This document shows positions 1 to 64,000 of a DNA stretch of 64,000 nt, in pieces (positions within the stretch are counted from its first letter, which is position 1; each line of letters opens with the position of its first letter). Location of the stretch: contig NZ_CP015136.1 in the NCBI RefSeq assembly GCF_001618865.1, positions 5,801,001-5,865,000 of the forward strand. The letters run 5' to 3'. A model generated the notes under the pieces. The model ran no database searches. It was not told the DNA's origin and worked only from the letters and a program-made list of their open reading frames with translations. Origin of the DNA: Luteitalea pratensis (GTDB lineage: Bacteria; Acidobacteriota; Vicinamibacteria; Vicinamibacterales; Vicinamibacteraceae). The position numbers and the translations under genes are program-made.

Positions 1-1227
1 CGAGCTCTCGAGCGTCGGGGGATCCCCCGGCCGGAGGCGGCGGTAGATCTCGATCAGCGCTTCCTCGTGGGTGCGGATCGGATCCTTGCGCAGCGTCGCC
101 GAGAGCACCGGACCGACTTCGTCCTTCTCGGGGAAGAAGATGTCGATACGCTCGATGCCCTTCTCCTGGGCCATCGCCAGCACACGCGCCGACAGCTCCT
201 CGTTGGCCTCGAGCAACACCTCGCCCGACGCCGGATCGACCACGTCGGCGGCCGAATACGGCTGCTCGCCCTCGAGGTGGCTGTACTCGACCGGCACCTC
301 GGTGATGCCGGCGTGGCGCAGCGCCTTGATCAGGGCCTTGGTGATGCGCTTGCCGCGCGTCAGCGCGAGCTCGCTGCCCGGGATGGTCATGTCCTCGCCG
401 GCACGCCAGTCCACGGGACTCTCGTTGACGGTCCACAGGACACGCTCGCCCTTGAGGTGCAGGGAATCGATCGTGTAGAACGCCCGCAGCATCTCGTCGG
501 CGTTGCGCAGGCCGAGGGCCCGCAGGAACACCGTGCCGAGGAACTTGCGCTTGCGGTCGATGCGCACGTACAGCAGGTTCTTGCTGTCGTACTCGAACTC
601 GACCCACGAGCCGCGATACGGGATCAGCTGCCCCATGAAGAGCGTCTTGTCTTCCGTGTGGAAGAAGGCGCCCGGGGACCGGTGCAGCTGCGACACGATG
701 ACGCGCTCGGTGCCGTTGATGATGAACGTCCCGTGATCGGTCATCAGCGGGATGTCGCCGAAGTAGACCTCCTGCTCCTTGATGTCGCGGATGGTCTTGG
801 CGCCCGTCTCGGGGTCCTTGTTCCAGACCACCAGGCGGATCGTCACCTTGAGCGGGATCGCATACGTCATCCCGCGCTCGAGGCACTCGTTGATGTCGTA
901 CTTGAGGTTGAGCGCCATGCGGCGCCCGCCGATCTCGTGGACCAGGCCACGAGCCTCGTCACCCCATCCGCACTCGTCCCAGTTGCCGATCGAGTACTCG
1001 ATGAACTCCAGCGAGGAGTTCTCGCGGAAGTCCGAGATCGGGAAGACCGACTTGAAGACGGCCTGCAGGCCGACGTCCTCGCGCTCGGCCGGCAGGGTGT
1101 ACATCTGCAGGAAGCGGTCGTAGGACTTCTTCTGGATCTCGATCAGGTTGGGAATCGGGACGGTCGTCCGGATCTTGGAAAAATCGATGCGCTCGCGGTA
1201 GACGTTCTTGGCCAGGCTGCTGCTCAT
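1..1227 (-). CDS. rpoB: RNA polymerase beta subunit, N-terminal part (cut by window edge)
   Basis: This is the first 409 codons of the beta subunit of RNA polymerase, read on the minus strand and running off the left edge. The start is ATG at 1227, with a GGGGGAA Shine-Dalgarno-like stretch just upstream. The protein opens [19 protein letters not shown], followed by the conserved protrusion-domain stretches [16 protein letters not shown], the [21 protein letters not shown] block (fork/lobe entry) and [20 protein letters not shown]. These are hallmark beta-subunit sequences, so identity is firm. It follows rplL in the usual rplKAJL-rpoBC order with a gap of 167 bases. The rifampicin region and the active-site parts lie outside the window. 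Confidence 0.97.
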
Positions 1228-1330
1228 ACTTCACGATTCCCCCGGGTCAGGTTCCGCCACGAACCACCCGTCGCACGAGGTCTTCGGAGCCGAATCATAC
1301 AAACGGCGAAAGCCGCGCGGCCCCGACGGG

Positions 1331-1350
1331 CCCGACCTGGCGGGGTCGGG
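1331..1350 (-). promoter_or_regulatory. Hairpin in the rplL-rpoB gap, possible attenuator
   Basis: A perfect 7-bp stem CCCGACC/GGTCGGG with a 6-base loop lies between rplL and rpoB. No T-run follows it on the minus strand, so it is not a classical terminator. A partial attenuator or RNase site is known at this position in enterobacteria; calling it the same here is inference. Confidence 0.3.
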
Positions 1351-1394
1351 CACGTCCACTGGGCACACGCGGCTCGCGAACAAGCCGGATCGTG

Positions 1395-1781
1395 TTACTT
1401 GATCTCGACCTTCGCGCCGGCTTCTTCGAACTTCTTCTTGATGGCCGCGGCCTCGTCCTTGGTCGCGCCTTCCTTGATCGCCTTGGGCGCGCCCTCGACG
1501 AGATCCTTGGCTTCCTTCAGGCCGAGCGACGTGACCTCGCGAACTGCCTTGATCACGTTGATCTTGTTCGCGCCCGCCTCGAGGAGGATGACGTTGAACT
1601 CGGTCTGCTCCTCGACCGGGGCTGCCGCCGCGGCGCCACCGCCGGCGGCCACGACCACCGGGGCTGCCGCCGCGGCTGACACGCCCAGCTCGGACTCGAG
1701 AGTCTTGACGAGCTTGGACAACTCCATCACCGAGATGTTCTTGATGTACTCGACTACCTGATCCTGCGTCACGTCTGCCAT
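1395..1781 (-). CDS. rplL: 50S ribosomal protein L7/L12
   Basis: L7/L12 forms the multimeric stalk of the large ribosomal subunit that recruits and activates translational GTPases. The 128-residue product has the usual layout: an N-terminal dimerisation domain ([17 protein letters not shown]), an Ala/Gly/Pro-rich hinge near residues 37-56, and the conserved C-terminal domain with [21 protein letters not shown] and [16 protein letters not shown] at 1781 is chosen because AAGGAG sits 7 bases upstream; an in-frame TTG two codons earlier lacks a well-spaced site. It lies downstream of rplJ and upstream of rpoB, the standard stalk operon. Confidence 0.97.
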
Positions 1782-1932
1782 TCCCAATCTCCTTACTGTC
1801 GACTATCAGCGCTCTGCGTCCGGCTTTCAGCTACCACGGGGTCCATCGCTGACGTTCCCCACCGGGACACAGCAGACGGCCTGATAGCTGACAGCGACTT
1901 CGTCCATGGCCACCCGGAGGCGGCCGGTTTCC

Positions 1933-2463
1933 TTACTCGCCCTCGCCCTTCTTCTTCTCCACCTGCGACAGGACGTTCATCAGGTCCCGCGGCGCCGCAC
2001 TCAGCACGCTCACGATCTGGACCATCGGGGCCTGCAGCAGGTACAGCAGCTTGGCGTACAGCTCCGGCTTGCCGGGCATGTTCGCCAGCTCGTTCACGGC
2101 GGGGCCCTCGACCACGTCGCCCTGCACGACCGCTGCCTTCAACACCAGGGCAGGAGCCGTCTTGGCAAACGTCGTCAGCACCTTCGCGAGCGCGACCGGG
2201 TCGTCGCCGCTGAAGGCGACTGCCGTCGAACCCGTGAAGTGGGGCGCCAGCGCCTCGAAGGGCGTGCCGGCCATCGCGCGTCGCGCGAGGGTGTTCTTGA
2301 CCACCTTGTAGGAGCCCTGCACCGCGCGCACCTGGCGACGCAGTTCGGTGACCTCGGGTACCTTGAGGCCCTTGTACTCCAGCAGGATCAGACTCTCGGC
2401 CTTCCCGAACGATTCCGTGAGCTGCCCGAGTTCCAGTTGCTTGTCAGCACGAGATACAGCCAT
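1933..2463 (-). CDS. rplJ: 50S ribosomal protein L10
   Basis: L10 is the stalk base that anchors L7/L12 dimers to 23S rRNA and, in known systems, represses its own operon. The 176-residue product starts [19 protein letters not shown] and contains the L10 block [23 protein letters not shown]. The C-terminal helix ([12 protein letters not shown]) is the L7/L12-binding segment. The start is ATG at 2463 after GGGGAGAG. The rplA stop is 11 bases upstream. The 151-base gap to rplL holds no other gene. Confidence 0.96.
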
Positions 2464-2474
2464 GGTCTCTCCCC

Positions 2475-3176
2475 TTACTTGACGAGCGCCTCGACATGCG
2501 AGGTGTCGATCGCCACGCCCGGGCCCATGGTCGAGCTGACCGTCAGGCTCTTGAGGTACTTGCCCTTGGCCGCCGCGGGCTTCGCCTTCATCACACTGTC
2601 GAAGAGGGCGTGCGCGTTGGCCAGGAGGTTCTCGGCCGGGAATGACACCTTGCCGATCGGGGCATGCACGATCCCGGTCTTGTCGACCCGGAACTCGACC
2701 TTGCCCGCCTTGATTTCCTGCACGGCTTTCGTGATGTCGGTCGTGACCGTTCCCGTCTTCGGATTCGGCATGAGCCCGCGCGGACCGAGCACCTTGCCCA
2801 GCTTGCCCACGGCACGCATCATGTCGGGCGTCGCCACGACGGCATCGAAGTCCGTCCAGCCCCCCGCGATCTTCTCGACGAGTTCCTCGCCACCGATCGC
2901 GTCGGCGCCGGCCGCTTCGGCCTCGCGCTGCTTCTCGGGGTTGGCGATCACCAGCACGCGCTTGGTCTTGCCCAGGCCGTGCGGCAAGACCACCGTGCCA
3001 CGCACCATCTGGTCGGCGTGCTTGGGATCGACGCCGAGTCGCATCGCGACTTCGACAGTCTCGTCGAATTTCGTGTACTTGAGCTTCTGGACGAGGGGAA
3101 TGGCCTCGTCCAAGACGTACGGGCGCTCTTCTACTTGTGCGCGCGCCGCCGCGAACTTCTTCCCGGGAGTGGGCAT
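2475..3176 (-). CDS. rplA: 50S ribosomal protein L1
   Basis: L1 forms the mobile L1 stalk that handles deacylated tRNA at the E site. The 233-residue product begins [20 protein letters not shown]. It contains [35 protein letters not shown] and the signature region [15 protein letters not shown] at 3176 is chosen over longer in-frame extensions because GGAGGT lies 6 bases upstream and family members start here. Length matches the family (about 230). It lies directly upstream of rplJ. Confidence 0.96.
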
Positions 3177-3228
3177 GTCTACCTCCGTGGTGCAGTCGGC
3201 CGTCGTGCGGCCTCCCACGTTGACCGCA

Positions 3229-3330
3229 TTCCAGCAATGCCGGAATGCTGAGTGCCGGAATGTCGAAACCACGCCCCAGCGGTTTCCATCTTCCAGCGGG
3301 CGAAGGCCGACGGCCGTATGACGATGGCCG
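3229..3330. repeat. Degenerate heptad repeats between rplK and rplA
   Basis: The rplK-rplA gap holds two small repeat patches. At 3229-3269 variants of GCCGGAATG recur. At 3302-3330 four 7-base units read GAAGGCC, GACGGCC, GTATGAC, GATGGCC. The second patch matches a four-unit module found at 35331, 40823 and 54059. No reading frame is supported. Confidence 0.6.
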
Positions 3331-3342
3331 TCTGCGTCCTAT

Positions 3343-3768
3343 CTAGCCGACGACGTCGAGGCCCATCGAGCGCGCCGTCCCGGCTACGCTGCGCATGGCC
3401 GCCTCGAGCGACTCGCAGTTCAGGTCCGGCAACTTGATGCGCGCGATCTCCTCGACCTGTGCCTTGGTCACCGTCCCGACCTTGTTCTTGTTCGGCTCGG
3501 CCGAGCCCTTGGGCACGTTGGCCGCCCGCTTGAGCAGGATCGGCGCCGGCGGCGTCTTCAACACGAACGTGTACGACCGGTCGGCAAACACCGTCACCAC
3601 CACGGGGATGATGAGGCCGTCCTGCCCGGCGGTCTTCGCGTTGAAGTTCTTGCAGAAGTCCATGATGTTGACGCCCTGCGGACCGAGTGCGGTACCGACA
3701 GGCGGCGCCGGCGTTGCCTTGCCGGCGGCGATCTGGAGCTTCACGAGTGCTTGAACTTTCTTGGCCAT
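3343..3768 (-). CDS. rplK: 50S ribosomal protein L11
   Basis: L11 is part of the GTPase-associated centre. The 141-residue product has both L11 domains: the N-terminal domain with [19 protein letters not shown] and [12 protein letters not shown], and the C-terminal 23S-binding domain with [11 protein letters not shown] and the G-T-V-T-K segment. The length is the family norm. It starts at ATG 3768 with a GAAGAG site upstream and follows nusG, as in most bacteria. Confidence 0.97.
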
Positions 3769-3801
3769 GTCTCTTCGAACCGTCCCTGCTGCGATCTGGG
3801 C

Positions 3802-4371
3802 CTAAAGCTTCTCGACCTGGAGGAAATCGAGTTCCACCGGCGTCGACCGCCCGAAGATCGTGACCATGACCTTCAGCGTGCTGCGCTCGGTATTGACCTC
3901 GTCCACCGTCCCGTTGAAGTTGGTGAACGGGCCTTCGTTGATCCGGACCTGATCGCCCTTCTCGAAGCTGTACTTCGGCTTGGGCTTTTCCGCGCTCTCG
4001 CGCACCTGGAGGAGGATGTTCTCCACCTCTTCGCGGGTCAGCGGCGTGGGCTTGGCGCCCGCCCCGACAAATCCCGTGACCTTCGGCGTGTTCTTCACCA
4101 CGTGCCACGCGTCGTCGGTCATCAGCATCTCGACAAACAGGTAGCCCGGGAAGATGCGCTTGGGGGCCTCGTACTTGCGCCCGCCGCGCATCTCGACCAC
4201 GACTTCCTGCGGCACGAGGACCTCGCCGAACTTGTCCTCGAGACCGTAGGCCTGCACACGCTGCTCGAGCGACTCCTTGACCTTCTTCTCGAAGCCCGAG
4301 TACGTGTGCACGATGTACCAGCTGAGTACCGGCGCCTGTATGGCGCCTTCCTGCTCCTGCGTCTCGCTCAT
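3802..4371 (-). CDS. nusG: Transcription termination/antitermination protein NusG
   Basis: NusG binds RNA polymerase and couples it to Rho and the ribosome. The 189-residue product starts [18 protein letters not shown]. It has the NGN domain ([27 protein letters not shown]) and a C-terminal KOW domain ([19 protein letters not shown]). ATG at 4371 overlaps the secE stop in an ATGA junction, indicating translational coupling. The secE-nusG-rplK order is the standard one. Confidence 0.97.
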
Positions 4372-4664
4372 GCCGCCCCCCCGAGCCGTCGGAAGATCCA
4401 CTCGACGAGCTTGTTGAAGGCCGCATCCACCGCAAACAGGTAGATGCCCATGATCAGCGAGAAGATGATCACGACGATGGTCGTGGCCTGTACCTCGCGC
4501 TGGGTCGGCCAGGACACCCGCCCGACCTCCTCGCGCACCTTCACCAGGAAGTCCTTCGCGCGTGCCCACCAGCCGAGCGGGCCGGACGTCGCCACGACGG
4601 GCGTCTCGGCCTCGCGACGGCCTACCTGTGCGTCCTTGACGTTGTCCACCATCGCGGTCTTCAC
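4368..4664 (-). CDS. secE: Preprotein translocase subunit SecE
   Basis: SecE is the small clamp subunit of the SecYEG translocon. The 98-residue product has a soluble N-terminal part, the conserved amphipathic helix with the diagnostic EVGRVSWPTQREV, and one membrane segment (TTIVVIIFSLIMGIYLFAVDA). GTG at 4664 is preferred because GAAGGA lies 8 bases upstream; an ATG four codons later has no comparable site. Its stop overlaps the nusG start by 4 bases. Confidence 0.95.
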   Translation of the reverse strand: MKTAMVDNVKDAQVGRREAETPVVATSGPLGWWARAKDFLVKVREEVGRVSWPTQREVQATTIVVIIFSLIMGIYLFAVDAAFNKLVEWIFRRLGGAA

Positions 4665-4744
4665 GGTGCGGTTCCTTCAGTGCAGACGCCCTGGCGCGTC
4701 TCGCGGTTGTCGCGATGCGCCCGGGCGACCACCAGCGGGTGTCT

Positions 4745-4820
4745 TGGCAGGCCAGGAGGGACTCGAACCCCCAACCCCCGGTTTTGGAGACCGGTGCTCT
4801 GCCAATTGAGCTACTGGCCT
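4745..4820 (-). tRNA. tRNA-Trp (anticodon CCA)
   Basis: A 76-nt cloverleaf reads on the minus strand from AGGCCAGTAGCTC to CTGGCCTGCCA. The acceptor stem is AGGCCAG/CTGGCCT, the anticodon loop carries CCA, the T-arm is GGGTTCGAGTCCC, and the 3' CCA is encoded. It sits between rpmG and secE, the usual place for tRNA-Trp in many bacteria. Confidence 0.96.
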
Positions 4821-4831
4821 GTACAGCGACA

Positions 4832-4860
4832 CGCCGGGCTGAGCCAGCCCGGCGCTACCC
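4832..4860. repeat. Palindromic element, CCGGGCTG class
   Basis: A hairpin CGCCGGGCTG/CAGCCCGGCG with a 3-base loop is followed by CTACCC, just upstream of tRNA-Trp on the minus strand. It matches elements at 23114-23187 in layout: a variable G/C-rich palindrome next to a CTAC or GTAG flank. Confidence 0.7.
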
Positions 4861-4871
4861 AGTGACGCTGG

Positions 4872-5021
4872 TTACTTGCTCTCTTTGTGATCCGTGTGCG
4901 ACTTGCAGAAGCGGCAGAACTTCTTCATGTTCAGGCGCTCGGTCGTCTTCTTCTTGTTGCGCGTCGTGCTGTAGTTGCGACGCTTGCACTCGCCGCACGC
5001 GAGCTGAACGATGTCTCTCAT
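4872..5021 (-). CDS. rpmG: 50S ribosomal protein L33
   Basis: This 49-residue protein reads [20 protein letters not shown] and continues with [19 protein letters not shown]. It is the zinc-ribbon form of L33: one CxxC pair near residues 9-12 and a second near 36-39. L33 lies near the E site of the large subunit. Start ATG 5021 and stop TAA 4872 give the family's normal length. It lies between tuf and tRNA-Trp, as in many non-enterobacterial genomes. Confidence 0.95.
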
Positions 5022-5041
5022 GGTCTTCTACCTATCGCGTT

Positions 5042-5129
5042 GGTAGGGACGCCTCTTCCAGGCGTCCATCACTACTACTGCCCCGCGACTGCTGCGCGGT
5101 GATGGCCGGCTCGGAGAGCCGGCCCTACC
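5042..5129. repeat. Composite palindromic element (two hairpins framed by GGTAGG and CCTACC)
   Basis: The tuf-rpmG gap contains GGTAGG followed by hairpin GGACGCCT/AGGCGTCC, a 36-base spacer, then hairpin GGCCGGCTC/GAGCCGGCC and CCTACC. The ends are inverted relative to each other. Related pairs occur at 18895-18951 and 58165-58289, and single halves at 44333 and 44618. Confidence 0.8.
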
Positions 5130-5156
5130 ACCGAAGTCGTCGGCGCTGCCGACGAC

Positions 5157-6344
<1,188 letters not shown>

Positions 6345-6443
6345 GACCCTTAAGCTCTCCCTGCGACTACGCCTTGCCCCTGCCTACGCACAAACGAGGT
6401 CCACCGACGCCCTGTGGGCTATGGCGGACAACCAATCGTCTGG

Positions 6444-6487
6444 CTTGCCAGCCGAAGCTCACACGCTAGGCGCGTGTGAGCGAAGGT

Positions 6488-6490
<3 letters not shown>
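6444..6490 (-). other. Inter-tRNA hairpin after tRNA-Thr(GGT)
   Basis: Directly 3' of the tRNA the transcript can fold CTCACACGC/GCGTGTGAG, and an outer CCAACC/GGCTGG stem whose left arm begins in the tRNA's own CCA. Similar folds follow tRNA-Gly and tRNA-Tyr. A role in 3'-end processing is inference. Confidence 0.5.
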
Positions 6491-6563
<73 letters not shown>

Positions 6564-6747
6564 TTTCGCCCGCACACTTCGCAGCGGCTTCAGCCCGACG
6601 GGTCGGCCTTCGCCGTGCATTGTCCCAATCGAACTCGACCGGTGCGTCTCGCCGCTTGCCCTCGCATGGCGACTGCCACGTCGATCTCACTCGGGACCAA
6701 CTATCCGCGGCGCCGCCGCCGCTCAACTTCAACCCAGGGCCACGTGG

Positions 6748-6795
6748 CTTGCCGAGCCGAAACTCAAGCGCCGAAGGCGCGAGAGCGAAGGCTGG
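6748..6795 (-). other. Inter-tRNA hairpin after tRNA-Gly
   Basis: The sequence following the tRNA-Gly 3' end folds with GCGCC/GGCGC inside a CTC/GAG and an outer AGCC/GGCT pairing, and ends in the recurring CTTGCC on the plus strand. It has the same layout as the elements after tRNA-Thr and tRNA-Tyr but a different stem sequence. Confidence 0.45.
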
Positions 6796-6867
6796 AGCGG
6801 GAGACGGGGATCGAACCCGCGACCAACAGCTTGGAAGGCTGTGACTCTACCACTGAGTTACTCCCGC
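6793..6867 (-). tRNA. tRNA-Gly (anticodon TCC)
   Basis: A 75-nt tRNA reads GCGGGAGTAACTCAG at the 5' end and CTCCCGCTCCA at the 3' end on the minus strand. The anticodon TCC lies in CTTCCAA and the T-arm is GCGGGTTCGATCCCCGT. CCA is encoded. It is third in the cluster. Confidence 0.97.
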
Positions 6868-7223
6868 CTACGCTCGACGAGCCTGAGCCCACCACCTCCC
6901 CGAGCAGCCGTAGCCAGTCTGTGTGTCCCACTGGACACGGCCTTGGGCGCCGAAGCCAGTCTGCCCGTCCTGCTGACAAAGGCGGCACGATGCCTGCCCC
7001 TGCCATTCTCCCGGGTCGCCCCGGGCCATCACGCCCACCACAATCGTTCGCCGCCCACCCGGTGGCTGGGCTGGTCTCGCCAGCCGTCGCCGAGTCGTCA
7101 GGACCTCGAGGCGTGCCAACCGAAGTCACGGCTTCGGTACTTGCCAACCGAGCGCCCAAATCGGGGCGCCGGGCTTGCCAACCGAAGTCCGACGTCGCGA
7201 GAAGCGCTACGACGCACGAAGGT
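6868..7223. other. 356-base spacer between tRNA-Gly and tRNA-Tyr with repeated CTTGCCAACCGA
   Basis: No gene is supported here. The right half holds three spaced copies of a TGCCAACCGA core (near 7113, 7141 and 7174), each followed by sequence able to fold back on itself. The last copy forms the hairpin next to tRNA-Tyr (CCAACC/GGTTGG). The left half has no clear structure. Confidence 0.5.
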
Positions 7224-7310
7224 TGGTGGCGAGGGAAGGATTCGAACCTTCGAAGGCGCTTGGCCGACAGATTTACAGTCTGCTGCGTTTGACCGCTCCG
7301 CAACCTCGCC
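7224..7310 (-). tRNA. tRNA-Tyr (anticodon GTA)
   Basis: An 87-nt tRNA with a long variable arm reads GGCGAGGTTGCGGAG at the 5' end and CCTCGCCACCA at the 3' end on the minus strand. The anticodon is GTA in CTGTAAA and the T-arm is GAAGGTTCGAATCCTTC. CCA is encoded. It is second in the cluster. Confidence 0.97.
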
Positions 7311-7397
7311 GAACGACTGATCGGGTTGAACCCGCTGGAACTCGGAATCAGGCGCGGTCACGCGCCCGCGGACTCACCAGGTTCCCTGCACAACTTC

Positions 7398-7474
7398 TGG
7401 AGCTGGCGAAGGGATTCGAACCCCCGACCGGCTGATTACAAATCAGCTGCTCTACCGGACTGAGCTACGCCAGC
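7398..7474 (-). tRNA. tRNA-Thr (anticodon TGT)
   Basis: A 77-nt tRNA reads GCTGGCGTAGCTCAG at the 5' end and CGCCAGCTCCA at the 3' end on the minus strand. The anticodon TGT lies in TTTGTAA. CCA is encoded. It is the first gene of the tRNA-tuf transcription unit. Confidence 0.97.
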
Positions 7475-7489
7475 CGGACAAAGGAGGAG

Positions 7490-7519
7490 AGTGTAGCACA
7501 CGCCCCGGATCTGCCACAA
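7490..7519 (-). promoter_or_regulatory. Promoter of the tRNA-tuf operon
   Basis: On the minus strand TTGTGG, an 18-base spacer and TACACT are found, with TGC just before the -10 (extended -10). Transcription would start near 7483, about 9 bases before tRNA-Thr(TGT). It is a good sigma-70-type match in the expected place. Confidence 0.6.
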
Positions 7520-7627
7520 GGCCGCGCGCCGCACCACGACGCCCGACCGAAGCAAGGTATCGCCGCTCCCGGCAACCTGTGAGTCTATCGTGGATCGACA
7601 CGTCGGCACAACCCACCGGGCTGGTCT

Positions 7628-7709
7628 CAGGCCTCAGGTCTCAAGTCGCAGGTCGCAGGTCTCAAGCAAGGGCTGACCTGAGACTTGAGCCCTGAGACTT
7701 GAGACTCAG
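7628..7709. repeat. Heptad array, CTCAGGT/ACCTGAG family, inverted around a short core
   Basis: The left side has 7-base units such as AGGCCTC, AGGTCTC, AAGTCGC. After a core of about 10 bases the right side carries the opposite orientation (CCTGAGA, CTTGAGC). The whole patch can fold into an imperfect hairpin. The rlmB stop codon falls in its right edge. Confidence 0.7.
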
Positions 7710-8434
7710 CCCAAGCCGTCGCGCTGTCGCAGCGCCTCGTACAGGACCACCCCCGTCGCCACCGAGACATTGAGACTGCTGACGTGACCACGCATCGGCA
7801 GCGCGGCGATGAAGTCGCAGTGCTCACGGACGAGCCGGCGCAGGCCCTCGCCCTCGGCTCCCACCACCAGCGCCGTCGGTGGACGCAAGTCGATGCGGTC
7901 GTAGGGCTGCGCTCCTTCGGCATCGAGGCCCACGACCCAGATGCCCAGCGACTTCAACGTCTCGATGGCGCGCGCGACGTTGACCACATCGACGATCCGC
8001 ACGTGCGCGAGGGCCCCGGCGGAGGCCCGCGCCGCGGCCGGCCCGAGCGCGGCCGCATGGCGCTCCTGCCGGACCAGTGCCGTCGCCCCGACGGCGTCGG
8101 CGGTCCTCAGGATGGCGCCGACGTTGTGTGGATCCTCGACGCCATCCAGTACGACGATCAGCGGTCTGGACTCGAGGGCGACGACCTGCTCCAGGGTCCA
8201 GCGTCGCGGCGCATCGCCCAGCGTCGCCAGCACGCCCTGATGCCGCTCGCCGGCCGCCAACCGGTCCAGCTCAGCTATCTCGACACGCCTGACCGGCACC
8301 CCCGTCTGTTCCGCCAGGCGCACGATTTCTCCCACGCGGGCGTCGGACCTCGTTCCGACCCGTACCTCGCGGACTCCGCCCGCACGCAGCGCCTCCCGCA
8401 CCGGATGGACGCCAACAATGACGATGGGTGCCAT
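7706..8434 (-). CDS. rlmB: TrmH/RlmB-family rRNA (guanosine-2'-O)-methyltransferase
   Basis: This 242-residue SPOUT methyltransferase probably modifies G2251 of 23S rRNA using SAM. An N-terminal substrate-binding domain (VIVGVHPVREALRAG) precedes the knot fold. The three family motifs are visible: LDGVEDPHNVGAILRTADA (catalytic Asn and Arg), VVGAEGEGL, and PMRGHVSSLNVSVATGVVLYE. The start is ATG 8434, 3 bases after the gltX stop. The stop codon lies at the edge of a heptad array. The exact rRNA target is inferred from the family; TrmH-type tRNA specificity is less likely. Confidence 0.88.
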   Translation of the reverse strand: MAPIVIVGVHPVREALRAGGVREVRVGTRSDARVGEIVRLAEQTGVPVRRVEIAELDRLAAGERHQGVLATLGDAPRRWTLEQVVALESRPLIVVLDGVEDPHNVGAILRTADAVGATALVRQERHAAALGPAAARASAGALAHVRIVDVVNVARAIETLKSLGIWVVGLDAEGAQPYDRIDLRPPTALVVGAEGEGLRRLVREHCDFIAALPMRGHVSSLNVSVATGVVLYEALRQRDGLG

Positions 8435-8437
8435 GCG

Positions 8438-9949
8438 TCAGGATCCGAGGATGGCGGCCGCGCAGATGGCGGCCCGTTCACGGCAGCCGACGATGGGCGC
8501 CAGTCCGGCGTCGCGGGGGACATCGGCGCCCGCATCGATGGCTGGCACGAGCAGGTCGAGTTCCGGGCCGCTGTCGGCTCCCGTGAGGGCCAGCCGTATC
8601 GGATGGAACAGGGCCCGCCCCTTCTGGCCGGTACGCTGCCGAACCTGCTGCGCCGCGTCGCGGAAGGTCTCCCGCGTGAGCCGCGGCCGCGCGCTCAGTT
8701 CCTGCGCGAATGCGACCACGACGGCCCGACCAGCGTCGGCCGCTGCCGCCTCCTCGGCCCCGAAATGTTCGAGAACCGCACCCGCGCGGGGCATCTCGAA
8801 CACGGGCCGCAGCCGTTCAGGCGCATCCGCCAACCTGTCCACCGTGCCGGCGATGAGTGGCACGCAGGCCGTCAGGAAGGACAGCAAGCGATCGTCGCCC
8901 GGCATGCTCGCCGACAACACGCCCGCGTCCTGCAGGTGCGGCACCAGCAACGCCGCGATCCGCGTCGGTTCCGCTTCCTTGAGGTAATGGCGGTTCATCC
9001 ACGCGAGCTTGTCGGGGTCGAACACGCCGGCGCTCCTGGTAACGTCTTCCACGCGGAAGCGCCGCGCGAGTTCCTCGATTGGCAGGATCTCCTCGTCGTT
9101 GCCTGGTGACCACCCGAGCAGCACGAGATAGTTGCGCAAGGCTTCCGGAAGGATGCCGCGGGCCCGGAACTCGGCAACGCTCGATGCCCCGTGCCGCTTG
9201 GACAGTGGCGCGTGATCCGGGCCCAGCACCAGCGAGAGATGCGCAAACTGCGGCGGCGTCTCGCCGAGGGCACGGTAGATCAGGCACTGGCGCGGCGTGT
9301 TCGGCACGTGGTCCTCGCCACGCACCACCAATGAAATGCGCATCGCCACATCGTCGACGACCACGGCGAAGTTGTACGCGGGCAGCCCGTTCTGCCGCAG
9401 CAACACGAAGTCGCCGATCATGGCGATATCGGTCGTGATGGGCCCGCGCACGACATCGGTGAACGTGACCGCGATCTCGGCGGGAACGCGGAAACGCAGC
9501 GCCGCCGGTTCACCCGCGTCGACGCGGGCCCGGGAGGCAACGGGATCCAGATGGCGACAGATGCCGGCGTACTGCGGCGTGCGCCCCTCGCGCACCGCCA
9601 CGTCGCGCGCCGCCTCGAGGTCGGCCGGGGAACAGAAGCAGTAGTACGCGTGACCGGCGTCTCGCAGGCGATCCGCGTAGGCGCGATAGACGGCAAGGCG
9701 CTGCGTCTGCCGGTAGGGCCCGAACTCGCCACCGACATCGGGGCCCTCATGCCAGTCGATGCCCAGCCAGTGCAGGTCCTCGAGAATGCCCTCGGCCGAG
9801 GCGACAGTGGAGCGTGCCTCATCGGTGTCCTCGAGCCGCAGCACGAGTGTCCCGCCCTGGCCGCGCGCCAGGAGCCAGTTGAACAGCGCGGTCCTGGCGT
9901 TACCGACGTGAAGGTGCCCCGTGGGACTCGGGGCGAAACGAACGCGCAT
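8438..9949 (-). CDS. gltX: Glutamyl-tRNA synthetase
   Basis: This class Ib synthetase charges tRNA-Glu (and possibly tRNA-Gln). The 503-residue product starts MRVRFAPSPTGHLHVGNART. Its HIGH motif is HVGN at 14-17 (Val for Ile), and the KMSKS-equivalent is LSKRHG near residue 250. The C-terminal anticodon-binding helical domain is present (TGQKGRALFHPIRLALTG). It lies 3 bases upstream of rlmB and downstream of ispDF, an order also known from Firmicutes (ispD-ispF-gltX). The ATG at 9949 gives the normal N-terminus, although no strong ribosome-binding site is visible. Confidence 0.96.
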   Translation of the reverse strand: MRVRFAPSPTGHLHVGNARTALFNWLLARGQGGTLVLRLEDTDEARSTVASAEGILEDLHWLGIDWHEGPDVGGEFGPYRQTQRLAVYRAYADRLRDAGHAYYCFCSPADLEAARDVAVREGRTPQYAGICRHLDPVASRARVDAGEPAALRFRVPAEIAVTFTDVVRGPITTDIAMIGDFVLLRQNGLPAYNFAVVVDDVAMRISLVVRGEDHVPNTPRQCLIYRALGETPPQFAHLSLVLGPDHAPLSKRHGASSVAEFRARGILPEALRNYLVLLGWSPGNDEEILPIEELARRFRVEDVTRSAGVFDPDKLAWMNRHYLKEAEPTRIAALLVPHLQDAGVLSASMPGDDRLLSFLTACVPLIAGTVDRLADAPERLRPVFEMPRAGAVLEHFGAEEAAAADAGRAVVVAFAQELSARPRLTRETFRDAAQQVRQRTGQKGRALFHPIRLALTGADSGPELDLLVPAIDAGADVPRDAGLAPIVGCRERAAICAAAILGS

Positions 9950-9985
9950 CAGGGCATTATCGGGGATCGGCCGGGGCGAGCGCTT

Positions 9986-10109
9986 AGGCCTTAGGTCACA
10001 GGTCTCAGGGCTCAGGTCTCAGGGCTCAGGGCTCAGGGCTCAGGTCACAGGGCTCACGGCTCAGGCCAGACAGGAGTTGTCGAGTCCTGAGCCTTGAGTC
10101 CTGAGACGT
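9986..10109. repeat. Heptad array, AGGGCTC/CCTGAG family, inverted around a 16-base core
   Basis: About ten 7-base units (AGGTCTC, AGGGCTC, AGGTCAC) lie on the left of a short core near 10066-10082. Three units of opposite sense (TCCTGAG, CCTTGAG, TCCTGAG) lie on the right. It fills the gltX-ispDF gap. No reading frame is supported. Confidence 0.75.
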
Positions 10110-10120
10110 GCCCCGCGAAT

Positions 10121-11299
10121 CTACCCCCGATCGAGCAACGCGACGGCGTGGACGATCATCGCGTCCTCGATCGCGCTCGTCCCCTCGGGCGTCTTGCCCT
10201 TGACGCTGATGCGGTCCGGCGTGGAGCCGAGGGCCTCGGCGAGCGAAGCGCGCATCGGCCCGGCGATGGGACCGATCTTCGGGCGGTGACAGATCACCAC
10301 GACGTCGAGGTTGCCGAGGTGCCAGCCCGCCGCCGCCACGCGGCTGAACGCGTCGCGGAGGAGCACGAGGCTGTCGGCATCCTTCCAGGCCGGATCGGTG
10401 TCCGGGAACAGGCCGCCTACGTCCCCGAGCCCCGCGGCACCGAGCACGGCGTCGGTGACCGCGTGACAGACCGCATCACCATCGGAGTGCCCCGCGAGAC
10501 CACGCGCGTCGGGCACCTGCACGCCACCGACAACGAGGCGACGATCATCCGCGAAGCGGTGCGAATCGTAGCCGAGACCGATGCGGATGGCGCCCACGGC
10601 CTGTTCGGCGGAATCACCACCAAGCAGCCTGCGCGCGCGTGCCAGATCGTCCTCGGTCGTGATCTTCACGTTGTCGGCGTGTCCTTCCACGACATGCACG
10701 CGATAGCCGGCTCGTTCGGCAAGCGCGGCTTCATCGGTGACGTCGGTCGGAGACATCATGAGCGGCAGCAGCACCCCGAGCACGTCACGCCGGAATCCTT
10801 GCGGGGTCTGGGCGAGCGCCAGGTCGTCGCGTGCGATCGTGCCGTCGATCCAGCACTGTGATCCGTCGCGGGCCACGTGCTTCACCGTGTCGTGGACGCG
10901 GGCGCCAGCGATGGCCGCCCCGTCACGCGCGGCAGCATCGATCACCCGGCCGATGATCGCGCCGGTCACGAATGGACGCGCTGCATCGTGCACGAGCACG
11001 ACGTCCGCGTCTCCAGGGAGGGCGGCCACGCCCGCGGCCACCGAGTCCTGCCGTCGCGCGCCGCCCGCCACCACGCGCAGCAACTTCACCCCGGCCGCGC
11101 CAACCGCCAGGGCGCGTGCATGCTCGACGTCACCGTCTGGCACGACCACCACGATGCCGCGAACGCGCGGCGACGCGGCGCACGCCGCAACACTGCGCTC
11201 GAAGATGGTGCGATCGCCAATCGACAGCCACTGCTTGGGCACCGCGCCACCGAGTCGCCGCCCCTTGCCGCCGGCGGCGACAACCACGTCCACGATCAC
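10121..11299 (-). CDS. ispDF: Bifunctional IspD/IspF (MEP cytidylyltransferase and MECDP synthase)
   Basis: Two steps of the non-mevalonate isoprenoid pathway are fused in one 392-residue protein. The N-terminal half is IspD: AAGGKGRRLGGAVPKQW, HDAARPFV, TPQGFR and KITTEDDL. The C-terminal half is IspF: IRIGLGYDSHRF with the metal-binding Asp and His, GLAGHSDGDAVCHAVTDAVLG, GDVGGLFPDTDP and TSAIEDAM. GTG at 11299 is preferred, with GGAG 8 bases upstream; a GTG two codons later is possible. Such fusions are known in alphaproteobacteria and others. It lies upstream of gltX. IspE, the intervening step, is encoded at 23184-24155. Confidence 0.94.
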   Translation of the reverse strand: MIVDVVVAAGGKGRRLGGAVPKQWLSIGDRTIFERSVAACAASPRVRGIVVVVPDGDVEHARALAVGAAGVKLLRVVAGGARRQDSVAAGVAALPGDADVVLVHDAARPFVTGAIIGRVIDAAARDGAAIAGARVHDTVKHVARDGSQCWIDGTIARDDLALAQTPQGFRRDVLGVLLPLMMSPTDVTDEAALAERAGYRVHVVEGHADNVKITTEDDLARARRLLGGDSAEQAVGAIRIGLGYDSHRFADDRRLVVGGVQVPDARGLAGHSDGDAVCHAVTDAVLGAAGLGDVGGLFPDTDPAWKDADSLVLLRDAFSRVAAAGWHLGNLDVVVICHRPKIGPIAGPMRASLAEALGSTPDRISVKGKTPEGTSAIEDAMIVHAVALLDRG

Positions 11300-11335
11300 G
11301 ATCGGTGCTCCATGCGAGTGGTAAGGTACACCGCC

Positions 11336-11723
11336 ATGCGCAACGCGGCACGTCCGATCCTGGCCGTCGTGCTGACGATGCTGCTGTCGGGCGCGGCGCT
11401 GGTCACTGCGGGACGTCTGGCAGGCGTGGATCCCCGCGGGCGGGCCTCCTGGAACGCGGCGGCCCCGACGTTCGACCCGACGCCGCATGCCTGACGCTGT
11501 TCGTGCCGGCCTGCGACATCAGCGCCGTGGTGCTCCATCCGGCGGCCTCGACCGGGCTGCTCGCGTGCACGCCGAGTTCTTCGTCGCCATGCCCGACGGC
11601 TCCGCGCGAAAGGCAGGCAGCGTCGCGGTCAGCAGATCACCCGACGGCGTGGTGACATTGGCACTGGGCGACGTGCGCCCGCCGCGGCGCGCACCCCTGG
11701 TCGTACGCATCAGCGTCCCTTGC
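11336..11723 (+). pseudogene. Frameshifted small secreted-protein gene, divergent from ispDF
   Basis: The plus strand opens with ATG 11336 and encodes 52 residues with a hydrophobic N-terminal segment (ILAVVLTMLLSGAALVTA), stopping at 11494. Strong G/C third-position bias then continues in a different frame (LTLFVPACDISAVVLHPAASTG, about 11490-11565) and in a third frame from about 11565 to 11710 (RVHAEFFVAMPDGSARKAGS, then GVVTLALGDVRPPRR). Together these read like one exported protein of about 120 residues broken by two shifts. A real decayed gene or sequencing errors are both possible. The family is not recognised. Confidence 0.45.
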
Positions 11724-12365
11724 TCACCGCCAGTGTGCAGCGGCTTCCGTGCCGCCGGCGTACGCGGCCAGCCGCTCGCGGGTCAGTGCCAGCGCGCGTT
11801 CGCCGTTCCCGCGCGGCATCGCCGCGGGCACGTACAGCACGACCAGCGCATCGGTCGTCTCCGGCGTCGTCATCGTCCGCGCCGAGTCCGAGGTCGGGTT
11901 GCCGAAGGGACCCTGGGCGTCGGCGAGTGTCAATCGGCCCTCGACGTTGACGCGGTCCTTGCGGATGCCGTCGTAGCCCTCGCCCGGGGCGCCGAGCCGC
12001 AGCATGACCGGCGGGTGCACGCGCCCGAGGTCGTAGAGGCCGAATGCGATCTGGGTCTCGGCCGAGCACCAGTTGATAATGTCGACAAGGCCATTCACGC
12101 GAGGCAGGGGATCGCCCTTGCGCACGCGCCGAAGCAGGGCCTCGCTCGACGGCCGCGTCTTGGTCGGATCGATGCCGCAGCGCTTGTACATCGCGCGCGT
12201 CGCCGCCGTGGCTTCCTCGAGCCCGGCCGCCGTGCGCAACGATTCGGCCGCGACCGCAAGGGGCACGTCGAGGCGGGCGTCGTGCGCATGCACGGTGACG
12301 CCCTGGCGCACGATCACTCCGGGCACGACGATGTCGGCGACGTCGGGCGAGACGACCAGGATCAC
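11724..12365 (-). CDS. Stand-alone B3/B4 tRNA-binding-domain protein
   Basis: This 213-residue protein resembles the B3/B4 editing-like domain of phenylalanyl-tRNA synthetase beta, found alone in many bacteria. Supporting stretches are MYKRCGIDPTKTRPSSEALL, LPRVNGLVDIINWCSAETQI and LRLGAPGEGYDGI, in family order. It starts with GTG at 12365, overlapping the upstream acyltransferase stop as GTGA, so the two are coupled. No synthetase catalytic core is present. Stand-alone members are thought to act on tRNA, but the substrate is unknown. Confidence 0.75.
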   Translation of the reverse strand: MILVVSPDVADIVVPGVIVRQGVTVHAHDARLDVPLAVAAESLRTAAGLEEATAATRAMYKRCGIDPTKTRPSSEALLRRVRKGDPLPRVNGLVDIINWCSAETQIAFGLYDLGRVHPPVMLRLGAPGEGYDGIRKDRVNVEGRLTLADAQGPFGNPTSDSARTMTTPETTDALVVLYVPAAMPRGNGERALALTRERLAAYAGGTEAAAHWR

Positions 12366-13099
12366 GTCGACGCCACCTGCAGGTCCTCCACACCGGCACG
12401 GACTTGCCGCTCGATCACGCCGGCGAGTTCACGCGCCTTCCGCGCCTCGTAGGCAACCGTGGAGATCGGTGGCAGCACCCGCACGCGGACGTGGCCGGGA
12501 CACGTCATGAGGCGCCCCTTCAGCATCACGTGTCGCGTCCCTTCCACCGACACCGGCACGATCGGCAGGCCCGCCTCGATGGCCAGCATCACGATGCCGC
12601 CCCGGAACCTGGCGACGCTGCCGTCGGCGCTGCGCGTGCCTTCCGGGAACACCAGGATCGACGCCTTCTGTCGCATCAATTCCTTGATCTGCACCATCGT
12701 CGAGTTGCCCGGATTGCTGCGGTCGACGAGGACATGGCCGCTGCGGCGCAGGTGCCAGCCGAGGAACGGCACCTTGCCGAGCGAGGCCTTGGCGAGGATG
12801 CGGACCTGGTACGGCAGGTGCCAGAACAGCACCGGGATGTCGTAGATGCTCTGGTGATTCGCGAGGAACAGGTACGGCTGGTCACGCGGCAGGTCGTCGA
12901 GGCCCTCGACGTCGACCGACACTCGTGTCGTCTTCAGGATCAGCCAGGCCCACGCGCGCGCACAGCGGTGTGCGAGGTGACCCTGTCGGTCGACCAGCAC
13001 GGACAGCAGCGATAACGTCCCGAGGACGATGGTGTACAGGGCGATGGCGGGGATGAGAAAGAAGACCGTCCGCCACCAGTGAAACGGGGGTACTGCCAT
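12362..13099 (-). CDS. plsC: 1-acyl-sn-glycerol-3-phosphate acyltransferase
   Basis: This membrane enzyme adds the second acyl chain to lysophosphatidic acid to make phosphatidic acid. The 245-residue product has an N-terminal membrane helix (VFFLIPAIALYTIVLGTLSLLS), the catalytic NHQSIYD (HX4D), a substrate-binding FPEGTRS and a PIVPVSVEGT block. The start is ATG 13099. It is packed between the PIN/TRAM gene (9 bases upstream) and the B3/B4 gene (overlapping), implying co-transcription. PlsC-like enzymes may also act in other acylation steps. Confidence 0.9.
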   Translation of the reverse strand: MAVPPFHWWRTVFFLIPAIALYTIVLGTLSLLSVLVDRQGHLAHRCARAWAWLILKTTRVSVDVEGLDDLPRDQPYLFLANHQSIYDIPVLFWHLPYQVRILAKASLGKVPFLGWHLRRSGHVLVDRSNPGNSTMVQIKELMRQKASILVFPEGTRSADGSVARFRGGIVMLAIEAGLPIVPVSVEGTRHVMLKGRLMTCPGHVRVRVLPPISTVAYEARKARELAGVIERQVRAGVEDLQVAST

Positions 13100-13108
13100 C
13101 AGGGGACG

Positions 13109-14206
13109 TCAGGTCTGCTGGACGGCGCGCGGGCGCCGAAACGAGGCCGTCTGGCTGGTCGGCGCGGTCGGCGTCTCGGCGGTGACCTCGCCCTCGAGCG
13201 GAGTGCGCTGGGCCTCGCCTGCCGGTTCGATGTAGCGGCCGAAGATCATCTTGCCGGCGGTGGTCTGCAGCACGCTCGTGACCACGACATCGATGTTCTT
13301 GCTGATCATCTTGCGGCCGTTGTCCACCACCACCATGGTGCCGTCGTCCAGGTACGCGACGCCCTGGTTGTACTCGCGGCCTTCCTTGAGGATGAACACC
13401 TTCATGTACTCGCCGGGCAGCACCACGGGCTTGAGCGAGTTGGCGAGCTCGTTGATGTTGAGCACGTGCACGCCGCGCAGTTCGGCGACCTTGTTCAGGT
13501 TGAAGTCGTTGGTGACGATCTTGCCCTCGAGCGAGCGGGCAAGTTCGATCAGCTTGAGGTCGACTTCCTTGACGTCGGGGAAGTCGACATCGGAGATGAC
13601 CACGTCCAGGTTGGTCATCTTCTGGACCTTCTGGAGGATGTCGAGGCCGCGGCGGCCGCGATTGCGCTTCATCGGATCCGACGAGTCGGCGACAAATTGC
13701 AATTCCTTCAGCACGAACTGTGGAATCACCAGCGTGCCATCCAGAAAACCGGTCTCGCAGATGTCGGCGATGCGGCCGTCGATGATGACGCTCGTGTCCA
13801 GGATCTTGAAATGCTTCTTCGGTGCCGTGGCGCGGAACAGGCCGATCAGGCGCGCGGGCTCCAGCCATTCGCCCTTGCGGCCACCAAGGACGAGCCCGAG
13901 GTACGTGAGCGCGAGCAGCGTGACCGTATGCAGGAAGGCGACACGACCGTCGGTGCTGTCGGCCCAGAAGAGGGTCGTGGTGATCGTCTTGGCGATGGTG
14001 AGGCCGACGGTCCCGCCGATGACGGCGCCGAGGATCGACGAGACGGCGGTATCACGCAGCTGCGTCTCGAAGACGACGACGAGGCCCGCCAGTCCCGCCC
14101 CGAACAGGACGTTGATCAGCGCCAGATCGTGGACCGGCCTGACCAGCGAGGCCGAATACGCGACCGCTGCCACGAAGAGCACGCGGGCAAAGACGAACCA
14201 GGTCAT
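13109..14206 (-). CDS. YacL-type membrane protein with PIN and TRAM domains
   Basis: The 365-residue product has four N-terminal membrane segments (to about residue 105), then a PIN nuclease domain starting [16 protein letters not shown]. The acidic residues in that segment and in [13 protein letters not shown] form the putative metal site. A C-terminal TRAM-like segment follows ([31 protein letters not shown]). In Bacillus the homologue yacL lies between disA and ispD next to radA; the same radA-yacL-ispD-ispF-gltX order is seen here, with disA absent. Its cellular role is not settled. Confidence 0.85.
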
Positions 14207-14308
14207 GAACGACCCCGAATATGAATGCTCAACGAGCTCGAAGGACGCGCGCCCGGGATCATGGAGGGGTGTGACGGCCGCGCGACGCCAGCCGACATCA
14301 TACGCCCA

Positions 14309-15685
14309 TCAATCCCAACCGATCACCTCGTCCAGTGTCTCTTCCACGGTCCGGACCCCCACCACCTCACAGCCGCTCGCCCCGTCGCCTGGGGTGACGT
14401 TGCCGGCAGGCACGACGCAGCGCGTGAACCCCATCTGGGCGGCTTCGCGGACGCGGAGGAGCGCCTGTCCCGTGGCGCGGACCTCCCCGGCGAGGCCGAC
14501 CTCCCCGAAAACGGCCGTCCCGGCGCGAACCGGCCGGTTCCGGACGCTCGAGACGACCGCCGCCACGATGCCGAGGTCGGCCGCACGCTCGTCCACCGTG
14601 AACCCGCCGGCGACGTTGACGAAGACGTCCTCGCCGGCCAGGTTCAGGCCCGCCCGCTTCTCGAGGACGGCAAGCAGCAACGCCAACCGCTGCTGATCGA
14701 CGCCGTTGGTCATGCGCCGGGCGCTGCCGTAGACACTGCTCGACACCAGGGCCTGCATCTCTAGAAGAATCGGTCGCGAGCCCTCCATGCAACAGAGGAC
14801 GGCGGATCCGGGAGCGCCGAGCTGACGCTCGGCGAGGAACAGGGCCGACGGATTGGGCACGGCCTGCAGGCCGCTGCCGGTCATCTCGAAGACGCCGAGT
14901 TCGCTCACCGCGCCGAAGCGGTTCTTGACCGCCCGGATCACGCGGTGCGTGTGGTGGCGCTCTCCCTCGAAGTACAACACCGTATCGACCACATGCTCGA
15001 GCACCTTGGGACCGGCCAGGCCGCCGTCCTTGGTGACGTGACCGACCAGCACCGTCGGCAGGTTCTGTCCCTTGGCGGCGAAGAGCAGTTGCGTGGCCGC
15101 CTCGCGGATCTGCCCGACCGTGCCCGGGGCCGACGTCAGCTTCGTGGAGTACACGGTCTGGATCGAATCGACGATCAGCAACGCCGGTTTGAGCCTCTGC
15201 ACTTCGTCGAGGATGCGCTCGGTGCACGTCTCTGCCAAAAGATAGAGCGGCGCGTCGCCGACGCCGAGGCGCTCGCCGCGGCCCTTCACCTGGTGCTCGG
15301 ATTCCTCGCCCGAGCAGTACAGCACCGGCCCGGTCCGCTGCGCGAACTCCGCCGCCGCCTGCAGCAACAGCGTGCTCTTGCCGATGCCAGGCTCGCCACC
15401 GAGGAGCACGAGGCTGCCGGGGACGAGACCGCCGCCGAGCACGCGGTCGAACTCGCCGATGCCCGTGGAGATGCGCTCGGCCTGCTGCATGTCGACATCG
15501 GCATAGAGCCGCGCCTTCGAGCCCGGACCACCGAGACTCGGCCGCGCCCCACCGGCGGGCAGCGGCGGCGTCGCCGCTTCCTCGGCAAACGTGTTCCATG
15601 CGCCGCAATCGGGGCAGCGTCCGAGCCACTTGGGCGATTGCGCACCACAGTTGGTGCAGGCGAAGACGGTCTTGGGAACGCGCAT
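14309..15685 (-). CDS. radA: DNA repair protein RadA
   Basis: RadA is a RecA-like ATPase that helps process recombination intermediates. The 458-residue product has the zinc finger (C10, C13, C24, C27), a Walker A GGEPGIGKST at 96-105, the RadA-specific KNRFG motif, and a C-terminal Lon-protease-like domain (EDVFVNVAGGFTVDERAADL, then GEVGLAGEVRATG). The start is ATG 15685. A type A repeat array begins 2 bases upstream of the start codon, so promoter and ribosome-binding sequences are not obvious. Confidence 0.96.
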   Translation of the reverse strand: MRVPKTVFACTNCGAQSPKWLGRCPDCGAWNTFAEEAATPPLPAGGARPSLGGPGSKARLYADVDMQQAERISTGIGEFDRVLGGGLVPGSLVLLGGEPGIGKSTLLLQAAAEFAQRTGPVLYCSGEESEHQVKGRGERLGVGDAPLYLLAETCTERILDEVQRLKPALLIVDSIQTVYSTKLTSAPGTVGQIREAATQLLFAAKGQNLPTVLVGHVTKDGGLAGPKVLEHVVDTVLYFEGERHHTHRVIRAVKNRFGAVSELGVFEMTGSGLQAVPNPSALFLAERQLGAPGSAVLCCMEGSRPILLEMQALVSSSVYGSARRMTNGVDQQRLALLLAVLEKRAGLNLAGEDVFVNVAGGFTVDERAADLGIVAAVVSSVRNRPVRAGTAVFGEVGLAGEVRATGQALLRVREAAQMGFTRCVVPAGNVTPGDGASGCEVVGVRTVEETLDEVIGWD

Positions 15686-15686
15686 C

Positions 15687-16312
15687 GGAATTTCAGAATT
15701 TCACAGTTTCAGAATTTCACCTGCATCGCCAAGTCGCTCCACATCTCATCGGACGCCGTACAACCCGTCGTCGCATCGGCCAAGGCAATCGCCATTTGCC
15801 GGACCGAGTCGACCAGGACGGCGGTCTCAACGATTGGCGCCACGCAGGTCGCGGATGGGGACCGACGGATTCATTCGGGCGCGACGAGCGATTGTGGAGA
15901 TCACGACAGACACCTCACGGGCCTCTGGCATCAAGCGCATACTTTCGTCAGGGGTCAGCACTCCTGCCTCCGTTCCGAGGCGGAGCCAGAAATTCATCTC
16001 GCGCCCCTCTTTGGCAGAGATCGCCACCTTGGCTGCGAAATCAGCTTTGGAGTGGGCCGCAAGTGACTCCTCAAGATTGGAGGCCACCGAGAACGCTGCG
16101 CGGGCCAACTGCCTGAGGATGACGTCCTTCACGATCGACTTGAGAGCCGGGTCCGACCTGAGCGTGGCCACCGACCGCGCGAGTTGGAACGTTCGCTCGT
16201 GAATCTCTCGACGCATACCAGCGGCCCGTGCAGAACCGGGGCCAAGACAAAGGCCCAGCAAGTGCCATGGCAACGCGATGAAATTCTGAAATTCCTGCAA
16301 TCCTGAAATTAC
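15687..16312. mobile_element. Putative cassette: S23-type gene between inverted AATTTCAG arrays
   Basis: The left edge (15687-15720) has 8-base units AATTTCAG/AATTTCAC. The right edge (16280-16312) has the opposite orientation (GAAATTCT, GAAATTCC). Between them lies one four-helix-bundle gene. Arrays of the same sense and layout without a gene occur at 20928-21031, 21730-21831 and 30282-30399. Mobility is inferred from the recurring layout; no transposase or target duplication was identified. Confidence 0.5.
15827..16216 (-). CDS. Four-helix-bundle protein of the 23S rRNA intervening-sequence (S23) family
   Basis: This 129-residue helical protein carries the S23-family pattern: RTFQLARSVATL near the start, then RAAFSVASNLEESLAAHSKAD, a KVAISAKEGREMNFWLRLG stretch and a last helix. 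ATG 16216 gives the family's normal length (about 120). Such proteins are encoded in insertions within 23S rRNA genes in some bacteria and also as free genes; their function is unknown. A related fold is the Avd accessory of diversity-generating retroelements, but no reverse transcriptase is nearby. The gene separates radA from alr and is bracketed by inverted repeat arrays, suggesting arrival as a unit. Confidence 0.75.
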   Translation of the reverse strand: MRREIHERTFQLARSVATLRSDPALKSIVKDVILRQLARAAFSVASNLEESLAAHSKADFAAKVAISAKEGREMNFWLRLGTEAGVLTPDESMRLMPEAREVSVVISTIARRARMNPSVPIRDLRGANR

Positions 16313-17445
16313 GGACGGTGGCAGTATTCGCGCTGGATTCTGGCGCCCAATCGGCACAGCAACTCCCACGGAATCGTGCCGATCGTTGCGGCGACTTCGC
16401 GGACGTCGATGCGCTGGTCACCCTGGCGGCCGAGGAGCACGACCTCGTCGCCCGGCGAGACGTCGAGGCCGGTGACGTCGATCGAGAGCATGTCCATCGA
16501 GACGCGGCCGACGATCGGCACGCGCCGTCCACGCACGAGCACCACGCCGCGGTTACCGAGCCGCCAGTCGACGCCATCGGCATATCCCGCCGGCACCACC
16601 GCGAGTGTCCGCGGACCGGCGGCGCGGAACACCTGCCCGTAACCTGCGCCTTCCCCATCACGGACACCCTTCACCGCGACGATGCGGCTGTGCAGCGAGA
16701 GCGCCGGCTCGAGTTGCAGCGTCGTCATGAGCGGAGGCGGCACGATGCCGTAGAGCAGCAGGCCGGGGCGCACGGCATCGAACCAGACGCGCTCGTCGCG
16801 CAGCAGCGCTGCGCTGTTGGCCGCATGCACATGCGTCGTCCGCAGGCCGAGGTCGGCGGCGACCTCGCGTGCCGCGACGAACTGCTGCTGCTGCAGGCCG
16901 AAGAGCTCGCTCTCGGGCTCGTCCGCCGTGGCAAAATGCGTGTAGAGGGCGTCGACGCGCAGCGACGGCGCCGCGAGGATCGCAGGAAGCGTGCGACGCA
17001 GGTTGTCGTGGCGCAGCCCGAGTCGATTCATACCCGTGTCGATCTTGACGTGGCAGCCGAGCACCGTGCCGCGCGCGGCCGCGGCGTCGGCGAGGGCGCG
17101 ACCCGCCCACGGCGAAGAGATGGTCGGCGTCAGCCGATGCGAGAAGATGCCGTCGAGATCGGAGATGCCCAGGGCGCCGAACACCAGGATCGGTGCGGCG
17201 ATGCCGGCCTCGCGCAGGACGACGCCCTCATCCACGTCGGCGCAGGCGAGCATCGCGACGCCGGACGCCTCGAGCGCCGACCCCACCGACGCCGCGCCAT
17301 GTCCGTAGGCGTTGGCCTTGACGACCGCGATGATCGCGGGCACCGGGCGACCGGACGCCAGCGCGCCCTCCTCGAGGAGGCTGCGTAATGCCCGCACGTT
17401 GCCGCGCAGCGCGTCGAGATCGACGCGCGCCACCGTGTGCCGCAC
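16309..17445 (-). CDS. alr: Alanine racemase
   Basis: This PLP enzyme makes D-alanine for peptidoglycan. The 378-residue product has the PLP lysine in VVKANAYGHG (K43), a KIDTGMNRLGL block, the catalytic tyrosine in GAGYGQVF, and YADGVDWRLGNRG near the C-terminal domain. GTG 17445, two bases after the dnaB stop, gives the usual N-terminus (MRHTVARVDLDALRGN); a GTG at 17466 overlapping dnaB is an alternative. The last codons run into the right edge of the S23 cassette array. Confidence 0.94.
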   Translation of the reverse strand: MRHTVARVDLDALRGNVRALRSLLEEGALASGRPVPAIIAVVKANAYGHGAASVGSALEASGVAMLACADVDEGVVLREAGIAAPILVFGALGISDLDGIFSHRLTPTISSPWAGRALADAAAARGTVLGCHVKIDTGMNRLGLRHDNLRRTLPAILAAPSLRVDALYTHFATADEPESELFGLQQQQFVAAREVAADLGLRTTHVHAANSAALLRDERVWFDAVRPGLLLYGIVPPPLMTTLQLEPALSLHSRIVAVKGVRDGEGAGYGQVFRAAGPRTLAVVPAGYADGVDWRLGNRGVVLVRGRRVPIVGRVSMDMLSIDVTGLDVSPGDEVVLLGRQGDQRIDVREVAATIGTIPWELLCRLGARIQREYCHRP

Positions 17446-17446
17446 G

Positions 17447-18784
17447 TCAGTAGTCGCCGCCGCCACCGCGTTCGAGGTTCTCGAAGCGCGTGTAGTCGCT
17501 GATGAACGCGAGTTTCACCGTGCCCACCGGGCCGTTGCGCTGCTTCGAGATGATGATTTCTGCCTCGCCTGTGTCCTGATCCTCGGGCCCCTTATAGCGA
17601 TCCTCGCGGTAGATGAACATCACGACGTCCGCGTCCTGCTCGAGGGCGCCCGATTCACGCAGGTCCGAGAGCTGGGGCCGGTGATCGGCGCGCGCATCGG
17701 GCGCACGACTGAGCTGCGACAGGATCAGCACCGGCACGTGCAGTTCCTTGGCCAGCCCCTTGAGCGACCGCGAGATGCTGGTCAGCTCCTGCTGCCGGTT
17801 CTCGAAGCGGCCGCGTCCCTGCATCAGCTGGACGTAGTCGATCACGAGCATGTCGAGCCCGTGCTCGGCCTTGAGGCGCCGAGCCTTGGCGCGCATCTCG
17901 AGGACGCCGATCGAGGCGCTGTCGTCGATGAAGATCTTCGCCATCGAGAGCTTCTCGGCGGCCTGCGCGATCGCGGGCAGATCGCGCTCGAGCAGCATGC
18001 CCTGCCGCAGGCGCTGCGAGTCGACCCGCGCCTCCGACGTGAGCATGCGCATGAACAGCTGCTCCTTCGACATCTCGAGGCTGAAGACGCCAACGGTCTT
18101 GCCGTGTTCGAGCGCGGCGTTCTGCGCCAGGTTGATCACGAACGACGTCTTGCCCATCGACGGCCGCGCCGCGATGATCACGAGATCGCTCGGCTGCATG
18201 CCCGACGTCTTGTGATCGAGGTCGTAGAACCCGGTCGGTACGCCGGTCACCAGGCTCTTGAACTGCTGCAGCTTCTCGACGGTGTCGAGCGCCGAGTCGA
18301 CCAGCTCGGACAGCGGCGTGAAGCCCTCGCCGATGCGCGCGTCGGCGATGCTGAAGATGCTCCGTTCGGCCTCGTCGAGGATCTCGCTGGCGTCGCGGTC
18401 CGCGTCGTAGGCGTCCGACGCGATCTTGCTGGCCTCGGTGATGAGGCGGCGCAGCGTCGCCTTCTCCTTGACGATCTGCGCGTAGTGCTCGATGTTGGTC
18501 GTGCGGGGCACGCCATCGACCAGCCGCGTGATGTAGGCCGGTCCCCCGACCTTCTCCAGCGCGTCGGCACGCGTCAGCGACTCGGCCAGCGTGACCAGAT
18601 CGATCGCCGCGCCCCGCTCGCTCAACTGGATCATGTGCTCGAGCAGCAGCTGGTGCGCGTCCCGATAGAAGTCCTCGGGCTGCAACACCTCGACGGCCGC
18701 GTTGATGGCGTCGTTGCGCAGCAGGATCGCACCGAGCACGGATCGCTCCGCGTCGAGATTGTGGGGCAGGGTACGTTCGTTCAT
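17447..18784 (-). CDS. dnaB: Replicative DNA helicase
   Basis: DnaB is the hexameric replication-fork helicase. The 445-residue product starts [19 protein letters not shown]. The N-terminal collar domain leads into the RecA-like domain with Walker A ([10 protein letters not shown]), a Walker B segment ([12 protein letters not shown]) and [14 protein letters not shown]. An in-frame upstream extension is rejected because it crosses a terminator and a palindromic element. It follows rplI, as is common, and sits 2 bases upstream of alr. Confidence 0.96.
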
Positions 18785-18848
18785 GAAGGAAGACGGCCTA
18801 CAGCCTACTGCCTGCGGGCTGCGGTCGTCACGTTTGGTCGGATACACG

Positions 18849-18883
18849 AAAAAAAGCCCGTCACCGTTGACGGGTGACGGGCT
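18849..18883 (-). terminator. Rho-independent terminator after rplI
   Basis: An 11-bp perfect stem AGCCCGTCACC/GGTGACGGGCT with a short loop is followed on the minus strand by seven T residues. It lies between rplI and dnaB and should end the rpsF-rpsR-rplI transcript. Confidence 0.9.
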
Positions 18884-18894
18884 CTCGAACCCTC

Positions 18895-18951
18895 GGTAGG
18901 GCCCGTTCTCCGAACGGGCCGTCACGGCCGGCTCGGAGAGCCGGCCCTACC
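18895..18951. repeat. Composite palindromic element (GGTAGG...CCTACC)
   Basis: Two hairpins lie back to back: GGCCCGTTC/GAACGGGCC, then after GTCAC the hairpin GGCCGGCTC/GAGCCGGCC. GGTAGG and CCTACC frame them. It is the most compact copy (57 bp) of the type at 5042-5129. It sits just after the rplI stop and before the terminator. Confidence 0.85.
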
Positions 18952-18959
18952 ATCGCAGG

Positions 18960-19436
18960 CTACTGTGCCGGTGCCGGTGCCGAGGGCGCGCGCTCGGCGC
19001 CGACGTGCACCTTGACCTGGGCGGTCACCTCGCGGTGCAGCCGCACCGGCACGGCGTACTCGCCGACGGCCTTGATCGGATCGGCCAGCTGGATCTTGCG
19101 GCGATCGACCTCGAACCCCTGAGCCGCCAGCGCCTCGGCGATATCGGCCGACGTGACCGACCCGAACAGCTGGCTGTTGTCGCCGGCACGACGCGTGAAC
19201 GAGACCTCGGTCTGCGCGAAGCGCGTCGCGAGGGCCTGGGCCACCGCGCGCTCCTCGGCCGCCTTGGCCGCCGCCGCCTTCTTCTCGTGCTCGATCTGCT
19301 TCTTGTTCCCGGCAGTGACTGCCAGGGCGAGCTTGCGCGGCAACAGGTAGTTGCGCGCGTAGCCCGGGGCCACCTTCACGACGTCGCCACGCTCACCGAG
19401 GTGCTCGACGTGTTCCTTCAGGATCACTTCGATCAT
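18960..19436 (-). CDS. rplI: 50S ribosomal protein L9
   Basis: L9 binds 23S rRNA domain V and reaches toward neighbouring ribosomes. The 158-residue product has the conserved N-terminal domain (MIEVILKEHVEHLGERGDVV, GYARNYLLPRKLA), a long connecting helix rich in Lys/Ala, and a C-terminal domain with LFGSVTSADIAEAL. The start ATG 19436 has GGAAGGA upstream. A short Ala/Pro tail extends the end. It closes the rpsF-rpsR-rplI operon. Confidence 0.95.
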   Translation of the reverse strand: MIEVILKEHVEHLGERGDVVKVAPGYARNYLLPRKLALAVTAGNKKQIEHEKKAAAAKAAEERAVAQALATRFAQTEVSFTRRAGDNSQLFGSVTSADIAEALAAQGFEVDRRKIQLADPIKAVGEYAVPVRLHREVTAQVKVHVGAERAPSAPAPAQ

Positions 19437-19448
19437 GTCTCGTCCTTC

Positions 19449-19775
19449 CTAGTCCGTGGCGTACGGGAGCAACGCCAGGAAGCGCGCCCGCTTGATGGCG
19501 ACCTGCAGCTTGCGCTGGTACTTCGCGCTGGTGCCGGTCAGGCGGCGCGGCTGGATCTTGCCGCGCTCGGGGACGAACTGCGACAGCATCCGCACGTCCT
19601 TGTAGTCGACGTAGTCGATCTTCTCCGTGCGGAACTTGCAGACGCGCTTGCGACGGAACCCGCCGCGACGTCCACCGCCACCACCGCCGCTGCGTTCGCC
19701 GCGCGCCCCGCCACCGCCGCCGCGGCCGCCGCGGCCGCCGCGATCATCGCCCTGATTCGGGTTGTCCATGCTCAT
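19449..19775 (-). CDS. rpsR: 30S ribosomal protein S18 with Gly/Arg-rich N-terminal extension
   Basis: S18 pairs with S6 on the small subunit platform. The 108-residue product has a normal S18 core from about residue 43 ([40 protein letters not shown]). Before it lies an unusual extension of RGG and GGGG tracts (residues 11-40). ATG 19775 overlaps the rpsF stop as ATGA. The Gly-rich stretch could be unstructured and RNA-binding; it is longer than in most bacteria. Confidence 0.94.
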
Positions 19776-20221
19776 CGCTCCATCTCCCCATCGTCCTGGT
19801 TGTCGAGAGCCGCCTGCTTGGCCATCAATTCCTCTGGCGTGGGCTCGGGCGGCAGACCGCGCGCCACACGGCGGCGACGGGTCTCGTCGTCACGACGCTG
19901 CTTCGCGCGAGCCGCCTTCTGGAGCTCCTCGTCGACGCGGACGATGAGGTGGCGGATGATCGTGTCGTTGACCTTCAGGCGGCGATCGAGTTCCTTGACG
20001 AGCTCGCCCGCGCAGCTGAACAGGAGGACGACGTAGTGCCCTTCCTTGTGGCGGCCAATCTGGTACGCGAGCCGCCGGCGGCCCCACACGTCCGCCTTGT
20101 CGATGGTGCCGCTCGCCTTGGTGACAATGCCCTCGATCAGGGACTGCAGCTCGGTCAGCTGGTCCTCTGTCGCGTCGGGCGAGGCGATGTAAACGAGTTC
20201 GTACTGCTTCTGTGCTGTCAT
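19772..20221 (-). CDS. rpsF: 30S ribosomal protein S6
   Basis: S6 binds S18 and the central domain of 16S rRNA. The 149-residue product opens [20 protein letters not shown], with [20 protein letters not shown] and [20 protein letters not shown]. An excellent AAGGAGG 4 bases before ATG 20221 fixes the start. The C-terminal tail is charged and longer than the E. coli core. Its stop overlaps rpsR, indicating coupling. Confidence 0.95.
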
Positions 20222-20294
20222 TCGGCCTCCTTCTGGCCTGAACGGCCACTGCGGGTTCCCGTCAATCGGCCCGACACCAGGTGTCGTGCCTCGC

Positions 20295-20906
20295 TCAGGG
20301 CTCCCCCCGCGGTGGCAAGGAGGTGGAGTCGCGCCCGCCCGGAGGCGGCGCGTTGAAGACCTGCATGGTCTTCTCGATGCCGTCGCGTGCGAAGCACTCG
20401 ACGGCGTCTGCGGCCTTGACGACCGCTTCGTCCACGACCGGCCGGAGATCCGGTGGTATCGCGGACAGGACGTGATCGGCGAGGTCACGACGCGGGTCAC
20501 CGCGTCCGACCCCGATCCGGAGCCGTGCGAACTGCTCCGTGCCGAGCACGCCGATGATCGACTTGAGGCCGTTGTGGCCCCCGGCCGACCCGAATGACCG
20601 TGCCCGCAGTTGACCCGCGGGCAGGGCCGCCTCGTCGAGCACCACGAGCAGGTCCTCGACGGGGATCTTGTAGAAGCGCAGCAGGTCGCCGACGGCGCCG
20701 CCACTGCGATTCATGAACGTGAGCGGCTTGACCAGCAGCAGCCCGCCCTCGACTCCGCGGACACGGGCGACATACGCATCGGACGGGGCGCTCTCGAAGG
20801 CCACCCCGTGCCGCGCTGCCAGGACGTCCATCGCCTTGAAGCCGACGTTGTGCAGGGTGTCCCGGTACTTCGGGCCGGGATTGCCGAGCCCCACGATCAA
20901 CTTCAC
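20295..20906 (-). CDS. pth: Peptidyl-tRNA hydrolase
   Basis: Pth recycles peptidyl-tRNA released from stalled ribosomes. The 203-residue product has IVGLGNPGPKYRDTLHNVGF (with the active-site Asn and His), PLTFMNRSGGAV, the DEAALPAG segment that replaces the more common DDLDLP, and GGHNGLKSII. The start is ATG 20906. It lies with prs, ispE, rplY and lolB-like genes, an association also known around E. coli lolB-ispE-prs-pth. Confidence 0.95.
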   Translation of the reverse strand: MKLIVGLGNPGPKYRDTLHNVGFKAMDVLAARHGVAFESAPSDAYVARVRGVEGGLLLVKPLTFMNRSGGAVGDLLRFYKIPVEDLLVVLDEAALPAGQLRARSFGSAGGHNGLKSIIGVLGTEQFARLRIGVGRGDPRRDLADHVLSAIPPDLRPVVDEAVVKAADAVECFARDGIEKTMQVFNAPPPGGRDSTSLPPRGEP

Positions 20907-20927
20907 GTCAGCGCCTCACTACCAGCT

Positions 20928-21031
20928 CAATTTCACAATTTCAGACGTTCAGAATCACAGGACCATCGCCAACCGTCGCGGCCGTTCGACCTGTGTGAAA
21001 TTCTGAAATTCTGAAATTCTTGAAATTCTGA
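20928..21031. repeat. Inverted 8-base arrays (AATTTCAG family) around a 32-base core
   Basis: The left arm (20928-20960) has AATTTCAC and AATTTCAG units. The right arm (20993-21031) has four GAAATTCT-type units of opposite sense. The core begins CCATCGCCAA, similar to the sequence just inside the left end of the S23 cassette (GCATCGCCAA near 15724). It looks like a gene-less version of that cassette. Confidence 0.65.
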
Positions 21032-21039
21032 GAGTCGCG

Positions 21040-21675
21040 CTACTTCTCCTTCGCGTCCGGCTTGCCCTTCTTGGCGACTTCCGGCTCGGCGACCGCCACC
21101 GGCGCAGCCTCTTCGGCACCAACGCGGGCCGTGACCACGTGGACCAGCAGCATGTCAGCAGGGCTGAGTGCGGTCCACTTCTGATCCTTGGCCACGTCGC
21201 GGACGTGCACGCCGTCGCCGATCATCATCCCGGATACATCGATGTCGATGTGCTCGGGAATCTCGGCCGGAAGGGTCTCGACCTCGATCTCGCGATGCAC
21301 GAAGTCGAGCACACCGCCCTGGACCTTCACGCCGCGCGGCTCGCCGTGCAGGCGGACCGCCACCTTCACGTGGACCTTCCTGGTCAGGTCGACGCGGTAG
21401 AAGTCGGCGTGCAGCAACTGGTGGGTGACCGGCTGCAGCAAGTAGGCCTTGACGATCACCTTCGTGCTCGCGCCGGCCACCTGGAGATCGATGAGGGTGT
21501 TGAGCCCAGACTCCGAGTGCAGGAGCCGCGAGAGCTCCTTCGGGCTGACGGCCACGGCCTGCGGATCCTGGCCGCCACCGTATACCACCGCGGGAATCTG
21601 GCCGGCCACGCGCAGGCGGCGGGCCTCATTCTTGCCGCGGGACTCGCGGGCGACTGCTTCGAGGGTCGTATCCAT
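21040..21675 (-). CDS. rplY: 50S ribosomal protein L25 (CTC/TL5 type)
   Basis: This protein binds 5S rRNA. The 211-residue product is the long CTC form: an N-terminal L25 domain (ESRGKNEARRLRVAGQIPAV, SGLNTLIDLQVAG, HADFYRVDLTRKVHVKVAV) and a C-terminal beta domain (IEVETLPAEIPEHIDIDVSG), then an acidic/Lys tail. ATG 21675 has AGGAG upstream; longer in-frame starts are not supported. A fragment ending CTCCTACC near 21706-21714 upstream resembles a palindromic-element edge. The pth and prs neighbours are typical. Confidence 0.94.
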   Translation of the reverse strand: MDTTLEAVARESRGKNEARRLRVAGQIPAVVYGGGQDPQAVAVSPKELSRLLHSESGLNTLIDLQVAGASTKVIVKAYLLQPVTHQLLHADFYRVDLTRKVHVKVAVRLHGEPRGVKVQGGVLDFVHREIEVETLPAEIPEHIDIDVSGMMIGDGVHVRDVAKDQKWTALSPADMLLVHVVTARVGAEEAAPVAVAEPEVAKKGKPDAKEK

Positions 21676-21729
21676 TTCTGCTCCTACTCTCAGAACGGCG
21701 GCGCCGCTCCTACCATTGGTGAACCAGCA

Positions 21730-21831
21730 CAATTTCAGAATTGCAGGAAGTTCAGAATTTCAGTCACGTCGTTGCACGCGAGGTGGTCGAAGCGCTGGGT
21801 GGAATTGTGTAATCCTGAACTTCTGACATTT
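21730..21831. repeat. Inverted 8-base arrays (AATTTCAG family), degenerate copy
   Basis: The left arm 21730-21762 has AATTTCAG-like units and the right arm 21801-21831 has opposite-sense units (AATCCTGAA, CTTCTGAC), around a core of about 38 bases. It fills the prs-rplY gap and ends 5 bases before the prs stop. Confidence 0.6.
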
Positions 21832-21835
21832 CCTT

Positions 21836-22783
21836 CTACACAAACAATGAGGACACCGAGGTCTCCTCGTGGATGCTGCGAATCGCCTGCCCGAGCAGCC
21901 GCGCCACCGACAGGCAGATGATCTTCGAGGACGAGGCACAGGCCTCGCTCTGCGGGATCGTGTTGGTGACGATCAACTTCTCGATCGGCGACAGCTCGAT
22001 GCGCTCGATCGCCGGTCCCGAGAGCACGCCGTGCACCGCGCAGGCGATGATCCGCTCGGCGCCGTTCACCTTCAGTGCCTGCGCCGCCTTCACGATCGTG
22101 CCGGCGGTGTCGATGATGTCGTCCTGCAGCACGCACGTGCGGCCGCGGACGTCACCAATCACATTCATCACCTCGGCCGCGCCCGTCTCCGAACTCCGGC
22201 GCTTGTCGATAATCGCCAGGTCCGCGCCGACGCGCTTGGCGTAGGCCCTTGCCCGTTCCGCACCACCGGCATCCGGGGAGACCACCGTGACGTTCGGGAA
22301 GTTCTGTCGCGCCAGGTAGTCGATGATGACCGGCGCGGCGAACAGGTGGTCCACCGGGATGTCGAAAAACCCCTGAATCTGGGCCTTGTGCAGGTCCATC
22401 GTCAGAATGCGGTTGGCGCCCGCCGCACTCAGCAGGTTGGCCACCAGCTTGGCCGAAATCGGCACGCGCGGCTTGTCCTTGCGATCCTGCCTCGCGTAGC
22501 CGTAGTACGGAATCACCGCGGTGATGCGCGAGGCCGACGAGCGGCGAAACGCATCGATCATCACGCAGAGTTCCATGATGTTCGCGTCCACGTGCCGCGA
22601 CGTCGGCTGCACGATGAACACGTCGGTCCCACGGATGTTCTCGTCGATCTGGAACGAGACCTCCGTGTCCGGGAATCGTTGAAGGCGCGCTTGCCCCGGC
22701 GCGACACACAGGAATTCCGAGATTTCCTGGGCCAGCTGGGGATGGGCACTTCCCGAGAACACCTTCAGATTCGATCGCGCCAT
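21836..22783 (-). CDS. prs: Ribose-phosphate pyrophosphokinase
   Basis: This enzyme makes PRPP for nucleotide, His and Trp synthesis. The 315-residue product has the class I layout: RFPDTEVSFQIDENIRG, the catalytic-loop region IPYYGYARQDRKDKPR, MDLHKAQIQGFFDIPVDHL, the flexible-loop arginine segment, and the PRPP-binding DDIIDTAGT. The start is ATG 22783. It lies downstream of tRNA-Gln and ispE. Confidence 0.97.
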   Translation of the reverse strand: MARSNLKVFSGSAHPQLAQEISEFLCVAPGQARLQRFPDTEVSFQIDENIRGTDVFIVQPTSRHVDANIMELCVMIDAFRRSSASRITAVIPYYGYARQDRKDKPRVPISAKLVANLLSAAGANRILTMDLHKAQIQGFFDIPVDHLFAAPVIIDYLARQNFPNVTVVSPDAGGAERARAYAKRVGADLAIIDKRRSSETGAAEVMNVIGDVRGRTCVLQDDIIDTAGTIVKAAQALKVNGAERIIACAVHGVLSGPAIERIELSPIEKLIVTNTIPQSEACASSSKIICLSVARLLGQAIRSIHEETSVSSLFV

Positions 22784-22859
22784 CGCCGTCCGTCGAAGCC
22801 GTTACGCACCATCAACTGCTTCCGCGCGGCCCCCTGGAACGCGCCGCGCGCGGACAGGT

Positions 22860-22934
22860 TGGCTGGGGCGGAAGGATTCGAACCTTCGAATGCGGGATTC
22901 AAAGTCCCGTGCCTTACCGCTTGGCGACGCCCCA
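22860..22934 (-). tRNA. tRNA-Gln (anticodon TTG)
   Basis: A 75-nt tRNA reads TGGGGCGTCGCCAAG at the 5' end and CGCCCCAGCCA at the 3' end on the minus strand. The anticodon TTG lies in CTTTGAA and the T-arm is GAAGGTTCGAATCCTTC. CCA is encoded. It sits between ispE and prs. Confidence 0.96.
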
Positions 22935-23113
22935 GTGTCGGCCAAAGACGCACCGGTGTTGTTCAACTCCGATGTCTGCGCACCTCCCGACCGCTGGCGA
23001 TCTGCTCGTCGCCGCATCGACACCGGGTGAAGGCTCCTCGGGGACACGTCCCCCGAGGTGCGCAAACCGATAGCCTACACGAGCGCGCTCAGCTCGACAA
23101 GCTCGGTCCGTCA

Positions 23114-23187
23114 GATAGCGCCGGGCTGTCCCCAGCCCGGCGTCCCGCGAGGTGCCGGTTCGGCCGGCTGGAACAGCCGGCCGCTAC
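23114..23187. repeat. Composite palindromic element overlapping the ispE stop
   Basis: Hairpin CGCCGGGCTG/CAGCCCGGCG (preceded by GATAG) and hairpin GGCCGGCTG/CAGCCGGCC (followed by GCTACC) lie 13 bases apart. The ispE stop TAG at 23184-23186 is supplied by the CTACC flank. Layout is as in the GGTAGG...CCTACC pairs, with different stems. Confidence 0.75.
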
Positions 23188-24155
23188 CTTACAGCTGTGG
23201 CGGACTGGTACTCGGACCGGGACAGAAGGCGCGTGTGCCACACCCGGGTGCCGTCAGGCCAGCCGGATGCCAGGGCCGCGAGGTTGGCCGCTGGCTCGAA
23301 CAGTCCGAAGCACGCCGAACCACTGCCGGACATGCCGGCATGGGCGGCGCCCGCGCCGCGTAGCCGATCGACGATGGCGCTGATCTCTGGATGCCGTGCC
23401 GACACCGGTCCTTCCAGGTCATTCCCGAAGCTCGACGTTCGGCCTTCGGCGTTCGGCCTTCGGCCTTCAACCTTCAGCGTTCGGCGTTCGGCGTTCAGCG
23501 TTCGGCGTTCGGCGTTCAGCGTTTCATCAAACCAGCCGTACGCCTGCGAAGTCGACACGCCGAACGGCGGGCGCACGAGCAGCACGGAGGCCCCTGGGAC
23601 ATCAGGCAACGGCGTCAGCAGATCACCCACACCCTCGCCCCGCATCGTCCCGCCCCACGCGAAGAAGGCGACGTCGGCGCCGAGCGGACCGATGACTTCG
23701 GCAAGTTCCGCGGCGTCGAGCGACCGACCTGCCGCGCTGGCGATCAGCCGCGCCGCGGCGGCCGCGTCGGCGCTTCCGCCACCCAGCCCCGCCGCGGCAG
23801 GCACGTGTTTTTCGAGCGCCAGTTCCCAGCCGTCGAGGGGAACGCCGAGGTGAGCCGCCATCGCCGCCGCGCCCTGCCATGCGAGATTGCGCGCGTCGGC
23901 CGGCACTCCGGCGGTGTCGCATGCCATGCCGAACGGACCGGGGCGCGCCCGCAGCGTCAGGGTGTCGGCAAGCGCGATGGACTGCAGCACCGTCGTGAGC
24001 AGGTGGTAACCGTCGGGACGCAGGCCACGCATGCGCAGGTCGAGGTTGACCTTGGCAGGTGCGTGCGTGACCCACAACGGTTGGGCCGGCTCGCCCTTGC
24101 GTGCCGAAGCCCTGGCGGAAGCGGCGAGCCCGGACGATTCTTGCCAATGGGCCAC
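23184..24155 (-). CDS. ispE: 4-diphosphocytidyl-2-C-methyl-D-erythritol kinase with three repeat insertions
   Basis: IspE phosphorylates CDP-ME in the MEP isoprenoid pathway (GHMP kinase fold). The 323-residue product has APAKVNLDLRMRGLRPDGYH, the ATP loop PAAAGLGGGSADAAAAARL and the C-terminal GMSGSGSACFGLF. Three parts look repeat-derived: residues about 9-23 come from a palindrome; residues about 210-240 are a heptad array translated as repeated NAERRTL; the last codons and stop lie in another palindrome. All keep the frame, and the core motifs are intact. Start GTG 24155 follows the lolB-like stop by one base. Confidence 0.93.
   Translation of the reverse strand: MAHWQESSGLAASARASARKGEPAQPLWVTHAPAKVNLDLRMRGLRPDGYHLLTTVLQSIALADTLTLRARPGPFGMACDTAGVPADARNLAWQGAAAMAAHLGVPLDGWELALEKHVPAAAGLGGGSADAAAAARLIASAAGRSLDAAELAEVIGPLGADVAFFAWGGTMRGEGVGDLLTPLPDVPGASVLLVRPPFGVSTSQAYGWFDETLNAERRTLNAERRTLKVEGRRPNAEGRTSSFGNDLEGPVSARHPEISAIVDRLRGAGAAHAGMSGSGSACFGLFEPAANLAALASGWPDGTRVWHTRLLSRSEYQSATAVR
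23436..23526. repeat. Heptad array (TTCGGCG family) inside ispE
   Basis: Thirteen consecutive 7-base units alternate TTCGGCC, TTCGGCG, TTCAGCG and TTCAACC. Read on the coding strand they give repeated NAERRTL. They sit in the linker before the conserved RHPEI...GMSGSGSA region of IspE. Confidence 0.9.
24088..24130. repeat. Palindromic element (CTTCGGC class) at the IspE N-terminus
   Basis: An 8-bp outer stem GGCTCGCC/GGCGAGCC encloses GTGCCGAAGCCCTGGCGGAAG-like sequence related to the CGCCTTCGCCAAGGCTACGGCG class at 29236 and 42383. It encodes the extra residues before APAKVNLDL. Confidence 0.65.
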
Positions 24156-24156
24156 G

Positions 24157-24963
24157 TCAGCGCTCCGTCAGCGTGCGACTGCGGCGCAAGTCGGCGACGG
24201 TCAGTTCGCGGGCCCCCGCGGGAACGTCCACGTCCAGCGCCCCCTCGGGCAGCGCCGCCATCGCCTCCGGCGCTTCCAGCGCCAGGACCGCATCCGTTCG
24301 GCTCGCGGTGGCGTCGGACCCGGACGGCCGCAGGCGGATGGCGGTCGGCCAGCCGGCGCTCGTCCGCGTGTACTCGATTCGCCATCGACTGTCCTGCGCG
24401 GCAACGAGCAGGAGCGTCCCGTCCGCCCCGCTGCGGAGCCACAACGCGCGGGCCTGATCGAGATCGAGCCGAGTCCACCCGCCGCTGAAGGTTGCGCCGC
24501 CCGACACGTTCCAGTCGGCGACACCGCAGCCCGACACGATGGCGAGAAGGTCCTGCGGCGTCAGGGCGACGCCCACGGCGGCGTCCAGCAATTCGAGCGC
24601 GGAGTCGCCGCGCGCGACTGCCGTCTCGCGGGGCAGGAGCAACACCGCGCCTCCCGGACGGGCCGCGAGCACGAAGACGGGCGCGCCGAAAGGCGCAAGC
24701 CCCTCGAGCCGCATCGCCTCGCGCGTCACGCCCACCTGCAAGGTGCCGCGCACGCGCTCGCCGTCGATACGTCCCGACAACCTCAGATCGGCACTGATCG
24801 CCGGATGCGTGCGGCAGGAGGCACGTGCGGCCTGTTCGGCGACGGCGACATCGGCCAGCGGCGTACCCGCGCCAGTCGGCAAGGCAAGGTTCACTTTCGG
24901 CGCACACGCGGCCGTCGCCAACAGCACAGCCGCCGAAATCGCGACCATGACCCGCTGGATCAC
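24157..24963 (-). CDS. LolB-like outer-membrane lipoprotein
   Basis: The protein (268 residues from GTG 24963) has an N-terminal signal with a lipobox, LLATAAC, followed by APKVNLALPTG. The body resembles the LolB/DUF4292 beta fold: ISADLRLSGRIDGERVRGTLQVG and LEGLAPFGAPVFVLAARPGG. LolB receives lipoproteins from LolA and inserts them in the outer membrane. Location next to ispE, prs and pth matches the E. coli lolB-ispE-prs neighbourhood, which supports the call. Start is uncertain (GTG 24963, ATG 24948 or a GTG overlapping the upstream gene). Confidence 0.7.
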   Translation of the reverse strand: MIQRVMVAISAAVLLATAACAPKVNLALPTGAGTPLADVAVAEQAARASCRTHPAISADLRLSGRIDGERVRGTLQVGVTREAMRLEGLAPFGAPVFVLAARPGGAVLLLPRETAVARGDSALELLDAAVGVALTPQDLLAIVSGCGVADWNVSGGATFSGGWTRLDLDQARALWLRSGADGTLLLVAAQDSRWRIEYTRTSAGWPTAIRLRPSGSDATASRTDAVLALEAPEAMAALPEGALDVDVPAGARELTVADLRRSRTLTER

Positions 24964-24970
24964 CGAGGGT

Positions 24971-26896
24971 CTAGTGTCCACGCGCACGCGCAATCTTCGA
25001 CTTGATTGCCGCTGCGTCGATGGACTCGCCGTCTCCCGCTAGGGCACGTTCCCACGCGGCGATCGCGCCGTTGCCGTCTTTCAACGCAAGCAGTACGTCG
25101 CCGAGGTGATCCTGAATCACCGAGTTGGACTTCGACAGGTCCGCCGCCCGCTCCAGGTGCTTGCGCGCCTCGGCCGTCCGGCCCTGCTTGAAATACGCCC
25201 AGCCCAGGCTGTCGAGGTACGACCCGTTGTCGGGGTCCTCGGTCAGCGCCTTTTCGATGAGCGACACGGCCTCGTCCATCGGGCCGCCATCCTCGACCAG
25301 CATGTAGCCAAGGTAATTGAGCGTCGGCGCGTGGGCCGGCTCGACTTCAAGCGCCTTGCGGAACGCCGCCTTGGCCTCGGGACGACGATGGAACCGCTCG
25401 AGGATCGCCCCGCGCTGGAACCAGTAGATCACCTGGTCGCCAAACGCCGGTTCCGCTTCGGCCAGCAGGGCCATGGCCTGCGGCTCGCGTCCGGCATCAG
25501 CGAGCGTGGTGGCGAGCGACAGGGTCACGGCCGGATCTTCGGGGCGACGCTTGCGCTCCTCCTCGAGGATGGCCACCGCCTCGTCGGGTTTCTTGGCGCC
25601 AAGGTAGGCCTGGGCGAGCAGTCGGCCAACCTGCACGTCGCCGGGCCTGGCGGCGCGGATCTCCTGGCCGAGGCCGATGGCGCGGTCGTAGCGACGCGCC
25701 ATGATCAACGACTGCATCAGGTAGGCGTCCATCATCGGGTCGGGGCGCGCGGCGCGTGCCTTCTCGAGGATGCCGATGGCCGTGTCCTGATGACCGAGCG
25801 CCATGTGCGCGCTGGCGAGGCGCATCGTGACGCCCATCGCGGACTGCGGGCTGCTGATGCTGCCCTTCTCGACGATCGGCGTGAGAACCTCGATCACCTT
25901 GGCATGGTCGCGGCGGTCCGCATACACCTGCGAGAGCACGACCGGCCCGCGGACATCGGCAGGCGCTATGGTCATCAGCGCCCGGGCCGTCTGCTCCGCA
26001 CCCTCGCCGTCACCGAGTTCGCGCTGCGTCTGCGCCAACAGATAGCGCGACTGCAGGTCGGTCGGCCGCGCCTCGATCACCTGCTCGAGCACCTTGCGGG
26101 CCTCCTCGGGCTTGTCGGCGCTCAGCAGGGCCGTCGCCTGCCGGACACGCAATTCGACGGCGTTGGGGTTCTCCTGCGCGGCCAGCCCGTAGGCCTCGGC
26201 GGCCTGCGTCCACCGGCGCGACTTCTCGAACAGTTCGGCCTGCTGCAGCCGGGCGCGGAAGAAGCGGGGCTCGGCGGCGAGGACCTGTTCGAGGACCTGC
26301 AAGCCCTCGGCGGTCCGGCCCGCCCGATCGAGCGCCTGCGCGAGCAGCACACCGGCCTCGAGCGCGGCGTTCTCGCCGTCGTAGACCGTCCGCAGCACCT
26401 TCACCGCATCGTCGGGGCGGTCGACCTGCAGATAGAGGCGTCCGAGCACGACGGGGATGTTCAGGTCGTAGGGCCGTCCGGCCGCGGCTTTCTCGAGGTG
26501 GCCGATGGCCTCGGCAATCGCCGCGCGATCCCGGGCTGGCGCGCTGTCGCCCTGCATCACCGAAGCAGGCACGCCGAGCACGCCGAGCATCCAGTGCGCC
26601 TCGGCGTTGTCGGGGTCGAGCGAGAGGGCCTTCGCAGCGGTCTTCTGGGCGTCCTCTGACCGGTCCTGCCGGGCATAGAGCTGGGCGAGTTCCGTGAGGA
26701 TGCCAGGCGAGACGTCCAGCCTGGCCGCCTTCTCGAGGGCCGCGATCGCGCCGGGGGCATCACCAGCGGACTCGAGTCGGCGCGCCTCGAGAAAGGCCTG
26801 GTAGGCCTCGGCGCGCGCGGCGGGACGCGGGGCAGGTGCCTGCGAGGGTCCGGGTTGGACCGCCAGCGTCACGGCCAGCAGGGCAAGAGAGAGCAT
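24971..26896 (-). CDS. Exported tetratricopeptide-repeat protein
   Basis: This 641-residue protein has an N-terminal hydrophobic segment (MLSLALLAVTLAVQPG) consistent with a signal, then TPR-like helix pairs almost end to end, for example AIAALEKAARLDVSPGILTE, DPDNAEAHWMLG and the C-terminal DEAVSLIEKALTEDPDNGSY, LDSLGWAYFKQGRTAEARKH. It is a scaffold of repeats with no enzyme motif. It heads the ispE-prs run and overlaps the lolB-like gene start region, so an envelope-assembly role is plausible but unproven. ATG 26896 is preferred to a TTG at 26902. Confidence 0.85.
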   Translation of the reverse strand: MLSLALLAVTLAVQPGPSQAPAPRPAARAEAYQAFLEARRLESAGDAPGAIAALEKAARLDVSPGILTELAQLYARQDRSEDAQKTAAKALSLDPDNAEAHWMLGVLGVPASVMQGDSAPARDRAAIAEAIGHLEKAAAGRPYDLNIPVVLGRLYLQVDRPDDAVKVLRTVYDGENAALEAGVLLAQALDRAGRTAEGLQVLEQVLAAEPRFFRARLQQAELFEKSRRWTQAAEAYGLAAQENPNAVELRVRQATALLSADKPEEARKVLEQVIEARPTDLQSRYLLAQTQRELGDGEGAEQTARALMTIAPADVRGPVVLSQVYADRRDHAKVIEVLTPIVEKGSISSPQSAMGVTMRLASAHMALGHQDTAIGILEKARAARPDPMMDAYLMQSLIMARRYDRAIGLGQEIRAARPGDVQVGRLLAQAYLGAKKPDEAVAILEEERKRRPEDPAVTLSLATTLADAGREPQAMALLAEAEPAFGDQVIYWFQRGAILERFHRRPEAKAAFRKALEVEPAHAPTLNYLGYMLVEDGGPMDEAVSLIEKALTEDPDNGSYLDSLGWAYFKQGRTAEARKHLERAADLSKSNSVIQDHLGDVLLALKDGNGAIAAWERALAGDGESIDAAAIKSKIARARGH

Positions 26897-26929
26897 GGGC
26901 AATTATCGTGTGCGTTTTCGATTGTGGTC

Positions 26930-26935
26930 TATAGT
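26930..26935 (+). promoter_or_regulatory. -10 element TATAGT placing transcription start at the GT9 GTG
   Basis: TATAGT ends 7 bases before the GTG at 26943, the spacing expected if the transcript starts at the start codon (leaderless). No clear -35 is visible. Confidence 0.4.
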
Positions 26936-26942
26936 CGCCGCC

Positions 26943-28031
26943 GTGCGCGTCTTGCTCGTGCGGCTGCGCCTGATCGGCGACGTGGTCTTCACCACGCCGA
27001 TCATCGGGGCGCTCCGGCGGGCCTGGCCGGATGCGCACCTTGCCTACCTCATCGAGCCGGCCGCGGCTCCCGTCGTCGGTCACCATCCGGCCCTGAACGA
27101 CGTCATCCTCGCACCGCGGACGCGTGGCTGGCGCCGCATCCGCGACGATTTCCGGCTCGGCCGTCGCCTGCGGCGCGACCGATACGACCTCGTGCTCGAC
27201 CTGCACAGTGGCCCGAGGGCCTCATGGCTGACCTGGCTGAGCGGCGCGCCGCGCCGGGTCGGGTTCGAGGTCCAGGGCCGGCACTGGGCCTACACCGACG
27301 TGGTGGCTCGTCCCCGCGAAATCCGGCCACGTCACTCGGTCGAGAACCAATGGGACATCCTGGCACCCGTGCTGCCGGGCCTCGAGGGCCCCTCGCCCAT
27401 GCGGGACCCGGTGACGATGGTGCACGCCCCTGAGGCGGATGCCAGCGTCGATGCCTGGATGCGTCGCGAAGGCCTGTCGGCGGCCGACAGCCTGATCGTC
27501 ATCCATGTCAGCGCCGGCAACGCATTCCGGCGGTGGCCGCTGCTCTCTTTCGTTGCGCTGGCCGATAGACTGTCCGTGGGCGAGCCCAATCGTCGTATCA
27601 TCCTGACGTCCGGACCATCGGAGGCGGCCGCGGCTGCCGAGGTGGTCCGTCTGGTGCGTGAGCGCCGGCCCTCTGCCCCGCAGGCGGTTCGAACCTGCGG
27701 AGACATGTCGTTGGACGAGTTGCACGCCCTGGTTGGTCGGGCACGGCTCTACATCGGCGGAGACAGCGGGCCGTTGCACGTCGCCGCCACTACCAGGACG
27801 CCCATCGTGGGTCTGTACGGGCCCACGTTGCCGGTGCGATCGGCACCTTGGCGTGACCCGCAGCTCTCGAGCGCGGCCGTTGATGTCGGGGCGCTGCCCT
27901 GCCGGCCGTGCCAACAACGCGTCTGCGTACCCGGAGACTTCCGGTGCCTGACGCACATCACCGTCGACGCGGTCGTCGCGGCTGCCGAGCGGGCCCTGTC
28001 GCTCCCGGCATCCCGGACCGGCGCCAACTGA
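26943..28031 (+). CDS. Glycosyltransferase family 9 (ADP-heptose:LPS heptosyltransferase-like)
   Basis: This 362-residue GT-B enzyme probably adds heptose or a similar sugar to the LPS inner core at the cytoplasmic membrane. It starts VRVLLVRLRLIGDVVFTTPI with the GT9 acceptor region, and has the donor-binding block YIGGDSGPLHVAATTRTPIV and GLYGPT. GTG 26943 is chosen because it gives the family N-terminus and sits 7 bases after TATAGT. It is divergent from the TPR gene and is followed by an O-antigen ligase and a heptose kinase. Confidence 0.88.
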   Translation: MRVLLVRLRLIGDVVFTTPIIGALRRAWPDAHLAYLIEPAAAPVVGHHPALNDVILAPRTRGWRRIRDDFRLGRRLRRDRYDLVLDLHSGPRASWLTWLSGAPRRVGFEVQGRHWAYTDVVARPREIRPRHSVENQWDILAPVLPGLEGPSPMRDPVTMVHAPEADASVDAWMRREGLSAADSLIVIHVSAGNAFRRWPLLSFVALADRLSVGEPNRRIILTSGPSEAAAAAEVVRLVRERRPSAPQAVRTCGDMSLDELHALVGRARLYIGGDSGPLHVAATTRTPIVGLYGPTLPVRSAPWRDPQLSSAAVDVGALPCRPCQQRVCVPGDFRCLTHITVDAVVAAAERALSLPASRTGAN

Positions 28032-28050
28032 GAAGGATGTCGAGCACGAC

Positions 28051-29235
28051 GTGACCGCGCCGGCACTGCGAACTGCACGGATGGATCGCCTCGAGACGCT
28101 CTCGCTCTCAGTGCTCCTGTGCTTTGTCGCCGCGCTGCAGCTGTCGGTGGCGGCCTCGGGCGTCCTGCTCGCCCTGACACTCCTCTGCTGGACCGCGCTC
28201 CTCGTGATGCGGGAGGAGCAGCTCGAGGTGCCCACGTTTTTCTGGCCCCTCGTCGCGTATGCCGCCGTCACCCTGATTTCCACGACCGCCTCGGTGGACC
28301 CCGCCGTCAGCCTGGTCGACTCCAAGCAGCTGGTGCTGTTCCTGATCGTGCCGCTGGTGTATCGCCTCGCGCGCGGTCATCGGGCGCACCTGTTCGCGTC
28401 GGTGATCATCGCCGTCGGCGCCGCCAGTGCCCTCGTCGGGCTGTTCCAGTACGGGTTCCTGCATTTCGACAACCTCGGTCGTCGTCCGCAGGGCGCGCTC
28501 ACCCACTACATGACGTATTCGGGCGCGCTCATGATCGTGGCCTGCGTCGCGGCCGCGCGCCTGCTGTTCGGCGGCAGGGATCGCGTCTGGCCACTGCTGG
28601 TGCTGCCGGCCGTGCTCGTCGCCCTCGGACTCACGTTCACGCGCAGCGCGTGGGTCGGCGTCTGCATCGGCATGGCGGTACTGTTGGCGCTGCGTGACCG
28701 CCGCCTCGTGGCCGCTGTCCCCCTCGTGCTTGCCATGGCCGTGGTCCTCGCGCCGAGCAGCATCACCGACCGCGTCTACTCGATCTTCGATCTCAAGGAC
28801 CCGACCAACCGCGATCGCTTCGCCATGCTGAAGTCGGGCGCGGCGATGGTCGAGGACCACCCGCTGACGGGCGTCGGCCCCGACCAGGTCAAGGCCGTCT
28901 ACCAGCAGTACCGCGTGCCGGAGTCGGTACAGCCATTGAACGTGCACCTGCACAACGTGCCGATGCAGATCGCCGCCGAGCGCGGGCTACCGGCACTGCT
29001 GGTGTGGCTCTGGTTCATCGCCGCGGTCGCGCGCGACCTGTACCGCCGCGTCCAGCACCGGACTGGCGTCACCCGGGCACTCGCGGCGGGCGCCCTCGCC
29101 TCGCTGTTCGCCATGCTCGGGGCCGGCCTGTTCGAGTACAACTTCGGCGACTCCGAGTTCCTGATGCTCCTGCTCGTGGTGCTCACGCTGCCCTTTGCGG
29201 CCGAGCGCCCGGAGTCGGTCCCCCGGCATCTGTGA
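28051..29235 (+). CDS. O-antigen ligase/polymerase family membrane protein
   Basis: This 394-residue protein has about ten to twelve membrane segments and a large periplasmic loop of Wzy_C/WaaL type. Loop residues include LTFTRSAWVGVC, the MLKSGAAMVEDHPLTGVGPD segment and LNVHLHNVPMQIAAERG. WaaL-type ligases join O-antigen to lipid A-core. It follows the GT9 gene by 19 bases and precedes the heptose kinase, fitting LPS assembly. GTG 28051 is a tentative start; ATG 28081 is possible. Confidence 0.8.
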   Translation: MTAPALRTARMDRLETLSLSVLLCFVAALQLSVAASGVLLALTLLCWTALLVMREEQLEVPTFFWPLVAYAAVTLISTTASVDPAVSLVDSKQLVLFLIVPLVYRLARGHRAHLFASVIIAVGAASALVGLFQYGFLHFDNLGRRPQGALTHYMTYSGALMIVACVAAARLLFGGRDRVWPLLVLPAVLVALGLTFTRSAWVGVCIGMAVLLALRDRRLVAAVPLVLAMAVVLAPSSITDRVYSIFDLKDPTNRDRFAMLKSGAAMVEDHPLTGVGPDQVKAVYQQYRVPESVQPLNVHLHNVPMQIAAERGLPALLVWLWFIAAVARDLYRRVQHRTGVTRALAAGALASLFAMLGAGLFEYNFGDSEFLMLLLVVLTLPFAAERPESVPRHL

Positions 29236-29260
29236 GCCGCCTTCGCCAAGGCTACGGCGC
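29236..29260. repeat. Palindromic element, CCTTCGCCAAGGCTACGG class
   Basis: The sequence right after the ligase stop contains GCCGCCTTCGCCAAGGCTAC and a GGCGC end that can pair with GCGCC-like bases. The same core recurs inverted at 39541-39563 and, inside genes, at 42383 and 24088. Confidence 0.65.
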
Positions 29261-29284
29261 CCGCTCATTCCTTACCAGCCGGTC

Positions 29285-30283
29285 GTGACTCACGCCATCG
29301 GTCAGGCCCGCGCACGATCGCTGATCCACGATTTCTCCGGGCGCCGCGTGGTCGTCGTCGGCGACGTGATGCTCGACCACTTCCTGTTCGGGCGTGTGCA
29401 GCGGCTGTCGCCGGAGGCTCCCGTCCCGATCGTCGAGTACGACCATGACGACTACCGTCCCGGCGGGGCCGCCAATGTGGCCATGAACCTCGCGGCACTA
29501 GGCGCGTCGGTGTCGCTGATTGGTGTCGTCGGGGCCGACGACTCGGCCGGAGGCTTGCAACAACTCCTGGCCGACGGCAGCGTCGACGTCACCGACCTGG
29601 TCACCGACGACACCCGTCGCACGACACGCAAGTTGCGAATCGTGACGCAACGCCAGCAGCAGGTCGCGCGGGTGGATTTCGAGAACGACGCGGATATCAA
29701 TGGCGCTGTTGCCGACCAGGTGAAAGCCGCCATCGACGCCAGGTGCGCCGACGCCGACATCGTGCTCGTGTCCGACTACCTCAAGGGCGTCGTCACGAGC
29801 GTCACGATGGCTGCCGTCGTTCAGGCCGCGGCGCCCCGACGGATCGCGGTGCTCGTGGACCCGAAGATTCCACACCTGGATCTGTATCGGGGCGTCACGC
29901 TCGTGACCCCGAACCAGGTGGAGGCCGAGACCGCCACGCACGCGCGTATTCGTACCGATAGCGAGGCCCGCGACGCTGCGAGGCGCCTCCGCGAACGACT
30001 GGAGTGCGCGTCGGTGGTCATCACGCGCGGCGAGCAGGGCATGTGGGTGCTCGATGGGAGCACCACGCCGGCGACCGAGGCCAACTTCGCCGCGACCGCG
30101 CTGGAAGTGTCGGACGTGACCGGCGCGGGCGACACCGTGATCGGCACACTCGCTCTCGCTCTCGCGGCGAAAGCGTCGCTGGTCGAAGCCGCCCAGCTCG
30201 CCACTCTCGCCGCTGGCGTCGCCGTCAGCCGGTTCGGTCCGGTAGCAGTCACCCGAGACGAGCTCCTGGCTCGGCTCGCGTAA
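29285..30283 (+). CDS. rfaE1: D-glycero-beta-D-manno-heptose-7-phosphate kinase (HldE kinase domain / RfaE1)
   Basis: This 332-residue PfkB-family kinase makes heptose-1,7-bisphosphate, the step between GmhA and GmhB. It has VVVVGDVMLDHFLFGRVQRL, RPGGAANVAMNLAALGA and the catalytic DVTGAGDTVIG. The C-terminal nucleotidyltransferase domain of HldE is absent, so the adenylyltransferase must be a separate gene. GTG 29285 is inferred as the start. gmhA and gmhB are 31 kb away in this window. The stop TAA at 30281 is the first element of a repeat array. Confidence 0.88.
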   Translation: MTHAIGQARARSLIHDFSGRRVVVVGDVMLDHFLFGRVQRLSPEAPVPIVEYDHDDYRPGGAANVAMNLAALGASVSLIGVVGADDSAGGLQQLLADGSVDVTDLVTDDTRRTTRKLRIVTQRQQQVARVDFENDADINGAVADQVKAAIDARCADADIVLVSDYLKGVVTSVTMAAVVQAAAPRRIAVLVDPKIPHLDLYRGVTLVTPNQVEAETATHARIRTDSEARDAARRLRERLECASVVITRGEQGMWVLDGSTTPATEANFAATALEVSDVTGAGDTVIGTLALALAAKASLVEAAQLATLAAGVAVSRFGPVAVTRDELLARLA

Positions 30284-30399
30284 TTTCAAAATTTCAGAAT
30301 TTCCGAATTTTCACCACTGCGAAAGTGATGCCCCGGAGGTTGACAGTCGTGAGGCGGTCCTGCAATTCCTGCAATTCCTGCAATTCTGAAATTTCAGGT
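30282..30399. repeat. Inverted 8-9-base arrays (AATTTCAG family) between rfaE1 and purH
   Basis: The left arm 30282-30314 has AATTTCA-type units; the right arm 30359-30399 has opposite-sense units (three copies of CAATTCCTG, then CAATTCTGA). The core is about 44 bases and has no gene. It lies between convergent genes and could also act as a transcription end point. Confidence 0.65.
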
Positions 30400-30401
30400 T
30401 C

Positions 30402-31994
30402 TTAGTGCCTGAAGTGCCGCCGCCCGGTGAATACCATGGTGATCCCGTGCTCGTCGGCTGCCTCGATCACTTCCTGATCGCGCACTGACCCGCCCGGCTG
30501 CACCACCGCCGTGGCGCCGGCCGCCGCGACGGCGTCCAGCCCGTCACGGAACGGGAAGAACGCATCCGAGGCCACCACCGATCCGCCCAGGTTCCCGTCG
30601 CCCGCCTTCATGATCGCCACCTTCACCGAGTCGACGCGGCTCATCTGGCCCGCGCCGACACCCAGGGTGCGGTCCGCCGAGGCAAACAGGATCGTGTTGG
30701 ACTTGACGTGCGCGCAGACACGCCAGGCGAAGCGGAGCGCCTGCCACTCGTCGGCGGTGGGCTGCCGTTTCGTGACCACCGTGAGCTCACCCTCAGGCCC
30801 CCACGCCGCGCGGGCCTCGATGACGCGGTCGCGCTGCTGCACCAGTGACGCACCGAGGATCGACCGCCACTCGAGCGATGCCGCCGACGCCAGCGCCGCA
30901 AAGTCCGCGGTGACGACTCGCAGGTTGGCCTTCCTGGCGAGAATGGCCCTCGCGGCGTCGTCGACGTCCGGTGCCACCACCGCCTCGATGAAGGTCGACA
31001 CGATCGCCTCCGCAGTCGCGGCATCGAGCGTGCGATTGAGGCCGATGATGCCGCCGAAGGCCGACAGCGGATCCGCCTCACGGGCGCGAACGTAGGCGTC
31101 TGCCGCATCGGCACCCGTCGCCACGCCGCACGGGTTCGTGTGCTTGATCACGCTGGCGGCAGGTTCTGTGAACTCGAGGACGATGCGCGCGGCGGCGTCG
31201 AGGTCGAGGAGATTGGTGAAGCTGAGCTCCTTGCCCTGGTGGATGGTCACGTTGCCGAAGCCGGTCGGACCATCCGCGTACCACGCCGCGGGCTGGTGCG
31301 GGTTCTCCCCGTACCGCAAGACGCGGATGCGGGAAAGGGTCCGGGTGACCTGCTCCGGGAACGTCTCGCGTTCGTCGGCCGGGATGCGCGTGCCGCCATC
31401 GTCGGCCATCGCCACGTGCGCGAGTTCGGCGGCGATCATCTGGTCGTACGCCCCGGTATGCGCGAAGGCCTTGCGGGCCAGTTCGAAGCGGAGGGACTGG
31501 GGCACGGCCGTGGCGCCGCCGGCAAGGGCCTCGAGCACGCGCGGGTAGTCGACCGGGTCGACGAGAACCAGTACGTCGCGGAAGTTCTTGGCTCCCGCGC
31601 GCACCATGCCGGGACCGCCGATGTCGATCTGCTCGATCAGCCCCGGGACCGTCGTCGCCGGGTCGGCTGCCGCCTTCGCGAACGGATAGAGATTGACGAC
31701 CACCAGATCGATCAACGGGATGCCGTGTTCGGCCAGCGATGCGAGATGACCGGGCTTGTCGCGCCGCGCCAGGATGCCGCCGTGTACCCGCGGGTGCAGT
31801 GTCTTGACGCGGCCGTCGAGCATTTCGGGAAAGCCCGTGACCTCGGATACCTGCGTCACGGCGAGGCCGTCGGCCTCGAGCGACTTCGCGGTACCGCCGG
31901 TGGACAGCAGTTGGTAACCGAGGTCCGCCAGGCCGCGCGCGAAGGGCGCCAGGCCGGTCTTGTCGGACACACTGATCAGGGCGTAGGAAGGCAT
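30402..31994 (-). CDS. purH: Bifunctional AICAR formyltransferase/IMP cyclohydrolase
   Basis: PurH performs the last two steps of IMP synthesis. The 530-residue product has an N-terminal cyclohydrolase domain ([52 protein letters not shown]) and a C-terminal formyltransferase domain with the key Lys-His in [11 protein letters not shown] and [12 protein letters not shown]. The start is ATG 31994. It is convergent with rfaE1 and divergent from the cold-shock gene. Confidence 0.97.
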
Positions 31995-32022
31995 ATCGTT
32001 CGAAAGTAGACGTTTACGTGGC

Positions 32023-32052
32023 TTGACACGGCTGAGCCGGCGTGTCTATTCT
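32023..32052 (+). promoter_or_regulatory. Promoter of the cold-shock gene
   Basis: TTGACA, an 18-base spacer and TATTCT form a near-consensus promoter. The start would be near 32058, leaving a leader of about 120 bases before the ATG at 32179. Long leaders are typical of cold-shock genes and control their translation. Confidence 0.7.
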
Positions 32053-32178
32053 TGCCGCCGCCGGACTCCAGATGAGCAAAAGTTGCAGGTTTCCGGTGCA
32101 ACCGTACGCCTGGGCCTTGGCGGCCGAGCGTACCTTCTGCCGGTCCGCACCGGCGGCGAAGCAAGGCAGGTCAGCACC

Positions 32179-32388
32179 ATGGAACGCATCACGGGCAAGG
32201 TCAAGTGGTTCAACAACGCCAAGGGTTACGGTTTCATCGAGCGCGAATCGGGTAGTGACGTGTTCGTGCACTTCTCCGCCATTCAGGGCGCCGGCTTCCG
32301 GACACTGGAGGAGGGGCAGCCGGTGGAGTTCGAGATCGTCGACGGTCCGAAGGGACCGCAAGCCGGCAACGTGACGAAAGCCGGCTAG
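32179..32388 (+). CDS. Cold-shock domain protein (CspA family)
   Basis: This 69-residue single cold-shock domain is an RNA/ssDNA-binding chaperone. It contains [16 protein letters not shown] (RNP1-type KGYGFIE) and [20 protein letters not shown], ending in a short KAG tail. ATG 32179 gives the standard length. A promoter with a 120-base leader lies upstream. A GTGGGCG/CGCCCAC hairpin at about 32402-32428, without a T-run, follows the gene. Confidence 0.95.
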
Positions 32389-32466
32389 CCGCTGACCGAC
32401 ACCGTGGGCGGCCGGCACGGCGCCCACGAACCCCGCCCACCGTCGCTGCCAACCCGCGGAGCTTGC

Positions 32467-33060
32467 CTACCCGCCGTGGTCATCGTCGGCCGGCGGCCTG
32501 ACGGCCCTCGCCGAGAGGTTCACCTTTCCTGCCTGCCGAGTCACCCGGAACCAGACCTGGTCCCCCGGATGCCTGTCCTGGAGCGCCTTCACCTGCTCGC
32601 GCACCAGCGTTGCGAATCTGTGGAAGGGCACCACCTCGTGGCCCTCGTCGCGCCTCGCGTCCATGAGCGCGTCGTACAGGTCACGCAGCTTGTCCATCTC
32701 CTGCACCGGGTCGCGGAACGCCGTCGCGTGGACGACCTCGTCTGACGCCGGCGCCGGGACCGCCGGCGGCTGGCGCATGAACGGACCGCCACGCCCCTCT
32801 TCGCGTGCCCGTACGCCGCGGTCCCACAGATCCGAGAACGAGGAGTAACGGGCCTGCAGGGTCGTGAACTGGAAGCGGGTGACCGGGCTGTCGAACGGCG
32901 TACGGCCGAAGCGCTTGAACGCACGCTCGAGGGCGGCGCGGCTCTCGATGGGCGGACGGCCGGTCCGTCCCGAGAAGTACATCGTGTACTCGGCCTCCAC
33001 CTTCTTCAAATGGACGGCCAGGGCCTGCAGTTCGCGTTCGAGAGCGCTGGGTGGGGGCAC
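32467..33060 (-). CDS. Unrecognised soluble protein, 197 residues
   Basis: The product begins PPPSALERELQALAVHLKKV and is helical at the N-terminus. A basic middle region reads SRAALERAFKRFGRTPFDSP, then a Pro/Ala linker (QPPAVPAPASDE) leads to a second helical part (DPVQEMDKLRDLYDALMDAR) and a C-terminal strand-rich end. No membrane segment or catalytic motif is seen. GTG 33060 is the best start. Codon bias supports a real gene. It lies 40 bases downstream of another unknown gene and may be co-transcribed. Function is not known to me. Confidence 0.7.
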   Translation of the reverse strand: MPPPSALERELQALAVHLKKVEAEYTMYFSGRTGRPPIESRAALERAFKRFGRTPFDSPVTRFQFTTLQARYSSFSDLWDRGVRAREEGRGGPFMRQPPAVPAPASDEVVHATAFRDPVQEMDKLRDLYDALMDARRDEGHEVVPFHRFATLVREQVKALQDRHPGDQVWFRVTRQAGKVNLSARAVRPPADDDHGG

Positions 33061-33100
33061 GGGAGCGGGGCTCCAGGAATCGACGCCTCGGCAGGCCGCC

Positions 33101-33550
33101 TCAACGCGGCAGAAGGAACCAGCTGAGCGGGAGCCACAACTCGCGCGCGAAGGGCACGGGGCGATCGTCCACCAGCACCTCGCAGCCCGGGTGCTGGGCA
33201 GCGATCACGAACAGGTCACGCATGCGTGCGACGTCGGATGGATAGAACCGGGCGCGGATGCGGAACTGATCGCCGGTCCCCACCTCGCGATACTCGGCCG
33301 ACTGCCGGGCCAGTTCGATGGCACGCTCGTAATCGGGTCCGTCGAAGCGCGGGAACACCAGCGTGAACGAGAACGGGATGTCCGCAGCGCCGTACAGCGC
33401 CGTCCGCAGATCGGGGTCGAGTGCCGCGAGTTCTTCCGGCGTCGGTTGCTCGGTGAGCTCGACGTACGGCCAGAAATGCTCCTGCGGCTGGTAGTCCGGG
33501 AGGGCCGCGGGGCGCTCGGCGGGGACGGTCGTCTTGGCAGTGTCGGTCAT
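33101..33550 (-). CDS. Unrecognised protein, 149 residues
   Basis: From ATG 33550 the product reads MTDTAKTTVPAERPAALPDY and continues PQEHFWPYVELTEQPTPEEL, DPDLRTALYGAADIPFSFTL. Later stretches are FPRFDGPDYERAIELARQSA and RIRARFYPSDVARMRDLFVI, an alternation of strand and helix. The tail is WLPLSWFLLPR. No signal peptide is evident. In-frame sequence upstream of ATG 33550 overlaps selA and is not used. The gene is divergent from selA. Confidence 0.7.
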   Translation of the reverse strand: MTDTAKTTVPAERPAALPDYQPQEHFWPYVELTEQPTPEELAALDPDLRTALYGAADIPFSFTLVFPRFDGPDYERAIELARQSAEYREVGTGDQFRIRARFYPSDVARMRDLFVIAAQHPGCEVLVDDRPVPFARELWLPLSWFLLPR

Positions 33551-33641
33551 GCGCAGCGGCGGCCATCGAACCCGGCCATACGGGCACGAGCGGTCGGCAT
33601 CGCGGGAAGGGACCCGCGGGTCGCAATGGTAGCATCGCGGC

Positions 33642-35051
33642 GTGTCCCGGGCGCGCGTCATCCCTGCGGTCGATCACCTGCTGGGGCTGTCCGAGGTACA
33701 GGCGCTGGCAACCATGCATGGCACGCGGCGGGTGCGCCAGGCCCTCGACGCGGAGGTGTCCCGCCTGCGCACGGAACTTGTCGCGGGGCAGGCCGAGGCC
33801 GGCACGCGCGAGTTCGCCGCCACATTGCTGGTCGAGAGGCTGGCCGCCACACTGGCCGCGACTCGCGACCCGTCGCTCAAGGCCGTCATCAACGCCACCG
33901 GGGTCGTGATCCACACGAACCTCGGACGAGCGCCGCTCTCGCGCGACGCGCTCGCGGCGATGCACCGGGTGGGCGCCGGTTACAGCAACCTCGAGGTCGA
34001 CCTGCAGACCGGGCAACGCGGCTCGCGGCATGTCCACCTCGACGCGGCGTTGCGTGACGCCACCGGCGCGGACGCGGGTGTCGCCACCAACAACACGGCG
34101 GCGGGGCTGACGCTGGCACTCGCTGCGATCGCGAGCGGCCGCGAGGTCATCATCAGCCGCGGCGAGCTCGTGGAGATCGGCGGCGGCTTCCGTGTGCCCG
34201 AGATCCTCAGGGGTTCGGGTGCGCACTTGCGCGAAGTCGGCACCACCAATCGCACGAGGGTCGCCGACTACGCCGCCGCGATCTCGGATCGCACCGCGGC
34301 AATCCTGCGCGTCCACCCGTCGAATTTCCGCATGGACGGCTTCACCGAGAGACCCGCCCTCGCCGACCTCGCGGCCGTGGCGACGCGATTCGGTGTCCCA
34401 CTCGTCGAGGACCAGGGCTCGGGATGGCTCGGGTTCGATCTGTTCGCCGCCGACGCCTTCCCGCCGCAGGCACGCGCAGTGCTATCGCGCGAGCCGGCGG
34501 TGCGCGACAGCGTGCGCGATGGCGCTGCCCTGGTCGCATTCAGTGGCGACAAGCTGCTTGGAGGACCGCAAGCAGGCCTGCTGGTCGGACGCGCCGACCT
34601 CGTCGCCACCATCCGGCAGCATCCGCTGATGCGCGCCGTGCGCGTCGACAAGGTGACCTATGCGGGACTCGAGGCGACACTGCGTGCGTTCACGAGCGGC
34701 CGGGCCGCCGACGACGTGCCGGTGATGCGGATGCTGGCACTCCCGTTCGACGTCATTGCCGCGCGCGCGGACGCCATGGTCACCCGGCTGCGATCGGCTG
34801 GCGTCGCGTGCGAGGCGGCAGACGGCGCGTCGACGGTGGGCGGTGGCAGCCTGCCCGGCGAAACCCTCCCGACGCGCCTGGTGCGGGTCGAGTCGACATC
34901 TCCGGACCGGCTCCTCGCCGCCCTGCGTCAGGGCCGGACCGTCGTGGTCGCCCGCATCGCCGACGATCGTGTCTGTCTCGACCCGCGAACCGTTGCCGAA
35001 GATGATGACGACGCGCTTGCCGCCACCGTCGGCATCGCGATGCAGGCCTGA
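33642..35051 (+). CDS. selA: L-seryl-tRNA(Sec) selenium transferase
   Basis: SelA is a PLP enzyme that converts Ser-tRNA(Sec) to Sec-tRNA(Sec). The 469-residue product has the family N-terminus with PAVDHLLGLSEVQAL, INATGVVIHTNLGRAPLS, TNNTAAGLTLAL, VEDQGSGWLGFDLF and the PLP lysine in FSGDKLLGGPQAG. GTG 33642 follows TAGCAT (33630-33635) by 6 bases, consistent with a leaderless transcript; a perfect palindrome GACCCGCGGGTC lies at 33611-33622. No selB or selD lies next to it and no tRNA-Sec is in the window. Confidence 0.93.
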   Translation: MSRARVIPAVDHLLGLSEVQALATMHGTRRVRQALDAEVSRLRTELVAGQAEAGTREFAATLLVERLAATLAATRDPSLKAVINATGVVIHTNLGRAPLSRDALAAMHRVGAGYSNLEVDLQTGQRGSRHVHLDAALRDATGADAGVATNNTAAGLTLALAAIASGREVIISRGELVEIGGGFRVPEILRGSGAHLREVGTTNRTRVADYAAAISDRTAAILRVHPSNFRMDGFTERPALADLAAVATRFGVPLVEDQGSGWLGFDLFAADAFPPQARAVLSREPAVRDSVRDGAALVAFSGDKLLGGPQAGLLVGRADLVATIRQHPLMRAVRVDKVTYAGLEATLRAFTSGRAADDVPVMRMLALPFDVIAARADAMVTRLRSAGVACEAADGASTVGGGSLPGETLPTRLVRVESTSPDRLLAALRQGRTVVVARIADDRVCLDPRTVAEDDDDALAATVGIAMQA

Positions 35052-35055
35052 TCCT

Positions 35056-35362
35056 GAGAACGTCGGACGCCGAACGCCGAACGCCGAACGCCGAACAGCA
35101 AGGGCCACTAGGCTGACGACCCAAGGCCCAAGCCGATGGCCCAAGGTGTAGGCGTCGAGCTTGCTCGACGCGGGCGGCGTGTGGCTGACCGTCGACCTGA
35201 AGGTCGACGGCTACGTGAAAACGCGGAACGTCGAACGCTCAACGCCGAACAGCAACGTGAGAGGCTGAAGAGCCAGGGCCAAGCTCAAATTGTAGGCGTC
35301 GAGCTTGCTCTGCGCGGGCCACGGGCCGGCGAAGGCCGAAGGCCGATTGACGAAGGCCGTCA
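35056..35362. repeat. 308-base gap filled with two copies of a compound repeat plus a four-heptad module
   Basis: The selA to PhK-like gap has no gene. Two units of about 100-125 bases are arranged in tandem (35056-35180 and 35219-35312). Each runs GAACGCC heptads, AACAGCAA, a degenerate CCAAGG/AGCC stretch, and then the palindrome TGTAGGCGTCGAGCTTGCTC. Between them lies hairpin CCGTCGACCT/AGGTCGACGG followed by CTACG (about 35192-35217). At 35331-35362 the four-unit module GAAGGCC, GAAGGCC, GATTGAC, GAAGGCC provides the stop codon of the next gene. Confidence 0.8.
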
Positions 35363-38300
35363 TGCCGTTTCGAACCGGAGCAGGCTGCGCAGCGCGGTGA
35401 CCAGGAAGGTGCTCGTGCGCTCCGGCGCGCTGGCATAGAAGGCGGTCCAGGCGTCGGCCTTGTAGTCGTTGTAGCTCGCTTCGTGATCGGCGCGCTGATC
35501 GAGATACGCAAGGCGCACGGCGTGGCCGATCAGCGCGTCGAGCACACAGTCGTCTTCGATCTGCAGGCTGGGGTTCTGGCGAAAGAAGCTGGCCAGCACG
35601 CTGAGCGATTCGATGTTGAGCTGACGATACTCGGCCGCTCCAATCTTGTTGAGCAGATGCTCGAGCAAGAGCGCAAACGCCTTCTCGCCCGGCGTCATGT
35701 CACTGAGCACGACGCTGCTGCTCATGCGGTTCCGGCGCTCGAGCTTCTCGCCGATGATCAGCGCCGGCGCATGCCGGAAGATGTTCCACACGTCCGCGTA
35801 GAAGTGTGCCGGACGACGGTCGATGATGCCGCGAAGCTGCCGCCAGGCGAGCCAGCCCTCGCGCGGTGTTCGCAGCTTCTCCAGGCCCAGATCCTGCTTC
35901 CAATCGAGGGCGCCGCGAGCCGCCTGCGCCTGCAGCTGTTCGAGCTGCTGCGGCAGGTCCTCGATGGCCTGGTACTGCTCCAGCACGCCCTCGAGCCGCT
36001 GCTGGACCACTGACGGCGCCAGCGCCATCAACGCGTCGTACGCCTCACCCGTGCTGACGTCCTGCTCGCGAGCCAGTTGACTGGTGAGCAGCAGGATGAA
36101 GTGACTCACGCGTAATGTCAGCAACTCGCCAAGGAGCTCGGGCCGCTCCCTGATCAGGACCCCGAGGTACAGCAGGATCTCCTGCGTGAGCACACGGTCG
36201 CGCACATCGTCGCGACAGTAGGTGTTGATCTTCGCCAGCAGTTGGTGGTCCGGAAGCGGATGCGATATCAGCGAGTCGTCGCTATAGGCACGCCCGACCT
36301 GGATGTTCTTCTGCCGCACGAGGATCGCACCCACCGCGAGGTTCAGGTCGCCGTCCACCTTGCCGAGCAGGCCTGCCGCCCTGCGCAGGATGGCCCAGAG
36401 CCGCCGGCGCCCTGCCTGCTCGTACACTTCGTCGATCAGCTCCCGCACGGGTCCGGTGTCGCCGCGCATGCTGATCACGGCATCCAGGGACTGGATGCGG
36501 GCCAGTGCCGCGAGCAACTCGATCTGCTCGTAGAGGTTATCGGTATCGGCGAGACGCGCGATCAGGGACGCTGCGTCGGCCGTGGTGTCGATGGCGATCT
36601 CCGCCGTGGGGTCCAGCGGCCGCTGCGTCCCCGGCTCCGAGAGCACCGTCGTGCGGCCCATGCGCATGGCCAACGGCGCATCGGAAATCTCCAGCGCATG
36701 CAGATCGTCGATGCGTTCGACGTTTGCCGTGGGCATCAACTCGGCGAGGCGCCCGCGTCTCACAGGCACATCACCGACGCGGCCGAGGGCGACCTGCCGC
36801 ATCAAGCCATAGAACGAGGTGCGGTCGGCATCCAGCAGTTGGTGCGTGAGCAGTACCGTCACCGTCGGTCGACCCGAGAGCGTCCAGTTGCGATGCAGGT
36901 AGGCGAGCTCGCTCTCGAATCGGCGCAACAGGAAGTCCAGGTCGTAGGCGAGGAAGAACTCCTGCTGCAGGAAGAACGACGCCAGGCACACGCCTGTCCG
37001 GCCCCGCAGCCTGTAGAGCCGGCTGGTCGTCAGGCTCTTCAACGCACGCGCCGAACGTCCGGTCAGGCCCAGCGGCACATTGCTGCCCACTTCACCGTAT
37101 GCAAGCGCGATGTCGTGTGGCAGATAGACGGCCACCGGCTCGATGTCCTCGGGCGTCTCGGTGAGCACGCCGTGCTCGGCGAGGTCACTCTGCAACGCGG
37201 CATCCTCCGCCAGGAACACCAACTGCACCACGGGCGGAGGTGGCGCACGATGCCGGCGCCTTCCCAGCGGGTCGATGTCGTTGGCCAGGAGCACGTGGTC
37301 CTTCAACATGCGGCCGAGCAGGTACAGGCTCTGGGCCCAGACCAGCGGGACGTTGTCGTTGGCCCGGCGGGCCTGCGAGCCAGGGCTGGTCCTTTCGGCG
37401 GCGATGGCCTCGGCCGGCACGAAGTACAACTCCGGCAGGAGCCCGATGCCGTTGCGCTCGATCACGACCCCTCGCAGGCGCTCCTCGTACTGCACGGCCG
37501 ACTGCGTGTCGCCGCACATCAGGCTGTCGACCAGCAGGTACGTGAAGAACAGCGGCCACTCGGACTCGATGTGTGCAAACCGCTGCAGTTCCTCCTCCTC
37601 GTAGTGCAGGCGCCCCTCGGCCTCGAGCACGGTCTGATGTCCATCCCGGAGAAAGCGCTTGAGCCCGTAGCGGCCTGACAGCAGGCCGACGACTTCCGTT
37701 CTCACCCGATCGACGAGCGCAGCGTCGTGCACGGCGAACGCGGGATAGCCGATGACCGACAGCAGCGCCGCGTCGGTCTCCTTGGTGTTGGACTCGCGAG
37801 GGAGGATCGACAGGAGCGTCAGGTTCGCTTGCGCGATGTTGTCGGGCACGACGTGCAACACCGACTCCTGTGAACCGCGCGAGCCGAACAGGTTGAAGCC
37901 GGCCAGGGCCTCGAGCGCAGCCTTGGCCATGCCGACCGAGCTGGCGTTGATCTCGACGCTGCCGCGATTGAGCTTGTCGCCACGCTCCCAGATTCCATAG
38001 TCGGGAGTGCGGTAGGCACGTTCGATGTAGTAGACGAGGTTCTGGACGAAATTGACCTCGTCCAGCGTCCAGATCACCGAGAGCCCCGACGTGATCATCT
38101 GCGCGAGCATCAGCAGGTACAGCGACGTCGCGTCGATCTGCAGGTGGCCCCAGGCCGAGTCGCCGACGACGTGCGCACCGGTCTCGGTGTCGTACTTGGC
38201 GTGAAGGGCGTCCCTGGGGTCGCGACTGTACTTGAAGGCCTCGACCTTGCCGGCCTGGGCCATCATCGAGCGCAGGAGGCCGCGCATCAGATGGACAGTG

Positions 38301-38545
38301 CGATGCTCGAGCTCGTAGCCGCGGCCACCGCCGTCCTCGAGCGACCGGTACGCGATCGCGAGCCCCCAGACGGCAAGGATGCTGTACACATTGTCACGCA
38401 CCCAGGCGTCGCGGTAGTTGCCGTGAGTGGTGACCGCAGTGCTGGCGGGCAACAGACCCGTGACAGGGTGTTGCTTGTCGAGAATCAGCGACTTCACTTC
38501 CCGGTAGTAGCCGTCCAGCGTGGTCCGTAACTGGATCCTGTCCAT
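35360..38545 (-). CDS. Phosphorylase-kinase alpha/beta-like (GH15-like) protein, 1061 residues
   Basis: The N-terminal half matches the glucoamylase-like domain of eukaryotic phosphorylase b kinase regulatory subunits: TGLLPASTAVTTHGNYRDAW, then VRDNVYSILAVWGLAIAYRS, AWGHLQIDATSLYLLMLAQM, and YGIWERGDK with NRGSVEINASSVGMAKAALE. The C-terminal half is helical and also follows the kinase alpha/beta layout. No kinase domain is present. Homologues occur in some cyanobacteria and other bacteria, where function is unclear; a glycan or polysaccharide-binding role is possible. ATG 38545 is the start. The stop is in a repeat module. Confidence 0.8.
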   Translation of the reverse strand: MDRIQLRTTLDGYYREVKSLILDKQHPVTGLLPASTAVTTHGNYRDAWVRDNVYSILAVWGLAIAYRSLEDGGGRGYELEHRTVHLMRGLLRSMMAQAGKVEAFKYSRDPRDALHAKYDTETGAHVVGDSAWGHLQIDATSLYLLMLAQMITSGLSVIWTLDEVNFVQNLVYYIERAYRTPDYGIWERGDKLNRGSVEINASSVGMAKAALEALAGFNLFGSRGSQESVLHVVPDNIAQANLTLLSILPRESNTKETDAALLSVIGYPAFAVHDAALVDRVRTEVVGLLSGRYGLKRFLRDGHQTVLEAEGRLHYEEEELQRFAHIESEWPLFFTYLLVDSLMCGDTQSAVQYEERLRGVVIERNGIGLLPELYFVPAEAIAAERTSPGSQARRANDNVPLVWAQSLYLLGRMLKDHVLLANDIDPLGRRRHRAPPPPVVQLVFLAEDAALQSDLAEHGVLTETPEDIEPVAVYLPHDIALAYGEVGSNVPLGLTGRSARALKSLTTSRLYRLRGRTGVCLASFFLQQEFFLAYDLDFLLRRFESELAYLHRNWTLSGRPTVTVLLTHQLLDADRTSFYGLMRQVALGRVGDVPVRRGRLAELMPTANVERIDDLHALEISDAPLAMRMGRTTVLSEPGTQRPLDPTAEIAIDTTADAASLIARLADTDNLYEQIELLAALARIQSLDAVISMRGDTGPVRELIDEVYEQAGRRRLWAILRRAAGLLGKVDGDLNLAVGAILVRQKNIQVGRAYSDDSLISHPLPDHQLLAKINTYCRDDVRDRVLTQEILLYLGVLIRERPELLGELLTLRVSHFILLLTSQLAREQDVSTGEAYDALMALAPSVVQQRLEGVLEQYQAIEDLPQQLEQLQAQAARGALDWKQDLGLEKLRTPREGWLAWRQLRGIIDRRPAHFYADVWNIFRHAPALIIGEKLERRNRMSSSVVLSDMTPGEKAFALLLEHLLNKIGAAEYRQLNIESLSVLASFFRQNPSLQIEDDCVLDALIGHAVRLAYLDQRADHEASYNDYKADAWTAFYASAPERTSTFLVTALRSLLRFETA

Positions 38546-38711
38546 TGCGGTTGCTCGAATACCGCGGCACTGGTTGGCAGGGGCACATAGCCCAAAAGCT
38601 GAGCTTACCGCAGAACGCGCCGATTCACGGCATGGCGGCCAGGGCCCGTGACAGACACCGCTGACCTTCGCCGGACTGGCGCTCTCTCGCAGAAAGGCCA
38701 GGATGATGCAT

Positions 38712-39122
38712 TCATCGTGTGACCTCGATGAGCTTCAGCGGCTTGAAGTAGCGGCGATAGTACCCGCGATCGCGCGTCAGCAGGGCATCGGCCTTGTGAA
38801 GCGCGTGGGCCCCAACCATGAAATCGGCGATGACACGTTCACGTCGAGACCCGCCGGCCTCGCGGAACATCCGCCATAGCAGTCCCGCGCTGGCAGCCGC
38901 AGCCTCGTCGAGCGGATCGAAATCGATCCCCAACGTGGACATCGCCGCCGCCGCCGCTGGCGCCGACCCGAAGCGTCCGGCCACCTCGGCCCAGACGACA
39001 TCGCAGGCGACGACACGCCCGGCGCGGCTTGCCGCGTGCAGCGCGTTGGCCGACTGCTGTGCCCACGCCGGCTCGTCCTGGAACACGTCGATCAACACCG
39101 CCGAATCAACCGCGGTCGTCAT
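38712..39122 (-). CDS. vapC: VapC-type PIN-domain toxin
   Basis: This 136-residue PIN nuclease has the expected acidic residues: D6 (TTAVDSAVLIDVF), E46 (VVWAEVAG), D100 (RVIADFMVGAHAL) and D118 (LLTRDRGYY). Such toxins cleave tRNA or rRNA when not bound by antitoxin. It begins 3 bases after the antitoxin stop. The 166-base stretch downstream of the PhK-like gene (38546-38711) contains no other gene that I can see. Confidence 0.88.
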   Translation of the reverse strand: MTTAVDSAVLIDVFQDEPAWAQQSANALHAASRAGRVVACDVVWAEVAGRFGSAPAAAAAMSTLGIDFDPLDEAAAASAGLLWRMFREAGGSRRERVIADFMVGAHALHKADALLTRDRGYYRRYFKPLKLIEVTR

Positions 39123-39125
39123 GCC

Positions 39126-39365
39126 CTAGTCCCGGCGTCGCGGACGTGCACCGCGCATCTGGTCGATCAGTTCGTCGGTGGAGTGGCGGCGCTCCAGCAC
39201 ACCCCGGACTCGATCAACAGGGCGCTGGCCCTTGTGCCCCTTCCGCATCAGCACGCCGCCGTCGGTGAGCTCGAACTCGACGGTCGTGCCAGCCTTCAGT
39301 CCAAGACGGTCTCGCAGGGCCTTGGGGACGGTGACCTGACCCTTGGAGGAAATGCTGGAATTCAC
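39126..39365 (-). CDS. vapB: AbrB/MazE-type antitoxin of the VapC pair
   Basis: The product (79 residues from GTG 39365) starts VNSSISSKGQVTVPKALRDR, the swapped-hairpin AbrB fold, followed by GLKAGTTVEFELTDGGVL and a toxin-binding tail (RGVLERRHSTDELIDQMRGA). GTG 39365 is preferred over an ATG at 39392 because the ATG lies inside the operator and a -10 sequence (TACCAT) ends 6 bases before the GTG. Leaderless translation is thus likely. Confidence 0.82.
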   Translation of the reverse strand: MNSSISSKGQVTVPKALRDRLGLKAGTTVEFELTDGGVLMRKGHKGQRPVDRVRGVLERRHSTDELIDQMRGARPRRRD

Positions 39366-39371
39366 CCTTGG

Positions 39372-39392
39372 ATGGTAAAGCCGTTTTACCAT
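39372..39392 (-). promoter_or_regulatory. Operator/promoter of the vapBC pair
   Basis: A perfect inverted repeat ATGGTAAA/TTTACCAT with a 5-base spacer overlaps the predicted -10 (TACCAT) and part of the spacer; TTTACT lies 18 bases upstream as a -35. Binding by the antitoxin would block transcription. This autoregulation is known for the family; here it is inferred from position. Confidence 0.65.
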
Positions 39393-39520
39393 GCGAGTAA
39401 AGAATGCGCTCCGGCCTGGCTCGCCGCATGAAGGTGTCGACCCGCTCGGAAGGGGTGGCGCAGGGGCCCTTCGGGGTTCTACCGTTGGACCCCTTAGCTC
39501 TGTCTCTCCTGCCCTACCCC

Positions 39521-39676
39521 TGACCGTCGACCTGACTTGTCCGCCGTAGCCTTGGCGAAGGTGGAAGGTCGACGGCTACGTCCGACAGGCGTGCGGCCGA
39601 CTCTCGACGTTCACCGGGCACCGGGCACCGATCCGCATTCGGCGTTCGACGTGTGACCTCAGCATTCGGCGTTCGT
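39521..39676. repeat. Palindrome inserted within a palindrome, plus heptads
   Basis: Part of the 310-base gap between vapB and rfbB. At 39521-39580 the arms CCGTCGACCT and AGGTCGACGGCTAC are separated by about 30 bases containing CCGCCGTAGCCTTGGCGAAG, an element of another class. At 39609-39676 GTTCACC/GGGCACC and ATTCGGCGTTCG heptads follow. From 39393 to 39520 nothing is recognised. Confidence 0.75.
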
Positions 39677-40737
39677 CAGTGCCCGTAGTGGGTGGTGACC
39701 CACTCGCGGTAGGCGCCGCTCGTCACGCGCTGCACCCAGTCCTGGTGATCGAGGTACCACCGGACGGTCTGGCGCATCCCCGCCTCGAACGTGAACGAGG
39801 GTTCCCATGCGAGGTCGGTACGGATCTTCGTCGGGTCGATTGCGTAACGGCGGTCATGCCCCGGCCGATCGCGCACGAAGGTGATCAGCTCCTTGTAGGA
39901 GCCCGCGCCGCGAGGGGCGAGTTCGTCGAGGATGTCGCACAGGGTGTGGACGACGGCGATGTTCTGGCGTTCGCTGTTGCCACCGACGTTGTAGGTTTCG
40001 CCGGCCTTCCCCTTGTCGAGCACGCGGGCGATCGCCGAGCAGTGGTCTTCCACGTACAACCAGTCGCGCACGTTCAAGCCGTCGCCGTAGATCGGCAGTG
40101 GCTTGCCCGCGAGCGCGTTGTGGATGATCAGCGGAATCAACTTCTCGGGGAACTGGAACGGCCCGTAGTTGTTCGAGCAGTTGGTGGTCAGCACGGGCAG
40201 GCCGTACGTGTGGTGATACGCCCGTACGAGATGATCCGACCCCGCCTTGGAGGCCGAGTACGGGCTGTTGGGCGCGTACGGGGTCGTCTCCGAGAACGCC
40301 GCATCCTCCGCACCGAGGGAGCCGTACACCTCGTCGGTGGACACGTGCAGGAAGCGGAATGCGTCGCGGCCGTCGCCTTCGAGCCCGCTCCAGTAGGCCT
40401 TGACCTCGTCGAGCAGGGCGAAGGTGCCGAGGAGATTGGTCTCGACGAAGGCCGCCGGTCCCGTGATCGAGCGATCGACGTGACTCTCGGCGGCGAAGTT
40501 GATCACCGCCACCGGCTGATGGGCACGAAGCAGGCTGCTGACCAGTGCGCGATCGCCGATGTCACCGCGCACCAGTTCATGGCGTGCGCCGCCCTCGAAC
40601 TTCGCGAGGTTCTCCGGGTTGCCCGCGTACGTCAGCTTGTCGAGGTTGACGACGCGACCCTCGCGAAGCCCGAGCCAGTAGTGGATGAAGTTGGCGCCGA
40701 TGAAGCCGGCGCCGCCGGTCACGAGGATGGTCGACAT
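39676..40737 (-). CDS. rfbB: dTDP-glucose 4,6-dehydratase
   Basis: RfbB makes dTDP-4-keto-6-deoxyglucose, the precursor of L-rhamnose and other deoxysugars. The 353-residue SDR protein has the NAD-binding TGGAGFIGANF, NFAAESHVDRSI, the catalytic STDEVYG and YSASKAGSD (YxxxK), and the family block NCSNNYGPFQFPEKLIPLII. Start ATG 40737. It stands alone, with no rfbA, C or D beside it; heptad repeats flank both ends. Confidence 0.95.
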   Translation of the reverse strand: MSTILVTGGAGFIGANFIHYWLGLREGRVVNLDKLTYAGNPENLAKFEGGARHELVRGDIGDRALVSSLLRAHQPVAVINFAAESHVDRSITGPAAFVETNLLGTFALLDEVKAYWSGLEGDGRDAFRFLHVSTDEVYGSLGAEDAAFSETTPYAPNSPYSASKAGSDHLVRAYHHTYGLPVLTTNCSNNYGPFQFPEKLIPLIIHNALAGKPLPIYGDGLNVRDWLYVEDHCSAIARVLDKGKAGETYNVGGNSERQNIAVVHTLCDILDELAPRGAGSYKELITFVRDRPGHDRRYAIDPTKIRTDLAWEPSFTFEAGMRQTVRWYLDHQDWVQRVTSGAYREWVTTHYGH

Positions 40738-40750
40738 CAGGGCATCTGTC

Positions 40751-40851
40751 GGCCGTCGGCACACGGCCTTCGGCCTTCGAAATAACGCACGTCATGACCG
40801 GCCGTTGTGAAGCCTGACGCGCGATGGCCGATGGCCGAGTGACGAAGGCCG
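40751..40851. repeat. Inverted heptads (GGCCTTC/GAAGGCC) between nuoN and rfbB
   Basis: The left side has two GGCCTTC units and the right side GATGGCC, GATGGCC, GAGTGAC, GAAGGCC (40823-40851). About 45 unrelated bases lie between. The right side is the same four-unit module as at 3302, 35331 and 54059. Confidence 0.7.
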
Positions 40852-40858
40852 GCCAACG

Positions 40859-42295
40859 TCAGAACAGCCCCTGCACGCTCTGCACCGCGAGGTTGATGAC
40901 GCGGGTCGGCACGACGCCGAGGTAGAAGATCGCTCCGGTGGCGAGGGCGAGCCCAGCCATCGCACTGCGTGGCACGGCCGGCGCCGGGTCCACCGCCACG
41001 TCCTCGGACATGTACATCATCACCACGATGCGCAGGTAGAAGTACACCGACACCACGCTGGTGAGCACGCCGATGATGGCCAGCCCGTAATAGCCTTCCT
41101 GGACTGCCGCGGCAAACACGTACCACTTGGCGACGAAGCCGGCCGTCGGTGGCAGCCCGCCGAGCGACAGCAGGAAGATCGTCATCGCCGCGGCCATGGT
41201 CGGGCGGCGATACCACAGGCCCGCGAAGTCGCGCACGTTGTCGTGTGGATGATCCTCGGTGGACAGCAACGCCATCAGGCCGAACGCGGCGACGTTGGTC
41301 ACGCCATACGAGGCCAGGTAGAACAGCATGCCGGCCTTGCCCACCGAGTTGGCGGCGACCAGGCCGACCAGCAGGTAGCCACCGTGGGCGATGCTCGAGT
41401 ATGCGAGCATCCGCTTGACGTTGCCCTGCGCGACACCGACGGTCGTGCCCAGCACCATCGTCGCCACGGCGAGCGCGGAGACGATCGGCGCCCACTCGCC
41501 GTGCATCGGCTCGAAGGCGGACAGGAAGACGCGGATGAAGGCCGCGAAGGCCGCCGCCTTGACGCCGGTGGACATGAATCCGGTGACCAGCGTCGGTGCA
41601 CCTTCGTAGGCATCCGGTGTCCACATGTGGAACGGCACCGCCGACACCTTGAAGGCAAAGCCCACGAGCAGGAAGGCCAGGGCCAGAATCACCATCACGC
41701 TCGGGCCACTGACCTGGCTCGCGAGCGTCGCCGCCACCTGGTCGAGACGCGTACTGCCGACGACGCCGTACGTGAAGGCGACGCCGTAGAGGAAGAACGC
41801 GCTCGAGAACGCGCCGAGCAGGAAGTACTTGAACGCGGCTTCCGCACCCGCTTCGCTGCTGCGGCGGATCCCGGTGAGGACGTACACCGACAGCGACATC
41901 ACCTCGAGCGCCAGGAAGATGACGAGGAGATCGCTGGCGCCGGCCATCAGCATCATCCCGGAGATGCCGAACAGGGTCAGCGCGAAGTACTCGCCCGACG
42001 GGATCCGCTCGCGGTCGACGACGACGCCAGAGAACAGGATCGTGAGGATACCGATGACGCACAGCGTCACGTAGATGAAGAGCGCGAAGTTGTCGGCGCG
42101 CATGACACCGAAGCCGGTGAGGTCACGTCCCCACAGCAGCACGGACGCAATCGCGGCGCCGGTGAGCCCAATCAGTCCCAGCCCGCCGAGCGGCACCCGC
42201 TCGCCCTTGGGCTGGAACGACTCGGCCACCATCGTCACGATCGCGGTGAGCGTGACGATGAGGATCGGCATGATGGCTTGCAGGTCGGTCATCAT
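40859..42295 (-). CDS. nuoN: NADH-quinone oxidoreductase subunit N
   Basis: NuoN is one of the three antiporter-like proton-pumping subunits of complex I. The 478-residue product is polytopic, with AGAEAAFKYFLLGAFSSAFF (conserved Lys), FKVSAVPFHMWTPDAYEGAP and VKRMLAYSSIAHGGYLLVGL. ATG 42295 overlaps the nuoM stop as ATGA. An in-frame upstream extension overlaps nuoM and is not used. It is the last gene of the operon. Confidence 0.95.
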   Translation of the reverse strand: MMTDLQAIMPILIVTLTAIVTMVAESFQPKGERVPLGGLGLIGLTGAAIASVLLWGRDLTGFGVMRADNFALFIYVTLCVIGILTILFSGVVVDRERIPSGEYFALTLFGISGMMLMAGASDLLVIFLALEVMSLSVYVLTGIRRSSEAGAEAAFKYFLLGAFSSAFFLYGVAFTYGVVGSTRLDQVAATLASQVSGPSVMVILALAFLLVGFAFKVSAVPFHMWTPDAYEGAPTLVTGFMSTGVKAAAFAAFIRVFLSAFEPMHGEWAPIVSALAVATMVLGTTVGVAQGNVKRMLAYSSIAHGGYLLVGLVAANSVGKAGMLFYLASYGVTNVAAFGLMALLSTEDHPHDNVRDFAGLWYRRPTMAAAMTIFLLSLGGLPPTAGFVAKWYVFAAAVQEGYYGLAIIGVLTSVVSVYFYLRIVVMMYMSEDVAVDPAPAVPRSAMAGLALATGAIFYLGVVPTRVINLAVQSVQGLF

Positions 42296-43902
42296 CGGGC
42301 TGCCTGCTCCGAAGTCGTGGTCGCGGTCGCCGGCAAGGGCTTCGGCGTAGTGAGGGGCACGGCCCTGGCCTGTGCGGGCGTGCCCGCCGAAGCCTTGGCG
42401 TAGGCGGGGCGCTGTGCGTGGAGGCGCTGGACCAGCCGATCCACCGACGGCGCCATCGGCGTCAGGAAGATGTTCGGCGCCACGCCCATCACGACGGCCA
42501 TGACCAGCGTCGGCCCGAGGGCGGCCCATTCACGCGGCTCGAGATCGTGCAGGTCCTTGTTCTTCGGGTTGTTCAGCGGCCCGTAGTTCACGCGCTGGAA
42601 CATCCACAGCATGTACACCGCCGACAGGATGACGCCTGTCGCAGCCACCGCCGCCAGTTCGGGGCGCCAGCGATATGCACCCATCAGCGTCAGGAACTCG
42701 CCGATGAACCCGTTCAGGCCGGGCATCGCAATCGACGACAGCGTGATGATCAGGAACGCGGCCACGAGCTTCGGCATGACATGCTTCAGGCCGCCGTATT
42801 CGGCGATCTGGCGGGTGTGCCGGCGATCCGACAGCATGCCGACGATCATGAACAGGGCGCCGGTGCTGATGCCGTGATTCAGCATCTGGTAGATGGCGCC
42901 CTGCATGCCCTGCACGTTGGCCGCGCAGATGCCCAGGACGATGAAGCCCATGTGGCTCACCGAGGAGTAGGCCACGAGTTTCTTCATGTCCGGCTGCACC
43001 ATCGCGACGAGGGCGCCGTAGACGATGCCGATGACCGCGAGGGTGCCGAGGTAGGGAGCCACCTGCAACGCGGCATCCGGGAACAGCGGGAATGCGAACC
43101 GGATGAGCCCGTAGGTCCCCATCTTCAGCAGGACGCCGGCCAGGATCACCGAGCCTGCCGTCGGCGCCTGCACGTGCGCATCCGGCAGCCACGTGTGGAA
43201 CGGGAACAGCGGCACCTTGATCGCGAACGCGAGCGCGAAGGCCAGGAAGAACCAGAACTGCGTCTTCGGGTCCAGCGTGAGCTGGTACAGCTGCAACAGG
43301 TTGAAGCTGTACTGGCCGGTGGCCTGGGCATGGATGACCGCGAGTCCGATGATGGCAATCAGCATCAGGACGCTGCCCGCCATCGTGTACAGGATGAACT
43401 TGACCGCGGCGTAGACGCGCTGGTCGTAACCCCAGATCCCGATGAGGAAGTACATCGGGATGAGCATCGCGTCCCAGAAGATGTAGAACAGGAACAGGTC
43501 GAGCGAGACGAACACGCCCAGCATGCCGGTCTCGAGTGCGAGGATGAAGAAGCTGAACTCCTTCACCTTCTTCTCGATGCCGTGCCACGAGGAGAGCAAC
43601 GCGAGCGGCGTGAGGAAGCCGGTGAGCACCACGAGCCAGAGGCTGATGCCGTCCACGCCCACGTGGTAGTCGATACCGAAGGCGGGAATCCATGGTACGC
43701 GCTCGACCAGCTGGAAGTCGGCTGACGAGCCGTCGAAGGCACGCCAGACGGCCAGCGTCAGCGCAAACACCACCAGCGAGATGCCGAGCGCGATGCCGCG
43801 CACGAGGCCGTTCCGCTCGCCGTTCTGGTTGGGCAGCACGAGCAGCAGGAGCGCGCCGAGGAGTGGCGCAAACACGGTCAGGGTAAGGAGCGGGAAGGTC
43901 AT
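42292..43902 (-). CDS. nuoM: NADH-quinone oxidoreductase subunit M
   Basis: NuoM is a proton-pumping membrane subunit. The 536-residue product has FDGISLWLV-like VGVDGISLWLVVLTGFL, the functional glutamate region ALETGMLGVF, KFILYTMAGS, KVPLFPFHTWLPDAHV and MKKLVAYSSVSHMGF. ATG 43902 overlaps the nuoL stop. The C-terminal tail (about residue 495 on) is unusual: residues about 499-507 (PAYAKASAG) are encoded by a palindromic element at 42383-42408, followed by a Thr/Pro/Ala stretch. Confidence 0.94.
   Translation of the reverse strand: MTFPLLTLTVFAPLLGALLLLVLPNQNGERNGLVRGIALGISLVVFALTLAVWRAFDGSSADFQLVERVPWIPAFGIDYHVGVDGISLWLVVLTGFLTPLALLSSWHGIEKKVKEFSFFILALETGMLGVFVSLDLFLFYIFWDAMLIPMYFLIGIWGYDQRVYAAVKFILYTMAGSVLMLIAIIGLAVIHAQATGQYSFNLLQLYQLTLDPKTQFWFFLAFALAFAIKVPLFPFHTWLPDAHVQAPTAGSVILAGVLLKMGTYGLIRFAFPLFPDAALQVAPYLGTLAVIGIVYGALVAMVQPDMKKLVAYSSVSHMGFIVLGICAANVQGMQGAIYQMLNHGISTGALFMIVGMLSDRRHTRQIAEYGGLKHVMPKLVAAFLIITLSSIAMPGLNGFIGEFLTLMGAYRWRPELAAVAATGVILSAVYMLWMFQRVNYGPLNNPKNKDLHDLEPREWAALGPTLVMAVVMGVAPNIFLTPMAPSVDRLVQRLHAQRPAYAKASAGTPAQARAVPLTTPKPLPATATTTSEQAAR
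42383..42408. repeat. Palindromic element inside the 3' end of nuoM
   Basis: CCCGCC/GGCGGG arms enclose GAAGCCTTGGCGTA, the CTTCGCCAAGGCTACGG-class core in another orientation. It is in frame and encodes AYAKASAG. Confidence 0.65.
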
Positions 43903-45986
43903 CGCGCGAGGAAGTAGCCCAGGACCAGGAGGACGCCCGTGAAGAGCGATGCCGCGTAGACGCGCAACGAGCCGGTCTGCAGCAGGCGCAACGCGCCGGC
44001 CGACTCTCGTACCAGGAGACCCGTGCCATTGACGGCGCCGTCGATGATGCGGGCGTCCACCGTCTTCCACAGCACCGACGAGGAACCATCACGCAGCGGA
44101 TGCACGATCGCGGCGTCGTAGATCTCGTCCACGTAGTACTTGTTCAGCAGCAGCCGGTACACCGGCGCCAGGCTGCTCGCCACCGCATCGGCCGCTGCCG
44201 GACGCTGCAGGAAGAAGAACGCGGCCAGGCCGATGCCTACGAACGCCAGCACCGTGGAGACCCCCATCAGCGTCAACTCGGTGTGGGTCTTGGCTGGGTC
44301 GTCATGGCTGGCCGGGGCGTGGTCGGCAGGTGACGGACGGCTCGGAGAGCCGTCCCTACCTGACCCATGGGTGCCAGCGACGGCGGGGCCGTGCACCGAG
44401 GCCGGGTGGAAGCTCGGGTGCAGGAACGTCTCGATGGCGTTGCTGCCGCCAAGCGCATGCGGCACGCCGACGTAGCCAGCTCCCACCGATCCGACCGCGA
44501 GCAGGACCAGCGGCAGCGCCATCGCCCAGGGGGACTCGTGCGGCGTGCCGTGATGGCCGTGGCCATGTGCGTCATGGGCGTGCCCGTGTCCATGATCGTC
44601 GTGCGCAGCGTGGGCAGCGGCCGGGCTCGGAGAGCCGGCCCTACCGGCGTCAAACCGTTCCTTGCCGTGGAAGGTCATGAAGATCAGGCGGAACATGTAG
44701 CAGGCCGTCAACAGCCCCGTCAGCGCCCCGATGACCCACAGGCCGGTGTGGCCGGTGTAGTAGGCCTGGAACAGGATCTCGTCCTTGCTGAAGAAGCCGG
44801 CCAGGCCGGGCACGCCGGCAATCGCCGCGGCCCCGATCACGAAGGTCCAGTAGGTGATCGGCATGTACTTCTTCAGGCCGCCCATCTTCCGCATGTCCTG
44901 CTCGCCCGCCATCGCGTGAATGACGGACCCGGAGCCGAGGAACATCAGCGCCTTGAAGAACGCGTGCGTGTAGAGATGGAACACGCCGGCCGAGAAGGCG
45001 CCGACGCCCATCGCCAGGAACATGTACCCGAGTTGCGACACCGTCGAGTACGCGAGCACGCGCTTGATGTCGTTCTGCACGAGGCCGATCGTGCCGGCCA
45101 TCAGCGCCGTCAGCGCGCCGATCACCGCCACGACCTGCATCGTGTGCGGCGCATGCGCGAACAGTTCCGCGTTGCGTCCGATCATGTACACGCCGGCGGT
45201 CACCATGGTCGCGGCGTGGATCAGCGCCGACACCGGCGTCGGGCCTTCCATCGCGTCGGGCAGCCAGATGAAGAGCGGAATCTGTGCCGACTTGCCCGTG
45301 GCGCCGATGAAGAACAGCAGCGTGGTCACCGACAGCACGCCCCAGGTGAGTTCGACCGGCATCGACGCGACCTGCTCGGCGATCGCCTTGAAGTCGAGGG
45401 TGCCGAAGGTCACAAACGCGCCGAACATCCCGAGGATGAACGCGAAGTCGCCGATGCGGTTGACGACGAACGCCTTCTTGCCGGCATCACTGGCCGACTT
45501 CTTGGTGAACCAGAAGCCGATCAGCAGGTACGAGCAGAGACCCACGCCCTCCCAGCCCACGAACATGATCGGGAAGTTGGCGCCGAGCACCAGCGTCAGC
45601 ATGAACGCCGCAAACAGGTTCAGGTACGAGAAGTAGCGCGCGTACTCCGGGTCGCTTTCCTCGTGCATGTAGCTGGTCGAATAGATGTGGATCAGCGAGC
45701 CGATGCCGGTGACCACGAGGATCATTACCGTCGCGAGCGGATCGAGACGCAGCGTGAAGGGCACCGAGAAGTCGCCCGACGTGAACCAGGTGCACACCGC
45801 CTGCTCGATCACCCGGCCATCAGCCGGGGCGCCGAAGATCTGCGCCGCGGAGGCCAGCGAGAGGCCGAAGGCGACGAGCATCGCGGCCACCGCCACACCG
45901 CCCGAGACGGTCTTGGGCAGCCGGCGACCGAGTGTCGCGTTGATCAGGAACCCGATGAACGGGGCAAGGATGATGAACAGCAGCAT
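43899..45986 (-). CDS. nuoL: NADH-quinone oxidoreductase subunit L with repeat-derived loop
   Basis: NuoL is the distal pump subunit with the long lateral helix. The 695-residue product has MFVGWEGVGLCSYLLIGFWF, GKSAQIPLFIWLPDAMEGPT, SALIHAATMVTAGVYMIGRN and IKRVLAYSTVSQLGYMFLAM. The loop after about residue 445 is enlarged: a palindrome encodes AGRAGSPS, then a His-rich run (HDDHGHGHAHDAHGHGHHG), and later [11 protein letters not shown] from a second palindrome. These sit between late transmembrane helices. ATG 45986 is chosen; GTG 46007 overlapping nuoK is possible. Confidence 0.94.
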   Translation of the reverse strand: MLLFIILAPFIGFLINATLGRRLPKTVSGGVAVAAMLVAFGLSLASAAQIFGAPADGRVIEQAVCTWFTSGDFSVPFTLRLDPLATVMILVVTGIGSLIHIYSTSYMHEESDPEYARYFSYLNLFAAFMLTLVLGANFPIMFVGWEGVGLCSYLLIGFWFTKKSASDAGKKAFVVNRIGDFAFILGMFGAFVTFGTLDFKAIAEQVASMPVELTWGVLSVTTLLFFIGATGKSAQIPLFIWLPDAMEGPTPVSALIHAATMVTAGVYMIGRNAELFAHAPHTMQVVAVIGALTALMAGTIGLVQNDIKRVLAYSTVSQLGYMFLAMGVGAFSAGVFHLYTHAFFKALMFLGSGSVIHAMAGEQDMRKMGGLKKYMPITYWTFVIGAAAIAGVPGLAGFFSKDEILFQAYYTGHTGLWVIGALTGLLTACYMFRLIFMTFHGKERFDAGRAGSPSPAAAHAAHDDHGHGHAHDAHGHGHHGTPHESPWAMALPLVLLAVGSVGAGYVGVPHALGGSNAIETFLHPSFHPASVHGPAVAGTHGSGRDGSPSRPSPADHAPASHDDPAKTHTELTLMGVSTVLAFVGIGLAAFFFLQRPAAADAVASSLAPVYRLLLNKYYVDEIYDAAIVHPLRDGSSSVLWKTVDARIIDGAVNGTGLLVRESAGALRLLQTGSLRVYAASLFTGVLLVLGYFLAR
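44333..44360. repeat. Palindromic element (GCTCGGAGAGC class) inside nuoL
   Basis: Hairpin GGACGGCTC/GAGCCGTCC followed by CTACC. On the coding strand it encodes GRDGSPSRPS, the same peptide as the element at 58165 inside an unrelated methyltransferase. Confidence 0.85.
44618..44645. repeat. Second palindromic element inside nuoL
   Basis: Hairpin GGCCGGGCTC/GAGCCGGCC followed by CTACC, same orientation as the copy 285 bases away. It encodes GRAGSPSPA next to the His-rich loop. Confidence 0.8.
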
Positions 45987-46000
45987 CGTCGTCGTTCGCC

Positions 46001-46303
46001 CTACCACTTGAGGGAGGTGAAGGCATCGGGTGACAGCGTCTCCCGGTGCCGGAACAGGGCGATGATGATCGCCAGGCCGACGGCCGCTTCGGCCGCCGCG
46101 ACGGTCATCACGAAGAACGTGATGATCTGGCCCTCGACCGAGCCGTTGAACCGGCCCATCGCCACGAACGAGAGGTTCACGGCGTTGAGCATGATCTCTA
46201 CCGACAGCAGCAGCGTGATCAGGTTACGCCGCAGGAAGACGCCCGCGGTCCCGATGCTGAAGAGCAGGGCGGAGAGGAACAGGTAGTGGTTGAGCGTGAT
46301 CAT
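46001..46303 (-). CDS. nuoK: NADH-quinone oxidoreductase subunit K
   Basis: NuoK is a three-helix membrane subunit of complex I. The 100-residue product starts MITLNHYLFLSALLFSIGTA and has the conserved glutamates in LLLSVEIMLNAVNLSFVA and VAAAEAAVGLAIIIALFRHR. ATG 46303 gives the exact family length. It lies 16 bases downstream of nuoJ. Confidence 0.96.
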   Translation of the reverse strand: MITLNHYLFLSALLFSIGTAGVFLRRNLITLLLSVEIMLNAVNLSFVAMGRFNGSVEGQIITFFVMTVAAAEAAVGLAIIIALFRHRETLSPDAFTSLKW

Positions 46304-46319
46304 CGGCGGATGTCGATCC

Positions 46320-46835
46320 TCAGACGGTCTTCTTGGCCAGCACCACGGCGCCGACCATGGCGACGAGGATGAGGATCGAGGTGACCTCGAACGAGAACGC
46401 GTGGTCGCGGAAGAGCATGAGGCCGATGTCGCGCACCGAGGCGACACGCGCGGCGGCCTGTGGGTCCTCGACGAACGGAATCGCGCCGAGCCGGCTGAGC
46501 GCCCAGACGAGCATCGTGCCCATGCTGAGCGCGAGCAACGAGCCGTACACCTTCACGCCGCCAGGCACCGGCAGCTGTGCGCCGGGGGCGACGTCTTCTC
46601 GCGGCGCGTTGAGCAGCATCACCACGAAGAGGAACAGCACCATGATCGCGCCGGCGTAGACGACGATCTGGGTCACCGCGACGAACGGCGAATCGAGCCC
46701 GATATACAGGCCCGCCAGCGAGATGAACGACCCGATCAGCAGCAGGACGCTGTACATCGGGTTCCGCTGGCCGATCACGCCCAGCGAACTGACGATGGAG
46801 ATGGTGGCAAACAGGTAGAAGAGCCAGGGGGCCAC
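46320..46835 (-). CDS. nuoJ: NADH-quinone oxidoreductase subunit J
   Basis: NuoJ is a five-helix membrane subunit involved in coupling. The 171-residue product has RNPMYSVLLLIGSFISLAGL and AVTQIVVYAGAIMVLFLFVV. GTG 46835 has GGAG 8 bases upstream. It follows nuoH by 4 bases; nuoI, which normally lies between H and J, is absent. Confidence 0.95.
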   Translation of the reverse strand: MAPWLFYLFATISIVSSLGVIGQRNPMYSVLLLIGSFISLAGLYIGLDSPFVAVTQIVVYAGAIMVLFLFVVMLLNAPREDVAPGAQLPVPGGVKVYGSLLALSMGTMLVWALSRLGAIPFVEDPQAAARVASVRDIGLMLFRDHAFSFEVTSILILVAMVGAVVLAKKTV

Positions 46836-46839
46836 GGTC

Positions 46840-47883
46840 TCAGCTCCAGTAGAGAACGCCGGCCGCAGTCACCAGCAGGTTGACGATCGAGAGCGGCAGC
46901 AGCCGCTTCCAGCCGAAGTCCATCAGCTGGTCGTACCGGTAGCGCGGCAGCGTCCACCGCATCCAGATGTAGAAGAACAGCAGGGCCGCGATCTTGCCGA
47001 GGAACCACAACGGCCCAAGCCAATCGGGCAGACCCGGCACGTAGAAGCCACCGAGGAAGAGGCTCACCGCCACGCCGGAGACGACCACCATGTTGACGTA
47101 CTCAGCCAGGAAGAACAGCGCGAACGACATCGAGCTGTACTCGGTGTGGTACCCGGCCACCAGTTCCTGCTCCGCCTCGGGAAAGTCGAACGGTGCCCGG
47201 TTGGTCTCGGCGATGCCGGCCACGAAGAAGATGAAGAAGCCGACGGGCGCGAGGAACACGTACCACTTCGGCACCGGCAGGACGTGGAAGAGCCACCAGG
47301 CACCGGCCTGCGCGTCGACGATGTCGCGCAGTGACAGCGAATTCGCGATCACCAGCACCGAAGCGAGCGACATCCCGTACGCCAGCTCGTAACTCACCAT
47401 CTGCGCCGAGCTGCGCAGACCGCCGAGCAAAGAGTACTTGCTGTTGGATGCCCAGCCGGCGAGAACGATGCCGTAGATGCCCATCGAGGTGATGGCAAAC
47501 ACCACCAGCACCGCGACGTTGAGGTCGGCCACCTGCAGCGGGACCGGCTTCTCCAGCAGCCCGAAGAACGTCGTCGGCGGACCGAACGGGATCACCGCGA
47601 ACGCCGCGAACGCGGTGGTCGCCGAGAGTATCGGTGCGAGGTAGAAGAGCAACTTGTCGGCTGCCTTCGGCCGCAGCTCCTCCTTGAAGATCAGCTTGAC
47701 GATGTCGGCGACGGGCTGGAGGAGACCGAGTGGCCCTACACGGTTTGGACCCACGCGCTGCTGGGCCCAGCCGGAGATCTTCCTCTCGAAGTAGACGAGC
47801 ACCGCCGCGGACATCAGCAGCGCGAAGAAGACGACGCCAATGAGCGTCAGCTGGAAGACGAGACTGAAACTGATCGTCGGCAC
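46840..47883 (-). CDS. nuoH: NADH-quinone oxidoreductase subunit H
   Basis: NuoH forms much of the quinone-binding channel. The 347-residue polytopic product has the family blocks [60 protein letters not shown] and [17 protein letters not shown]. It starts at GTG 47883. nuoF ends 12 bases upstream, leaving no room for nuoG. Confidence 0.96.
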
Positions 47884-47895
47884 GGGCTCTTCTCG

Positions 47896-49194
47896 TTAGT
47901 GCGCGCTGACGGGCTCGGCCGCGCGGAAGTCGCTCTGCACGGGCGACTCGCCCGTCCGGATGTAGGTCTCGTACTCGCCGCGGAAATGCTGGATGGTGCT
48001 CAGCACCGGGGCGATCTCGGCGTCACCGAAGGGACACAGGGTCTTGCCGCCGATGTTGTCGCACACGCTGAGCAGCAGCTCCACGTCCCGCGGCTCGCCG
48101 TCACCCCGCTCGATCTTGTCGAGGATCTTGTACAGCCAGTCCACCCCTTCACGGCACGGCGTGCACTTGCCGCAGGACTCGTGCTTGTAGAAGTGGGTCA
48201 GGTTCTTGGCCACCCAGACCATGCTGGTGGTCTCGTCCATGACGATGATCGCCGCGGAGCCGAGCATCGAGCCCGCCGCCACCATGCCGTCGAAGCTCAG
48301 GTGGGTGTCGAGCTTGTCGGGCATCAGGACGGGCGTCGAGGAACCACCGGGGATGACCGCCTTGAGCTGACGATCGCCGCGGATGCCGCCGGCGTAGTCG
48401 TAAATCAGCTGCCGCAGCGTGGTGTCCATCGGCGCCTCGTAGACGCCGGGCTTCTTCACGTGGCCGCTGACGCAGAACAGCTTCGGGCCGGTGTTCTTGT
48501 CGGGGCCGATGCCAGCGAACCACTCGTGGCCCTTCTCGATGATCAGGGGCACGTTGCAGATCGTCTCGACGTTGTTGACCACGGTCGGGCAGCCGTAGAG
48601 GCCGACGACGGCCGGGAAGGGCGGCTTGAGGCGCGGCTGCGCGCGCTTGCCTTCGAGCGACTCGATGAGCGCGGTTTCCTCACCGGCCTCGTAGGCGCCG
48701 GCGCCGCGATGGATCCAGATGTCGCAGTCCTCGCCAGAGCCGAGGATGTTCTTGCCGACGTAGCCGGCCTGGCGCGCCTTGGCGAGTTCGGCCTCCATCT
48801 GCTTCTGCAGGTGGTAGAACTCGCCCCGGATGTAGATGTAGCAGGTCCTCGCGCCGATGGCGCGGCACGCGATCACGCAACCCTCGAACAGCAGGTGCGG
48901 ATTGCGCTCGAGCAGCACGTGATCCTTGAAGGTGCCCGGCTCACTCTCGTCGGCGTTGACGCACAGGTACTTCGGCTTCGGGTTGTCCTTGGGGACGAAG
49001 GACCACTTCAGGCCGGTCGGGAAGCCGGCGCCGCCGCGGCCACGCAGTCCCGACTTCTTGACCGTGTCGACGATCGCCTCGGGCGTCATCCCGAGCGCGG
49101 TCTTCAGCGCCTGGTAGCCGCCGTGCTGGACGTAGAAATCCAGCGTGTGCCCCCCGGGCTCGTTGACGTATTTCGTGAGGACCGGTTCGAACAT
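47896..49194 (-). CDS. nuoF: NADH-quinone oxidoreductase subunit F
   Basis: NuoF carries FMN, the NADH site and cluster N3. The 432-residue product has SGLRGRGGAGFPTGLKWSFV (FMN/NADH), a segment with EEGALIE-like ETALIESLEG, PPFPAVVGLYGCPTVVNNVE and the 4Fe-4S motif ESCGKCTPCREG with the distant fourth Cys near ..GGKTLCPFGD. ATG 49194 is 2 bases after the nuoE stop. Confidence 0.96.
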   Translation of the reverse strand: MFEPVLTKYVNEPGGHTLDFYVQHGGYQALKTALGMTPEAIVDTVKKSGLRGRGGAGFPTGLKWSFVPKDNPKPKYLCVNADESEPGTFKDHVLLERNPHLLFEGCVIACRAIGARTCYIYIRGEFYHLQKQMEAELAKARQAGYVGKNILGSGEDCDIWIHRGAGAYEAGEETALIESLEGKRAQPRLKPPFPAVVGLYGCPTVVNNVETICNVPLIIEKGHEWFAGIGPDKNTGPKLFCVSGHVKKPGVYEAPMDTTLRQLIYDYAGGIRGDRQLKAVIPGGSSTPVLMPDKLDTHLSFDGMVAAGSMLGSAAIIVMDETTSMVWVAKNLTHFYKHESCGKCTPCREGVDWLYKILDKIERGDGEPRDVELLLSVCDNIGGKTLCPFGDAEIAPVLSTIQHFRGEYETYIRTGESPVQSDFRAAEPVSAH

Positions 49195-49196
49195 GA

Positions 49197-49802
49197 TCAG
49201 GCGCGCTCCTTCACGAGATGGCAGCCATTCAGCGAAGCAAGACCCTTCGCGCGCAGCCCGTCGACCAGGGTCGCGACGTCGCCCGGTCCCTGGCACTCGG
49301 CCCAGTGCTCGTTGTTCACCATGATCACGGGCGCCCGGTCACAGGCCCCGAGGCACTCGAACTCCATCACCGTGAACATGCCGTCGGCGGTGGTCTCGTT
49401 CGGCTTCACGTGCAGGTGCTTGCACAACTCGGCGGTGACCTTCTCCGCGCCGTTGAGCGCACACGACAACGTGCGGCACACCTGCAGCACGTAGGTGCCG
49501 ACCGGCTTCGTGAAGAACATCACGTAGTAGGTGACCACGTCCTCGACGTCAGCCGGCGTGCAGCCGATCACCTCGGCGACGTGCCGCATCGCATTGCCGG
49601 TGATGTGGCCCTGCTGCGCCTGCACCATGTAGAGCGCGGAGATCACAGCGGACTTGCGGCGCTCAGGCGGGTAGTGCGTACACAGCTCCTCGAGCTGGGC
49701 GCGATGTTCCGGCGTGAACGCGAAGTCCGCCCCTGCTTCCGGGATGAAGCGTTCACTCTTGTGCCAGCCCTCACCGTAGGGCATCTGCGGGTGGAAACTC
49801 AT
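49197..49802 (-). CDS. nuoE: NADH-quinone oxidoreductase subunit E
   Basis: NuoE binds the 2Fe-2S cluster N1a. The 201-residue product has YPPERRKSAVISALYMVQAQ and the four cysteines in two pairs: CRTLSC and CLGAC. It has a longer N-terminus than E. coli (starting MSFHPQMPYGEGWHKSERFI). ATG 49802 overlaps the nuoD stop as ATGA. Confidence 0.95.
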   Translation of the reverse strand: MSFHPQMPYGEGWHKSERFIPEAGADFAFTPEHRAQLEELCTHYPPERRKSAVISALYMVQAQQGHITGNAMRHVAEVIGCTPADVEDVVTYYVMFFTKPVGTYVLQVCRTLSCALNGAEKVTAELCKHLHVKPNETTADGMFTVMEFECLGACDRAPVIMVNNEHWAECQGPGDVATLVDGLRAKGLASLNGCHLVKERA

Positions 49803-50980
49803 CGATCCGAATCTCCCATCACGACGTCGACCGACCCGATTATCGCGATCACGTCGGCAATCAGGCCGCCGGCAATCAGCTTGGGCAAGGCCTGCAGCGC
49901 CAGAAACGTCGGCGGGCGCGACTTGACGCGTACGGGACGGTTGGCGCCGTCCGACACCACGTAGAAGCCCTGCTCGCCGCGCGGGCCCTCGATGGGCACG
50001 TACGCCTCGCCTGCGGGCACGGTGAAACCCTGCGAGTAGATCAGGAAGTGCTGGATGAGCGCTTCCATCTCCGAATAGACCTTGTCCTTGGGCGGCGGCA
50101 CGATGCGCGGGTCGTCCACGCCCCAGGCGCCTGTCGGGGTGATCCTCGCGATGGCCTGCTTGCAGATCCGCCAGCTCTCGCGCATCTCGGCGACGCGGGT
50201 CAGGTAGCGCGCGTAGACGTCGCCGACCTGCTGCGTCGGCACCTCGAAGTCGTAGGTCGCGTAGGTGAGATACGGAAACGCCCTGCGCACGTCGTACTTC
50301 ACGCCGGAACCGCGCGCAATCGGGCCGAGCAGGCCCCAGTCGAGCACGTCCTGCCTGGTCAGGATGCCGACGCCCTTCGTCCGGCCGAGCCAGATCGAGT
50401 TCTTCGTCAGCATGCCCTCGTACTCGTCCATCTTCCCGGGGAAGCGGTCGAGGAAGGCGTTGACGGCGTCGTGGAAGCCGCTCGGCAGGTCCTCGCGGAG
50501 TCCGCCGACGCGGAGGTAGCTCGGAAACAGGCGGAAGCCTGCCAGCATCTCGTTGATGTTGAGCAGCAACTCCCGCTCGCGGAAGCAGTACATCATCATC
50601 GTGATGGCGCCGATTTCCATCCCGTGGGTGCCGAGCCACACCAGGTGACTCGAGATGCGCTGCAGTTCCGCGATGAGCACGCGGATCTCCTGCACGCGCT
50701 CGGGTACCTCGATGCCCAGCAGCTTCTCCACCGACAGCACGTAGGCCAGGGCATTGGACTGTGGCCCGAGGTAGTCCATGCGCTCGACGAGCGGCACTAT
50801 CTGCTGCCACTTCTTCTGTTCGGCCGTCTTCTCGATGCCCGTATGCAGGTAGCCGATCGTGGGCTGGGCGCTCACGATCTGTTCGCCATCGAGTTCGATG
50901 ACGAGGCGCAGCACGCCATGCGTGGCGGGGTGCTGCGGCCCCATGTTCACCGTCATCGTTTCAGTGCGGATTTCAGCCAT
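49799..50980 (-). CDS. nuoD: NADH-quinone oxidoreductase subunit D
   Basis: NuoD, the 49-kDa-type subunit, forms the quinone site with NuoB. The 393-residue product starts MAEIRTETMTVNMGPQHPAT and has HGVLRLVIELDGE, PTIGYLHTGIEKTAE and RMDYLGPQSNALAY, ending in a conserved IAIIGSVDVVMGDSDR. ATG 50980 is the start. NuoC is a separate gene, so there is no C-D fusion. Confidence 0.97.
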   Translation of the reverse strand: MAEIRTETMTVNMGPQHPATHGVLRLVIELDGEQIVSAQPTIGYLHTGIEKTAEQKKWQQIVPLVERMDYLGPQSNALAYVLSVEKLLGIEVPERVQEIRVLIAELQRISSHLVWLGTHGMEIGAITMMMYCFRERELLLNINEMLAGFRLFPSYLRVGGLREDLPSGFHDAVNAFLDRFPGKMDEYEGMLTKNSIWLGRTKGVGILTRQDVLDWGLLGPIARGSGVKYDVRRAFPYLTYATYDFEVPTQQVGDVYARYLTRVAEMRESWRICKQAIARITPTGAWGVDDPRIVPPPKDKVYSEMEALIQHFLIYSQGFTVPAGEAYVPIEGPRGEQGFYVVSDGANRPVRVKSRPPTFLALQALPKLIAGGLIADVIAIIGSVDVVMGDSDR

Positions 50981-51176
50981 ATCTGGACTACAGGCGACGG
51001 CCTTGCGGACAACGAGACAGGACTCAGGCTCCACCACTGACGTGCAGCCTGCAGCCTGAGGTCTGCAGCCTGCCCGCACGCCTGCGGTCAGGCCGCGAGC
51101 GCGCGTTCGATGTCGTCACACGGCGCGTTCCGCCATCTCGTCGACGGCGTGAAGGCACGTGTGCTGACGGTGTCGT
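50981..51176. other. 196-base gap between nuoC and nuoD with a heptad patch
   Basis: This is the only sizeable gap inside the operon. Near 51041-51082 GCAGCCT-type 7-base units recur (GCAGCCT, GCAGCCT, GAGGTCT, GCAGCCT). The remaining sequence shows no gene, terminator or good promoter. Confidence 0.55.
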
Positions 51177-51770
51177 TCATTGCACGTCGAAGCCCGCGCT
51201 CACCCCGGCGGCGCGCTTCTGCCGCTCGATGTTGCGCACGAACTCCTCTTCGGTCACCTGCAACGCCTGTCCGATGTCGACCGCCTTGTGGATCTGCACC
51301 GGATAGTCCTTGCGCGCGGGGTAGCCCTCCCAGTCCTCGGGCATCAGGATGCGCCGCAGGTCTGGATGGCCGTCGAAAGCCACGCCGAAGAGGTCGAACA
51401 CTTCGCGCTCGTACCAGTTGGCATTCGGATAGATGCGGACGATCGTCGGCATCATCGGCGCTTCGCCGCCGATGCGGACCTTGACGCGTAGGCGCTGCGG
51501 CGGCGGCGCGCCGGAGCCGAGCGCCTCGGCGCCCATCGAGACGAAGTGGTAGACCACCTCGAATCGAGGCTCCCGCGGCCAGTAATCCGCCGCCGTCAAT
51601 TCGGCCAGTACCTGGAACTGCAGCGACGGATGCTCACGCAACTGGCGCGCCACACGCTCGATCGCCTCGGCCGGTACGGCGATGGCGGGCTGATCGACCG
51701 ATGGCACCTCTTCGATCACCACGTCCGGCAGGACCTGCCGCAGCGCCTCCAATCGGGTCGCGATGTCCAT
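51177..51770 (-). CDS. nuoC: NADH-quinone oxidoreductase subunit C
   Basis: NuoC is the 30-kDa-type peripheral subunit. The 197-residue product has RFEVVYHFVSMG, VRIYPNANWYEREVFDLFGV and FDGHPDLRRILMPEDWEGYP with the following RKDYPVQ, the family signature. ATG 51770 is 5 bases downstream of nuoB. The last part carries a short tail (KRAAGVSAGFDVQ). Confidence 0.95.
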   Translation of the reverse strand: MDIATRLEALRQVLPDVVIEEVPSVDQPAIAVPAEAIERVARQLREHPSLQFQVLAELTAADYWPREPRFEVVYHFVSMGAEALGSGAPPPQRLRVKVRIGGEAPMMPTIVRIYPNANWYEREVFDLFGVAFDGHPDLRRILMPEDWEGYPARKDYPVQIHKAVDIGQALQVTEEEFVRNIERQKRAAGVSAGFDVQ

Positions 51771-51775
51771 GGCGA

Positions 51776-52252
51776 TCAGCCCCAGTTCATCAGCGGCTGT
51801 GGCGTGCGCGCCATCTTCCGCTGCAGTTGGACGATCCCGTAGATCAGCGACTCGGGCCGTGGCGGGCACCCGGGCACGAACACGTCCACCGGGACGACCT
51901 GGTCGACGCCCTGGACGATCGCGTAGTTGTCGAAGATGCCGCCGACCGACGCGCACGCGCCCATGGAGATCACCCACTTGGGCTCGGGCATCTGGTCGTA
52001 CACGCGGCGCAGGGCCGGCGCCATCTTTCGCGACAGGCGGCCGGCGACGATCATCAGGTCGGCCTGGCGCGGCGACCCTCGAAAGACCTCCGCGCCGAAG
52101 CGCGCGACGTCGTAGCGGTTGGCCGCCATCGCCATCATCTCGATGGCGCAGCAGGCCAAGCCGAACGAGACCGGCCAGATCGCCGAGCGGCGGGCCCAGC
52201 CCACCAGCTTGTCGACCGTCGTGGTCAGTACCGGAATCTCTATGTCAGCCAT
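51776..52252 (-). CDS. nuoB: NADH-quinone oxidoreductase subunit B
   Basis: NuoB holds cluster N2, which passes electrons to quinone. The 158-residue product has [20 protein letters not shown] (tandem Cys), a Cys in [20 protein letters not shown] and the last in [17 protein letters not shown]. The start is ATG 52252. Confidence 0.97.
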
Positions 52253-52297
52253 GACTTTGCGGTCCGTTCAGGTCAGGTCGGCAGCAGCGAGGCGCGA

Positions 52298-52660
52298 TCA
52301 ATCCTGGGTATTCCAGTCCAGGGCACCCTTCCGCCAGACGTAGGCGTACCCGGAGAGGAGGATCAGGAAGAACACGAGGATCTGCACGAACCCGGTCCAG
52401 CGCAGCTCGCGCAGCGCCACGGCCCAGGGGTACAGGAAGGCCACCTCGATGTCGAACAACAGGAAAATCATCGCCACCAGGTAGAAACGGACCGACATGC
52501 GCTCGCGCGCATCGCCCACCGGCGGCATACCGCATTCGTAGGGCGCCAGTTTCTCGGCCGTCGGATTGCGCGGCCCCAGGAACTGCGACAGGAACACGTT
52601 GCCCGCGGCGAAGGAGAAGCCGAAGGCCATCAGCAGCAGAATGGGAAGCCAGCCGTCCAT
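52298..52660 (-). CDS. nuoA: NADH-quinone oxidoreductase subunit A
   Basis: NuoA is a three-helix membrane subunit with the loop near the quinone site. The 120-residue product starts MDGWLPILLLMAFGFSFAAG and has PYECGMPPVGDARERMSVRF and LVAMIFLLFDIEVAFLYPWA. It is the first gene of the nuo operon. ATG 52660 gives the family length; longer in-frame starts are not supported. Confidence 0.96.
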   Translation of the reverse strand: MDGWLPILLLMAFGFSFAAGNVFLSQFLGPRNPTAEKLAPYECGMPPVGDARERMSVRFYLVAMIFLLFDIEVAFLYPWAVALRELRWTGFVQILVFFLILLSGYAYVWRKGALDWNTQD

Positions 52661-52794
52661 GCGAGTTGGTCGCCGCGTGCGCGGCGGAGGTGGCGCTTGT
52701 GAAAGTTTGCGCAAGCGTGGCCGCGCGTGCCCATCACACGCGCCCCGCTCGACCCGTCCGTCGGCATGTCCGCCGACCAGACTTGAACCCGTAG

Positions 52795-52823
52795 ATGCTA
52801 GCCCGCAACGCACTCATCTGCAA
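52795..52823 (-). promoter_or_regulatory. Candidate nuo operon promoter
   Basis: TTGCAG, a 17-base spacer and TAGCAT are found on the minus strand, about 130 bases upstream of nuoA, in the gap to the divergent glycosyltransferase (52661-52901, no other gene seen). Confidence 0.45.
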
Positions 52824-52901
52824 ACGACGGCGCACGAATCGCGACGCGGCGAGCCGCGCGGCGGTCCGCAATCGCGCCCGGGATCGGGCAGAATCCTGCA
52901 G

Positions 52902-54821
52902 ATGCGTGTCGCCTGGTTCTCGCCGTTGCCGCCCGTCCATTCGGGCATCGCGGCCTACAGCGTGGATGTGCTCGCCGGCTTACGCGAGCGACACCAGCTG
53001 GACCTGTACGTGGATGACCCGGTCTGGCACGCCGCCGGCGGACGCCTGCACGCGGGCGCCGGGCCCGGCATCGCCCCGCAGGCCGGACCCTTCGACCTGC
53101 CTCTCTACCGGGCCTTCGACTTCCCCGTCCAGCAGGATCGCGCGCCGTACGACCTCATCGTCTATCAGCTCGGCAACGCCGCGTGCCACCGCTTCATGTG
53201 GCCGTACCTGCTGCGCTGGCCCGGACTCGTCGTGCTGCACGATGCGGCCCTCCATCACGCCCGGGCACAAGCGCTGCTCGCCGATCGCCGCGCCGACGAC
53301 TATCGCGCCGAGTTCCGTTTCAACCACCCGGGCATCGACCCGCGCGTCGCCGATTTCGTCGTCGCAGGCCTGCAGGGGTCGCCTTACTACCTGTGGCCGA
53401 TGCTGCGCCTCGTCCTGGAGCGGGCCCGCGCCGTGGTGGTGCACAGCGACCCAGTGCGCCAGGCCCTCGCCGAGGAATTCCCGGAAGCGCCTCTCACGAC
53501 GGTATCGATGGGGGTGCCGGACCCTTGGGAGAACGCCGACCGCCGAACGCCGAACGCTGAAGTACCGGGTACCGGGTACCGGGTACCGGGTACCGGGGAA
53601 ATCGCCGACCGTCAAACGCCGGACGCTGACGGCACGCGCGATCTGCCGGGAAGATCACCGACCGTCGAGCAAGCTCGACGGCTACAGCAGGGGAACGCCG
53701 AACGCCGAACGCCGAACGCTGACGCACCGGGTACCGGGTACCGGGTACCGGGTACCGGGGATATCGCCGACCGTCAAACGCCGGACGCTGACGGCACGCG
53801 CGATCTGCCGGGAAGATCACTGACCGTCGAGCAAGCTCGACGGCTACAGCAAGGGAACGCCGAACGCCGAACGCCGAACGCTGAAGCACCGGGCACCGGG
53901 TTCCGGGCACCGGGCACCGGGGAGAACGTCGAACGTGGAACGCTGAACGCTGAAGGGCCGGGAACCGGGAATCGGGCACCGGGAGCCGGGCGTACGTCGT
54001 ACGCCGAGGAGCAGGCGGCGACTCCCCACTTCCGACTCCCGCCCCCCGACGTTGAAGCGAAGGCCGAAGGCCGACTGCCGAAGGCCGACCTGGTTCTGGC
54101 GGCGTTTGGCGTGATCACGCCTGAAAAGCGCATCCTGCCGATTCTTCGGGCACTGGCTGTCATCCGGGACGAGGCGCCGCACGTGCGGCTGAGGCTGGTC
54201 GGCGAGATTGGCGAGCACTATGCCCTGTGGCAGGACGTGGCACGCACCGGGACACGCGACCTGATCGAGGTGACCGGCTACGTGGACGACGAGCAGCTCG
54301 CGGCAGAACTCCGGGGCGCGGATGTGTGCCTCTGCCTGCGCTGGCCCACGGCACGGGAGACGTCGGCCTCCTGGCTGCGCTGCCTGGCGGCCGGCAAGCC
54401 GACCGTCGTGCCCGACCAGCTCAGCATTGTCGATGTCCCGACGATCGACCCGCGCCACTGGCAGTTGAAACACGACCGTTCGGACGCCGCGTCCGTGTTC
54501 CAACCGCCGGACGCGTCCCGCGCCGTCGCGGTATCGGTCGAATTGGCCGACGAAGAAGCGATGATCCGCCAGGCCCTGCGCCGCCTCGTCGCCGACAGCG
54601 ATCTGCGCCGTTCGCTCGGCGAGCGTGCCCGAGCGTGGTGGGAGGCCCACCACACGCTCGCCCGGATGCAGCGGGACTACACGCGTGTGATGGAGTGGGC
54701 CGCGGGTCTCCCGCTCCCCGAGTGGCCGGCCGACGCGCCCCCGCATCTGCACCCGGATCCGGCGGAGAGGGCCCGGCGCATGGCGGCGCCGTTCGGCGTG
54801 GAAGTTGATATTCTTCGGTGA
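52902..54821 (+). CDS. GT4-type glycosyltransferase carrying a large repeat insertion
   Basis: This 639-residue GT-B protein starts MRVAWFSPLPPVHSGIAAYS. The N-terminal Rossmann half runs to about residue 209 (HSDPVRQALAEEF, VSMGVPDPW). The donor-binding half resumes at about 396 with LVLAAFGVITPEKRILPILR, VTGYVDDEQLAAELRGADVC, CLRWPTARETSAS. Between them residues about 210-395 are repeat-coded: NAERRTP, GTGYRVPGTG and a 54-residue unit present twice. Without it the protein would be about 450 residues, the normal size. Sugar and acceptor are unknown. Divergent from nuoA. Confidence 0.85.
   Translation: MRVAWFSPLPPVHSGIAAYSVDVLAGLRERHQLDLYVDDPVWHAAGGRLHAGAGPGIAPQAGPFDLPLYRAFDFPVQQDRAPYDLIVYQLGNAACHRFMWPYLLRWPGLVVLHDAALHHARAQALLADRRADDYRAEFRFNHPGIDPRVADFVVAGLQGSPYYLWPMLRLVLERARAVVVHSDPVRQALAEEFPEAPLTTVSMGVPDPWENADRRTPNAEVPGTGYRVPGTGEIADRQTPDADGTRDLPGRSPTVEQARRLQQGNAERRTPNADAPGTGYRVPGTGDIADRQTPDADGTRDLPGRSLTVEQARRLQQGNAERRTPNAEAPGTGFRAPGTGENVERGTLNAEGPGTGNRAPGAGRTSYAEEQAATPHFRLPPPDVEAKAEGRLPKADLVLAAFGVITPEKRILPILRALAVIRDEAPHVRLRLVGEIGEHYALWQDVARTGTRDLIEVTGYVDDEQLAAELRGADVCLCLRWPTARETSASWLRCLAAGKPTVVPDQLSIVDVPTIDPRHWQLKHDRSDAASVFQPPDASRAVAVSVELADEEAMIRQALRRLVADSDLRRSLGERARAWWEAHHTLARMQRDYTRVMEWAAGLPLPEWPADAPPHLHPDPAERARRMAAPFGVEVDILR
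53529..54090. repeat. In-frame repeat block inside the GT4 gene, with a 162-bp tandem duplication
   Basis: The block mixes GAACGCC heptads, GGTACCG heptads, two copies of palindrome CCGTCGAGC/GCTCGACGG followed by CTACA (53663-53688 and 53825-53850), GGGCACC heptads and a four-unit GAAGGCC module (54059-54090). Two 162-bp units (from 53601 and 53763) are almost identical; 162 is a multiple of 3. The reading frame is open throughout. Confidence 0.9.
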
Positions 54822-54825
54822 AGCA

Positions 54826-54947
54826 ACCGGGTACCGGGTACCGGGTGCCGTAGACCGGGCACCGGGCACCGAAATTGATGCCTGATGCCTCATGCTTGAG
54901 GCTTGAGGCTTGAGGCTTGAGGCTTGAGACTTGAGGCTTGAGACTTG
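54826..54947. repeat. Heptad arrays leading into thiS
   Basis: GGTACCG and GGGCACC units (54826-54872) are followed by at least eight GCTTGAG/ACTTGAG units (about 54893-54947). The last unit supplies the TTG start of thiS. Confidence 0.85.
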
Positions 54948-55145
54948 ACGATTCAACTCAACGGCGAGCGCTATGAAGTCTCGGAATCGCTGACGGTCGA
55001 GGCGCTGCTCGCGCGCCTCGAGATCGACGGCCGCCGAGTCGCCGTCGAATTGAACGAGTTGGTTGTCAAGAAGGCCGCCTACGCCGACACCGTCGTCCGT
55101 GACGGCGATGCCGTCGAAGTCGTCAACTTCGTGGGCGGCGGGTAG
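54945..55145 (+). CDS. thiS: Thiamine biosynthesis sulfur carrier ThiS
   Basis: ThiS is a ubiquitin-fold carrier whose C-terminal thiocarboxylate donates sulfur to the thiazole. The 66-residue product reads TIQLNGERYEVSESLTVEAL near the start and ends VEVVNFVGGG, with the required Gly-Gly. TTG 54945 must be the start: an in-frame TGA lies at 54939-54941 and no ATG or GTG follows early. Both the TTG and the GAGG 8 bases upstream belong to the heptad array. thiG follows after one inserted gene. Confidence 0.93.
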   Translation: MTIQLNGERYEVSESLTVEALLARLEIDGRRVAVELNELVVKKAAYADTVVRDGDAVEVVNFVGGG

Positions 55146-55146
55146 G

Positions 55147-56625
55147 ATGGTGGCCCCTCAGGCTCGACGGCGGGCGGGCCTGGCCGTGGTTGTCCTTCTC
55201 GCTGTCGTGCACGGCTCGACGCATGCCGTCGTTCGCCCGGTGTACCAGGTGTCGGACGAGGTCGTGTACCTGAGCACGGTACAAGCGGCCACCATGGCTG
55301 GCCCCGACTCCACGGCCGAGCGGCGCTGTCTGGCTCCACCCGACGGCCGATTTCCCCAGCTTCCCGCCACGACCAAGCCGGGATTTCTGGCGGTGACCGC
55401 CACGCAATTGCGAGGCGCCTGTCAGGCGGGGGCCGACGGTGCATCGCTGCTGTGGCTGCGGCTTCTTCAGGCCGTCTCCCTGGGCATCATCGCAGCCTCG
55501 GCGTGGACCTTGGCCCGCCTGCTCACGGGTCGAGATGCCGATGCCTGGATGGCGGGCCTCCTCGTCGCGGCGCACCCGATTGCCGCGACCCATGCCGGCG
55601 CCGTGACGCCGGATGCGTGGGCCAACGCCTTCAGTGCCATCGCTCTGGTTTCTGGAACCCGACTATTGCTGAGGAGATCGTGGTGGGGCGACGTACCCAT
55701 CCTGTTGGCGTCGGCCCTCGCGGCGTATGCCTGGAAGGACACGACGGCCTTCATCCTGCTTCTGCCTGTCCTGGTCCTCGTGCTACGCACCCCCTCGGCG
55801 TCAGGTTGGCAGCGCGCAGCGTGGCAACGGGTGCCATTGCTCGGTGCTGCTGCCGCACTCGCGGCGGCCGCTGGCCTGCTCTGGTTCCGTTCACCGTACC
55901 TGGCGATGGAGGGGGCGCGCGCAGGGCGTTTGTCATCCGTCTCGTTTGGACAAGCTGTTCTGGATGACCTGCTATCGCAACTGGGTTCGATGCTCGCGAG
56001 CAGTTGGACCGCCTTGGGAAATTTCGGCGCAAGTTCGCTCCTGGTCTCACCGACCGCGGCTTCGATCGGTTTCGTCCTTCTGTGCGGGGGTTTGGTCGGC
56101 GGGGCATGGCGGCTGACCCACGCGTCGCGGCGCGTCAGTCCGGCGCTGGTGCTCGCGTGGGGGACGTGCGCCGCGATGTGCCTCATTCAACCCTCGGTGC
56201 GACAGGTCCTGCTCGGCACGCAGGACATCCATCAGGGGCGATGGCTACTGCCGATGCTGGCACCGGGAGCGGCGGTCATGGCTTGCGGACTGAACGGACT
56301 GCGGATGCGTCACGGCAGCACTGCGCTCCTGTGGACAGTGGCCGTCCTGACGGCGATGTGGCTGGGGATCCTCGAGACGACCCGGTACTTCTGGTATGCC
56401 TATCCTGATGACCTGCGAGAGATCGCGCTCTTCGTGCGCGGGACACGCGGTGCCGTTCTTGACGACGCGCTGATCCTCAGCATCATCCGCCATTCGGCTG
56501 CCGAGTTGCCTCGCGTCGTGCCGGCATTGTGCTTCACGCTGCTGCCGTTGTTGTCGGCCGCCTGTTGCTGGTACGCCGCCCGACCTGCCCTCCGGCCAGA
56601 ACGTTCACCATGTCCGACACGCTGA
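55147..56625 (+). CDS. Polytopic membrane protein, GT-C-like glycosyltransferase candidate
   Basis: This 492-residue protein has about ten to twelve hydrophobic segments (for example [40 protein letters not shown]). The first loop has an acidic pair in [16 protein letters not shown], as GT-C enzymes do, and a long soluble loop follows. The GT-C family assignment is tentative. It starts 2 bases after thiS and overlaps thiG by 16 bases, thus splitting the usual thiS-thiG pair. Its codon third positions look less G/C-rich in places than its neighbours, which may mean later arrival. Confidence 0.6.
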
Positions 56626-57395
56626 CCATCGCTGACCGCACGTTCACCTCCCGGCTCTTCGTCGGGACCGGCAAGTACCCGTCGCACCCGGTCATGGCCC
56701 AGTGTCATGCGGCATCGGGCGCCGAGGTCGTGACGGTGGCCGTCCGGCGCGTGGACCTCTCGGACAAGAGCGGCACGTCGCTGATGGACTACATCGCGCC
56801 GTCGCTGTTCATCCTGCCGAACACGGCGGCGTGCTACACGGCGGCCGACGCGATCAGGACGGCACGCCTCGGGCGCGAGGCCGGCCTCTCGAACTGGGTG
56901 AAGCTGGAGGTGATCGGCGACGAGGTCACGCTCTTGCCCGACAACGAGGCGCTCATCGAGGCCACGAGGGTCCTGGTCAAGGAAGGGTTCGTGGTCTTGC
57001 CGTACACGACCGACGACCCGGTCGCGTGCCGCAAGCTGGAAGATGCCGGCGCCGCGGCCGTGATGCCGCTCGGGGCCCCGATCGGATCCGGACTCGGCAT
57101 CCAGAACCAGAACAACATCTCGATCATCAAGGAATTCGCCAGGGTGCCGGTCGTGGTCGACGCCGGTGTCGGCACGGCCTCCGACGTGGCGATCGCGATG
57201 GAACTCGGCGCAGATGCCGTCCTGCTGAACACGGCCATCGCGGCCGCCGGGCAGCCGGTCCTGATGGCCGAGGCCATGAAGCACGCGGTGGCGGCTGGCC
57301 GACTCGCCTTCCTCGCCGGCCGTATGCCGAAGCGCCGGTACGGGTCGGCGAGCAGCCCGTTGACCGGCACGATTCACGCCGCGTCGCGCGCATAA
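56610..57395 (+). CDS. thiG: Thiazole synthase
   Basis: ThiG joins 1-deoxy-xylulose-5-phosphate, dehydroglycine and ThiS sulfur to form the thiazole of thiamine. The 261-residue TIM-barrel product has [13 protein letters not shown], the Schiff-base lysine K98 in [30 protein letters not shown] and [23 protein letters not shown] 56610 gives the family start. It is followed 10 bases later by the methyltransferase gene. Confidence 0.96.
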
Positions 57396-57405
57396 TCGGG
57401 CGCGC

Positions 57406-59001
57406 ATGTCCGACGTCCGCTTCACCCGCTCGGTCGACAAGGCACATCTCGCACGCGTCAAGGCCGCGCGCGAGCAAGCCGACGCCGCCTACAACGCCGC
57501 GTTGTCGGCGCTGGATGCCGCGTTGCCCGGCGCTGCCACGATGCCGCGTCCGTCGGCGGCGCCCGACGAGACGCAGGTCACGCCTCTCAACGAACAGTTC
57601 AAGGTCGTCGGCGCCCTGCAGTTGCCCGGCGGGCTCAAGGGGCGCCTGCTCCGTCCGCTCTGGGCGCTGGTGGAGCCGCTGTTCGCACGCCAGGAAGCCT
57701 TCAACGCCGCGCTCGTCGATCACATCAACCGCAACGTCGCCGGTGGACGCTCGGTCCGCGACAGCCAGGTCGCGCTGATCGAGACGGTGCGGATCGAGCT
57801 CGAACGACTGGCGACGTTCCACTCCGCGCTGATCGTGTACCTGCAGCAGATCACGCCGTACGTGGATTCCAAGGACTACGAGTTCGACGTGCTCGCGACC
57901 CGGCGCGTCGAGGACGTGGGTGAGGCCGTCGAGACACTGCATCACCGCACCGTTGGCCCGGGCGGCGCCATCAGCGGTGTTGGCGACGAGTTGAACCGTC
58001 GCCTGGAAATGCTGGCGGTGCGGGAGCGACGCTACGAGGCGCGTGTTGGCGCCCTCGACGCGGCCCATGCCCAGCTCGCGCAATCGCTCGGCGTCATCAC
58101 TCGCGCGACGCAGACGCTCAAGCGCGAGGTGGAGCATCTGGTCGAACGGGTACCGGAGGATGACGGTAGGGACGGCTCTCCGAGCCGTCCATCGCCGCCC
58201 GTCCAACAGTCGCACGCGCCATGCGAGGGCGACCCTGAGCCGGTGAGTGCTTCAGGTGGACATGGCCGGCTCGGAGAGCCGGCCCTACCAGCGACGACCT
58301 CGACCAACTCGTTCGCCGCCGGTGGCATCGAGTCGTTCAAGTACGTCGGGTTCGAGGACCAGTTCCGCGGATCGGCCACCGTGATCCGCGAGCGGCTGCA
58401 GGACTACGTGCCGCTGTTTGCCGCACAGCAGGATGTGCTCGACATCGGCTGCGGACGCGGCGAGTTCCTCGACCTGCTGCGGCACCAGGGCGTGCGCGCA
58501 CGAGGGCTCGACATCAACCACGAGATGGTCGAGGTGTGCCGGCAGCGCGGGCTGGACGCCAGCGAGGGCGACGCGCTCGGCTACCTGCGGGGGCTCGCCG
58601 ACGAGAGCCTCGGCGGCATCTTCGCGGCACAGGTCGTCGAGCATCTCGAGCCCGATTACCTGGTGTGCCTGCTGCAGCGCGCCGGCGACGTGCTGCGGTC
58701 GGGCGGCGTTCTCGTGCTCGAAACCGTCAACGTCGCGTGCTGGTTCGCGTTCTTCCAGAGCTACGTGCGCGACATCACGCACGTCCGGCCGCTGCATCCC
58801 GACACGCTCGCCTATTTCGTCCGTGCCAGTGGCTTCCCGCAGGTCGACGTCCAGTACCGATCACCGTACCCGGATGCGCACAAGCTGCAGCACGTTCCCG
58901 GCGGAGACGCGTGGCACTACGCGGTCAACGCCAACGTCGACAAGCTGAACAGCCTGTTGTTCACGCACCTCGATTACGCGGTCGTCGCCAGGAAGCCGTA
59001 G
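57406..59001 (+). CDS. SAM methyltransferase with long N-terminal helical region and repeat insertion
   Basis: The 531-residue product has a helical N-terminal 250 residues with possible coiled coil (RRLEMLAVRERRYEARVGAL, then THALKREVEHL-like sequence). Residues about 254-295 come from a palindromic element pair ([11 protein letters not shown] ... [11 protein letters not shown]). The catalytic class I domain follows: VLDIGCGRGEFLDLL (SAM), LDINHEMVEVC and AAQVVEHLEPDYL. Its place near sugar genes suggests a role on a surface glycan, such as a chain-capping methyltransferase; that is inference. Confidence 0.8.
   Translation: MSDVRFTRSVDKAHLARVKAAREQADAAYNAALSALDAALPGAATMPRPSAAPDETQVTPLNEQFKVVGALQLPGGLKGRLLRPLWALVEPLFARQEAFNAALVDHINRNVAGGRSVRDSQVALIETVRIELERLATFHSALIVYLQQITPYVDSKDYEFDVLATRRVEDVGEAVETLHHRTVGPGGAISGVGDELNRRLEMLAVRERRYEARVGALDAAHAQLAQSLGVITRATQTLKREVEHLVERVPEDDGRDGSPSRPSPPVQQSHAPCEGDPEPVSASGGHGRLGEPALPATTSTNSFAAGGIESFKYVGFEDQFRGSATVIRERLQDYVPLFAAQQDVLDIGCGRGEFLDLLRHQGVRARGLDINHEMVEVCRQRGLDASEGDALGYLRGLADESLGGIFAAQVVEHLEPDYLVCLLQRAGDVLRSGGVLVLETVNVACWFAFFQSYVRDITHVRPLHPDTLAYFVRASGFPQVDVQYRSPYPDAHKLQHVPGGDAWHYAVNANVDKLNSLLFTHLDYAVVARKP
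58165..58289. repeat. Composite palindromic element inside the methyltransferase gene
   Basis: GGTAGG with hairpin GGACGGCTC/GAGCCGTCC at the left, 72 unrelated bases, then hairpin GGCCGGCTC/GAGCCGGCC with CCTACC at the right. It is in frame and falls in the linker before the methyltransferase domain. Confidence 0.85.
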
Positions 59002-59017
59002 GGATCAGGCAGGCGTC

Positions 59018-59023
59018 TATACT
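59018..59023 (+). promoter_or_regulatory. Perfect -10 (TATACT) upstream of the DUF3108 gene
   Basis: TATACT lies 39 bases before ATG 59063; the -35 is weak. A 6-bp hairpin AGCCCG/CGGGCT (59033-59048) would be in the leader. It may start transcription of the DUF3108-epimerase-gmhA-gmhB block. Confidence 0.35.
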
Positions 59024-59062
59024 TTCTGGTTCAGCCCGTCCCCGGGCTCGAGCCAATCCACG

Positions 59063-59932
59063 ATGACGAAGCACCGTGCCCTGTTGACCGTCCTGGCCCT
59101 CGTGGGCCCTCTTGCCCTGGCCCTCGGAGCCCAGCGTCTACCCTCACGGCTCGGCGGTCCGGTGGGTCCACCGCCCAAGCCCGGAACGCCCGCGCCGAAC
59201 AAGCCGGGCGCCCCTGCGCCCGCTGCGGCGACACGCCCGGCGGGTCCCGAGAAGGTCGTGCCGTTCAAGCCCGGCGAGATGCTGACCTACGACGTCTCGT
59301 GGTCGGATACGCTCACCGCCGGCTCGGCGACGCTGACCGTGCGCGACAAGCGGACGTCGTTCGGATCGACGGCCTACTACCTCGTCGCCGAGGGGCAGCC
59401 GACGAGCCTGCTCTCGAAGCTGTACGCGGTGTACTACAAGGCCGACACGCTCGTCGACGCCTACACGCTGTTCCCGCAGCGAGGCTCGGTCTTCAGCCAG
59501 GAGAACGGCCGGCAGCGGATGAAGGAGACCAAGTTCGACCAGGCCAAACGCGCCGCGACGTTCCAGATGCGCACGGCCACGACCATGACGCAGGACCAGG
59601 CGTTGCCGGGCCCGACCCACGACGGCCTGTCGGCCCTGACGGCGATGCGCACCATGACCTTCGCGCCCGGGGCGAGCAGTTCCTTCGCGGTCGCTGACTC
59701 CGGGTATCTCTATCGCGTCACGCTGAACGTCGGCGCGAAGGAGACCATCCCGACCGGGCTCGGCGGGCTCCCGGCCTGGAAGATCGTGCCGGCCATTCGC
59801 GACAGCAGGGGTCAGGTCGTCGGACGAGGCATGGCGGTGTGGATCTCCGACGATGCACGACGCCTGCCGGTGCGCATCCAGGCGCAGTTGCCAGTCGGCA
59901 CGTTCGTGCTGACGCTCAAGGACGCCCGGTGA
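59063..59932 (+). CDS. Exported DUF3108-family protein
   Basis: The 289-residue product has a signal peptide (RALLTVLALVGPLALALGAQ), a Pro-rich linker (PPPKPGTPAPNKPGAPAPAA), and the DUF3108 beta-rich domain: FKPGEMLTYDVSWSDTLTAG, KLYAVYYKADTLVDAYTLFP, and IQAQLPVGTFVLTLKD at the end. The domain is thought to be periplasmic, and its role is unknown. Its stop overlaps the next gene's GTG (GTGA). Confidence 0.8.
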   Translation: MTKHRALLTVLALVGPLALALGAQRLPSRLGGPVGPPPKPGTPAPNKPGAPAPAAATRPAGPEKVVPFKPGEMLTYDVSWSDTLTAGSATLTVRDKRTSFGSTAYYLVAEGQPTSLLSKLYAVYYKADTLVDAYTLFPQRGSVFSQENGRQRMKETKFDQAKRAATFQMRTATTMTQDQALPGPTHDGLSALTAMRTMTFAPGASSSFAVADSGYLYRVTLNVGAKETIPTGLGGLPAWKIVPAIRDSRGQVVGRGMAVWISDDARRLPVRIQAQLPVGTFVLTLKDAR

Positions 59933-61011
59933 ATCCGCGCCGCGTGCTGGTGACTGGCGGAGCCGGCTTCGTCGGGTCCGGTCTCGCGCTCCGTGCCCGC
60001 CAGACGTGGCCCGATGCGGCCGTCACCGCCTTCGACAACCTGCGCCGCCGTGGCAGCGAGCTGAACCTGGCACGTCTGCGCGCCGCCGGAGTCGCGTTCG
60101 TGCACGGCGACATCCGGAACCCCGCGGACCTGACCCCTCTCGGACGCGAACTGGACCTGCTGCTCGAGTGCTCGGCGGAGCCATCGGTGCTGGCTGGCTA
60201 CGACGGCGACCCGAGCTACGTGGTCGACACCAACCTGGTGGGGACGATTCACTGCCTCGAACTGGCGCGCAAGGCTGGCGCGGCAGTGCTGTTCCTCTCC
60301 ACGAGCCGGGTGTATCCGATCGCGGCCCTCAACGACATCCGTACCGACGAAACAGAGACGCGCTTCGAGATCGCCGGCGCGCAGACGCTGCCCGGAGTGT
60401 CACGGGCAGGGATCAATGAGGCTTTCCCCCTGCACGGCACACGCTCGATCTACGGGGCGACCAAGCTCGCATCGGAGTTGCTGATCGCCGAGTATCACGA
60501 GGCGTTCGGCCTGCGGACGCTCGTGAATCGGTGCGGAGTGATTGCCGGCCCATGGCAGATGGGCAAGGTCGACCAGGGTGTCTTCTCACTCTGGATGGCC
60601 CGTCACCTCAAGGGCGGGACGCTCACGTACAACGGCTGGAACGGCCTGGGCAAACAGGTGCGCGACCTGTTGCACATCGACGATCTGGCGGATCTGGTCG
60701 TGACGCAGGTCACTGCGTTCGAAACACTCGACGGGCAGATGTTCAATGCCGGCGGCGGCCGCGCGTGCAGCTTGTCACTGCGCGAGACCACGGCGGTGTG
60801 CGAGAAGATCACGGGCCGGCGGATCACGATCACACCCAATCCGGACACGCGCGTCGCCGACATCAAGCTGTACGTGACCGACAACACTCGCGTGACTGCC
60901 GCCACGGGCTGGGCGCCTCGGCGCACTGCCACCGACGTGATGCGCGACCTGTACGACTGGATGGTTGCGCACGCTCCGCAACTCGAGCAGGCCGGCATCC
61001 AGGCGGGGTAA
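59929..61011 (+). CDS. SDR-family NAD-dependent nucleotide-sugar epimerase/dehydratase
   Basis: This 360-residue extended SDR has TGGAGFVGSGLALRAR (NAD), SAEPSVLAGYDGDPSYVVDT, the catalytic Ser/Tyr/Lys in STSRVYP and YGATKLASE, and NRCGVIAGPWQMGKVDQGVF. It looks closest to the CDP-paratose/CDP-tyvelose epimerase branch, but the substrate is not fixed by sequence. GTG 59929 overlaps the DUF3108 stop. gmhA follows after 79 bases. Confidence 0.82.
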   Translation: MNPRRVLVTGGAGFVGSGLALRARQTWPDAAVTAFDNLRRRGSELNLARLRAAGVAFVHGDIRNPADLTPLGRELDLLLECSAEPSVLAGYDGDPSYVVDTNLVGTIHCLELARKAGAAVLFLSTSRVYPIAALNDIRTDETETRFEIAGAQTLPGVSRAGINEAFPLHGTRSIYGATKLASELLIAEYHEAFGLRTLVNRCGVIAGPWQMGKVDQGVFSLWMARHLKGGTLTYNGWNGLGKQVRDLLHIDDLADLVVTQVTAFETLDGQMFNAGGGRACSLSLRETTAVCEKITGRRITITPNPDTRVADIKLYVTDNTRVTAATGWAPRRTATDVMRDLYDWMVAHAPQLEQAGIQAG

Positions 61012-61090
61012 TGCGAGTCGCTGTCGATCAAGGCTGGACGGCCTGTACAGTGAACGGAGGACGTCCCCACACCACAACCAGGAGGCGCAG

Positions 61091-61711
61091 ATGACCAGGC
61101 ACGTGGACAGTGCGAAGGCCGTGGCGCGACACGGCGCAGCGATCAGTGAAGCATTCGCGCAATCGAGCGCGGTGATCGCGGCGGTGGCAAGCGACGACGT
61201 GCTGATCGGGTCGTTGGCCGTGGCCACCCAGTCGTGCGTCGATGCGCTTCGGGCCGGCCGCAAACTCATCTTTGCCGGCAATGGCGGCAGTGCCGCCGAC
61301 GCGCAGCATCTCGCCGGTGAACTCGTGTCGCGCTTCAACTTCGATCGTCCGGCCCTCGCGGCGCTGGCACTCAACACCGACGGGGCGATCCTCACCGCGA
61401 TAGGCAACGACTACGGGTACGAGCGCGTGTTCGCTCGCCAGGTCGAGGCGCTCGCGGTGGCGGGTGACGTACTGATTGCGATCTCGACGTCAGGGCGTTC
61501 GCCGAACGTGCTGGCGGCCGTGGCGGCCGCCAGGGCGCTTGGCGTGACGACCATCGCGCTCTGCGGCACTGGAGGGCCGCTTGCCGATTCGTGCGACGTC
61601 GCCCTGCGCACACCGTCCTCTCGCACGCCGCACATCCAGGAGGGCCACATCGTCATCGGTCACACCTTGTGCGCGCTCATCGAACGGGAGATGTGTGCCG
61701 ATGGCGCCTGA
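61091..61711 (+). CDS. gmhA: Sedoheptulose-7-phosphate isomerase
   Basis: GmhA makes D-glycero-D-manno-heptose-7-phosphate, the first step to ADP-heptose for LPS. The 206-residue SIS-domain product has LIFAGNGGSAADAQHLAGEL, TAIGNDYGYERVFARQVEAL and ISTSGRSPNVLAAVAAAR. An AGGAGG 5 bases before ATG 61091 fixes the start. It overlaps gmhB by 11 bases; the kinase step is encoded at 29285. Confidence 0.93.
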   Translation: MTRHVDSAKAVARHGAAISEAFAQSSAVIAAVASDDVLIGSLAVATQSCVDALRAGRKLIFAGNGGSAADAQHLAGELVSRFNFDRPALAALALNTDGAILTAIGNDYGYERVFARQVEALAVAGDVLIAISTSGRSPNVLAAVAAARALGVTTIALCGTGGPLADSCDVALRTPSSRTPHIQEGHIVIGHTLCALIEREMCADGA

Positions 61712-62309
61712 GGGCGCCGCGGCCCTGTTCCTCGATCGCGACGGCGTCGTCAACGTCGACCATGGCTACGTGTCCCGCCCCGAGGACTGCACGTTCGTCG
61801 ACGGCATCTTCGAGCTTGGGCGCGCGGCGAACGGCGCCGGCCTCGCGCTCGTCATCGTCACCAACCAGGCCGGGATCGGTCGCGGGTTCTACAGCGAAAC
61901 CGATTTCAGGCTGTTCATGGAGTGGGTGGCCGAGGCGTTTGCCGATGAGGGATGCCAGCTCTCGGCCGTGTACTACTGTCCACACCACCCGGTCGACGGC
62001 ATCGGTGCGTACCGGGGAGAGTGTCCATGCCGGAAGCCTGCCCCTGGCATGTTGTTGCGAGCCGCCAAGGACCTGTCGCTGAATGTCACGCGGTCCGTCC
62101 TCGTCGGCGACAAGTCGACCGATATCGAGGCAGGGATGGCGGCGGGTGTGCCGCGCCTCTACCTGTTGAGTCCGGACGAGCCGGCCGGGCGGGCGACGCG
62201 CCTGGCCACGCTGCGCGACCTCGCCGTCGATCTCGGCACGCGGGAGGACGCCGGGTGGAGCCCCCCAGTGTACGGGGACCGTGCGCTCGTCAGGCGAGCC
62301 TGCCCATAA
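61701..62309 (+). CDS. gmhB: D-glycero-D-manno-heptose-1,7-bisphosphate 7-phosphatase
   Basis: GmhB removes the 7-phosphate in the ADP-heptose pathway. The 202-residue HAD-family product has the nucleophile motif FLDRDGVVN (D12, D14), VIVTNQAGIGRG, the zinc-binding loop with CPHHPVDGIG and CPCRKPAPGM, and VGDKSTDIEAG. ATG 61701 overlaps gmhA. The C-terminal tail (ATLRDLAVDLGTREDAGWSP) is longer than in E. coli. Confidence 0.9.
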   Translation: MAPEGAAALFLDRDGVVNVDHGYVSRPEDCTFVDGIFELGRAANGAGLALVIVTNQAGIGRGFYSETDFRLFMEWVAEAFADEGCQLSAVYYCPHHPVDGIGAYRGECPCRKPAPGMLLRAAKDLSLNVTRSVLVGDKSTDIEAGMAAGVPRLYLLSPDEPAGRATRLATLRDLAVDLGTREDAGWSPPVYGDRALVRRACP

Positions 62310-62429
62310 GTCGACCCATGGCCATGGCCTTCGGCGCGTCATGATGAGCCTCGCGCGCGATTCGCCACCCGGGTCGACGCATCCGTCGACGGGTTTTGAT
62401 CGGCCGATGCCGCGCGATACACTCTCCCG

Positions 62430-63509
62430 ATGGCTGTGGCCCTTATCACCGGCTCAGCCGGCCTGATTGGCTCGGAAGCCGTCGATTCCCTGGTCGCCCG
62501 CGGGTTCGACGTCGTCGGCATCGACAACGACATGCGTCGCCGGTTCTTTGGCGACGACGCCTCGACTTCCTGGCAAAAGAGCGAACTCGAGCGACGGCAT
62601 GGTCGCCGGTACGTCCACGAGGCGATCGACATCCGCGACGCCGATGCGTTGATGACGCTGTTCGACCGCTACGGCGACAGCATTCGCGTCATCATCCACA
62701 CGGCCGCGCAGCCCTCGCACGACTGGGCCGCGCGCGAGCCGTTCACGGACTTCAGCGTCAACGCCACTGGCACGCTCAACATGCTCGAGGCGTGCCGGAC
62801 GCATTGCCCCGACGCAGTGTTCGTGTTCACGTCCACCAACAAGGTCTACGGCGACACGCCGAACCGGCTGCCCCTCATCGAGCAGGACACGCGCTGGGAG
62901 ATCGACCCGGGGCACCCATTCGCGGAGGGCATCGACGAGTCGATGAGCATCGACCAGTCGACGCATTCGCTGTTCGGGGCCTCGAAGGTCGCGGCCGACG
63001 TGCTGGTGCAGGAGTACGGCCGGTATTTCGGGATGCGGACCGGCGTCTTCCGCGGCGGTTGCCTCACCGGCCCGCACCACTCGGGCACCATGCTGCACGG
63101 CTTCCTCGCCTACCTGATGAAGTGCACGGTCACCGGCACGCCGTATCGCGTCTTCGGCTACAAGGGCAAGCAGGTTCGCGACAACATCCACAGCGCCGAC
63201 CTTGTCAGCGCGTTCCACGCGTTCATCGACGCACCGCACGCAGGCGAGGTCTACAACATGGGCGGGTCGCGGTTCTCGCACTGCTCCATGCTGGAGGCGA
63301 TCGCGCTCTGCCAGGAGATCGCGGGGCGGCCGTTGTCCTGGTCGTACGAAGAGCAGAACCGCGTCGGCGACCACATCTGGTATGTGAGCGACATCGGCAA
63401 GTTCCGCCGCCACTACCCAGCGTGGGTGCAGCAATACGACCTGACGGCGTTACTGCGGGACATCCACGACCAGAACGTGGAACGCTGGCACGCGGGCGCG
63501 ACGCGATGA
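62430..63509 (+). CDS. SDR-family nucleotide-sugar epimerase (CDP-paratose-epimerase-like), Phe in the catalytic Tyr position
   Basis: The 359-residue product has [19 protein letters not shown] (NAD), a nucleotide-sugar binding stretch [30 protein letters not shown], and [20 protein letters not shown], where the usual YxxxK tyrosine is Phe. Then [26 protein letters not shown] ends 6 bases before ATG 62430, so the transcript is probably leaderless. The 120 bases upstream (62310-62429) have no other gene. It overlaps the next gene as ATGA. Confidence 0.8.
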
Positions 63510-64000
63510 CCGCAGCCGGCGGCGTGGACGTCCAGTCGATCTACGAACGGCGCTTCGCCGACACGCTGGCCTTCCGGCGAGAGATGTGGGGCGTCCTCTG
63601 CAGGGGGTTCTTCCAGCGTCACGTGTCGGAGACCGCCACGGTGGTCGAAATCGGCGCCGGCTACTGCGAGTTCATCAACAACATCCGCGCCCGCCGCAAG
63701 ATCGCCGTCGACCTGAACCCGGACACGCGGCGGCATGCTGGAGCCGACGTCGAGGTGATCCTGTCGTCGACCTCGCGCATGGCCACTCTCGACGACGGCG
63801 TCGCCGATGTGGTCTTTGCCAGCAACTTCCTGGAGCACCTGACCCGCGAGGACATTCTCGCCACACTGCGCGAGGTCAGGCGCGTGTTGACGCCGCGAGG
63901 GCAGTTCCTGATCCTGCAGCCGAACATCAGGTACTGCCGCGAAGACTACTGGCAGTTTTTCGATCACATCACGCCGCTCTGTGAACGCAGCCTGTCGGAG
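63506..64000 (+). CDS. Class I SAM methyltransferase, N-terminal part (cut by window edge)
   Basis: 165 codons are visible. The product starts [20 protein letters not shown] and has [15 protein letters not shown] (SAM loop), a [15 protein letters not shown] strand, [20 protein letters not shown] and [20 protein letters not shown]. It overlaps the epimerase stop as ATGA and is likely part of the same sugar-modification operon. The substrate is unknown. Confidence 0.85.

Follow-up and report, generated by a model that had tools for sequence, protein, structure and literature searches.

The window, a 64,000-nucleotide stretch covering positions 5801001-5865000 of the 7,480,314-bp single-contig genome of Luteitalea pratensis (G000), contained a GT4-like glycosyltransferase gene of the GT-B type on the plus strand (52902..54821), delimited by its ORF, Pfam domains, the orthologue start and Foldseek matches. 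The ORF comprised 639 codons plus a stop codon, with no internal stop, and began with the N-terminus MRVAWFSPLPP, conserved among orthologues. Pfam assigned Glyco_trans_1_4 and related GT group 1 domains to it, and Pfam, AlphaFold2 secondary structure and Foldseek together gave two Rossmann-like domains with a C-terminal GT group 1 domain, the layout of GT-B/GT4-like enzymes. The PDB structures matched by Foldseek were the GT-B enzymes MshA, GlgM, PimA and BshA; their TM-scores, normalised on query length, were low (0.23-0.44) because the insert described below inflates that length. The NCBIfam search of the glycosyltransferase returned no family above cut-off.

The N-terminal domain (52902..53534, plus strand; residues 1-211, from the orthologue alignment) and the C-terminal GT group 1 domain (54090..54821, plus strand; from Pfam), both mostly confident in AlphaFold2, were separated by an in-frame, repeat-coded linker of 555 bp (53535..54089, plus strand; 185 residues, 212-396), recognised by comparison with orthologue linkers of mostly 16-20 aa, by pLDDT and by GC3. 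The sequence-only reading had placed a repeat-coded block in frame within a glycosyltransferase, at the inter-domain point, and both statements held. GC3 fell from about 0.87 to 0.67 in the insert, where the codon-position pattern looked non-coding.

The insert was composed of heptad arrays (GAACGCC, ACCGGGT/C and GAAGGCC), organised into four 69-bp modules, together with a GTAG-tagged palindrome (REP) present twice. Tandem Repeats Finder located 7-bp arrays at 53562-53597, 53693-53719, 53726-53759, 53855-53881 and 53886-53921, as well as a 162-bp period of 2.6 copies with 92% matches and 0% indels. All modules lay on the plus strand. Module 2 (53693..53761) had the structure (GAACGCN)4, 4 bp, (NACCGGG)5, 2 bp, and modules 1 (53531..53599), 3 (53855..53923) and 4 (53924..53992, degenerate) aligned to it ungapped, with 66/69, 64/69 and 54/69 identical positions, respectively. 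A 93-bp spacer bearing the palindrome followed each of modules 1 and 2, giving two plus-strand 162-bp units of 54 codons (53531..53692 and 53693..53854). The earlier description of these units as an exact duplication was incorrect, as 156/162 positions were identical, with 0 indels, and the longest exact run at 162-bp spacing was 58 bp. No 7-bp indel separated the units, and five of their six substitutions changed a residue, suggesting that length and frame are constrained and the residues much less so. The 3' end of the linker was formed by a GCCGAAGGCCGACT repeat of GAAGGCC heptads (54063..54089, plus strand; Tandem Repeats Finder), and more heptad arrays occupied the noncoding spacer downstream of the gene (54826..54948, plus strand). 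Five heptad composites outside the gene were variable in copy number and spacing, unlike the ungapped 69-bp modules.

The two palindromes reported earlier were real: CCGTCGAGCAAGCTCGACGG was present at 53662 and 53824 and, with up to one mismatch, at a total of 27 sites in the genome. On the minus strand, GTAG directly abutted a hairpin with 9-bp arms, CCGTCGAGC-TT-GCTCGACGG in the first copy (53662..53685), and the second copy had the same orientation (53824..53847). Related REP forms occurred in the genome singly and in pairs. Their distribution was examined in a 1.664-Mb sample consisting of 80 roughly evenly spaced 20-kb stretches and the window, in which gene calls made by a simple codon-based script, started from a GC3 criterion, covered 86% of the DNA. 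Two related forms of the palindrome together had 37 exact occurrences, of which 33 lay outside gene calls, the multi-copy, mostly extragenic distribution of REPs; the four intragenic ones were the two in this glycosyltransferase, one in TrmFO and one in an L050 gene call of uncertain quality. Four matches to Y1_Tnp, candidates for a REP-associated RAYT transposase, were spread over three places in the genome, at one of which the gene was broken, spanning two frames and containing a TAG. At L002 1501-1728, three REP-like palindromes formed a composite with GAACGCC-type heptads alongside, so that the two kinds of repeat may move, or come into being, jointly.

GTAG-tagged REPs have been described as short palindromes, mainly extragenic, of which some lie in frame in genes including that of DnaE2 (Di Nocera et al. 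2013, PMC3733652). The same authors suggested that in-frame REPs encode flexible linkers or loops, drew the parallel with Rickettsia palindromic elements (RPEs) and noted that recB of two Xanthomonas species contains REPs that differ but lie at nearly the same position (PMC3733652). In-gene REP clusters given there code for up to 43-82 residues, whereas the REPs described here were embedded in heptads within an insert of 185 residues. The earlier comparison of this insert with RPEs was a fair analogy as regards mode of action, since RPEs are also dispersed palindromic repeats lying in frame in genes that probably stay functional (PMC3733652). It failed for the element itself: R. conorii RPEs are CGTC-tagged (PMC3733652), whereas the insert consisted mostly of heptads and its palindromes were REPs tagged with GTAG.

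Orthologues without the interruption, as anticipated earlier, do exist, many of them trimmed to about 430-495 residues. Of 60 relatives searched initially, 42 possessed the enzyme, and the 30 loci returned were examined. The linker measured 185 aa in G000 and 62, 55, 34 and 25 aa in the other four genus members, the 34-aa linker belonging to a partial gene in G004 and lacking clear heptads. Outside the genus, it measured 8-31 aa in 24/25 orthologues and 71 aa in the remaining one (L024, the G042 orthologue), where a 15-residue direct repeat represents a different kind of in-frame expansion. In a collection of 84,980 species, 55 loci were obtained and 52 scored, with one alignment failure; of the other 51, two of which belong to the genus, 44 had a linker of 8-23 aa, and only the genus member G003 had a period-7 run of more than 7 bases.

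Within the genus, heptads were present in the linkers of three of the other four members, namely G001 (GGGCTCA), G002 (CCGGCAA, in both orientations) and G003 (GGGCACC), and the longest period-7 runs in the five genes were 29, 22, 13 and 10, with 5 in the partial G004 gene. The G003 unit is a rotation of ACCGGGC and thus common to the G000 insert. The units of G001 and G002 were absent from that insert, the latter being one base off AACCGGG and the former at least two bases off every unit tested. In both G000 and G001, the linker ended in LPKAD. As other genus members carry heptads in this linker, an artefact of a single assembly is unlikely. The five genus genes formed one clade in the glycosyltransferase tree, and as their internal order was not resolved, a single old insertion with turnover and several insertions fit it equally. 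The linker tolerates very different sequences, being occupied by heptads of several families and a REP.

The repeat peptide itself might be selected, for instance as a binding or polysaccharide-contacting tail. Such a role would be consistent with a linker of 25-185 aa in all five genus members, longer than in most outside orthologues, and has a parallel in NeuO, whose activity rises with heptad number (PMC3046976). It is nevertheless highly improbable, as the encoded peptides have, apart from short stretches, little in common from one species to another, the substitutions between the 162-bp units mostly change residues, and insertions also occur in unrelated enzymes (see below).

Both halves of the glycosyltransferase had dN/dS values of 0.07-0.27 against four sister species, with dS near 1, a signature of purifying selection on both domains that is averaged over species divergence, a scale at which a very recent loss of function would be invisible. 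Relative-rate counts against G004 were balanced (27/20, 24/26 and 22/20). The insertion lay in frame, as RPEs do, and the gene carrying it may have stayed functional.

In the AlphaFold2 model, built with 30 sequences, residues 215-394 almost all had a pLDDT below 50, whereas values in the two domains were mostly 85-98, and the insert is accordingly predicted to be disordered. Two short low-confidence helices (255-264 and 309-319) were modelled over REP-coded parts. No in-frame ATG, GTG or TTG was found from 53517 to 54110, the next in-frame start being at residue 404, just past the first strand of domain 2. Expression of two proteins through an internal start was disfavoured because the insert contains no in-frame start codon.

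The possibility that the insert inactivated the enzyme, and that the frame stayed open by chance, was also considered. Two of the six frames of the repeat block were stop-free, so openness alone is weak evidence, and the GC3 and codon-position pattern of the insert, as well as the residue-changing nature of 5/6 substitutions between the 162-bp units, would agree with decay. This explanation is however very unlikely given the dN/dS of the domains, an evolution no faster than that of the G004 orthologue, and in-frame heptads in four of the five genus genes, G000 included. The same pattern moreover recurred in IspE and BirA, for each of which the genome contained a single full-length match.

Heptads were common in the genome as a whole. 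An 864-kb sample including the window contained 85 perfect period-7 arrays with three or more copies, belonging to 31 unit families. This is far beyond chance, as a single first-order Markov simulation gave 0. Runs of 14 or more matching bases numbered 85 for period 7, 12 for period 8 and 5 for period 9, with at most 2 for any other period from 4 to 12. Among 140 perfect arrays in the 1.664-Mb sample, 123 were intergenic, 10 lay at gene edges and 7 in gene interiors. The dominance of period 7, the dispersal and the intergenic bias are those of heptameric SSRs. The seven interior arrays fell in three gene calls, including the doubtful L178, and the interior count is inflated by the four located in the glycosyltransferase because the window was chosen for that gene. 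A similar distribution was observed in 0.8 Mb of G001, where 51 of 54 arrays were intergenic, 2 at gene edges and 1 interior.

At a threshold of 12 matches for period-7 runs in G000, gene interiors contained 15 in 1.20 Mb (12.5 per Mb) and intergenic DNA 196 in 0.23 Mb (850 per Mb), a difference of about 68-fold per base. Codon-shuffled genes yielded 1 such run, compared to the 15 observed in gene interiors. Depletion of heptads from genes is thus strong, although codon use would predict still fewer of them there, and given the rarity of runs in genes a heptad-built linker appears as a tolerated exception. The sequence-only reading had considered the content of the block as filtered for an open frame. 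This could not be upheld on content: all 7 interior arrays were stop-free, but so were 194/266 unit orientations outside gene interiors, and the openness argument is partly circular; it is the depletion of arrays in genes that was found instead.

Of 1042 well-scored gene calls, 9 had a period-7 run of 12 or more matches in their interior, the glycosyltransferase among them. Another of the nine, the doubtful L178, looks like two genes joined via an array and was not counted as an insertion. Four further enzymes were named by NCBIfam above cut-off: IspE, BirA, TrmFO and an error-prone DNA polymerase. The ispE gene, located in the same window on the minus strand (23184..24077), possessed heptads coding for a loop (LNAERRTLNAERRT...) that separates its two GHMP domains, and apart from its only full-length match, the matches of IspE in the genome were repeat stretches. 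In organisms that use the MEP pathway, IspE is as a rule essential. No heptads were present in this loop in the G001, G002 and G004 orthologues, and an IspE orthologue searched for in G003 was not found. In BirA, the same loop contained CGGCCGT-type heptads in G000 and GAAGCGG in G001, and was compact in G002, G003 and G004. TrmFO (L202 6826-8385, minus strand) contained an in-frame GTAG-REP read as RRASSTP near CTGCAGG heptads; CCGGCAA heptads occupied the same loop in G002, and it was compact in G004.

The error-prone DNA polymerase (L188 8826-12503; orthologues at L229-L234) possessed heptad- and 18-bp-repeat-coded linkers. Its period-7 runs were CTGCAGG and GGCGTTA in G000, CTCAGGG and ACCGGGC-type in G004, and TCCCGAC and ACCGGGC-type among others in G001, so that the sister species differed in part in their units while the ACCGGGC-type was common to G001 and G004. 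No heptads were found in the polymerase of G005, and one short run in that of G006; the comparison leaves out G003 (wrong frame) and G002 (best match only 46% identical). A large G001 gene, to which NCBIfam gave no name, carried heptads after an N-terminal hydrophobic segment. Recurrence in G001 concerned 3/5 genes, compared to a base rate of 10/547 genes, a contrast that takes no account of gene length or common ancestry and is only indicative.

A phase-variable contingency locus of the NeuO kind, in which slips of one heptad would frameshift the gene on and off and array length might tune activity, is unlikely. Seven is not a multiple of three, one-unit slips at two of the arrays would lead to a stop at codon 245-305 of 640, and the arrays of the insert reach 5 perfect copies. 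There is also a precedent in the E. coli NeuO, both switched and tuned by heptanucleotides in its coding region (PMC3046976). Against this stand the 162-bp units without a 7-bp indel and the four ungapped modules, in keeping with slips that are slow to occur or are purged, and the position of the arrays in the middle of a conserved enzyme, with similar ones in IspE, BirA and TrmFO, which are unlikely targets of switching. Because 7-bp differences are absent between copies, phase variation is unsupported here, though possible in principle.

The reading that we favour, with a probability of about 80%, is that the glycosyltransferase linker expanded in frame, with short repeats dispersed in the same genome as its material. 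The product is most likely a translated, disordered tether, with selection still acting on both domains. Heptads would be created and amplified by replication slippage and recombination, and REPs would insert among them. Nearly all such events within genes would be removed, and the few survivors would lie in flexible linkers, with a total length that keeps the frame. Since the 7-bp unit shifts the frame, growth is expected in larger blocks, and within this gene it would have taken place through the duplication of multiple-of-three blocks (the 69-bp modules and the 162-bp unit). The resulting insert would probably be translated as a near-neutral tether.

A broader and more tentative proposal is that an active process, still running in the genus, seeds and replaces heptads and REPs in the same few permissive enzyme loops, providing a standing source of species-specific disordered protein whose frame is kept by blocks of three. 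We consider it rather unlikely in this full form, in part because ACCGGGC is common to the G003 linker and the G000 insert, and its type to the polymerase linkers of G001 and G004.

The insert shares features with several known repeat systems. Heptameric SSRs of Xanthomonas and Nostoc are dispersed, mostly intergenic and under-represented in coding regions, and 7-bp arrays are variable between closely related Xanthomonas (PMC4692102). In a Beggiatoaceae genome, 7-bp arrays are likewise dispersed and mostly intergenic, those in ORFs being mainly at protein ends (PMC4679880). The Luteitalea heptads resemble these in distribution, but some lie inside enzymes. With NeuO, the insert shares a heptanucleotide array in coding sequence. 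The poly-psi domain of NeuO is built from one unit in 2 to 93 copies near the 5' end and is phase variable (PMC3046976), unlike the insert, a linker in the middle of the protein in which families with about 4-5 copies each are mixed. As in the aaTRs of Borgs, repeat DNA gave rise to new, here predicted, disordered regions, glycosyltransferases being included among the Borg proteins concerned (PMC9879509). Borg in-ORF repeat units are all divisible by three (PMC9879509), whereas the basic unit here is 7 bp and only the 69- and 162-bp blocks are multiples of three.

As far as the literature was searched, the novelty lies in heptads that are not multiples of three building loops in several conserved enzymes of one genus, mixed with REPs; none of the titles and abstract openings returned dealt with loops encoded by heptads, either in Luteitalea or in housekeeping enzymes. 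Two kinds of repeat that are usually intergenic, heptameric SSRs and REPs, are in this way connected with conserved enzymes becoming larger. Natural comparisons are provided by orthologues with short linkers and by the sister species that have repeats at the same spot, and how repeat DNA that is not a multiple of three becomes protein without destroying the gene can now be tested. The enzymes listed above, IspE included, are candidates for direct peptide detection.

Some heptad arrays overlapped gene 3' ends (L041 1226-1247, L069 13947-13977 and L188 5701-5723). Read in the direction of the gene, their units include TAA, and such arrays may thus supply stop codons.
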